The notes beneath the pieces are model-generated. The model ran no database searches and was not told where the DNA came from. It saw nothing but the letters and a program-made list of their open reading frames with translations. Below are positions 1 to 37,871 of a stretch of DNA of 37,871 nucleotides, piece by piece; the stretch's first letter is position 1, and each line of letters begins with the position of its first letter. Position numbers and translations under genes: made by a program. Source of the stretch: Candidatus Saccharimonadota bacterium (lineage in GTDB: Bacteria > Patescibacteriota > Saccharimonadia > Saccharimonadales > UBA4665). The stretch is from the NCBI GenBank assembly GCA_027365445.1, contig DAHXNJ010000014.1, positions 1-37,871 on the forward strand, given 5' to 3'.

Positions 1-2
1 TA

Positions 3-191
3 TCATTACAAACACTTAGGGCTATAGAATCTAGGGCCTTGATGGTCACATACGACCAATACTCACAACCAGACTTTTTTTATGAACCTGAAGCACCTGC
101 CGATGCTGCAACTGGAGGAAGAAGATTAAAATTTAGGCCTAATCTAAAAATAAATAGTAGGGTAAAGAAAACAAAATCTAAAGAAGTTTAG
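3..191 (+). CDS. C-terminal fragment of an unidentified protein (frame 3, ends ...KKTKSKEV*)
   Basis: Open frame from the window start to TAG at 189-191; truncated by the window edge. Confidence 0.45.
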   Translation, partial: SLQTLRAIESRALMVTYDQYSQPDFFYEPEAPADAATGGRRLKFRPNLKINSRVKKTKSKEV

Positions 192-607
192 ATAAAAACT
201 TATAATTTAAATAATAATCTCGTAGCCATAATTGATATAAATCAAACCTTATATATAAAACCCTAATTAAATACGTGTTAATTGGCCAAGATAAAAAATA
301 AGCTTAATAATACCCTCATAAACACTTACTAAAGAACGGTAATAAAGACAAACTAATAATTATTAAGCGAAAACTGCAACAAATAAAATTAGAAAGGTTT
401 AAAAGAAATTAAAATAATAAAAGAATAATGTACTAAATACATTCAATTATTAGGCATAATAGTAAGTATCTGGTAGACTTAATTTAGAGATAGATTGCGG
501 ACTAAATATAGAAAAAATCTATATTAGGACGTAAAACATATTTAATTGTTAAAATACACTTTACAAAGAGATAAGGATAGTGATATAATTTTTGACTAGT
601 TATAGGT

Positions 608-829
608 ATGGCTGCCAATAAAGAAGTAATCGAGTTAAATGGAACAATTGTAGAAACCTTACCAGGTACACAGTTTAAGGTTGAGCTCGAAAACGGCCAT
701 CAAATTATAGCTCACGTAGCCGGTAAGATGAGGAAACATTTTATCCGAATAGTACCAGGCGACAGCGTTACGGTCGAGTTGACCCCTTACGATCTTACAA
801 AGGGTAGAATCACCTATCGCAAATCATAA
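608..829 (+). CDS. infA: Translation initiation factor IF-1
   Basis: Protein [48 protein letters not shown] is typical IF-1; next to rpmJ/rpsM. Confidence 0.97.
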
Positions 830-874
830 AATTAAGCAGTGAGTCATAGCTGTCTAAAGGAGGCAATGATCCGC

Positions 875-991
875 ATGAAAGTGCGTGCAAGCGTCAAGAA
901 AATTAGCCCAGACGATAAAATCGTTCGCCGAAAAGGCAGAGTTTATGTAATAAATAAACGTAAACCACGTCATAAACAAAGGCAAGGATAA
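875..991 (+). CDS. rpmJ: 50S ribosomal protein L36 (38 aa, not in the ORF track)
   Basis: Translated by eye: [38 protein letters not shown]; preceded by an aggaggca-like SD. Confidence 0.93.
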
Positions 992-995
992 TCAA

Positions 996-1382
996 ATGGC
1001 AAGAATTTCTGGAGTCACAATTCCAAACGACAAACAAATCTGGGTCGCTTTGACTTATGTATATGGTATTGGGCCAAAAACTAGCAAAGACATCTTAAAA
1101 AAAGCAGAAGTAGATACAGCTATAAGAGTCTCCAAGTTAACCGACAATGAAATATCTAAAATACAGGAAGTTATAAGCAACGATTACACGGTCGAAGGTG
1201 AATTACAGAGAATAGTTAGTGGCAACATCAAAAGACTTAAAGACATTAAAAGTTACCGAGGAATCAGACACACCCTTAATCTACCAACCAAAGGACAAAG
1301 AACTAAGACTAATGCCCGAACAAGAAGAGGTAAAAAAGTAACCGTTTCAGGAACAGCAAAGAAGGCTTTGGCTAAAACCTAA
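996..1382 (+). CDS. rpsM: 30S ribosomal protein S13
   Basis: MARISGVTIPNDKQIWVALTYVYGIG...RGIRHTLNLPTKGQRTKTNARTRRG. Confidence 0.97.
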   Translation: MARISGVTIPNDKQIWVALTYVYGIGPKTSKDILKKAEVDTAIRVSKLTDNEISKIQEVISNDYTVEGELQRIVSGNIKRLKDIKSYRGIRHTLNLPTKGQRTKTNARTRRGKKVTVSGTAKKALAKT

Positions 1383-1394
1383 TAAAGGAAAACT

Positions 1395-1823
1395 ATGACA
1401 GATCAAGCTACTACAATAAGCGAACCAGAGATTAACGCAAGTACGACGACAAAGAAGCGTAAAAATAAGCGTAACGTTAGTAGTGGACAAGTACATATAT
1501 TAGCAACTTTCAACAATACAATAGTTAGTTTTACAGACCCACAAGGCGCTGTATTAGCGACTTCTAGTGCTGGAGCGTGCGGATTTAGAGGATCAAAAAA
1601 AGGTACAGCATACGCGGCTCAAGTTGCAGCTGAAAAAGCAGGACAAATTGCTAAAGCACAATACGGCTTAACTAAAGCAGATGTTTATGTTAAAGGAATC
1701 GGTCTTGGCAGAGATTCAGCTATTCGAGCATTGGCAAGTTTAGATATACAAGTCGAAATAATCCAAGATGTAACCGGAGTACCACATGGTGGCGTAAGGC
1801 CTAGGAAGGCAAGAAGGGTTTAA
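1395..1823 (+). CDS. rpsK: 30S ribosomal protein S11
   Basis: GQVHILATFNNTIVSFTDPQG...DVTGVPHGGVRPRKARRV. Confidence 0.97.
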   Translation: MTDQATTISEPEINASTTTKKRKNKRNVSSGQVHILATFNNTIVSFTDPQGAVLATSSAGACGFRGSKKGTAYAAQVAAEKAGQIAKAQYGLTKADVYVKGIGLGRDSAIRALASLDIQVEIIQDVTGVPHGGVRPRKARRV

Positions 1824-1829
1824 GCATAA

Positions 1830-2447
1830 ATGGCAAGAGACAGACAATCTATCGTTAAAATGAGTCGTCGCGAAGGGTATGCACTACATCCTAAGGCGCA
1901 TAAAGCACTCGTCAAAAGAACAGGAATGCCTGGACAGCAAGCTTCATCTGGAAGACCAAGTAAACCTAGTCAATATGCTATCCAATTAAGAGAAAAACAA
2001 AAAGTCAAAAGACTATACGGATTATTAGAGAGACAATTTTCTAATTTAATGGCTGAAGCAAGTAAAAGACAGGGTCAGTCAGGTGCAGTATTATTACAAA
2101 TGCTAGAACAACGAGCAGATAATGCCGTTTATCGATCAGGCTTAGCACCTTCAAGACGTGCAGCAAGACAACTAGTATCCCATGGACATTTCTTATTAAA
2201 CGACACCAGAATAGATATACCTTCAATAAAATTAAATCCTGGAGATACGCTACAAATTCGTCCTCATAGTATTAAATCAGATTATTTTAAAAGAATAGAC
2301 GAGGTAAGCCCTGCACCAACAACCATACCAGAGTGGCTAAAAGTAAACCGCAAGAAAGGTGAGATAAAAATAGAATCACTACCGACAAGAGAAGATGCGG
2401 AACAAGATATTAATGAACAACTAATAGTTGAGTATTACTCAAGATAA
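1830..2447 (+). CDS. rpsD: 30S ribosomal protein S4
   Basis: S4 RNA-binding domain: LEQRADNAVYRSGLAPSRRAARQLVSHGHFLLN. Confidence 0.96.
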   Translation: MARDRQSIVKMSRREGYALHPKAHKALVKRTGMPGQQASSGRPSKPSQYAIQLREKQKVKRLYGLLERQFSNLMAEASKRQGQSGAVLLQMLEQRADNAVYRSGLAPSRRAARQLVSHGHFLLNDTRIDIPSIKLNPGDTLQIRPHSIKSDYFKRIDEVSPAPTTIPEWLKVNRKKGEIKIESLPTREDAEQDINEQLIVEYYSR

Positions 2448-2467
2448 TAGGAGGAAGAGTAAATAAT

Positions 2468-3421
2468 ATGTCAAACCTAATTCACACACCAGGAGTAGTC
2501 AAAGTAGACGAACACAATCCAACTTCTACTACTTTTACTATCGAGCCATTGCATAATGGTTACGGCATGACACTCGGTAACTCATTAAGACGAGTATTAC
2601 TGTCAAGCATATCCGGTGCAGTCATAACTTCGTTTAAAATTGAAGGTTCAACTCACGAATTTACTACTATTAACGGTGTCAAAGAAGACGTTATCGATAT
2701 CATGATGAACCTTAAAAAACTTCGCTTTAAAGTATACGGCGAAGAACAACAAAGCCTTAGATTAACAAAAAAAGGCAAAGGACCAGTTACAGCAAAAGAC
2801 ATTACACTTAATGCAGACGTAGAAATCGTAAATCCTGATGAAGTCATAGCTACTATAGATAATGACAAAGTTAATTTAGTAATTGACTTAATCGTTGAAG
2901 TTGGACGTGGCTATAGAACAATTGAAGAAGGAACTCTTATAAAGCCAAGTGATATGATCGCAGTTGATTCTATTTTCACTCCTGTATTAAGAGTAAGATA
3001 TAAAGTAGAAAACACTCGTGTCGGGCAAGTAACAGACTTAGATAAGTTAATCATAACCATTGACACAGACGGATCAATAACCCCGTCCGACGCCTTTGAA
3101 GAGGCAGCGGCAATATTAATAAACCAATATACTGCACTGGCAGGTAAAACTAGAGTAGCTGTTACTCCAAGCCTTGGGCAAGATGATAATAGTAATGCCA
3201 ACGAAGATAATGATATTATAGGTGAGGAATTAGCAGCATTAAATACGTCAATTGAGGATCTTAACCTTTCAGCTAGAACAACCAACGCATTAATAAATAA
3301 TGATATCCATACTATAAAAGACTTGTTTAGCCTAAATGAAGCTGAGCTAAAGGATCTAAAGGGATTTGGAAGTAAAGCATTAGATGAAGTAAAAGAAAAA
3401 ATGGCCGAATTGGAACTTTAG
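2468..3421 (+). CDS. rpoA: DNA-directed RNA polymerase subunit alpha
   Basis: NGYGMTLGNSLRRVLLSSISGAVI and C-terminal alpha-CTD helix-hairpin-helix. Confidence 0.97.
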   Translation: MSNLIHTPGVVKVDEHNPTSTTFTIEPLHNGYGMTLGNSLRRVLLSSISGAVITSFKIEGSTHEFTTINGVKEDVIDIMMNLKKLRFKVYGEEQQSLRLTKKGKGPVTAKDITLNADVEIVNPDEVIATIDNDKVNLVIDLIVEVGRGYRTIEEGTLIKPSDMIAVDSIFTPVLRVRYKVENTRVGQVTDLDKLIITIDTDGSITPSDAFEEAAAILINQYTALAGKTRVAVTPSLGQDDNSNANEDNDIIGEELAALNTSIEDLNLSARTTNALINNDIHTIKDLFSLNEAELKDLKGFGSKALDEVKEKMAELEL

Positions 3422-3450
3422 GCTTAGATTAAATATAAGGAAAAGTAGCT

Positions 3451-3867
3451 ATGCATCGACACGGATATCAAGGAAGAAAACTACATCGTCAAACTGATCA
3501 ACGGGAAGCGTTAATTAAAGGTTTGGCTGATGCTTTAATAATACATGGCCGCATCGAAACTACGCTACCTAAAGCTAAGGAAATACAACCTTATGTAGAA
3601 AAACTTATAACTAAGGCTAAAATAGGCGATTTACATAATCGAAGACAAATAATTAATTCAGTACAGACAATCTCTGCAGCACATAAATTAGTAGACGAGA
3701 TCGCGCCCAAACTGAAAAGTAGACAAAGTGGCTACTTAAGAATAGAAAAATCTTCAAATCGTCGTGGAGATAACGCTCCGATGGCCGTAATTAGCTTTGT
3801 TGATGACATATCAGATAATCCCAAGGAACCGGTACTAGCTACTAACGATGTTAAGGAGGCAGCATAA
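3451..3867 (+). CDS. rplQ: 50S ribosomal protein L17
   Basis: MHRHGYQGRKLHRQTDQREALIKGLADALIIHGRIETTLPKAKE. Confidence 0.96.
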   Translation: MHRHGYQGRKLHRQTDQREALIKGLADALIIHGRIETTLPKAKEIQPYVEKLITKAKIGDLHNRRQIINSVQTISAAHKLVDEIAPKLKSRQSGYLRIEKSSNRRGDNAPMAVISFVDDISDNPKEPVLATNDVKEAA

Positions 3868-3868
3868 G

Positions 3869-4315
3869 ATGAATAAAACTTATTCTGCTAAACCATCAGA
3901 AGTAAAACGAGATTGGTATGTAATTGATGCAAGTGAAGAAACTCTAGGAAGAATATCGACACGAATAGCTACATTATTACTCGGTAAAGAAAAGCCAATG
4001 TTTACAACTCATATAGATTGTGGAGATTATGTAATCGTAATTAATGCATCCAAAATTAAAGTTACTGGAAATAAAATCGAAGATAAGAAATATTATCGCC
4101 ATAGCCAACATCCAAGTGGCTTACATACTAGAACTTTTCAAGAACAAATGGAAAAAGACCCAACTGTAATAATTATGAAAGCAGTGCGTGGGATGCTGCC
4201 TATAAATAAACTAACAGCTGAACGACTAAAAAGACTTAAGATTTATACAGGCGAAGATCATCAGCATGAAGCTCAAAAACCGACCAAACTAGCCGTTAAG
4301 AAAGGACAGAGTTAA
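3869..4315 (+). CDS. rplM: 50S ribosomal protein L13 (start moved to 3869 from the ORF-track start)
   Basis: MNKTYSAKPSEVKRDWYVIDASEETLGRISTRIATLLLGKEKPMFTTHIDCGDYVIVINASKI. Confidence 0.96.
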   Translation: MNKTYSAKPSEVKRDWYVIDASEETLGRISTRIATLLLGKEKPMFTTHIDCGDYVIVINASKIKVTGNKIEDKKYYRHSQHPSGLHTRTFQEQMEKDPTVIIMKAVRGMLPINKLTAERLKRLKIYTGEDHQHEAQKPTKLAVKKGQS

Positions 4316-4317
4316 TA

Positions 4318-4725
4318 ATGGCACAGCCAGACAAGAAAAATTATTACTATGCACTAGGAAGACGCAAAAGCTCTACCGCAAGAGTTAGACTAATGCATGG
4401 AAACGGGGAAATAACAGTCAACAATAAACCAGTTAACGACTACTTCCAAGAAAGCAAATACCTACTACACAAACTAATTGAACCATTTGTAATTGTCGAC
4501 AAAGTTAATAAATTCAACGTTACTGTTGTCGTATCTGGCGGTGGACAAGACGGGCAAATTGAAGCAATTCGCTTAGGAATATCCAAAGCATTAGTTTTGG
4601 AAGATGAAAATCTGAAGTCAACCCTTAAAAGAGCAGATATGCTTGGACGAGATCCTAGAACTAAAGAACGTAAAAAGTTTGGTCTTAAAGGTGCTAGAAA
4701 AAAGCGACAATTTACTAAACGATAG
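4318..4725 (+). CDS. rpsI: 30S ribosomal protein S9
   Basis: YYALGRRKSSTARVRLMHGNGEITVNNKPV...KKFGLKGARKKRQFTKR. Confidence 0.97.
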   Translation: MAQPDKKNYYYALGRRKSSTARVRLMHGNGEITVNNKPVNDYFQESKYLLHKLIEPFVIVDKVNKFNVTVVVSGGGQDGQIEAIRLGISKALVLEDENLKSTLKRADMLGRDPRTKERKKFGLKGARKKRQFTKR

Positions 4726-4755
4726 TTATTGTTTAATAGTTGGTATAATAGTTAA

Positions 4756-5793
4756 ATGAGCGTCGATAAGCCAGTAGTCCTTACCGGTATAAGATCTAAC
4801 AGTGAACTTACACTTGGCAATTATATAGGTGCTATCAAACCATTGGTCGAACTTCAAGCAAAGCATTCGAACGACTATACGATCAATATGTTTGTACCCG
4901 ATCTACATAGCTTTACTACACCCATTGATCATGGAAAATTATTTGATAATACGATCACTAATTTAAAATCATTTGTAGCTAGTGGTTTAGAACTAAATAA
5001 AAGTAATTCTTACATTTATAGGCAGAGTAGAATACCGGCTCATAGTGAGTTAACTTGGATTCTCGATTGCTTTGTTCATGTCGGTGAACTAAATAGAATG
5101 ACTCAATTCAAAGATAAAAGTAGCGACAATACGGCTGTAAGTGTAGGCTTATTTAATTATCCAGTTTTAATGGCCGCAGATATCTTACTTTACGACGCCT
5201 TATATGTACCAGTAGGAGAAGACCAAAGACAACACCTTGAATTAACCAGAGATATAGCCATAAGAATTAATCATCAATTTAATCAACAACTATTTACAGT
5301 TCCTAAAAAATGGGAAGAACAACTAAAATTTGTTAGTTTAACACAAGGTTTACGTATTCGAAGCTTAAAAAATCCCGATAAAAAAATGAGTAAAAGTGTT
5401 AGTGATCCTGCTGGTACTATTCTTTTAAATGACGATCCAGCCAAAGCAGCTGCTAAGGTCACATCAGCTACTACCGACTCACTTGGAATCATAGATTACG
5501 ATATAAAAACGCGACCTGGCGTATCTAATTTATTACAAATTTTAGCATTTTTAAATAAACAAGACCTTAATGAGACAATACAGCAATGGACCGGCAAAAC
5601 AATGTATGGAGAGCTAAAAAAAGTAACAGCTCAAAGTGTCTTTAATTTTCTAACCGATTTTCAAAAGAAATTATCCCAAATTGATGAAGCAACTCTATTA
5701 AATAAATTGGCTAAAGATGAGGTAAGTATGAACGAAGTCGCTAATAAAAAACTATTAGAAGTGCAAAAAGTAGTCGGCCTAGTTAAATATTGA
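4756..5793 (+). CDS. trpS: Tryptophanyl-tRNA synthetase
   Basis: VLTGIRSNSELTLGNYIGAIKPLVELQ; KMSKSVSDPAGTI (KMSKS motif). Confidence 0.95.
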   Translation: MSVDKPVVLTGIRSNSELTLGNYIGAIKPLVELQAKHSNDYTINMFVPDLHSFTTPIDHGKLFDNTITNLKSFVASGLELNKSNSYIYRQSRIPAHSELTWILDCFVHVGELNRMTQFKDKSSDNTAVSVGLFNYPVLMAADILLYDALYVPVGEDQRQHLELTRDIAIRINHQFNQQLFTVPKKWEEQLKFVSLTQGLRIRSLKNPDKKMSKSVSDPAGTILLNDDPAKAAAKVTSATTDSLGIIDYDIKTRPGVSNLLQILAFLNKQDLNETIQQWTGKTMYGELKKVTAQSVFNFLTDFQKKLSQIDEATLLNKLAKDEVSMNEVANKKLLEVQKVVGLVKY

Positions 5794-5795
5794 TT

Positions 5796-6662
5796 ATGAC
5801 GGATTTTATATATCAAGAAACTATACCTAAAAGAATAGATATATACGCCCAAGAATTAAACCCTAATTTAAGTCGTAGTTACTTAAATAAACAAATTAAC
5901 CTAGGCTTGATAAGAGTAAACGGCAAAATTTCTAAACCAAGCTTAAAACTTAGAGAGATGGATAAGATAACGATAGCCGATACTTTGCTAAAGCTCCCTG
6001 TATTAGGCAAAATCGAACTCCCTATAATCTACGAAGATGATTTTTGTATCGTGATCAACAAACCAAGCGGCATCATTACGCATGCTAAAGGTACAATCGA
6101 TAATGAAGTCAGTGTGGCTAGTTTTATAAGAGATAGAATTGATCCTAAGTTAGCTGGGAATAGAGCCGGTATTGTACATAGATTAGATAGAGGAACTTCA
6201 GGAGTTATTATTTGTGCTAAGAATGAATATGCTCAGAAATATCTTCAAAGACAATTCGCCAAAAGAATGGTAGAGAAACAATACATAGCATTAGTTACAG
6301 GCAAGATGGAGCAACAACAAGCAAATATATTATTCCCAATAGAAAGAAATCCTAAAAAACCTTCTAGATTCAGAGTAGGCGTAAATGGCAAAACAGCCCA
6401 AACTTATTATGACGTAATAAAAAGTAATGAATCATATAGTCTATTATTACTAACTCCAAAAACAGGACGAACACATCAATTAAGGGTACACTTAAAAGCT
6501 ATCAATCATCCAATAGTAGGAGATGACTTTTATGATGGCGAACCATACAAAAGACTAATGCTACATGCTTCATTCTTGTCTGTCATATTGCCAGATATAG
6601 GCAGGATTGAATTTAATGCACCATTAGATGAAGAATTTAACTCACTACTACCTATAGACTAG
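5796..6662 (+). CDS. RluA/RluD-family 23S rRNA pseudouridine synthase with S4 domain
   Basis: NKPSGIITHAKG...GIVHRLDRGTSGVIICAKN...KTGRTHQLRVHL; ATG at 5796 preferred over TTG at 5790. Confidence 0.93.
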   Translation: MTDFIYQETIPKRIDIYAQELNPNLSRSYLNKQINLGLIRVNGKISKPSLKLREMDKITIADTLLKLPVLGKIELPIIYEDDFCIVINKPSGIITHAKGTIDNEVSVASFIRDRIDPKLAGNRAGIVHRLDRGTSGVIICAKNEYAQKYLQRQFAKRMVEKQYIALVTGKMEQQQANILFPIERNPKKPSRFRVGVNGKTAQTYYDVIKSNESYSLLLLTPKTGRTHQLRVHLKAINHPIVGDDFYDGEPYKRLMLHASFLSVILPDIGRIEFNAPLDEEFNSLLPID

Positions 6663-6679
6663 GAATAAGCATTAACACA

Positions 6680-7543
6680 ATGGATAAACCACTTCTACAT
6701 AGCGATACTGCTAAACAATTAACTAGCTTCATTAATAACCCAAATCATGCGCTTCTAATAACCGGAGCTAAAGGTAGTGGCAAAAGTTATTCCACTCAAT
6801 GGGTAGCTGCCCAGATATTATCGATAACGCCAGAGAAACTTAACGATTATCCTTATGCTCTATTTATAAGACCCGATGAGAAAAACGGCATAAAAATAGA
6901 TAAAATAAGAGAAATAGATCATTTTATATCCAGAAAGGTCCCTAAAACAAAAACTTCTATATCTCGCATAATTGTTATAGACGATGCCGATTTAATGAAC
7001 ATAGCCTCCCAAAATGCTTTACTTAAAAACCTTGAAGAACCACCACAAGATACACTTTTTTTAATGACTGCTACTAATAATGAGAAATTATTAGCTACGA
7101 TCAAATCTAGAACAACTTTAGTTAGGATAATTAAACCAGATCCAACTGATCTCACTAGCTTTCTACAAAAAACTAATTTAGATCACAAACTAATAACCCA
7201 AATAATAAATGTTAGCGATGGTTCATTAGCTACAGCCCAAGAGATAGCCCGTGATAGCGAAAATCATCCCTTGATTAAGTCTGCAAAGCTAGCAAGGGAA
7301 CTATTAAGCGGAAATCGGTATACACGCCTGGCTAAGGTTAACGAATTATCTAAAGATAAAGATTTAGTTATAAACACTCTTCAAATAATCCAAAATATGG
7401 CACAGATATCCCTAAAAAGTGCCACTGATGAACAAGCGAAAAGATGGCATCAAGTACTTCTAGCAACCTATACAGCAAAAGAGTATTTACTAGACAATAC
7501 AAATCTAAAACTGACTTTAGTTTATTTAATGAATAATCTATAA
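6680..7543 (+). CDS. DNA polymerase III delta'-like clamp-loader ATPase
   Basis: Walker A GAKGSGKS, IDDADLMNIASQNALLKNLEEPPQDTLFLMTATN. Confidence 0.85.
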   Translation: MDKPLLHSDTAKQLTSFINNPNHALLITGAKGSGKSYSTQWVAAQILSITPEKLNDYPYALFIRPDEKNGIKIDKIREIDHFISRKVPKTKTSISRIIVIDDADLMNIASQNALLKNLEEPPQDTLFLMTATNNEKLLATIKSRTTLVRIIKPDPTDLTSFLQKTNLDHKLITQIINVSDGSLATAQEIARDSENHPLIKSAKLARELLSGNRYTRLAKVNELSKDKDLVINTLQIIQNMAQISLKSATDEQAKRWHQVLLATYTAKEYLLDNTNLKLTLVYLMNNL

Positions 7544-7573
7544 CTATTTTTTTGCTATAATAATATTTGCAAT

Positions 7574-8233
7574 ATGTATGAACTCATAATCATCGTAATT
7601 TTTGCTCTCTTAGCTTATCGGAATATCGATATTCGAGAAGATGAATTTGCAAATACTTCAAGAAAAATTGGCGACAAAGTAGGTAAGCTATGGGACATAG
7701 CTCATCACAGCATGAAAGAAAATCGCTTTCTACGTGCTGAAAAGGCATTGCTGACGATCTTAAAGATTGACGAGAAGAATGCTGCCGCATATAACAGACT
7801 AGGTATTTTATATGCCAAGCAAAAAGAATATAGAGATGCAATAGATTGTTTTGAAATAGCAAGTAGCATAGAAGCAACTCCTTCTTCACTACACAATTTA
7901 GGCTTAATCTACTACGAAACAGAAAATTACGACAAAGCAGCAATAGCTTTTGAACAAGCGCTAAAGCTAGAAGATAAACTTGCAGCACGACACGTTGCAT
8001 ACGCTAAAGTACAAGAAAAACTAGGTAATAATAGAATGATGCTAAAAGAGCTAGAAAAAGCTTCCGAGCTTGAGCCGAACCGAGAGACCTTCAGTCTGTT
8101 ACTGAAAGCCTATATAGCTCAAGGAATGGTCAAAGAAGCTGATTTAATAAAAGATAGACTGAATAAGCTCAAAAAACCTACTTCTAAAAAACCGAAGCGT
8201 ATGCTTAGGCCATCTCGAAGAGTGATCGTTTAA
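7574..8233 (+). CDS. TPR-repeat protein with N-terminal membrane segment
   Basis: Repeated AAAYNRLGILYAKQKEYRDAIDCFEIA / SLHNLGLIYYETENYDKAAIAFEQALKLE. Confidence 0.85.
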   Translation: MYELIIIVIFALLAYRNIDIREDEFANTSRKIGDKVGKLWDIAHHSMKENRFLRAEKALLTILKIDEKNAAAYNRLGILYAKQKEYRDAIDCFEIASSIEATPSSLHNLGLIYYETENYDKAAIAFEQALKLEDKLAARHVAYAKVQEKLGNNRMMLKELEKASELEPNRETFSLLLKAYIAQGMVKEADLIKDRLNKLKKPTSKKPKRMLRPSRRVIV

Positions 8234-8784
8234 TTAGGCCTCTCTCTGCCTAATTGATCTGTCTTTTTAATACTTTCTTTTACATTTTCCTCCCATAAAT
8301 TCTTGTCAGCCATAATATCGTCAATCACTGTTCTTAGCTCATTATTTAATTTTTTAAGCTTATTTAGGTCCTGCTTTTTATTAATAACTTCTGAGTTTAA
8401 TTTTGTAGTAACCTCATCAAGCTGCTTTATGGTGTTCTCTAAACCAAGCTGACTAATTGTTAAGTTACGACTTTTAGAAGCCAAAACATAAATTGTTGTA
8501 CCAGCAATCAAAAACTCAATTGATCTTCTAATTGTTACTGGATCTATATGACCGCCAATGCGACTAATAAAGCCTATGCATAACACTCCTACTACAATTG
8601 CTATAAAACCAGACAGATAGTCCCCAACAAGCGCAGCAATAGTCAATATTAGTAGGTATGGTCCGCCAATAAGATCTTTTTTTAGAAAAGGTACTTTTAT
8701 TTCTAAATAAGTTAAAATAACCATAGCGAGCAGCACGTAAAAGTATTGCTTTAGATGATATCCTCTTCTACTATGGTATTTCAT
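8230..8784 (-). CDS. Membrane protein with a small N-terminal transmembrane domain (sensor-like) and C-terminal coiled coil
   Basis: Several hydrophobic helices followed by LDEVTTKLNSEVINKKQDLNKLKKLNNELR coiled coil. Confidence 0.7.
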   Translation of the reverse strand: MKYHSRRGYHLKQYFYVLLAMVILTYLEIKVPFLKKDLIGGPYLLILTIAALVGDYLSGFIAIVVGVLCIGFISRIGGHIDPVTIRRSIEFLIAGTTIYVLASKSRNLTISQLGLENTIKQLDEVTTKLNSEVINKKQDLNKLKKLNNELRTVIDDIMADKNLWEENVKESIKKTDQLGRERPN

Positions 8785-8860
8785 TGCTACTTAAGCTTAT
8801 ATACTAACAAACTTAGAATAACAATAATTATACATAAATAATTTAATCAATATAAATATT

Positions 8861-8890
8861 TGATGCATCGTTCTTGACAAAGTCAGAACC
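8861..8890 (-). repeat. Cassette-boundary palindromic repeat, copy A
   Basis: tgatgcatcgttcttgacaaagtcagaacc; GTTCT(T)GAC-AAA-GTC-AGAAC stem. Confidence 0.8.
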
Positions 8891-8893
8891 GGT

Positions 8894-9202
8894 TTAGTAT
8901 TTTTCAAGTAATCGAACGTAGTCAGATCTAGCATATAGAATACGCAGTATATAGACTTCCTGGTCAATAACCTTATATATTATTAAGTAGTTATCTACTA
9001 TTAGATACCTATAGTTATCCAGTTTAGTGTCTATCGTTTTTAACTCAGCACCTAGCCCTGAAAAGTCTGATACCTTTTGTAAAGCATTGAGTATTTTATC
9101 GGCTATGTTGTGTGCGGCAATTGGGTTATGTAGATCATTTTTAATATACCTAAATAAGTCGGCTAGATCTTGCTCTGCTAAGGGCGTAAATATAATTTTC
9201 AT
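8894..9202 (-). CDS. RelE/ParE-family toxin (copy 1)
   Basis: MKIIFTPLAEQDLADLFRYI...NYRYLIVDNYLIIYKVIDQEVYILRILYARSDY, RelE/ParE fold signature; paired with an upstream Phd-like antitoxin. Confidence 0.88.
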   Translation of the reverse strand: MKIIFTPLAEQDLADLFRYIKNDLHNPIAAHNIADKILNALQKVSDFSGLGAELKTIDTKLDNYRYLIVDNYLIIYKVIDQEVYILRILYARSDYVRLLEKY

Positions 9203-9447
9203 AAACTTATACTATATTTTTTTGCGATCTGATCTAAAGGAACTCCATTATTCTTTAGTGATTTCTCTCCTTTTTGTATTTCTTTTAGCAAGTTTTCTAC
9301 AGTTATCTCATGATCATAGTCGTCTATCTTAGAGATTACATAACTACCCCGGCCATTGCGCGTAAGGTAAACTGGCTTATCTACGTCTACTTTATTTAAT
9401 ACTTCAGTGTAATTACGTAAGTCTGAGATAGGTAATATAATAGGCAT
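9199..9447 (-). CDS. Phd/YefM-type antitoxin (copy 1)
   Basis: MPIILPISDLRNYTEVLNKVDVDKPVYLTRNGRGSYVISKIDDYD; SD ggagg upstream of ATG at 9447; overlaps toxin start. Confidence 0.88.
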   Translation of the reverse strand: MPIILPISDLRNYTEVLNKVDVDKPVYLTRNGRGSYVISKIDDYDHEITVENLLKEIQKGEKSLKNNGVPLDQIAKKYSISL

Positions 9448-9468
9448 AATTATAATCCTCCAATAAAA

Positions 9469-9497
9469 ATTGTAGCAATATATACGTGCGAATACAA
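9469..9497 (-). promoter_or_regulatory. Predicted promoter of TA copy 1: TTGTAT-17-TACAAT with TGn extended -10
   Basis: Minus strand TTGTATTCGCACGTATATATTGCTACAAT. Confidence 0.65.
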
Positions 9498-9564
9498 CAG
9501 CATTTGTGTTTAGCAATAAACCAAATTAGAAAATCTATCCTATTATATACGAGTACCTTGAATC

Positions 9565-9595
9565 GTGCTGCAGGGTTATAGCCAAAGTCTGTATC
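9565..9595 (-). repeat. Degenerate cassette-boundary repeat, copy F
   Basis: gtgctgcagggttatagccaaagtctgtatc; partial alignment to ggtgcagcgttcttggcaaagtcggaac. Confidence 0.45.
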
Positions 9596-9621
9596 TTATT
9601 GTTGAGATAGCCATTTTAAAA

Positions 9622-9819
9622 TTACAAAGATTGATCGCTGGTGAACTTAGTTACTTTATCTTCTTGAACTTCAGTAATTTCTATTTCCGGATTGGTAGCT
9701 CTCCTTACAATTGCACGCATCATCATGTCAATTGCTACTTCATATGGTGGTAGATAAATAGCTATACGTTCACAAGTACGTTGAAATTCTGGTTCTGGAG
9801 TAATAAATTCTCGATTCAT
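9622..9819 (-). CDS. Small hypothetical protein (65 aa)
   Basis: MNREFITPEPEFQRTCERIAIYLPPYEVAIDMMMRAIVRRATNPEIEITEVQ; sits between two repeats. Confidence 0.6.
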   Translation of the reverse strand: MNREFITPEPEFQRTCERIAIYLPPYEVAIDMMMRAIVRRATNPEIEITEVQEDKVTKFTSDQSL

Positions 9820-9855
9820 AATTATTACTATACACTAATATCTTAATAATTACAA

Positions 9856-9886
9856 TGGTGCAGCGTTCTTTTCAAAGTCAGAACTG
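9856..9886 (-). repeat. Cassette-boundary palindromic repeat, copy B
   Basis: tggtgcagcgttcttttcaaagtcagaactg. Confidence 0.85.
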
Positions 9887-9892
9887 GTTTAG

Positions 9893-10198
9893 TCATTTTT
9901 CAAGTAATCGAACATAGTCAGATCTAGCATATAGAATACGCAGTATATAGACTTCCTGGTCAATAACCTTATAGATTATTAAGTAGTTATCTACTATTAA
10001 ATACCTATAGCTATCCAGTCTAGCGTCTATCGTTTTTAAATCTGCACCAAGCTCTGGAAAGTCTGATAGCTTTTGTGAAGCATGTAGTATTTTATCGGCT
10101 ATGTTGTGCGCAGCAATTGGGTTACTTAATTCATTGCTAATATACCTAAATAAGTCAGCTAGATCTTGCTCTGCTAAAGGTGTAAATATAATTTTCAT
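9893..10198 (-). CDS. RelE/ParE-family toxin (copy 2)
   Basis: Close paralogue of 8894..9202: MKIIFTPLAEQDLADLFRYISNELSNPIAAHNIADKILHASQKLSDF. Confidence 0.88.
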   Translation of the reverse strand: MKIIFTPLAEQDLADLFRYISNELSNPIAAHNIADKILHASQKLSDFPELGADLKTIDARLDSYRYLIVDNYLIIYKVIDQEVYILRILYARSDYVRLLEK

Positions 10199-10443
10199 AA
10201 AGTTACACTATATTTTTTTGCAATCTGAGCTAAAACAACACCACTATCCTTTAGGGATTTCTCTCCTTTCTGTATTTCTTTTAGTAATTTTTCTGTAGTA
10301 TTCTCATGATTATAGTCGTCTATTTTAGAGATTACATAACTACCCCGACCGTTACGAGTGAGGTAGACTGGCTTATCTACATCTACTTTATTTAAGACTT
10401 CAGTATAGTTTCGTAAATCTGAGATAGGTAAAATATTTGGCAT
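10195..10443 (-). CDS. Phd/YefM-type antitoxin (copy 2)
   Basis: MPNILPISDLRNYTEVLNKVDVDKPVYLTRNGRGSYVISKIDDYN; SD ggagga upstream of 10443. Confidence 0.88.
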   Translation of the reverse strand: MPNILPISDLRNYTEVLNKVDVDKPVYLTRNGRGSYVISKIDDYNHENTTEKLLKEIQKGEKSLKDSGVVLAQIAKKYSVTL

Positions 10444-10464
10444 AATTATCTTCCTCCAATTAAT

Positions 10465-10493
10465 ATTGTAGCAATATATGCGTGCGAATTCAA
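10465..10493 (-). promoter_or_regulatory. Predicted promoter of TA copy 2: TTGAAT-17-TACAAT with extended -10
   Basis: Minus strand TTGAATTCGCACGCATATATTGCTACAAT. Confidence 0.68.
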
Positions 10494-10500
10494 CAGCATT

Positions 10501-10529
10501 TGGTACAGCGTTCTTGGCAAAGTCGGAAC
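10501..10529 (-). repeat. Cassette-boundary palindromic repeat, copy C
   Basis: tggtacagcgttcttggcaaagtcggaac. Confidence 0.85.
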
Positions 10530-10741
10530 TATTTTGGTTTCTCAGCAACTTTGTTATTCGAACGAGCCTTAATAATATTGTAGCCAAGCATTGCTATAAA
10601 AACAGGGATAGCAAAAATTAATATATCAAAGATTTTCGCACTTAAACTGTGGTTAACAAGTTTAATAAAGGGTAATGATACTAATTCAGATAATATTGTT
10701 GCAACGATAGTTCTAAGCAATGCATCGTAAATTAATTTCAT
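10529..10741 (-). CDS. Small membrane protein (two predicted TM helices)
   Basis: MKLIYDALLRTIVATILSELVSLPFIKLVNHSLSAKIFDILIFAIPVFIAMLGYNIIKARSNNK; start at 10741 because the ORF-track extension runs into repeat D. Confidence 0.65.
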   Translation of the reverse strand: MKLIYDALLRTIVATILSELVSLPFIKLVNHSLSAKIFDILIFAIPVFIAMLGYNIIKARSNNKVAEKPK

Positions 10742-10778
10742 ACTGTATTTATAGCATAATATCTGTTGTAAATATTGT

Positions 10779-10812
10779 TGGTGCAGCGTTCTTAACAAAG
10801 TCAGAACTGCAC
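10779..10812 (-). repeat. Cassette-boundary palindromic repeat, copy D (extended stem)
   Basis: Minus strand GTGCAG-TTCT-gactttgtta-AGAA-cg-CTGCAC. Confidence 0.85.
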
Positions 10813-10883
10813 TGCTTACATATTCTATTGCCTAGAACAAGCAAAAACAAACTTTGACTATCCCCTCATAGCAATTAAATAGT

Positions 10884-11219
10884 TTATTGACCACCTTCTA
10901 ATAATGTCTGACCTAACGTTTTGCCGCTTTTCTCTAGTGCCTGCTTACTTAGCTCATAGGTCTGACATTGAGACCTGTCGGCGTAGTCTTTAAACTGATT
11001 ACAGTCAGGGTTGATATTTGCATAAGTAAATATTGTTAGGTCTGCTAAGTTGTTAAAGTCTTTTTCGGTTATCATTTCTTGATTACTATCTTGACTAACC
11101 TGACTATCTATCTTGTTGTTGTAATAAGCAGCGTCCGCATAATGTGTTATCAATACACCAGCAACCAGAATAACTAAAACAGTTAAATAAAGTCTCGGTA
11201 CTTTTAACCATTCATCCAT
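10884..11219 (-). CDS. Single-TM exported hypothetical protein with two cysteines
   Basis: MDEWLKVPRLYLTVLVILVAGVLITHYADA...INPDCNQFKDYADRSQCQTYELSKQALEKSGK. Confidence 0.7.
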   Translation of the reverse strand: MDEWLKVPRLYLTVLVILVAGVLITHYADAAYYNNKIDSQVSQDSNQEMITEKDFNNLADLTIFTYANINPDCNQFKDYADRSQCQTYELSKQALEKSGKTLGQTLLEGGQ

Positions 11220-11428
11220 GGCTTAATTGTAGCACAAGCGCATACTATACCTACTTGCTGTCATGGGATAGTCGCCCAACAAACTAAAAGATTGCAGAAA
11301 ATTATAATGTGTTTGCGGGGGGCTTAGTTTTTAAATACGATATTTCATCTATTAGGATAATGATCCACAAAAAATTTCTATATTTTAGGCTACACATCCC
11401 CTAGTTCCTATATAGTTTAAAATCGGCG

Positions 11429-11457
11429 AGGTGCAGTTTGTTCAACAAGTCAGACTC
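11429..11457 (-). repeat. Divergent cassette-boundary repeat, copy E
   Basis: aggtgcagtttgttcaacaagtcagactc. Confidence 0.6.
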
Positions 11458-11522
11458 TTTTTCACTCTGTTGCGTACAAATATAAGTGATCTAAAAAGCA
11501 CTAAAGAGTGTAAAATTAGTAT

Positions 11523-12362
11523 ATGGGAAAGATAGATAAAAGTACTCTAGACAATATAAAGAGTAATTTAAATAGTACTGGTATATTTTTGGAGAATTAT
11601 GTCTACAACTTTTTAAAAACAAATAAGACACAGTATGGTGCTAAGAGAGAAGTATCTTACAATATTATTGACGCAGGGGGTTTTATTGAAGGTGAATGTG
11701 ACATAGTTGCTTCGAGTAATATATCAGAAAATAAAGTTGTCTGTTTTTTTGTAGAATGTAAAAGAGCAAGTGCAGATGATAAGTATTGGGTTTTTGAAAA
11801 AGGACCTATGGTTCCAACCCCATTTATGACACTAAAGTTACTAGGCGATAACCCAGAATATAGGCATGATTTACATTTGTCGGCATTGAATTACAATCGC
11901 CCTGAAGACTACGAAGCAGCAATTAATATTTTTGAATTTGATGAGAAATCAGGCAAAAGAAATACTAGTATACAGCGGAGAGAAAGGCCATTTCTTGCGC
12001 TTAGACATGCTAATGAAGCTTTCTCTGGTCTAGCTAAGGATTCTTTGGCCGCTCTTGACATTGCTCACAACACAAAAGCAAACGAAGGGATGAAAATATT
12101 ATTTCTTCCACTAGTGGTTACAACCGCCACATTGTTAATGCCTACATATAACACCGAAGATATTGATTACAGTAAAGGGACAATTGATACTGATAAAATT
12201 GAACTTGATAAGAAAGGCTGGGTGCACTTTGAATTTCCGTTAACTGGGGCATTGAATAATAACTTCACGGAGTATAAAAAAAGATCTACATTTATTGTTA
12301 ACGTAAATAGCTTATATGATTTTATTAATGGAGTTACTATAGCCGCAAAAACTTATATGTAG
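11523..12362 (+). CDS. Putative PD-(D/E)XK-type nuclease, hypothetical
   Basis: GECDIVASSNISENKVVCFFVECKRASADDKYW: D...(18)...ExK pattern between hydrophobic strands. Confidence 0.55.
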   Translation: MGKIDKSTLDNIKSNLNSTGIFLENYVYNFLKTNKTQYGAKREVSYNIIDAGGFIEGECDIVASSNISENKVVCFFVECKRASADDKYWVFEKGPMVPTPFMTLKLLGDNPEYRHDLHLSALNYNRPEDYEAAINIFEFDEKSGKRNTSIQRRERPFLALRHANEAFSGLAKDSLAALDIAHNTKANEGMKILFLPLVVTTATLLMPTYNTEDIDYSKGTIDTDKIELDKKGWVHFEFPLTGALNNNFTEYKKRSTFIVNVNSLYDFINGVTIAAKTYM

Positions 12363-12481
12363 CATGAAGTCATATTTTTAAATCTATTTGTCTTAAACAC
12401 GCATAACGGTTTTGGTGGGGCTTTGTGGTCACCTTTGTTCCTAGTTTGTTTTGGAAAGTGTCTAAATATGACTAAGAGATA

Positions 12482-13207
12482 TTACTCTAAACTTGGTATA
12501 GAAATACCGAAAATATTATCAGAGCATCCGTTAATATCTGTACATGCCTGAATTTGTGGTATTTGAGCCTCCACTATTGTCTCGGTGCATCCTATTGAAT
12601 TAACATTAGTAACATATTGGCCGTAGAAAGACATTATGCCGCTATTTGTAACGGTAATATACTGATTTATATCATTCAATATTTGCTGGTCTGTATAAAG
12701 ACTAGGATTTTGAATAGATTGATTCAATAAATCTGACCAATAATTTGATACTGAGGTTTGAGAGGATTGTATAGATTGCACCAGATCATTCCTCCAGTAT
12801 GCCTCGCCATAGCCGGGATAGTAATGACATGTGGATGACGCCCACACCACGCCGTCTATTACGCTGGGGTAAGTAGTTGGTGTAGATGGTTTTGGCGTCG
12901 TAGTCGTAGTTGGTGTTGATGGCGTGGTGGTTTGAGCGGGTTGCGTAGATGTGTTGTTATCGGTTGTAGGAGCAGTTGTTGCAGGCGTGGATACAGGTTT
13001 ATTGGTTGAAGAAGCTTGTTTTAATACGACCGTCTGTGGCTTCTTATTATGAACAGTAAGTGCTGCTGCTCCTCCCACAACTATCATGACAAATGCAAGT
13101 AGAACCACTGCATTAATTGCCTTACCATAACGAGGGAATGGCTTAATAAAGCCTTTGAGGTGCTTACTAAGTCTTATTATTCTTTTTCTGCTGGTGTGGT
13201 TCTTCAT
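12482..13207 (-). CDS. Single-TM surface protein with Thr/Pro-rich linker and Cys-containing extracellular domain
   Basis: TM AVVLLAFVMIVVGGAAALTV followed by TTTPSTPTTTTTPKPSTPTT linker. Confidence 0.75.
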   Translation of the reverse strand: MKNHTSRKRIIRLSKHLKGFIKPFPRYGKAINAVVLLAFVMIVVGGAAALTVHNKKPQTVVLKQASSTNKPVSTPATTAPTTDNNTSTQPAQTTTPSTPTTTTTPKPSTPTTYPSVIDGVVWASSTCHYYPGYGEAYWRNDLVQSIQSSQTSVSNYWSDLLNQSIQNPSLYTDQQILNDINQYITVTNSGIMSFYGQYVTNVNSIGCTETIVEAQIPQIQACTDINGCSDNIFGISIPSLE

Positions 13208-13215
13208 GATACGTC

Positions 13216-13686
13216 CTACTGCGCCGCTGTTATCTGTGAGGTACTATTTACTACTATTTCAGGTTCACCGTTATAGTTCACAATAGAACCCGTAACATCA
13301 ATACTTTGACCGGAGTACTGGTTAAGCAACGATGGACCAAAAGAAGAACCCGCTGGTATATAAGCTGAGAATCCGTAGGGTGCTGATGTTGATTGGTCTA
13401 AGTACATCTGACCACTGTCTGAAGTGTAGGCGTAGCCTGTGAACTGTACACATCCACTAGTACCCTCTAGGCTTGCTGCTTGCGAAACTGGTGAGCAGCT
13501 AGATGTTGTTTGAGCTGGAGTAGTAGTTTTAGAACCTGGATTAGAGCTGCCCGTTGAGCTGGAACCATATGAGCTATCAGGGTGGTCTTTGTGGTACTTC
13601 GTTACGCCATAGGCAATCAAACTGCCCCCGAGTATTATTACTCCTGCTACGACTAGTCCGATTATCCACTTAGTATTGTTGTTCAT
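13216..13686 (-). CDS. Single-TM surface protein, predicted extracellular OB-fold-like domain
   Basis: TM WIIGLVVAGVIILGGSLIAYGV; ...LLNQYSGQSIDVTGSIVNYNGEPEIVVNSTSQI resembles OB-fold strands. Confidence 0.7.
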   Translation of the reverse strand: MNNNTKWIIGLVVAGVIILGGSLIAYGVTKYHKDHPDSSYGSSSTGSSNPGSKTTTPAQTTSSCSPVSQAASLEGTSGCVQFTGYAYTSDSGQMYLDQSTSAPYGFSAYIPAGSSFGPSLLNQYSGQSIDVTGSIVNYNGEPEIVVNSTSQITAAQ

Positions 13687-13689
13687 AAG

Positions 13690-14634
13690 TTAGTTGAGGT
13701 CATAGTAGCTATTCGCAAAGCTGTTAAATGAAGTACTGTTGACGTTTTGAGTCATGATAATAATCTCTTGAGAAGAATTATAGAAAGTATACGCATATGT
13801 AGTGGCGCCATCCTGGCTGGAAGTATACTCTCCATAGATGGCAGGATAACCATTGAGAGTCGTGTTTTGTATAGGTGATGTTGGAGTTAAGCCAAATGAT
13901 TTCTCTAGTGAAGCCTCGTAACTATCCATCAGTTGCTGTGATGGGCTGGGGTTATTGTCTACTAGCACTACGTAATCCCCCTGGCTGTACGAGTAAGCGT
14001 CATATTTGTACCCAGCGGCATCGGTACCTGGATCTACAGTAGGAACTCCAGGAAACTGTATATCAAAGCCATCTATTGATGATACATACGGCCCAATTGA
14101 TGATTGGGTGCTTGATCCGTTATTGGTGTTAGGTGCTTGCTTGCTCTGGGTATTTGATGAATTATTAGAACTATTCGGATTGGGGCCACCATACTTAATG
14201 TACCAACCCATTAATGCAACAATAGCCAGTACGATAATAGTAGCTACTGCACTTGTTCTATAGTGGACAGCTGTTTTTCGTAGGCTTTCACGGTTATAGC
14301 TATTAAGATTATCGTCGAAAGACTTTTGGGCGTACTTTTTATCTTTCAGGCTAAAGCCTGTAATCTTCTGCCCAGCAAATAAGCCAGCCTCTAAGACTTT
14401 TGAGTACTGTGTGGCAAAGCTATCAATACTAGGGTCTCTCTCATAGCTATAAGGGTCATAGCCTTTATAATCTTTGTTTACTGTTTGGATAAGCTTTATG
14501 TAGGCTTGCTGTGCTGCTGAAAAAATATTATCTTTTTCTTCTTTTTCTGCTCTCTTAATTACAAATGGTCGCTTTTTGAGCCAGTCTTCAATGCTGTCTT
14601 CTATGCGCATTTCAAACTTTTCAAAAATATTCAT
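13690..14634 (-). CDS. Membrane-anchored protein, N-terminal cytoplasmic and C-terminal extracellular domain
   Basis: TM SAVATIIVLAIVALMGWYI in mid-protein, Asn/Ser-rich linker, then GFDIQFPGVPTVDPGTDAAGYKYDAYSYSQGDYVVLVDN. Confidence 0.75.
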   Translation of the reverse strand: MNIFEKFEMRIEDSIEDWLKKRPFVIKRAEKEEKDNIFSAAQQAYIKLIQTVNKDYKGYDPYSYERDPSIDSFATQYSKVLEAGLFAGQKITGFSLKDKKYAQKSFDDNLNSYNRESLRKTAVHYRTSAVATIIVLAIVALMGWYIKYGGPNPNSSNNSSNTQSKQAPNTNNGSSTQSSIGPYVSSIDGFDIQFPGVPTVDPGTDAAGYKYDAYSYSQGDYVVLVDNNPSPSQQLMDSYEASLEKSFGLTPTSPIQNTTLNGYPAIYGEYTSSQDGATTYAYTFYNSSQEIIIMTQNVNSTSFNSFANSYYDLN

Positions 14635-14661
14635 TATAATATGGCCTTATTTAATGCAACT

Positions 14662-14819
14662 AAAAAAGCTCGCCACAGAGTGAAGCCGAAGCTCCCATAA
14701 CCTTTCGGCTATGACAATCGTGAAATAGTACCCTTTGACGAGCTATTACTTCACGATTGATTCTGTTGGCCATGCCCCTACTAAAGCAGAAGTTTAGGCC
14801 TGGGTGGATTAACCACTTG
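14662..14819 (-). ncRNA. Predicted structured RNA with pseudoknot (stand-alone sRNA or leader of 14634 gene)
   Basis: Minus strand: TTTACA-16-TATAAT upstream; 12-bp helix (14716-14727 with 14747-14758); loop 14737-14744 pairs with 14667-14674; GAAA-capped hairpin 14696-14713; UUCG-capped hairpin 14682-14695; ends in U6. Confidence 0.6.
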
Positions 14820-14825
14820 AGTGCA

Positions 14826-14834
14826 ATTATAACA
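14826..14834 (-). promoter_or_regulatory. Extended -10 (TGTTATAAT) of the predicted RNA
   Basis: Reverse complement of attataaca; TTTACA 16 bp upstream. Confidence 0.65.
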
Positions 14835-14880
14835 TTAACGCTCTCTGTGTAAATTCCTTAAGCTTGCTGTTATACCTGTT

Positions 14881-15786
14881 ATGACGGAGAATGTAAGCAA
14901 TTATATGGATATGAAAATGAGTCTACCGTTACGGTTGTCTAAGTATGACGCGAATATGTATCGCGCGCTCAGCTTATTTCCTAAAGAATTGGAAGAGAAG
15001 CCCCTAAGTCCGAGTGAATTCACGAGCCACTTTAAGGATTTTTACGGCCGCCCGGTTCAGGACATTGTAGAAGCGCTCCACCGCTATAGCCAAAAAGGAT
15101 ATTTGAAATTTGAGCTTACTGTTGCACCTGAATACCTTAATCACGGTCAGACTCTTGCTAAAATTCTTGATAAACTATCCGGCTCTAGTGTTTCTCCCGA
15201 TAAAAACCACGAGCTGGGCAAACTGGTTTACGATAAAGTTGTAGCAGGGCAGCCGCTAACAAAGGTCGAGGCCAGCGTCTTACCAGATAACGCCAAGTCA
15301 TACCTGGCTTTTAAGTTGTCAAATATAGACAGGGTGCGCCTTAGTGATGATCTGGCGATATACGACAGTCGCACGTCGCGGCTGATAATCCTCGGGGGTA
15401 AAACCGCCACTAAATTGCCGCCACTCAATTTAAAAGATGTTCACTTAGAACCCGATAGCTACGAAAAGCTCACGGGTGTTCTGCATCTAACACGATTTTA
15501 CCGCGTTGCTATTGCTGGCAAGTCCAGTGTTAAGCGCTCCAGTGGTAGGAAATATGAACAATGCTGGGTCATGGAGTGTCTATTCAAATCTGACGAAACA
15601 ATCGGTAAGGGCGTGCCTATCAGCACACTGTTACGCATGCATAAAGATAACGTTGATAAAACTACTACGAGAAAAATTGAAAATGCAGTCGCTGAAATTA
15701 ATAAAAAAGTTACCAAAGTTACTCGTTCCAAAAACCTGTTAATGATTGGCGATAAAAAGGTCAAAATCACTCCCTACTATCTGTAA
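14881..15786 (+). CDS. Hypothetical mobile-element protein
   Basis: Intact 301-aa ORF; higher local GC than flanks; upstream of DUF5659-like and recombinase genes. Confidence 0.75.
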   Translation: MTENVSNYMDMKMSLPLRLSKYDANMYRALSLFPKELEEKPLSPSEFTSHFKDFYGRPVQDIVEALHRYSQKGYLKFELTVAPEYLNHGQTLAKILDKLSGSSVSPDKNHELGKLVYDKVVAGQPLTKVEASVLPDNAKSYLAFKLSNIDRVRLSDDLAIYDSRTSRLIILGGKTATKLPPLNLKDVHLEPDSYEKLTGVLHLTRFYRVAIAGKSSVKRSSGRKYEQCWVMECLFKSDETIGKGVPISTLLRMHKDNVDKTTTRKIENAVAEINKKVTKVTRSKNLLMIGDKKVKITPYYL

Positions 15787-15792
15787 AATACG

Positions 15793-15814
15793 CTGAAAAC
15801 TTTTTCAGATTTTT
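15793..15814 (+). terminator. Rho-independent terminator-like hairpin
   Basis: CTGAAAA-ct-TTTTCAG followed by ATTTTT directly after the 14881..15786 CDS. Confidence 0.6.
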
Positions 15815-15886
15815 AAGTGTGCATAGGATACGTCCGTAATTAAAAAAGCGGGCATTTTTTATGTCCGAGAAAGATAAGGGCATGCA

Positions 15887-16132
15887 ATGGACATAGATGA
15901 ACCAGTTATAAAAATACACGACTTGGGCTTAGCTGCTGCGTTAATCAGTAGCGGTATTGAGTTATTAGGAACGCAACGAGGAGTTATGCAGCGCGTATAC
16001 TTTGTGTTTCCCAACAACGACAAAGTAGGCCGTACTATGAACCGCTACTGGAACAACACACTAAAAGTACCGGCACGGCTATTCTTTGATAACACAAAGG
16101 CGCTGAAGAGCCGTATTTACGAGACTGAGTAA
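15887..16132 (+). CDS. DUF5659-like small protein
   Basis: IKIHDLGLAAALISSGIELL...RVYFVFPNNDKVGRTMNRYWNNTLKVPARLFFDNTKALKSRIYETE. Confidence 0.7.
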   Translation: MDIDEPVIKIHDLGLAAALISSGIELLGTQRGVMQRVYFVFPNNDKVGRTMNRYWNNTLKVPARLFFDNTKALKSRIYETE

Positions 16133-16135
16133 ACC

Positions 16136-16342
16136 ATGAGGCTGAGTGAGGAACGTATTAAAAGTCTACAAGCACTCCTGCGCGAGAAGCACGGTCTGGA
16201 ATTGACCGACGAGCAAGCGCAAGAGGCAGGGTTCGCGATTATGCGTTTTGTCATTGCCAAAGCTCAGCGTAAACAGGAACTAACTAAATATAAGGAGCAT
16301 GGACATGAACAAGATATCCAAACAGGAAGAATCGCAGCCTAA
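16136..16342 (+). CDS. Small hypothetical mobile-element protein (68 aa)
   Basis: MRLSEERIKSLQALLREKHGLELTDEQAQEAGFAIMRFVIAKAQRK; overlaps next gene. Confidence 0.65.
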   Translation: MRLSEERIKSLQALLREKHGLELTDEQAQEAGFAIMRFVIAKAQRKQELTKYKEHGHEQDIQTGRIAA

Positions 16343-17744
16343 AACGAATAAAGGCAATTCTGACGAAAAAATAGATGTTACGCAATTTAAGGAAATTACG
16401 CTAGATGAAATTGCAGAGGTGTTGTCGCTGACCGTTACGGATGACGAAGCAAACAAGAAAATAGTGTTCCTAGCCATGCTATCGGCGTATACCGATAGCA
16501 GCCAGCTCAACGTAAGCCTAAACGCCTCAAGTAGCACCGGTAAGACCTATTTGGCTACTGAAATATCTGAACTGTTTCCTGAAGAAGATAAAGTGGAGAG
16601 GAGTGGTGCGAGCCCGACGTCATTTTTCTATGGTGCTGGTGTGTTTGATAAAGAACGACAAGTAAAAATTGTGTCATTAAGTCGTAAGATACTGCTGTTC
16701 TATGAACAACCTAACCCTGCACTACAAGAAAAACTGCGTGCATTACTGTCGCATGACAAGCGTGAAATTACTCACGCCTTAACGAACAAAAAAGGTGGCA
16801 GAAACCAGACCGATATGATTATTCTTGAGGGATTTCCGGCAACAGTTTTTTGCTCTGCTAATCTGCGTTTTGACGAGCAAGAAGCTACACGAGCAATATT
16901 GATAAGCCCAGAGTCAACAGCTGCAAAGATAAAACGCTCCCTTGAAATGCTGCTTGAGCGTTGGTCTAACACAGAAAAGTTTAAGGCTTGGTTAGAGGCG
17001 CAGCCTGAGCGAGTGGTTCTAAAAGAGCGCATTATAGCTATTCGAGAAGAATATGTAGACGAAGTGTTGATTTCTGATACTGATAGAATGGCAATTAAGA
17101 AGCGTTTTCTTAAGATGGTGCCTGTACTAAAGCCACGAAATCAACGTGATTTAATGCACCTACTACAGACCATAAAAGTAATTGCGCTATTAAACGTATG
17201 GTACCGCAGACAACCAGACGGTACCATTGTCGCTAGCAAAAGTGATATTAACCAAGCATTTGAATTATGGGACGCGTTTTTTGAAAGCCAAAATCTAGGA
17301 ATATCTCCATCAGTGCTATCTATCTATAAAAAGTATATTGTGCCTGCGTATATTGCCAAGTTTAAGAACGCAAGCAGTGCAGATAAAGAGGCTATTACTA
17401 ATGGTGAAGTCGGACTGACACCCCAGGAGCTAAGCGCCTACCACTTACGAGAAGAAGAAACTATGCTTAACGCTGACCAGCTTCGCAAGCAAATGCTGCC
17501 CCAGTTAGAGGGTGCTGGAATAATTGACTTAGAGAAACCGAAGATAGTTAAAGACCCTTACGACAGTTTCTCGTATGAACATAAAAGTGAGCCTGATAGA
17601 CGCACCAGACACATCTTTCCTAGATTGTTAACAGATCAAGAAAAAAAGTATATAGGATTGGGGGGTGTGGGTAGTGATGACGAACCTGAAGATGATTTAC
17701 CAAAATCTGAGGTACAGAAATTCCTAGATACAATACCTGATTGA
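16305..17744 (+). CDS. P-loop ATPase / primase-helicase-like replication protein of a mobile element
   Basis: NASSSTGKTYLA Walker A, KILLFYEQPNP Walker-B-like, ...FPATVFCSANLRFDEQEATRAILISPE; ATG at 16305 has better SD spacing (aaggag) than 16299. Confidence 0.7.
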   Translation: MNKISKQEESQPKTNKGNSDEKIDVTQFKEITLDEIAEVLSLTVTDDEANKKIVFLAMLSAYTDSSQLNVSLNASSSTGKTYLATEISELFPEEDKVERSGASPTSFFYGAGVFDKERQVKIVSLSRKILLFYEQPNPALQEKLRALLSHDKREITHALTNKKGGRNQTDMIILEGFPATVFCSANLRFDEQEATRAILISPESTAAKIKRSLEMLLERWSNTEKFKAWLEAQPERVVLKERIIAIREEYVDEVLISDTDRMAIKKRFLKMVPVLKPRNQRDLMHLLQTIKVIALLNVWYRRQPDGTIVASKSDINQAFELWDAFFESQNLGISPSVLSIYKKYIVPAYIAKFKNASSADKEAITNGEVGLTPQELSAYHLREEETMLNADQLRKQMLPQLEGAGIIDLEKPKIVKDPYDSFSYEHKSEPDRRTRHIFPRLLTDQEKKYIGLGGVGSDDEPEDDLPKSEVQKFLDTIPD

Positions 17745-17753
17745 TGATATAAT
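17745..17753 (+). promoter_or_regulatory. Extended -10 TGATATAAT upstream of the recombinase leader
   Basis: TGnTATAAT; predicted start near 17760, the first base of the structured leader. Confidence 0.6.
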
Positions 17754-17759
17754 TAATCT

Positions 17760-17876
17760 GTTCACACGATAGATAATTACGCAACGGGCGTTTTTATTTC
17801 CGCCATTTAGTGCGGCTTGGTATCGGAAAATAGCCTTGTTGCTGTCTACCGTGTGAACAACCAAGTCGCACTTTTT
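17760..17876 (+). ncRNA. Predicted pseudoknotted/terminator-containing leader RNA of the serine recombinase
   Basis: GTTCACACG.. (17760) pairs with ..CGTGTGAAC (ends 17858); GTGCGGCTTGGT (17810-17821) pairs with ACCAAGTCGCAC (17860-17871), followed by TTTTT; helices interleave. Confidence 0.6.
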
Positions 17877-17889
17877 GATAGGAGATAAA

Positions 17890-19614
17890 ATGCAGAAATT
17901 AAGATATATAGCATACGCACGAAAGTCTACTGAAGAAGATGAAAGACAGGCTCTTTCAATATCCTCCCAGAAAGACAATATCTATAAACGCTTTGGCCAA
18001 GAGCTTAATATAATTGACTGTTTTGAAGAGAGTATGAGTGCCTCAGAGCCGTACAAACGCCCTGTTCTTCAGAAGATACTCGATATGATTGATAAAAGCG
18101 AGGCAGACGGAATTGTAGCGTGGCATGCAGACAGACTATCGCGTAACGAAATTGATGCATCTGCTATTTCTTACAGGATACGCAAAGGTGTCATTAAAGA
18201 TCTCAAGTTGGTCAGTGGCATTACTTTTGAAAATACTCCTGACGGAATAATGATGTTGCAGTTTAGTATGTCGCAATCTCAATACTTCTCGGCAAAACTT
18301 AGTAAGGACATACGACGAGGTAATGAAAAGAAACGTGAGCTCGGACAACTTACCGGAAAAGCACAAGAGGGTTATCTTAATCAACGTATTCATGGTCAAG
18401 CGGTTGTAGTTAAAGACCCAGTAAGATTTCCGCTTATACGAAGAGCTTTTGATCTGTACCTTACTGGCGAATACAGTGTGAACAGTATCATGACAATTAT
18501 GAACGAAGATTGGGGCTACCGAACTGTTAAGCGAAATAAGACTGGCGATATGCCTATTTCACGCACAAGCCTATATAACATCTTTCGCAATGTTAGAAAT
18601 GCCGGTCTTGTGCCAGACCCCTACGACCCTGAGAAGCTATATAAAGCTGATTTTCCTGCCATGATAACTATGGAAGAGTACGACAAGGTACAAGTTTTGC
18701 TAGGCAGAAAAGGCTTACCACGTCTTGCTAGTCGTAAACAGTTTGCGCTACGGGGTTTTATTCGCTGCGGTGATTGCGGCTGCCTAATAACGGCGGAGGA
18801 TAAAAAGAAACAGCTTATAAGTGGCAAGATCAACCTGCACACCTATTATCACTGTACTGGCAAGCGTAAAGGCTGTACTCAAAAGAGCGTTTATATTAAA
18901 GAGGACGAACTCTATAAAGATGTTCTTAATCTTCTTGATAGCTATGAGCTAGTCCCAAAGCTCTACGATTGGGCAATGGACGCTTTTAGGGAAATGGCGG
19001 AGCAAGAAGCAAAAGAACGTAACAATGTTCAGACAATGCAAAATAATACTATTGCTGGCGTACAAGCCCAGCTAGACAAGCTACTTGATATGGTCACTCG
19101 GGGACTTATTACAGATGATGATTACAGGAGTAAAAATATAGCTCTTAAGGCAGAACTGAAGAGGCTACAAGAAGAACAAGCTGAAACTGCATATAGAGCA
19201 CGGAACTGGTACGAAGTCGCTACAGATACCTTTGAGAAGCTTACTTATGCCAGTGAAAAGTTCGTTAGTGGCGATCTAAGCAATAAAAAGGACATACTGC
19301 TTGCGATTGGTCAGAACCCAATACTTATGGACAGAAAACTAGAGATTACCCCTAATGAATGGCTTATACCAGTGAGAAGCACCGCAAAACGCCTGAGAGA
19401 TGAATTAGAAAAGGTTAGAACATTGCCTGAACAGATGAAAAAAGCCTCCGAAGAGGCAATTTGTCAAGAATGGTGCAGGGAGAGGGATTCGAACCCCCGA
19501 AGGCGAAAGCCAGATGATTTACAGTCACCCGTGTTTGACCGCTTCACTATCCCTGCATTTATTATTCACATCCTATATTACTCTATAAACTTACATAATT
19601 CCAAGAAGTTATGA
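17890..19614 (+). CDS. Large serine recombinase (resolvase domain, recombinase domain, zinc ribbon, coiled coil); 3' end reads antisense through tRNA-Tyr
   Basis: YIAYARKSTEEDERQALSISSQ; GIVAWHADRLSRNEIDA; FIRCGDCGCLITAE...YYHCTGKRKGC; SD aggag before ATG at 17890. Confidence 0.92.
   Translation: MQKLRYIAYARKSTEEDERQALSISSQKDNIYKRFGQELNIIDCFEESMSASEPYKRPVLQKILDMIDKSEADGIVAWHADRLSRNEIDASAISYRIRKGVIKDLKLVSGITFENTPDGIMMLQFSMSQSQYFSAKLSKDIRRGNEKKRELGQLTGKAQEGYLNQRIHGQAVVVKDPVRFPLIRRAFDLYLTGEYSVNSIMTIMNEDWGYRTVKRNKTGDMPISRTSLYNIFRNVRNAGLVPDPYDPEKLYKADFPAMITMEEYDKVQVLLGRKGLPRLASRKQFALRGFIRCGDCGCLITAEDKKKQLISGKINLHTYYHCTGKRKGCTQKSVYIKEDELYKDVLNLLDSYELVPKLYDWAMDAFREMAEQEAKERNNVQTMQNNTIAGVQAQLDKLLDMVTRGLITDDDYRSKNIALKAELKRLQEEQAETAYRARNWYEVATDTFEKLTYASEKFVSGDLSNKKDILLAIGQNPILMDRKLEITPNEWLIPVRSTAKRLRDELEKVRTLPEQMKKASEEAICQEWCRERDSNPRRRKPDDLQSPVFDRFTIPAFIIHILYYSINLHNSKKL
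19438..19457 (-). terminator. Rho-independent terminator downstream of tRNA-Tyr
   Basis: Minus strand GCCTC-TTCG-GAGGC-TTTTTT. Confidence 0.8.
19471..19556 (-). tRNA. tRNA-Tyr (anticodon GTA)
   Basis: Minus strand GCAGGGATAGTGAAGCGGTCAAACACGGGTGACTGTAAATCATCTGGCTTTCGCCTTCGGGGGTTCGAATCCCTCTCCCTGCACCA; long variable arm, encoded CCA. Confidence 0.93.
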
Positions 19615-19643
19615 ATTTATATATAACAAGAACGCTTTTAATC

Positions 19644-19719
19644 TGGAGCCACGAATGGGATTCGAACCCATGACCTCATCCTTACCATGGATGCGCTCTA
19701 CCAACTGAGCTATCGCGGC
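19644..19719 (-). tRNA. tRNA-Thr (anticodon GGT)
   Basis: Minus strand GCCGCGATAGCTCAGTTGGTAGAGCGCATCCATGGTAAGGATGAGGTCATGGGTTCGAATCCCATTCGTGGCTCCA. Confidence 0.93.
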
Positions 19720-19783
19720 TTATTATTCCGATTAAATATAGCAAATTCAGTCTGTATTTGCTACACTTTTAAACTGAAGCATT

Positions 19784-19859
19784 GCCGACATAGCTCAGCT
19801 GGTAGAGCAGCTGTTTTGTAAACAGCAGGTCGTGGGTTCGAGCCCCTCTGTCGGCTCCA
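19784..19859 (+). tRNA. tRNA-Thr (anticodon TGT)
   Basis: GCCGACATAGCTCAGCTGGTAGAGCAGCTGTTTTGTAAACAGCAGGTCGTGGGTTCGAGCCCCTCTGTCGGCTCCA. Confidence 0.93.
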
Positions 19860-19907
19860 TATGTTAAATAGCTTATTCAACGATTTACTTAGGATATAGT
19901 CTCGAAA

Positions 19908-20273
19908 ATGAAAACAACTGAACATTTTTTCTTAACACAAGAGAGACCTTATGATGAGTGGCAATTCTGTTTTGTTGTCCCTGAATCAAGAGCTAGAAGA
20001 GCAATTGAATTACCTGAATTCTCAAACGACATCGTAATTCACGGAGATCATTTTATTCATGACCGAACTTTATTATATCCAAATAATATTGAACGCTATA
20101 AAACAGCGTCTATTATAGGTATAGCAGCACTAGGCGAACAAACAAGCCTAACCAGTATACGTATAAATCTACCGGGTATTTTTAAGAGGACTATGGCAAA
20201 TTTAATTAAGAAAGAACCAAATGCAATGATATACATAGAAAATATACCAAATTCAGAACAAAACATATCCTAA
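19908..20273 (+). CDS. Hypothetical protein (121 aa)
   Basis: Intact ORF between tRNA-Thr and rpmG. Confidence 0.6.
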   Translation: MKTTEHFFLTQERPYDEWQFCFVVPESRARRAIELPEFSNDIVIHGDHFIHDRTLLYPNNIERYKTASIIGIAALGEQTSLTSIRINLPGIFKRTMANLIKKEPNAMIYIENIPNSEQNIS

Positions 20274-20314
20274 GGCATTTACTTATTACCTGATATAGGT
20301 TAAAATTTTTATCT

Positions 20315-20515
20315 ATGGCAAAAAAAGGCGACAAGCGAAAAATTATTGGTTTGATTAGTGAAGAAAGTGGAGAACGCATCTATTACACTACTAAAAATAC
20401 GATGAATACTCCAGAAAAGTTGTCATTAAAAAAGTATAGTCCGAAGCTTAGGCGAACTGTAGTTTTTACTGAAACAAAGAAAAACCTTGGCCGCAACGAA
20501 GCACCAAAAAGATAA
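20315..20515 (+). CDS. rpmG: 50S ribosomal protein L33 (cysteine-free form)
   Basis: [55 protein letters not shown]. Confidence 0.88.
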
Positions 20516-20520
20516 GCTTG

Positions 20521-22452
20521 CTAAAGATCATAATAATCTAGCAATGTATTTACTACTTCTGCATGACTCCAAACTAAAGGCGCTACTCCTAAAGAGTTAC
20601 CTGTTTCAGGATCAAACTGCTCACTAAGAACACCGCTAGGTGATTGTCTAGCTAAAGACCAGTCAATAAATGTTTTTGCTTTTGTTTTGTCTTTTAAGCC
20701 TATTAAATATTGAGCGTACCACAATGAACAAACTATCCAAGGATTACCAGGATATTTTGTCTTGTTTCTAAAGTAGTTATCATTCTCATATCTTATTACA
20801 CCTCCAATTGGTACTACATTAGCTAATCGTTTATCTATAGCAGCAGCAGTAGAGGACATTCTTTCGTCAGTCAATGGCAATCCGCTATACATATATACTC
20901 CATATAAAGAAGAAATATCTAGTACATCATCATTTTCGGCAACTCCCTCACTATTCAGCAAATAACCTTTTCTAAAGTAGCCTTCTTTAGCATATAGTTT
21001 ATCTAGATTATTACGTATGTTATCGGCTGCTTGCTGCCATAAACTAACATCATCGGGGTGTTCAGTTAATTTTGCAAAATTCACTGCTGTCTCTAAAGCA
21101 GCAATAACCGTACAGGCAGTATACGTACTGGTTAAAAACTTCTCTTCCCATAAGTCATAGCTAGCATGAGGTAGTCCGGTCTGTTTATCTACATAATGGC
21201 ATAGAAAATGTGAGCAAGGTGCAATATAGCTATCGTAGAAGCTAATAATGAAATTCTTGTCTAGACTAGCCCGATAATATTCACCAAGCATAAAGACTAC
21301 ACTTGCTGTCTCGTCTTCTTGAATAGCCAACTCTTTAGAACGATTATGCACCAAAGGATGCCAGGTACTGCCTATGGCACGATCGGGCTGATACTTATGC
21401 ATCATATAACCATCCCGATGCATCGTATCCCTTGCAAAAGCAAAGAAGTTTCTAGCTTCATTGTACATACCAAGACGAATCATTGGCCAAACGGCATACG
21501 CACCATCTCTAGGCCAACAATAACAATAATAGTCACGGCCATAGTTAAATATAGATGAGTCTCCGCTGGCTAAAATAGAACCCCGACTGTCACAGTGAGC
21601 CTTTATAACTAACAAGCTTTTTGTAATAGCAACCTTATGTTCTTCACTAACTGAGACTAAGCGGTTTTTGGCACTTGCAATCCACTCATTCCAATATTTT
21701 CGTACTGCTTCCATCCTTTCGGTAATATCATAATGCTTAAGATAAGTATGAGCTACCTGAGCATCGGTCTGGCTATCGGCAGCAACCACCCAATAGTCTA
21801 TTTCGTAACTATACTTACTACTCAATGTTCGACTAAATCGTATTACGCTATCTACACCACCATGTTCTACTGGGTTAAACGATAGCTCTCCGTCCTCTGC
21901 GTCTTTAAAGGTTCCATCCTTACCTTCAACGCCATAACTTCCAACAGCATATTGATCGAAATCTCCACCATCCACAAATTTACCTGCTATCAACAAACAG
22001 CATCGACCCTTATAATCAAGCATATAGTGATCGTCTGGTACGTATAAAGCAGTATCGGCACGTCCTGAACGAGATATTTCAAACACCTGATGCATAAATA
22101 GACGGACATCACGTTCTTTTGAGCTATCGTTAACAACCTTAACTCTTCTAATTAAAGCGTTATATTCAGTATCGATAAAATCTTTAATCTCTAATCTTAT
22201 TTCTAGTTGAGGAGAATACATGCTAATCGTACTAATTAAAGCTTCACTTTCGAAATCTATATTAATATGCCAACTCGATTCATTAACCCATGAAAACTGA
22301 TTATCCACCCATACACCAATTTTATGCTGTGAACTTCTAGCATTAGTTAAATTATCTAACCCGACATAAGGATAGTAAAAATCATGAACTAAACCGGATT
22401 CATCCAGTCCAACAAACAACTGTCCATTACTTAATACTACTGGTCTCCCCAT
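20521..22452 (-). CDS. Glycoside hydrolase family 15 (glucoamylase-like)
   Basis: GLVHDFYYPYVG N-terminal domain; YYCYCWPRDGAYAVWPMIRLG; LYGVYMYSGLP; ETGNSLGVAPLVWSHAEVV. Confidence 0.9.
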   Translation of the reverse strand: MGRPVVLSNGQLFVGLDESGLVHDFYYPYVGLDNLTNARSSQHKIGVWVDNQFSWVNESSWHINIDFESEALISTISMYSPQLEIRLEIKDFIDTEYNALIRRVKVVNDSSKERDVRLFMHQVFEISRSGRADTALYVPDDHYMLDYKGRCCLLIAGKFVDGGDFDQYAVGSYGVEGKDGTFKDAEDGELSFNPVEHGGVDSVIRFSRTLSSKYSYEIDYWVVAADSQTDAQVAHTYLKHYDITERMEAVRKYWNEWIASAKNRLVSVSEEHKVAITKSLLVIKAHCDSRGSILASGDSSIFNYGRDYYCYCWPRDGAYAVWPMIRLGMYNEARNFFAFARDTMHRDGYMMHKYQPDRAIGSTWHPLVHNRSKELAIQEDETASVVFMLGEYYRASLDKNFIISFYDSYIAPCSHFLCHYVDKQTGLPHASYDLWEEKFLTSTYTACTVIAALETAVNFAKLTEHPDDVSLWQQAADNIRNNLDKLYAKEGYFRKGYLLNSEGVAENDDVLDISSLYGVYMYSGLPLTDERMSSTAAAIDKRLANVVPIGGVIRYENDNYFRNKTKYPGNPWIVCSLWYAQYLIGLKDKTKAKTFIDWSLARQSPSGVLSEQFDPETGNSLGVAPLVWSHAEVVNTLLDYYDL

Positions 22453-22477
22453 AGTTTAACTACCCCCACCTTTTATT

Positions 22478-23683
22478 TTACAAATTAACGCCTTTTTCCA
22501 TCATCCTAGATCGTAAATCATGAAATACATTCATAAAGTTAATATACGCATCATACGGTGTTTCATAAGGACTAAAATATGCATGTATGTCTCCGTCATT
22601 AAACCACTTAACACACATATAATAAAAATGATCTGATGTTTGTAATTTTCGCCAGTCTTCAATTAAAGACCAATCATTTAAAGCCAATATAGGGTCTTCT
22701 AGCCTATATAAAGCCTCAATCGCTTGTCTTTGCATTGCATTACCCAACCAAGCACTTAAATCGCGCTCTGTATCGGCCCAGGTAATGGTATTGGGCACGT
22801 CTACACTGCCAACAGCATCTATCTGTTCACTTGCTTCACTTAAAGTAAGGAAATTATGGCCTTGATTTTTAAGCCATTCTTTAGGAAGGGTTTTTAAGAA
22901 CTCAAATATACCCGATTCACTCCATTGGTGTTCACCAAAAGTCTCATAATCCATAAATAAGTTAAAATTAGTAGCATCAGGATCTTCACTTAGCCAATGG
23001 GAGAACTTATCAGCCGTAAGAGGCCACTCTGACCAGTTACGATCTCCGAATCTAAAGGCTATATCGTCACTTAGTCGATAATTCTTAAGTAATAATTTTA
23101 TATTAGGTGCAGAAATGGGATTATAGACATAATTTGGACTTCTCCAACCTAAAACTGGGTCCCACCCCTCTGCTATAACTGCCTTATAGCCAGCATCTTG
23201 AGCCCACACCGCTACCTCATTGTTATAAGCAAGCTCGGTATTTCTAAATACTCTAGGTTCATAATTAAATAATCGCTTTACGATATCACGATGCATCTGA
23301 ACCTGAATATTAAACTCAGACTTAGAATAGAAGAAAGCCAAACTATGATGATATGTTTCAGCTACTAATTCAACGCTTCCAGTAGCAATAAGTTCCTGGA
23401 AAGACGCTAAAGCATCAGGCGCCCATGCCTCAAGTTGTTCTAAAAGCACACCCGACATAGATAAACTGAGTTTAAATTCTGGATGTTTCTTTATCATCTT
23501 TAAGAGACGATCGTTAGTCGGTATATAGCTTTTTTCAGCAACTTTCTTTAAGATCTTTTGATTATTCTCATTTGAATCCCAGCCAGCATCAAAATAATTG
23601 TGTCGATTACCCGTATCAAAAATTGTATAATGACCAATTCTAAAGGGTTGATGAACATGCATATAAAGGACAATCGACTTCAT
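22478..23683 (-). CDS. Glycoside hydrolase family 57 (alpha-amylase-like)
   Basis: YMHVHQPFR; FRNTELAYNNEVAVWAQDAGYKAVIAEGWD; MDYETFGEHQW. Confidence 0.9.
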   Translation of the reverse strand: MKSIVLYMHVHQPFRIGHYTIFDTGNRHNYFDAGWDSNENNQKILKKVAEKSYIPTNDRLLKMIKKHPEFKLSLSMSGVLLEQLEAWAPDALASFQELIATGSVELVAETYHHSLAFFYSKSEFNIQVQMHRDIVKRLFNYEPRVFRNTELAYNNEVAVWAQDAGYKAVIAEGWDPVLGWRSPNYVYNPISAPNIKLLLKNYRLSDDIAFRFGDRNWSEWPLTADKFSHWLSEDPDATNFNLFMDYETFGEHQWSESGIFEFLKTLPKEWLKNQGHNFLTLSEASEQIDAVGSVDVPNTITWADTERDLSAWLGNAMQRQAIEALYRLEDPILALNDWSLIEDWRKLQTSDHFYYMCVKWFNDGDIHAYFSPYETPYDAYINFMNVFHDLRSRMMEKGVNL

Positions 23684-24885
23684 GATGCGACCCTTTCTAA
23701 ATGCCTTACATATAGCTTCTTTATTTTATCTGCTGATAAATCCCAATTAATGCCAACTAATTCATTTTCTAATTGCTGCTTTAAGACCTCGCTTAGTGGA
23801 TTATTTCTCAAATAACCAACGATTTTATTAGACATTTCATTGATGTCCCAAAAATCTACTTTTAAACAGTTATTTAAAACTTCGCTAACGCCAGTTTGTT
23901 TACTAATCAGTGAGGGAATATTATAAAATCCTGCTTCTAATGGCGTCAAACCAAAGGGTTCAGAAATTGAGGGCATTACAAATAGATCAGAAATCGCAAA
24001 TGCATCTCGCCAATTTTTACCTCTTTGAAAACCAGTAAAAATTACGTTTTGTCCAATACCTAATTCAGCAGATAAGCCAATTAGCTCCTGATACTGCTCA
24101 CCACTGCCAACTATTAGAAAAATTGTTTTTGGCATTCTTGCGACTACTTCTTTAGCTGCCTGCAATAAATTAGTCAATCCTTTCTGAACAGTTAAACGGC
24201 CAACATTAGACACTACTTTATAGCCATTACTTTTTAATTGGCTGAGATATTTATAAGTATTATCGTCATCTAGTGCTTCTAGCTGCGCTGGGTCAATACT
24301 ATTATGTACAACCTCTATTTTATCAGCTGGTATGCCGTATTCGCGTATAATAGCTTTTTTTGTAAGTTCACTAACGGCAATTACACTATCAGCCACTAAC
24401 ATAGATGTTTCTTCAATCTCGTGAACTAAAGGATTTCCTCTTTTTCCTCCAGCTCTATCGGATTCTATAGAGTGCACATGTAATACGATAGGGCAATTAC
24501 GACTAGCCCTGATTCTTAATGCTGCCCTAAAGGTAAGCCAATCATGTGCATGAACTATATCGAATTCCATCGATTTTGACATATCTGAAACTGCTTGCTC
24601 ATACATTCGTGCTTGCGTATAGATATCTTTGCTTTCTTCGTGTCCGTCTTGATAGATATATTTATAGCTATCATAGGCTATGCCAGATTGTATAATCTCA
24701 AGAACTCCATTTGGTCGGGCGGCAGTTACTTTCATAAAGCCTATGTTATGTTCCGCTTTGTAAGGTAGGATAAATTCAAGATCAACTTCATTTTTAGACA
24801 AAGCTTCACACAACTGATAACAAGCAACACCTAGTCCTCCACTATTATGCGGTGGCAATTCCCAGCCAAGCATTAACACTTTCAT
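23680..24885 (-). CDS. Glycosyltransferase family 4 (glycogen/starch-synthase-like)
   Basis: MLGWELPPHNSGGLGVACYQL; DIVHAHDWLT; NVGRLTVQKGL; PSISEPFGLTPLEA. Confidence 0.9.
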   Translation of the reverse strand: MKVLMLGWELPPHNSGGLGVACYQLCEALSKNEVDLEFILPYKAEHNIGFMKVTAARPNGVLEIIQSGIAYDSYKYIYQDGHEESKDIYTQARMYEQAVSDMSKSMEFDIVHAHDWLTFRAALRIRASRNCPIVLHVHSIESDRAGGKRGNPLVHEIEETSMLVADSVIAVSELTKKAIIREYGIPADKIEVVHNSIDPAQLEALDDDNTYKYLSQLKSNGYKVVSNVGRLTVQKGLTNLLQAAKEVVARMPKTIFLIVGSGEQYQELIGLSAELGIGQNVIFTGFQRGKNWRDAFAISDLFVMPSISEPFGLTPLEAGFYNIPSLISKQTGVSEVLNNCLKVDFWDINEMSNKIVGYLRNNPLSEVLKQQLENELVGINWDLSADKIKKLYVRHLERVAS

Positions 24886-25119
24886 ATCTATATTTATTTC
24901 TTTATTACTCTTTATTACTTTAAGTCTGATCTATATTCTAATAAAAAATAACTATAAGCACAACCCTTTTAGATAAAAACAATAAGAAATCATACACACT
25001 CACTCTTAAAAACTGGTTATAAATACCCAAGCTTCCATTTATTGTACATTAGCAATATTAATTTTTTAAGTGTTAGACAATACTAATATGACAATAATAA
25101 TCTCATAATACTCATTGGA

Positions 25120-25563
25120 TTAACTTACGATTATTAACATAACTGCTGCGTAAGCTAATTCAATGAGACCACCCCATACTCTTTCATATTTTTGAATCGA
25201 TGAATGAAATTCTGTTAGACGATTATTTTTTGTAGGTAGCTGATCTTTATTAAACTTTTCCTTTAGTATAAATCTATATACCCAAACTAAATCAGGGGAG
25301 TAGGCGACAAAGCCAACCAATAACCATAGAAAATGATGAGCAGATATAAGCCATATACTTATGACAATAGCTACCGTAACATCAATAAATGTTACCTGTT
25401 TCCATAGTTTCCAGTGCTGTTGAGTAGTCTCCAATTCCTGAAAACCGAAATGAGGTAGTGAATCTATCACAAAATGACTAGCAAAAGCTAAAGGTATAGC
25501 TATCGGCAGAGGTAGTAACTTTGCTATCACTGCACCAGTACAGAGATGGTTTGTTAATGTCAT
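25120..25563 (-). CDS. Integral membrane protein, hypothetical
   Basis: Multiple hydrophobic helices; LAFASHFVIDSLPHF. Confidence 0.65.
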   Translation of the reverse strand: MTLTNHLCTGAVIAKLLPLPIAIPLAFASHFVIDSLPHFGFQELETTQQHWKLWKQVTFIDVTVAIVISIWLISAHHFLWLLVGFVAYSPDLVWVYRFILKEKFNKDQLPTKNNRLTEFHSSIQKYERVWGGLIELAYAAVMLIIVS

Positions 25564-25666
25564 TAATAATTCATTATCATGATTATGGTGGTATTTTTCA
25601 AGGATATAATCTAAAAAAGTAATGTTTATAAAAAATAAACTGATCTATCGCGCAAAATAATTTGAA

Positions 25667-25742
25667 TGGCAGGGGAGACAGGGCTTGAACCTGCGACACC
25701 CGGTTTTGGAGACCGGTACTCTACCAACTGAGCTACTCCCCT
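25667..25742 (-). tRNA. tRNA-Trp (anticodon CCA)
   Basis: Minus strand AGGGGAGTAGCTCAGTTGGTAGAGTACCGGTCTCCAAAACCGGGTGTCGCAGGTTCAAGCCCTGTCTCCCCTGCCA. Confidence 0.93.
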
Positions 25743-25858
25743 AGAAACCTAGTATTTATTTTCCAATAGCGTACATTATACATAAAATGATGTTTTATCA
25801 GTAGTTTGTCCGTAAATTTCTTTTCAAACAGTCCATAATCTGCTATACATAAGTAACG

Positions 25859-26524
25859 ATGAGTAAAATTTCGCCGACCACTCCTCTATTGATTTTATTA
25901 TACGGATTTCCTGGGTCGGGTAAGAGTTATGTTGCCCGCCAGTTATCTGATCATATTCAAGCCGCCCATGTTCAAGGTGACAGGATAAGATACGAGCTAT
26001 TTGAAAAGCCACGTTACGATAAACAAGAAAACGCCGTAGTAACTCAACTAATGGATTATATGACCCAGGAATTTCTAGGTGCTGGTATAAGTGTTATCTA
26101 TGACACCAATGCTTTACGAGCGGCCCAACGTCATGAACTTAGGAATTTTGCCAGAAAAACACATGCGCAACCATTAGTCGTATGGCTTCAAATCGATAGC
26201 GACACTTCTTTTAATCGTACGCAAATGAGAGATCGTCGTAAAACTGACGATAAATATGCACCCGTATTGGACCGAAGTACTTTTGATTCTGTTTGCTCTC
26301 ATATGCAAAACCCAACTGTAGCCGAAGACTATGTAGTTATAAGTGGCAAGCACGTATTTAACACTCAACTTAGTGCAATAATGAAAAAGCTACAAGACAT
26401 GAACGTAATACATATTGACGATGTTAACTCCGGAGTAGCTAAGCCTGAGTTAGTCAATAGAATCCCAAACCCTAATTTAGGACGAGTAGACATGGATCGG
26501 AGACGCAACATACTAATTAGATGA
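25859..26524 (+). CDS. P-loop kinase-like NTPase (AAA_33/zeta-like)
   Basis: LLYGFPGSGKSYVARQL...GDRIRYELF...VIYDTNALRAAQRHELRNFA. Confidence 0.8.
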   Translation: MSKISPTTPLLILLYGFPGSGKSYVARQLSDHIQAAHVQGDRIRYELFEKPRYDKQENAVVTQLMDYMTQEFLGAGISVIYDTNALRAAQRHELRNFARKTHAQPLVVWLQIDSDTSFNRTQMRDRRKTDDKYAPVLDRSTFDSVCSHMQNPTVAEDYVVISGKHVFNTQLSAIMKKLQDMNVIHIDDVNSGVAKPELVNRIPNPNLGRVDMDRRRNILIR

Positions 26525-26564
26525 TCCACGTTCATTATTAAATAATAAGTACCAAAAAAATAAA

Positions 26565-27269
26565 ATGCCAATCAAAGAATTTGAAACAGAGCAACTAGGT
26601 AAAATTTACGTCATAAAAAGGAAATCTAGCCGACACCTTAGGCTAACCATAGCCCCAGATGGCGACATTAAAGTGTCAATACCAAACTGGGCACCATATA
26701 AAAGTGGGTTAGAATTTGCGTTAACCAAATCAGAATGGATAAACAAAAGCCGTATAACTAAACATCATATAAGCGAGGGGCAGCCAATAGGAAGATCACA
26801 TCATATTTATTTTCAACCATCGACTTCAATAGAAAAAACTAAAGCTAAAACTTACCAGAATCAAATTATTATCAATTTCCCATCTAATAAAAACTTAAAC
26901 GATGATGAAGTACAAGAAGTAGCCAGAAAAGCTGCTACTAAAGCCTTAAGAAAGCAAGCTGAAATACTTTTACCGCAGAGACTAGCTACTATTTCCGAAT
27001 CTAATTTATTACCTTTTAGTGAAGTACGTATAAAACAACTTAAACGGAGATGGGGAAGCTGCGATCAAAGCAAACGAATTGTTTTAAATTTATATCTTAT
27101 CCAATTACCATGGGAACTAATTGATTATGTTTTATTACATGAACTCAGTCATACTAAACATCTAAATCATGGATCACAATTTTGGTCGCTACTCGAATCA
27201 ATGGCTCCAAATGCCAAAGATCTTAGAAAAGCCCTTAACTCTTATCATCCAAATTTGATAGAAGCATAA
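26565..27269 (+). CDS. YgjP-like M48 metal-dependent hydrolase (DUF45)
   Basis: RRWGSCDQSKRIVLNLYLIQLPWELIDYVLLHELSHTKHLNHGSQFW. Confidence 0.92.
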   Translation: MPIKEFETEQLGKIYVIKRKSSRHLRLTIAPDGDIKVSIPNWAPYKSGLEFALTKSEWINKSRITKHHISEGQPIGRSHHIYFQPSTSIEKTKAKTYQNQIIINFPSNKNLNDDEVQEVARKAATKALRKQAEILLPQRLATISESNLLPFSEVRIKQLKRRWGSCDQSKRIVLNLYLIQLPWELIDYVLLHELSHTKHLNHGSQFWSLLESMAPNAKDLRKALNSYHPNLIEA

Positions 27270-27322
27270 GTGGTTTTATTATTAAAGCTCAGCTACAATA
27301 AAAGTTATCATACTAACGAGCA

Positions 27323-28438
27323 ATGCAAACAGATTTCAAAGACGATAACCAACCTAATCTATCCGAAAAACTAGCCTACAGTAGGCTGGTAAGCCTTATC
27401 AATAGCATGGCTGACGGTGTAATAGCCGTCGATAAAAATATTAGAGTAGTTCTTTTTAATGGAGCAGCTCTAAATATCTTGGATATAAATAACTTAAAAG
27501 AAGGCCAATCGCTTGAAGGACTCCTAAATCCAATCGACAAAAACAACCAGCCGGTAGATATTATTGAATTAATAAAAAATACAAATATACCAACAACCAA
27601 CCGTGACTTAAAGTTAAGCTATAAAGATGGAAGTATATCTAGTCTTTATCTAGGAATTGCACCAGTTCATATAGGTTATGGAAGTAAGGGTCAAGAGGGT
27701 TACGTACTACAAATAAGAGATATAACTACCGAAAAATCCCTTGAAGAAGAAAGAGATGAATTTATAAGTGTCGTATCTCACGAATTAAGAACTCCTATCG
27801 CCATAGCTGAAGGCAATATATCTAATGCCCAATTAATTCTAGATAAAAGTACAGATATACAGACAATAGCTAAAGCACTAAACGAAGCACACAATCAAGT
27901 ACTTTATTTATCTGATATGATTAATGACTTATCAACCTTAAGTCGCGCCGAAAGAGGTAAATTAACCCTAGAGATTGAACCAATTAATATTCATGACCTC
28001 ATACTTGAACTGGCCAACAATTATGCGAATGAAGCTGAATCAAAAGGACTTAAAATTAAAACAGTTATCGATTCTAAATTAGAATTGTTATATTCTTCAA
28101 AACTATATACTCGAGAAATTCTGCAAAATTTTATTACCAATGCTATTAAATATACCGACAAAGGACACGTTACAATTGGAGCCAAGCAAATTAAAGAAGG
28201 AGTTGAGTTAAGCGTCGCTGATACCGGCATTGGTATAAGCAAAGCTGATCAAGAGAAAGTTTTTGATAAGTTTTTCCGTTCTGAAGATTATCGAACTAGA
28301 AAGTCAAATGGTACCGGTCTCGGGCTATATGTAACCATGAAACTCGCTCGTTTAACTCATGCAGATATCACATTTAAAAGCGAATTAAATGCCGGCTCAG
28401 TCTTTACTATCGCCATGCCCAACCTTAAGAAGACTTAA
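27323..28438 (+). CDS. PAS-domain sensor histidine kinase
   Basis: FISVVSHELRTPIAIAEGN (H box), NFITNAIKYTDKG (N box), ADTGIGIS, KSNGTGLGLYVTM. Confidence 0.93.
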   Translation: MQTDFKDDNQPNLSEKLAYSRLVSLINSMADGVIAVDKNIRVVLFNGAALNILDINNLKEGQSLEGLLNPIDKNNQPVDIIELIKNTNIPTTNRDLKLSYKDGSISSLYLGIAPVHIGYGSKGQEGYVLQIRDITTEKSLEEERDEFISVVSHELRTPIAIAEGNISNAQLILDKSTDIQTIAKALNEAHNQVLYLSDMINDLSTLSRAERGKLTLEIEPINIHDLILELANNYANEAESKGLKIKTVIDSKLELLYSSKLYTREILQNFITNAIKYTDKGHVTIGAKQIKEGVELSVADTGIGISKADQEKVFDKFFRSEDYRTRKSNGTGLGLYVTMKLARLTHADITFKSELNAGSVFTIAMPNLKKT

Positions 28439-29921
28439 CTCCAATGACCGGTGGTGCCACGCTACGACCCTTCCATAGCACAGTACCAAATTCATAACGC
28501 CACATCGACAAATGCATTAACCAGATATCTAATAAAATAATATAAGGCCAAACTATAACTGACTTATTGGCTTGCGAACGATAAGCTGTATCTTCTACCA
28601 AAAAATACGTTAAACCAAATAAGATAAAACTTAAAGCATTTAAGACAGCCAAACCATAAGTCCCATTAAGAAGATAATAGAAGAACAAAGGTATAGATCC
28701 AAGCATAAAAACAACCTCCAAAAGTGTTATTAAAGCAACAAATTCAGGCTGTCGATGTAACTGTGGATACCTTAGTCTTAGGGCAGTCTCAAACTGATCT
28801 GATGTTTGTTTATCACTAACGACTCCATCGTATTGAAAAAAACTATATTGATCTTCTTTAGCAGCTCGCTGAGCAAAATAACTTTCGCATACGACCCGAT
28901 GAGATACTGCACCAAAGCCTCCGAGACCAATTAAATAACTTCGTTTAGCTAACCAACAGGTACTTAGAACAGGTGGTCGTGAAAAACTGCGCCTAGGTAA
29001 ACAAATCTCCCAAGCATAACGCAACGGCTGATAAATTCTCTGCTTAAGCTTATTTGGCCTTTCGTTTTTCGGTAATATAGATATAACTGACTTATTCCTA
29101 CCATCTAATGCAGACACCAAGAACCTAAGCGATTCTTTGGTAAATCTCGTATCAGCACCACAAAAGAGAATAACGTCACCATTGGCCGCATTTAATAATT
29201 GCTGATAAGCCCAATTTTTAGCTAACCATTCAGTACCAGCTGGTTGTCCTGCCACAAAAACAACACCATCATGAGCAAAGGATCTAATTATTTCAGGAGT
29301 TCTTTTAGTTGTTGATGCATCATCTAAAACTAGAATCTCTAACTTTGGGTAGTCACAGGCCAGCAAAGATATGAGACATTTATTTAAGCTATCTGTTTCA
29401 TTCCTGGCTGGTATAGCAATCGTTAACGTCGGAGCCTGGTTATCCACTACTTTAGTATTTATTTTTATTCGAGCAGTAACTCTAATATGTCGGATAGTAG
29501 ATGCCAACAATATTACGGCCATCAATAATGACAATAAGGAAAGGACAACAAATCGGTCTTGATAGACATTTCCTCTTAATATTAAAATGCTCCCTATAAG
29601 TAGATCCAATATTTGTATCAACCACAAACGAAGCAGACTCAGTTGGCTAATACGTTGCAGATGTTTTGATTCAATATGGCTACAGCTCATCCTATAATAT
29701 GAAAATATTCTATAGCCAGATAATATAACCAATAAATAAGCCCACAACCAACTGCCATAATTAATTAGTACTAAAATACTAATTAAACTTACTAAAATAA
29801 CAGCTATAAAACTTAATTGTTTTTTAAAGCGCCACAAAAACCAACAGATTAAGATATCTAAAAGGCCACTAGCAATAAATAAAATTAAGATAAGCGTCAT
29901 AGAATAATTATATTTTAGCAA
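28425..29921 (-). CDS. Membrane glycosyltransferase family 2
   Basis: LTIAIPARNETDSLNKCLISLLACDYPKLEILVLDDAST; multiple TM helices. Confidence 0.9.
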   Translation of the reverse strand: MLKYNYSMTLILILFIASGLLDILICWFLWRFKKQLSFIAVILVSLISILVLINYGSWLWAYLLVILSGYRIFSYYRMSCSHIESKHLQRISQLSLLRLWLIQILDLLIGSILILRGNVYQDRFVVLSLLSLLMAVILLASTIRHIRVTARIKINTKVVDNQAPTLTIAIPARNETDSLNKCLISLLACDYPKLEILVLDDASTTKRTPEIIRSFAHDGVVFVAGQPAGTEWLAKNWAYQQLLNAANGDVILFCGADTRFTKESLRFLVSALDGRNKSVISILPKNERPNKLKQRIYQPLRYAWEICLPRRSFSRPPVLSTCWLAKRSYLIGLGGFGAVSHRVVCESYFAQRAAKEDQYSFFQYDGVVSDKQTSDQFETALRLRYPQLHRQPEFVALITLLEVVFMLGSIPLFFYYLLNGTYGLAVLNALSFILFGLTYFLVEDTAYRSQANKSVIVWPYIILLDIWLMHLSMWRYEFGTVLWKGRSVAPPVIGVKSS

Positions 29922-30074
29922 AACTTCATCTATAAATATAAATAAGGCTCAATCTCCTCAATTTATTGTACGGCTAACCATATAAGCACCAAACATCACA
30001 TATAAAATTAAAAGTAATAAATTTATATTGTTATTGCCACATGATAGACGACATGCTAAACTTGACTTTAAGTT

Positions 30075-30102
30075 CCTACAATTCTCGTTATTGTAGGATT
30101 TT
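30075..30102 (+). terminator. Terminator/attenuator-like hairpin in the secE leader
   Basis: CCTACAAT-tctcgtt-ATTGTAGG followed by ATTTTT, ~35 nt upstream of secE. Confidence 0.6.
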
Positions 30103-30130
30103 TAAATTATAAGAAGAGGTAAAACTGGCA

Positions 30131-30526
30131 ATGGCCAACCAACAGAAGCCTAAACGCCGACTTAAGGCACCACAAACTGTTCGTGAAAAAGCTAAAGAAT
30201 CTAGCGCTAAACCCGTAAAACCAAAAAGATTTATCAGTTTTAGAAAGAAATTAAAAGCACCTTTTAAAAAATTAGCGTCCTTCTTGAATAAATACAAGTT
30301 ATTTAGGATTATTGCTAAAATACTTAAATTTATTGGCAAAATCATCGTACCATCATATATCAGGAGTAGCTGGAGAGAACTTAAGTATGTTACCTGGCCT
30401 AATAGACGTGAAAGTAGAAGATTAACCTTTGCTGTGCTAGCTTTTTCTGTCGTTTTAGGAGCATTAATCGCTACACTGGATTACGGATTAAGTAATTTAT
30501 TTAAAGCAATATTACTAGGTAAATAA
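30131..30526 (+). CDS. secE: Preprotein translocase subunit SecE with basic N-terminal extension
   Basis: SSWRELKYVTWPNRRESRRLTFAVLAFSVVLGALIATLDYGLSNLFKAIL; followed by nusG. Confidence 0.92.
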   Translation: MANQQKPKRRLKAPQTVREKAKESSAKPVKPKRFISFRKKLKAPFKKLASFLNKYKLFRIIAKILKFIGKIIVPSYIRSSWRELKYVTWPNRRESRRLTFAVLAFSVVLGALIATLDYGLSNLFKAILLGK

Positions 30527-30547
30527 ACCTAGAATAAGAGAGGAAAT

Positions 30548-31102
30548 ATGGCAGTTACAACCAATAAAAGATACGATACTAGTAAAAGATGGTACGCCAT
30601 CCATACATACAGCGGCTATGAAGAAAAAGTAGCTGAAAGCATCCGTCAACGAGCCGATAGCTTGGATATGGGTGACAAAATATTTCAAGTTCTTGTTCCA
30701 AAAGAAAAGATGATTGAAATCAAAAACGGTAAAAGGCGAGTAGTTGAAAAAAGAATTTTTCAAGGCTATGTCTTGGTCCAAATGAAGCTCAGCGAAGATG
30801 CCTGGTATATAGTTAGAAATACGCCTAGTGTAACTGGATTTGTAGGAAGCGGAACTGATCCAACGCCAGTTGAACAAGATGAAATAGAAAAAATTCAAAA
30901 GCGTATGGGCCTAGAACAACCTAAGCATAAAATCGATTATAACATTGGAGATGTCGTTAATATTATTGATGGACCATTTAAAGGATTCGATGGTAGCATT
31001 AATGAAATAGATGCCCAAAAAGGTAAACTAAAAGTATTAGTTAATATGTTTGGGCGAGAAACGCCAGTAGAATTAGACAGCTTACAAGTAAAAAGAGTCT
31101 AG
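30548..31102 (+). CDS. nusG: Transcription termination/antitermination protein NusG
   Basis: RWYAIHTYSGYEEKVAESIRQ...NTPSVTGFVG...GDVVNIIDGPFKGFDGSI. Confidence 0.96.
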   Translation: MAVTTNKRYDTSKRWYAIHTYSGYEEKVAESIRQRADSLDMGDKIFQVLVPKEKMIEIKNGKRRVVEKRIFQGYVLVQMKLSEDAWYIVRNTPSVTGFVGSGTDPTPVEQDEIEKIQKRMGLEQPKHKIDYNIGDVVNIIDGPFKGFDGSINEIDAQKGKLKVLVNMFGRETPVELDSLQVKRV

Positions 31103-31274
31103 AACAGCTAAATTAACAAGTTAATGATTATACCTATATACTTAAAAACCCTTGATATTAAACCCTTACCCTGATAATATAATAACCCGTTACGCATTCT
31201 ATATTGACATAGCTTAATAATTAAGGGACGCTTCAAAACCCTCGGGCTAAATAATCTAAACTTAGGAGAATTTT

Positions 31275-31709
31275 ATGGCAGAAAAAGCCATCAGAGCAAA
31301 TTTAAAAATGAAACTAAAAGCAGGGCAAGCAAGTCCAGCTCCTCCGGTAGGAAGCACACTTGGTCAGTACGGTGTAAATATGATGGATTTTATAAATCCT
31401 TTTAATGAGCAAACTAAAGAAATGCAGGGCACTGACCTAACAGTTCATATAACTATATACGAAGACCGAACAATGGCGTTCCGAGTAGTAACCACACCAA
31501 CTGACGATAGGATAAGGGCAGCACTTAAAATCGACAAAGGTTCGGGTCGTCCAAATAGTGAAAAAATTTCAAAAAAACTATCACAAGCAGATTTGACTAA
31601 AATAGCCGAAGATAAAGCTAAAGACATGAATACAGATAATATTGAATCTGTTAAAAAAATGGTAGCTGGCACTGCAAGAAGTATGGGCATTGAGATAGAA
31701 ACAATTTAA
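31275..31709 (+). CDS. rplK: 50S ribosomal protein L11
   Basis: MKLKAGQASPAPPVGSTLGQYGVNMMDFINPFNEQT. Confidence 0.96.
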   Translation: MAEKAIRANLKMKLKAGQASPAPPVGSTLGQYGVNMMDFINPFNEQTKEMQGTDLTVHITIYEDRTMAFRVVTTPTDDRIRAALKIDKGSGRPNSEKISKKLSQADLTKIAEDKAKDMNTDNIESVKKMVAGTARSMGIEIETI

Positions 31710-31780
31710 GTGCATTTATAAATTTATTGTGGGAGGCCTTAAAAACAGCCGATAATACCACGAAAGGATAAATAATCATT

Positions 31781-32704
31781 ATGGCCAAAGCTAAAGAAGA
31801 AGAAACTAAACTAAAAATAGAAACAGCTAAAAAAGATAAGGTAGTAAAAGCTGACGAAGTTAAAACTACCAAAACTACCGCTAAGGCTGGAAAGCGAAGT
31901 CAAAAAGCAATCGAAGCTAAAGAGGAAAAATTAGCAAAGCTAGAAAAAAAGCAAGCAGAAACTCCTAACGACAAAGCTAAGTCAAGTGAGTCTAAATTAA
32001 AGCCCACACCAACAAGAACAAAACTTGAAAGAAGGTCTAAATCTTACAAAAAAATTAATACTATCATCGACAAGTCAAAGACTTATGAGCAAAAAGAAGC
32101 TTGTGCATTAGTAATCAAGTCTAATCCTGTAAAATTTGATGCAACCGTTGAACTTCACGTTCGTCTAGCAGTTGATCCAAGACAAGCAGATCAAAACGTC
32201 AGAGATAATGTACTACTACCGGCGGGAACGGGAAAGAAAATCCGCGTAGCAGCTTATGTTGATGATGCTAATGTAAACGCGGCAAAAGACGCTGGTGCGG
32301 ACTTAATTGGCGAAAACGATATTAACAAAGAACTAGAAGCAGGTAACTTTAGTTTCGACGTTCTTGTTGCGACACCGTCACAAATGCCCAAATTAGGCAA
32401 ATACGCTCGTTTATTAGGCCCTAGAGGACTTATGCCTAACCCTAAGAGTGGTACAGTTACTAATGACATCACCAAGGCCATAAAAGAAGCAAAAGCCGGT
32501 AAGGTTGAATATCGTGTCGACAGTGGCGGTATTATTCATTTAGGAATTGGCAAAGTTAGTTTTAAGCCAGAACAACTTGACGAAAACTTGACTGCAGTCT
32601 TAGCCAGCATTAAAGCTAACAAACCAGCCAGCATTAAAGCTACCTATATCATTAATGCCTACCTAACGACCTCAATGGGTCCATCGATTAAGCTTTCTGT
32701 TTAA
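31781..32704 (+). CDS. rplA: 50S ribosomal protein L1 with long Lys-rich N-terminal extension
   Basis: LPAGTGKKIRVAAYVDD...LLGPRGLMPNPKSGTVTNDI; ~85-aa charged N-terminus. Confidence 0.95.
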   Translation: MAKAKEEETKLKIETAKKDKVVKADEVKTTKTTAKAGKRSQKAIEAKEEKLAKLEKKQAETPNDKAKSSESKLKPTPTRTKLERRSKSYKKINTIIDKSKTYEQKEACALVIKSNPVKFDATVELHVRLAVDPRQADQNVRDNVLLPAGTGKKIRVAAYVDDANVNAAKDAGADLIGENDINKELEAGNFSFDVLVATPSQMPKLGKYARLLGPRGLMPNPKSGTVTNDITKAIKEAKAGKVEYRVDSGGIIHLGIGKVSFKPEQLDENLTAVLASIKANKPASIKATYIINAYLTTSMGPSIKLSV

Positions 32705-34398
32705 TTACGTACTTTCATAGCTAGCAACAAAGCATTTAGCATTTTACTAAAACCACGCACACCACCCTTATAGGCTAAGTATCTATCACTCCATGTGGGT
32801 TCATATTTGTCCTTAAATCGATGTAATCCACTAAACGAATAGATTCTATCGCCATTGACATAGGCAAAGCGAAGAACACTACCTATTAAACTATTCTCTT
32901 CATTAGATTCATCTAAGCCAACTAAAGGACACAGCCCTAAACTAAAGTGCTTATAGCCTTTATCATGAAGCAAAAAAAGCAATTGATATAGTAAAAAATC
33001 GTTTATATTTGGAGGAGCATCCTTAACGCCTCGAAGCATATCATAAGTAACTTCTTCTTGATTGAAACTAGCCGAGGGTACAATATTCATAAATGCCTGT
33101 ATTGTTTTGACTGCATCTCTTACTACTACTATCTGACATTGTTGCACGTATTCTTCACTAAAATAACCCATTACAAAACCCCTTTCGCTACGACCTGGCT
33201 TGTCCAACCAATTGTCCGATATAAATTTTAGTCTATCGACTATGGCTTGATGGTGTGGTGGATCAAGTATTTCTACGCTATAATTTTCTCGACTAAATCG
33301 GTTTTTTATATTCCTAAAATACTTATTTTTAGCAGTTACATTAACGAAATGATCTATATCGACAATTGCTTCTTGACCTATTAGCTGTAACTGATAGCCA
33401 TTATCCTTATAAAAGTCTCCGTAACGTTCATCAATATGAATAAGTGCTGGTTGCCAATCATTGGCCCAACAAGTTTGGCTGAATTCACGAAATAACTGAC
33501 TATATGATGCCCGGTTACCAACCGGATCAGCTAGAATCAAAGCAACTCCTCTACGAACGTTATATGCTATTGCTGCGTCTCCATTGCTGCTAAAGAAATA
33601 ATGTTTATCATGTGGCCAAAGCTTAAAGTAATCCTCGCTTGGAGCACCATATCGATCGATAATCTTTCTTATCCTCTCTCTGTCAGCCGACTGATCAATC
33701 AAGCGCGCTCTAACTGGAGCAAATAAAGATAATACCAAATAAGCTAAAGAGATTATGCTAATAAAAGATAGTGAGTCCATGAATAAATTAGCCCTCTTAG
33801 TATATGGATGTAGAGGCTGATTAGTCGTCAGATCAAATTGATCAATCGTATGATGAATTGCGCTAACGAAGGATATTTGACGGTGAAAGTCTGTTTTACC
33901 AAGTAACATAAATCCGGCTATACCATAGATTAAGGTAATCAATAAAACTATTACTGCTAGCTTAAATGAATTCCTAAAGGCCGTTAAATCGCTCTTTACT
34001 CTAAATGAGTTTTTACTTAATAAAAGTGTTACGGTAATAATTATTGGTAAGATAATATATCGAACTAATATGATTAAATTAAATCTATCTAGCTGATGAT
34101 GATTAAGTATCGCCGTAACACCTTCTCCAAATATAAAAATAAAGATAGCCAAAGCTACTATTAACGCATTACGTTTTCGGCGACTTAGCAAAATACTTAA
34201 ATAAACCAAGCCCATACCTAGTAAAATATGTATATCGATAACAAAACTGTTTAAGAACTTTAAGTGAAATAACTCAATTTCATCCAATAGAGTAGATATA
34301 GTAATAAAAAACCCATATAAGCCAACTAAAAAACTCACTAATAAGACTGTTGAAGAAGTAGTAATTTTAAATTGTTCAGTTATACGATTTTGATTCAT
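32701..34398 (-). CDS. MprF-like membrane protein with C-terminal DUF2156 (lysyltransferase-type) domain
   Basis: N-terminal TM helices; GVALILADPVGNRASYSQLFREFSQTCWANDWQPALIHIDERYGDFYKDNGYQLQLIGQEAIVDI. Confidence 0.85.
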   Translation of the reverse strand: MNQNRITEQFKITTSSTVLLVSFLVGLYGFFITISTLLDEIELFHLKFLNSFVIDIHILLGMGLVYLSILLSRRKRNALIVALAIFIFIFGEGVTAILNHHQLDRFNLIILVRYIILPIIITVTLLLSKNSFRVKSDLTAFRNSFKLAVIVLLITLIYGIAGFMLLGKTDFHRQISFVSAIHHTIDQFDLTTNQPLHPYTKRANLFMDSLSFISIISLAYLVLSLFAPVRARLIDQSADRERIRKIIDRYGAPSEDYFKLWPHDKHYFFSSNGDAAIAYNVRRGVALILADPVGNRASYSQLFREFSQTCWANDWQPALIHIDERYGDFYKDNGYQLQLIGQEAIVDIDHFVNVTAKNKYFRNIKNRFSRENYSVEILDPPHHQAIVDRLKFISDNWLDKPGRSERGFVMGYFSEEYVQQCQIVVVRDAVKTIQAFMNIVPSASFNQEEVTYDMLRGVKDAPPNINDFLLYQLLFLLHDKGYKHFSLGLCPLVGLDESNEENSLIGSVLRFAYVNGDRIYSFSGLHRFKDKYEPTWSDRYLAYKGGVRGFSKMLNALLLAMKVRN

Positions 34399-34518
34399 AG
34401 ATGGCTTATGTCTTTTTATATATTGTAAACGAATATATAAATGTATAGTATTAGTTTTTACATTTGCAATTTATGCAAGTTAATGTGTAGAATGATAAAA
34501 AATAAGGGAAGGTATCTT

Positions 34519-35232
34519 TTGGCCGTCTATAGCAACATCCAAATAAGACAGGCAATCAATGATGGTCACATTGTATGCGTGCCTTTTAATCCAAAGCATG
34601 TATCACATGCCAGTCTTGACGTAACTCTAGGCAATTATTTCTATCGGATTGAGAAGATGGAAGAAAGAGTAATCTATAATCCGTTTGACAAAGAAGATGT
34701 TGAGCGCTATTTTGATGGTCCATATAAGGCAACGACTCATGAACAATGGTGTAAGCAAAACGGTATAACACCGTTAAACAACATACCTCTTGATCATCCG
34801 GTTATTAGCTTAAAACCAGGCGAAAGAATATTGGCTCACACTCATGAATTCTTCGGCATAAACCCTCCTGGAGCATATGAACTAAAATCTCGATCCAGTT
34901 GGGGAAGGAATGGGGTAGCAGTATGTTTTGATGCCGGATGGGTCGACCCAGGATATATTAATCGATTGACATTAGAAATATACAATCTCAATGACCGAGA
35001 AACAGTCGTCTTGCCGGTTGGTGAAAGAATTGCCCAAGCAGTGTTTCACGAAACAGGAGAAGTGCAGGGTAATTATGGTGAAGGAAGAGATAATGGATTT
35101 AGTGGTAAATATCAACAAGGGACAGTCCTAGATACAGTTATTAAAACCTGGTCACCAGATATGATGCTTCCAAAAGCCTATAAGGACGGCCGCACCAAAC
35201 CAATCCCGATTAACGGGGCGGCTTATGAGTAG
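34519..35232 (+). CDS. dcd: dCTP deaminase / dUTPase-family protein (probable TTG start at 34519; ORF track extends to 34441)
   Basis: YELKSRSSWGRNGVAVCFDAGWVDPGYINRLTLEIYNLNDRETVVLPVGERIAQAVFHETGEV; SD aagggaagg before 34519. Confidence 0.85.
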   Translation: MAVYSNIQIRQAINDGHIVCVPFNPKHVSHASLDVTLGNYFYRIEKMEERVIYNPFDKEDVERYFDGPYKATTHEQWCKQNGITPLNNIPLDHPVISLKPGERILAHTHEFFGINPPGAYELKSRSSWGRNGVAVCFDAGWVDPGYINRLTLEIYNLNDRETVVLPVGERIAQAVFHETGEVQGNYGEGRDNGFSGKYQQGTVLDTVIKTWSPDMMLPKAYKDGRTKPIPINGAAYE

Positions 35233-37576
35233 TGGCAAATATATAGTTCTAGAAGGTCCAGAAGGAGTTGGTAAAACAACCCAAATGCAAGAATTAGGTC
35301 GACGACTAGAATTAGCCGGACTTCCAACTCGTACGTTTAGAGAGCCCGACTCACAAAGTGATTTAACGGCAAGAGCCATAAGACGTTTAACCCAAGATCC
35401 CAGATATCCAATGAACACTAATACCGAAGTATTGCTATATAATGCAGCCCGCTCTCAATCACTTCAGATAATTAAGCATTGTGTAGAAAATGGAATTATT
35501 TGCATTGTAGACCGAAATTATTTAACAACTTTAGCAATCCAATATTATGGACGAGCAGATGTTCCGGACTATAACACAATCAATCAGATAATATCTTTTG
35601 CAGTCAATGGTATGGAGCCTGATTTAACAGTCGTTCTAGATGCTCCTGTAACCTTATTGATGGAAAGACTAGCAAAAAGAAGAGCTGGCGATCGATACGA
35701 TAGCTTAGATGCTGCATTCTTAGAAAGAGTTAGGGCAGGTTATTTATGGGAGGCCAACCAACGAAATCTACCAGTCATATTTGCTAACGATAGCTTAGAA
35801 GAAGTAGCCAACCAAATATGGAAACATGTGGCTAAAACTTTAAGTGTGCGAACAGTTTCAGCCCCTGTTGCCTCAAAGGACATACTGGAAACAGAACCAC
35901 CACTTCCGTCTCTTAAGCCTAATCTATCCAAAAACGAACCAGAAAAAACATTAGAAGAGCTATTGATTAAAGGCACAAAAAGTATAACTATTACCCAACA
36001 AGGTAAACAATACCTCGAAAAAGCAGTCACCAATACCGAAGGCAACGTTTACGCCTTTACGAGCTATCTATCTTCACCAACTATTGCGGCCGCTATGGCC
36101 AGGCTAAGTCGTAGAGGAGATGACATGCGCATTACATTGTTAGACGAATTTGCCTCTCATGACGGAAAAGATGAAGATTTATTAAAGCGAGTCATAACTG
36201 CCTATGGAGACGACTCGGTTCAGCAATTAGCCGGCATCCATTTAGTAGTTGAACAAGCATCTAACCTCTTAACTAAAAAACTTGAAAGGGGAAGGTTAGC
36301 TGCCTATCTTGAGCAATCAACTCGATACATTTATTTTGATAAAAAAGATAGTAATGGCAAATATAAATACCACGTACCAAAAGAATTAGATACCGAGACT
36401 ACCAAACTATACAAACGTAGCATGGATAAGATCTTTAAAAATTATTCCAAAATGGTTCACCAACTTGCTGAATATATTACTTCGACATCAAAAGTACCTC
36501 TTGACCAAAGAGATGGGGCATTTAAGGCAGCAATTAGAGCCCAAGCTTGCGATGCAGTCCGTCCGGTTCTACCAGTTGCTACCACCTCAACCGTGGGAAT
36601 CTTTGCCTCTACTCAGGCCCTTGAAAGCTTAATAATGCGCTTACTAAGCGAAGACCTTCTTGAATCAAAAGAAACCGGAAAGCTATTACTAACAGAAGCA
36701 CGAAAAGTTATTCCTATGTTTTTAGAGCGTACCGACAAGCCAGATCGAGGTGGTGCCATGACCGCCTATAAAGCCAACAACAATAAAGCCATGAAACAAT
36801 TGGCCAATAGCCAACTTAATCAGAAATTGCCTGCTAATAATGATGAGAGCGTTACTCTTGTTGATGTATGGCCCCGAAATGAACTAGATCTTGTAGCGGA
36901 TATGCTATATGAATACACCGACATGTCACTTAATTCTATTAAAAATGAAGTTTCAACCTGGACGTATGACCAAAAGGTAGCCACTATAAAAACCTATGTC
37001 GGCGAACGACTTAACCGTAGGCACCGCCCCGCCAGAGCTCTCGAAAAAGCCCATTATAGCTGGGACATCGTCTGTGATTATGGTATCTTCCGTGACTTGC
37101 AACGTCACCGAATAGTTGACGACCTAGAATGGCAAGAACTCACTCCACGTTACGGCTATGACATGCCTAAAGTAATAGAAGAGGCAGGACTGAGTGAGCT
37201 ATTTGAATCTTGCTTTGATATAAGCCTCGAACTATATAGTCAATTACAGTCAGCAGGATATACTGAATCTTCTCAGTATGCTACCTTACTAGGACATCGA
37301 ATGCGCTGGAAGGTTACTTACAATGCTAGAGAGGCATTTCACCTACATGAGCTGAGAACCGGCCCTCAAGGACATCCAGGATACCGAAAACTCGTTAATG
37401 AGATGCATCAGAAACTAGCCGAAGTTCATCCTCTCCTAGCCGAATCAATGAGATTTGTTAATAAAGATGAAGACCCAGCTCTTACAAGATTGGCTGCCGA
37501 ACGATATGCACAATTTAAACTTAATAATCTAAATCAAGATAAAACAGCTACTCAGCTCGCTCAAAGTGATAAATAA
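35225..37576 (+). CDS. Fusion: thymidylate kinase + tandem ThyX-like (flavin-dependent thymidylate synthase) domains
   Basis: N-term YIVLEGPEGVGKTTQMQELGRRLE...DRNYLTTLAIQYYG (Tmk); then LERGRLAAYLEQSTRYIYF and LQRHRIVDDLEWQELTPRYG (two ThyX-like motifs). Confidence 0.88.
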   Translation: MSSGKYIVLEGPEGVGKTTQMQELGRRLELAGLPTRTFREPDSQSDLTARAIRRLTQDPRYPMNTNTEVLLYNAARSQSLQIIKHCVENGIICIVDRNYLTTLAIQYYGRADVPDYNTINQIISFAVNGMEPDLTVVLDAPVTLLMERLAKRRAGDRYDSLDAAFLERVRAGYLWEANQRNLPVIFANDSLEEVANQIWKHVAKTLSVRTVSAPVASKDILETEPPLPSLKPNLSKNEPEKTLEELLIKGTKSITITQQGKQYLEKAVTNTEGNVYAFTSYLSSPTIAAAMARLSRRGDDMRITLLDEFASHDGKDEDLLKRVITAYGDDSVQQLAGIHLVVEQASNLLTKKLERGRLAAYLEQSTRYIYFDKKDSNGKYKYHVPKELDTETTKLYKRSMDKIFKNYSKMVHQLAEYITSTSKVPLDQRDGAFKAAIRAQACDAVRPVLPVATTSTVGIFASTQALESLIMRLLSEDLLESKETGKLLLTEARKVIPMFLERTDKPDRGGAMTAYKANNNKAMKQLANSQLNQKLPANNDESVTLVDVWPRNELDLVADMLYEYTDMSLNSIKNEVSTWTYDQKVATIKTYVGERLNRRHRPARALEKAHYSWDIVCDYGIFRDLQRHRIVDDLEWQELTPRYGYDMPKVIEEAGLSELFESCFDISLELYSQLQSAGYTESSQYATLLGHRMRWKVTYNAREAFHLHELRTGPQGHPGYRKLVNEMHQKLAEVHPLLAESMRFVNKDEDPALTRLAAERYAQFKLNNLNQDKTATQLAQSDK

Positions 37577-37808
37577 GATCGTTTATAGCGCCTTTATCAC
37601 AGAAAATATAACCACACGAAACCTTAGTCAGTGCTAATTCTTGCTGAGAATCATAACAAATTATTTTACCAAGATATTCTCTTTGATCACCCGAGTCATA
37701 ATAACGTTCATACTGTTTTGGATTATCCCAATCAATTGCCGGCAAGTGACCTTCACTGTCTAAATTAACCGATTTAGTTACGATCAATTCTCCTAAATGT
37801 AGTCTCAT
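37548..37808 (-). CDS. Hypothetical protein (86 aa)
   Basis: MRLHLGELIVTKSVNLDSEGHLPAIDWDNPKQYERYYDSGDQREYLGKIICYDSQQELALTKVSCGYIFCDKGAINDLIYHFERAE. Confidence 0.6.
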   Translation of the reverse strand: MRLHLGELIVTKSVNLDSEGHLPAIDWDNPKQYERYYDSGDQREYLGKIICYDSQQELALTKVSCGYIFCDKGAINDLIYHFERAE

Positions 37809-37871
37809 TTTATTATTAATTTGACGATCAAGTTCATAGTAAGCAGGAACAGTAATTGGCTTCGAATTTAA

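Follow-up and report, generated by a model that had tools for sequence, protein, structure and literature searches.

A LOOT RNA as a candidate fold-switching 5' leader of an accessory gene in Saccharimonadia

Results and discussion

The structured RNA described here belongs to LOOT (Rfam RF03000), a catalogued bacterial RNA family whose function is unexplained, and it probably acts in cis as a structured 5' leader of an accessory gene, switching between folds. It lies on a contig of 37,871 nucleotides from a Candidatus Saccharimonadota bacterium, analysed at its full length and called the window below. We compared 180 LOOT copies. Loci were taken first from the window's class (82, made up of the window and 81 relatives), next from other classes (64), and finally as a hold-out set (39). 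Counts given over 141 loci comprise 77 Saccharimonadia and 64 other loci.

Identity and layout of the window RNA

The window RNA scores 61.6 bits against RF03000, whose gathering score is 46.4, with E = 2.3e-9 for a search of the window. This is the sole match above gathering score at the site when all Rfam families are searched; the raiA, HEARO and IS605-orfB-I RNA families gave no match there. The alignment is full-length and covers all six consensus helices, the inner stem of P3 being weak in this copy, which is the only LOOT in the genome assembly. The original prediction had offered a new stand-alone sRNA as one of two possibilities, and had counted strong similarity to an Rfam family among the results that would refute it. 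Such a match was found; an orphan or new RNA family is therefore rejected, and the genomic context described below is not that of a stand-alone RNA.

LOOT came to Rfam from the ZWD set and has been included since release 14 (PMC7779021). The CaCoFold paper mentions it, giving six helices with a total of about 43 pairs (PMC7657543), and in Rfam 15 it gained two covarying pairs and is listed among the families improved with R-scape, beside the raiA, HEARO and IS605-orfB-I RNAs (PMC11701678). Rfam gives its type as 'Gene; sRNA', and the Rfam model does not extend past the last hairpin. Outside this model lie all of the features discussed below, namely the pseudoknot, the competing hairpin P6, the leader context and the start-codon copy; the description by Weinberg et al. 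(2017) may hold some of them, and we claim no priority for the LOOT pseudoknot or gene context.

The elements of the window copy, and the genes that follow it, are:

14826-14853, minus strand: sigma-70-type promoter TTTACA-16-TATAAT (-35 at 14853-14848, -10 at 14831-14826; 11 of 12 consensus bases)
14804-14816, minus strand: short hairpin GTGG-TTAAT-CCAC near the inferred RNA 5' end, by direct reading
14682-14800, minus strand: LOOT core, complete model positions 1-121
14768-14800, minus strand: P1, with outer stem GGCC (14800-14797) / GGCC (14771-14768) and an inner hairpin
14715-14759, minus strand: P3, long helix CAATCGTGAAGTA (14759-14747) / TATTTCACGATTG (14727-14715), 13 bp with one G-U
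14737-14744, minus strand: P3 loop AGCTCGTC (= AGCUCGUC), 5' side of the pseudoknot
14696-14713, minus strand: P4 hairpin with GAAA (GNRA) loop, by direct reading
14682-14695, minus strand: P5 hairpin with UUCG loop, by direct reading
14667-14674, minus strand: GGCGAGCT (= GGCGAGCU), 3' side of the pseudoknot, beyond the Rfam model
14662-14667, minus strand: U6 tract directly after the pseudoknot strand
13690-14634, minus strand: LOOT-led gene, 314 aa, one predicted membrane segment; start codon 47 nt past the core
13216-13686, minus strand: second gene of a probable operon, 156 aa, starting 3 bases past the end of the 314-aa ORF
12482-13207, minus strand: third gene of the probable operon, 241 aa, starting 8 bases past the 156-aa ORF

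The promoter, GTGG hairpin, long helix, GNRA and UUCG hairpins and U6 had all been claimed from the letters alone, and all are on the minus strand as described, with two corrections. The long helix had been given as 12 bp and has 13, and the U-tract does not follow an ordinary hairpin: a search for terminator-like sites at 14500-15000 returned no ordinary terminator hairpin before U6, where the pseudoknot strand stands instead. The -35 box falls just outside the range 14662-14834 originally delimited. Pfam gave no match for the 314-aa or the 156-aa protein.

The fold energy of the window RNA is -59.2 kcal/mol, compared with a shuffle mean of -39.9 (z = -5.8), and none of 200 dinucleotide shuffles was as good. 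Together, the covariance-model match and the covariation of the pseudoknot place this structure far beyond chance. Among 54 aligned sequences, the P1 outer stem shows double changes in three of four pairs, with 96.8% of cells paired. The P4 loop is conserved as GGAAAC or CGAAAG and that of P5 varies among UUCG, GAAA and GCAA types (alignment A1). Our impression, without a count, is that hairpins of varied sequence occupy the equivalent 5' place in many Saccharimonadia loci. A second LOOT subtype, seen at many Saccharimonadia loci (for example, L064, L083 and L095), has ACAATTYGGCA conserved just 5' of the core and UUUUGUGU replacing the U-run.

Pseudoknot and competing hairpin

The pairing of the P3 loop with the strand upstream of the U-tract, also part of the original prediction, turned out to be a nearly constant feature of the family. 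At least 6 bp can form in all 141 loci (median 12 pairs), and pairing with the locus's own partner scores 26.5 against 15.9 for swapped partners, the best of 5000 permutations reaching 17.6. In the 54-sequence alignment, 96.1% of the pseudoknot cells are paired and six of eight pairs show double changes; the covariation of the whole structure was matched by none of 500 shuffles, and no slide came close either. The pseudoknot was found again in 37 of the 39 hold-out loci. This pseudoknot beyond the Rfam model is real. P3, with a median of 11 bp, has 126 distinct 5' strands among the 141 loci.

The 3' strand of the pseudoknot can instead pair with sequence about 20-60 nt further downstream, in a hairpin that we call P6. 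Own partners score 16.4 here and swapped ones 13.4 (top of 5000 permutations 14.3), and own exceeded swapped again in the hold-out set, with p below 1/5000. Judged by these pairing comparisons, P6 is conserved and competes with the pseudoknot for one strand. A P6 in the window itself, UGUGGC with GCCAUA 5' of the start codon, was considered and rejected: its score of 13.5 is at chance level (swapped mean 13.4).

Distribution and position upstream of genes

Within the window's class, 65 of 393 genomes have LOOT; its occurrence inside genera is patchy, and a genome holds at most five copies. Of 384 genomes sampled across the phylum, 84 have it, about one fifth of the sampled Patescibacteria (CPR), which are ultra-small bacteria; here too it is patchy, with one to seven copies. 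It was absent from the 14 control genomes. Records named Candidatus Saccharibacteria account for most occurrences of an exact 21-mer taken from the region of the pseudoknot loop.

In 137 of 141 loci a gene starts on the same strand 20-150 nt downstream of LOOT, at a median distance of 60 nt (quartiles 52 and 74). Under a strict rule (ATG, Shine-Dalgarno (SD) match of at least 4 and at least 50 aa, within 150 nt), 52 of 75 LOOT loci qualify, versus 8.6% of random places; in the hold-out set, 37 of 39 loci are followed by a reading frame that begins with ATG and runs for 45 aa or more. An exact TATAAT, most often some 30 nt ahead of the core, is present within 70 nt upstream in 58 of 141 loci; the rate among random windows is 2.4%. 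A U-run of at least five follows the pseudoknot strand in 45 of 77 Saccharimonadia and 29 of 64 other loci (74/141), and in many copies it is replaced by UUUGUGU or UUCUGUGU. The arrangement suggests that LOOT behaves as a 5' leader of mRNAs rather than as a free-standing RNA: the leader position expected of a riboswitch is there, and the independence from the neighbour gene expected of an sRNA is not, given gene starts at so short a distance.

A copy of P3 at the start codon

Many loci outside Saccharimonadia carry a second copy of the P3 5' strand, typically 8-12 exact nucleotides long, that overlaps the led gene's start codon or lies just 5' of it; in locus G496, for instance, P3 has ACCAGTCACGGT and the leader reads ...ACCAGTCACGGTtATG. 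By a fixed rule, such a copy is present in 17 of 63 non-Saccharimonadia loci for 1.5 expected (permutation p < 1e-4), and in 11 of the 39 hold-out loci for 0.6 expected (p < 5e-5). Most copies end within 4 nt of the ATG. About 28% of non-Saccharimonadia LOOTs thus have one and about 70% are without a clear one; in Saccharimonadia the signal is weaker (7 against 2.75 expected), with four clear cases (G386, G279, G066 and G162).

Since the 5' strand recurs at the start codon, the 3' strand of P3 has two possible partners, its own helix mate and the translation start. In 12 loci the two folds are 0-5.6 kcal/mol apart, the pseudoknot being left out of these energies. P3 is locus-specific even inside one genome with seven LOOT copies, several of whose P3s match their own gene; as P3 differs from locus to locus in this way, each P3 matches its own gene. 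We looked for a start-codon copy in the window and found none: the pairing level seen there is reached by 28% of other leaders. The original prediction's second possibility, a riboswitch-like leader of the membrane-protein gene that begins at 14634, is thus supported for the family, by its gene starts and by the subset with start-codon copies; the window copy lacks this last feature. Mutually exclusive folds that could be tied to expression signals are likewise predicted in a subset of the family and not in the window copy.

Proposed mechanism

Family membership, the pseudoknot, P6, the leader position and the start-codon copy come directly from sequence computation; from these we propose the following. 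Transcription would start at the promoter just upstream of LOOT, and the RNA would fold into P1, P3, P4 and P5, with a pseudoknot closed between the P3 loop and the strand that precedes the U-tract. At the family level, this compact fold would compete with an extended one, in which the pseudoknot strand pairs downstream as P6 and, where a start-codon copy is present, the 3' strand of P3 pairs with the translation start. The compact fold would turn the gene on and the extended fold turn it off, the pseudoknot favouring the open-start fold. We presume that the folds interconvert in the cell and that a ligand, a protein or the ribosome acts as trigger. Having no start-codon copy, the window leader would act through the pseudoknot and U-tract, that is, on transcription, or through the leader fold itself; we base this on the rest of the family and on the position of U6 after the pseudoknot.

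Led genes and the window island

The genes led by LOOT are accessory and mutually unrelated. A strongly hydrophobic segment, marking a predicted membrane protein, is present in 63% of them versus 22% of other nearby genes. Pfam domains occur in a few led genes each: type IV pilin-like N-termini, DUF4352, YebC, and D12 and N6/N4 DNA methylases. Their lack of a common function argues against a switch, as typical metabolite riboswitches differ in this respect.

Several groups of loci deserve mention. At L121, L140, L150 and L123 the led gene encodes a DNA methyltransferase (type II/III), and in each case its start codon carries the P3 copy; LOOT could possibly delay expression of such methylases upon entry into a new cell. 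Several multi-copy LOOTs of the window's class (L056, L083, L086, L096, L097 and L105) precede proteins with the common N-terminus MxRLPxPGxDxGxWGxILNDYL. In one clade (L064, L079, L091, L092, L088, L109 and L110), LOOT lies between rpmA and a methyltransferase gene. For some copies at this locus, which seemed to have no downstream gene, a stand-alone sRNA was considered; it was rejected on finding, in most cases, an SD and a micro-ORF of 35-50 aa with one membrane segment. The genomes of L109 and L110 have a decayed LOOT, yet the SD and membrane ORF are apparently kept.

The window copy resides in an island of about 11 kb, between a TPR-protein-like gene (7574-8233) and a tRNA gene. At the tRNA side lie:

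17875-19614, plus strand: serine recombinase (Pfam Resolvase, Recombinase and zinc-ribbon domains; PHROG integrase, 3.9e-61)
19471-19556, minus strand: tRNA-Tyr, overlapped by the end of the serine recombinase ORF

The same interval measures 11.2 kb in the window and 1.3 kb in a LOOT-less relative from its genus. The 12.5-19.5 kb part has a higher G+C content, 0.38-0.46 versus about 0.33. As an att duplication we could propose only an 11-mer at 12479, which is at chance level and was rejected. Other genes of the island include two tandem, near-identical ORF pairs (8894-10587, minus strand; 102 aa + 105 aa and 101 aa + 130 aa) resembling toxin-antitoxin modules of RelE/antitoxin type, and a 279-aa ORF near the low-G+C edge (11523-12362, plus strand) with no match in Pfam, PHROG or PADLOC. 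A small DUF5659 protein (15887-16132, plus strand; 1.5e-11) is encoded between recombinase/helicase-like genes and the LOOT leader, and a similar gene is present in one other LOOT locus (cluster c150). In 40 LOOT genomes, with a mean of 2.8 serine recombinases per genome, a count by eye puts roughly 20 LOOT copies no more than about 5 kb from one of these recombinases, which argues that LOOT often travels on such elements.

Alternative explanations

Could the element end transcription rather than control translation? As an attenuator, the pseudoknot strand and the U-run would form a pseudoknot-type terminator that P6 prevents or follows, with the start-codon copy secondary. The window's U6 directly behind the pseudoknot strand, the U-runs of Saccharimonadia and the sharing of this strand with P6 are all consistent with this. 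However, a classical antiterminator would have to form earlier than P6, whose downstream arm is transcribed only once the U-tract is past, and many copies have UUUGUGU or UUCUGUGU in place of the U-run, so that we regard attenuation as possible but rather doubtful. The idea of a trans-acting sRNA, released by a pseudoknot and U-tract stop to reach another RNA or protein, with its genic position due to shared mobility, can point to the RNA's own promoter, its strong self-contained fold, the U-runs in just over half of the loci and the Rfam type. We nevertheless consider it unlikely: a gene starts at a fixed short distance in nearly all loci, leaving little space for a further promoter, the P3 copy at the adjacent start codon is a cis relation, the rpmA-locus copies still precede tiny membrane ORFs with an SD, U-runs are missing in nearly half of the loci and the window is without an ordinary terminator. 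A long U-tract could still end a short transcript, and a dual RNA is conceivable.

The proximity of serine recombinases also evokes a recombination site or guide acting at the DNA level. Against the roughly 20 neighbouring pairs stand the covariation, G-U pairs and GNRA/UUCG loops, which indicate RNA; many copies, those at the rpmA locus and at pilin genes included, have no recombinase nearby, and the window LOOT sits inside its island, with some 5 kb between it and the tRNA junction. This explanation is very improbable. The cis-acting leader is thus the reading we retain for the window. For the family as a whole we propose, more tentatively and from sequence comparison, that LOOT may be a widespread Patescibacteria cis switch placed on unrelated accessory genes (membrane proteins, pilins, restriction-modification methylases) and working by a locus-specific strand swap, P3 mimicking the start of the led gene and co-evolving with it. 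If so, LOOT would differ from a pathway-specific riboswitch in being a leader of general use to newly acquired genes, which would explain how one control RNA is common to unrelated incoming genes. An orphan family typed as sRNA would gain a testable role in gene control in Patescibacteria, where regulation is little known.

Comparison with known systems

One parallel is with translational riboswitches of the anti-SD/anti-anti-SD type. There too, a helix strand has alternative partners, one in the sensor fold and one at the translation start, and near-identical sequence is found at both pairing places; a P3 3' strand able to pair with either copy, in folds close in energy, follows the same design. 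LOOT differs in having no known ligand and led genes without a common pathway, and in that its switching helix is an internal hairpin of locus-specific sequence. Another parallel is with the 'morons' of phages and mobile elements, accessory genes with their own promoter and terminator. Like these, LOOT-led genes are accessory, have their own promoter and are often found on integrated elements; to our knowledge, the moron concept does not include a conserved folded leader RNA common to unrelated genes, unlike LOOT. Finally, the raiA, HEARO and IS605-orfB-I RNAs are, as LOOT is, structured, wide in bacteria and partly tied to mobile elements.
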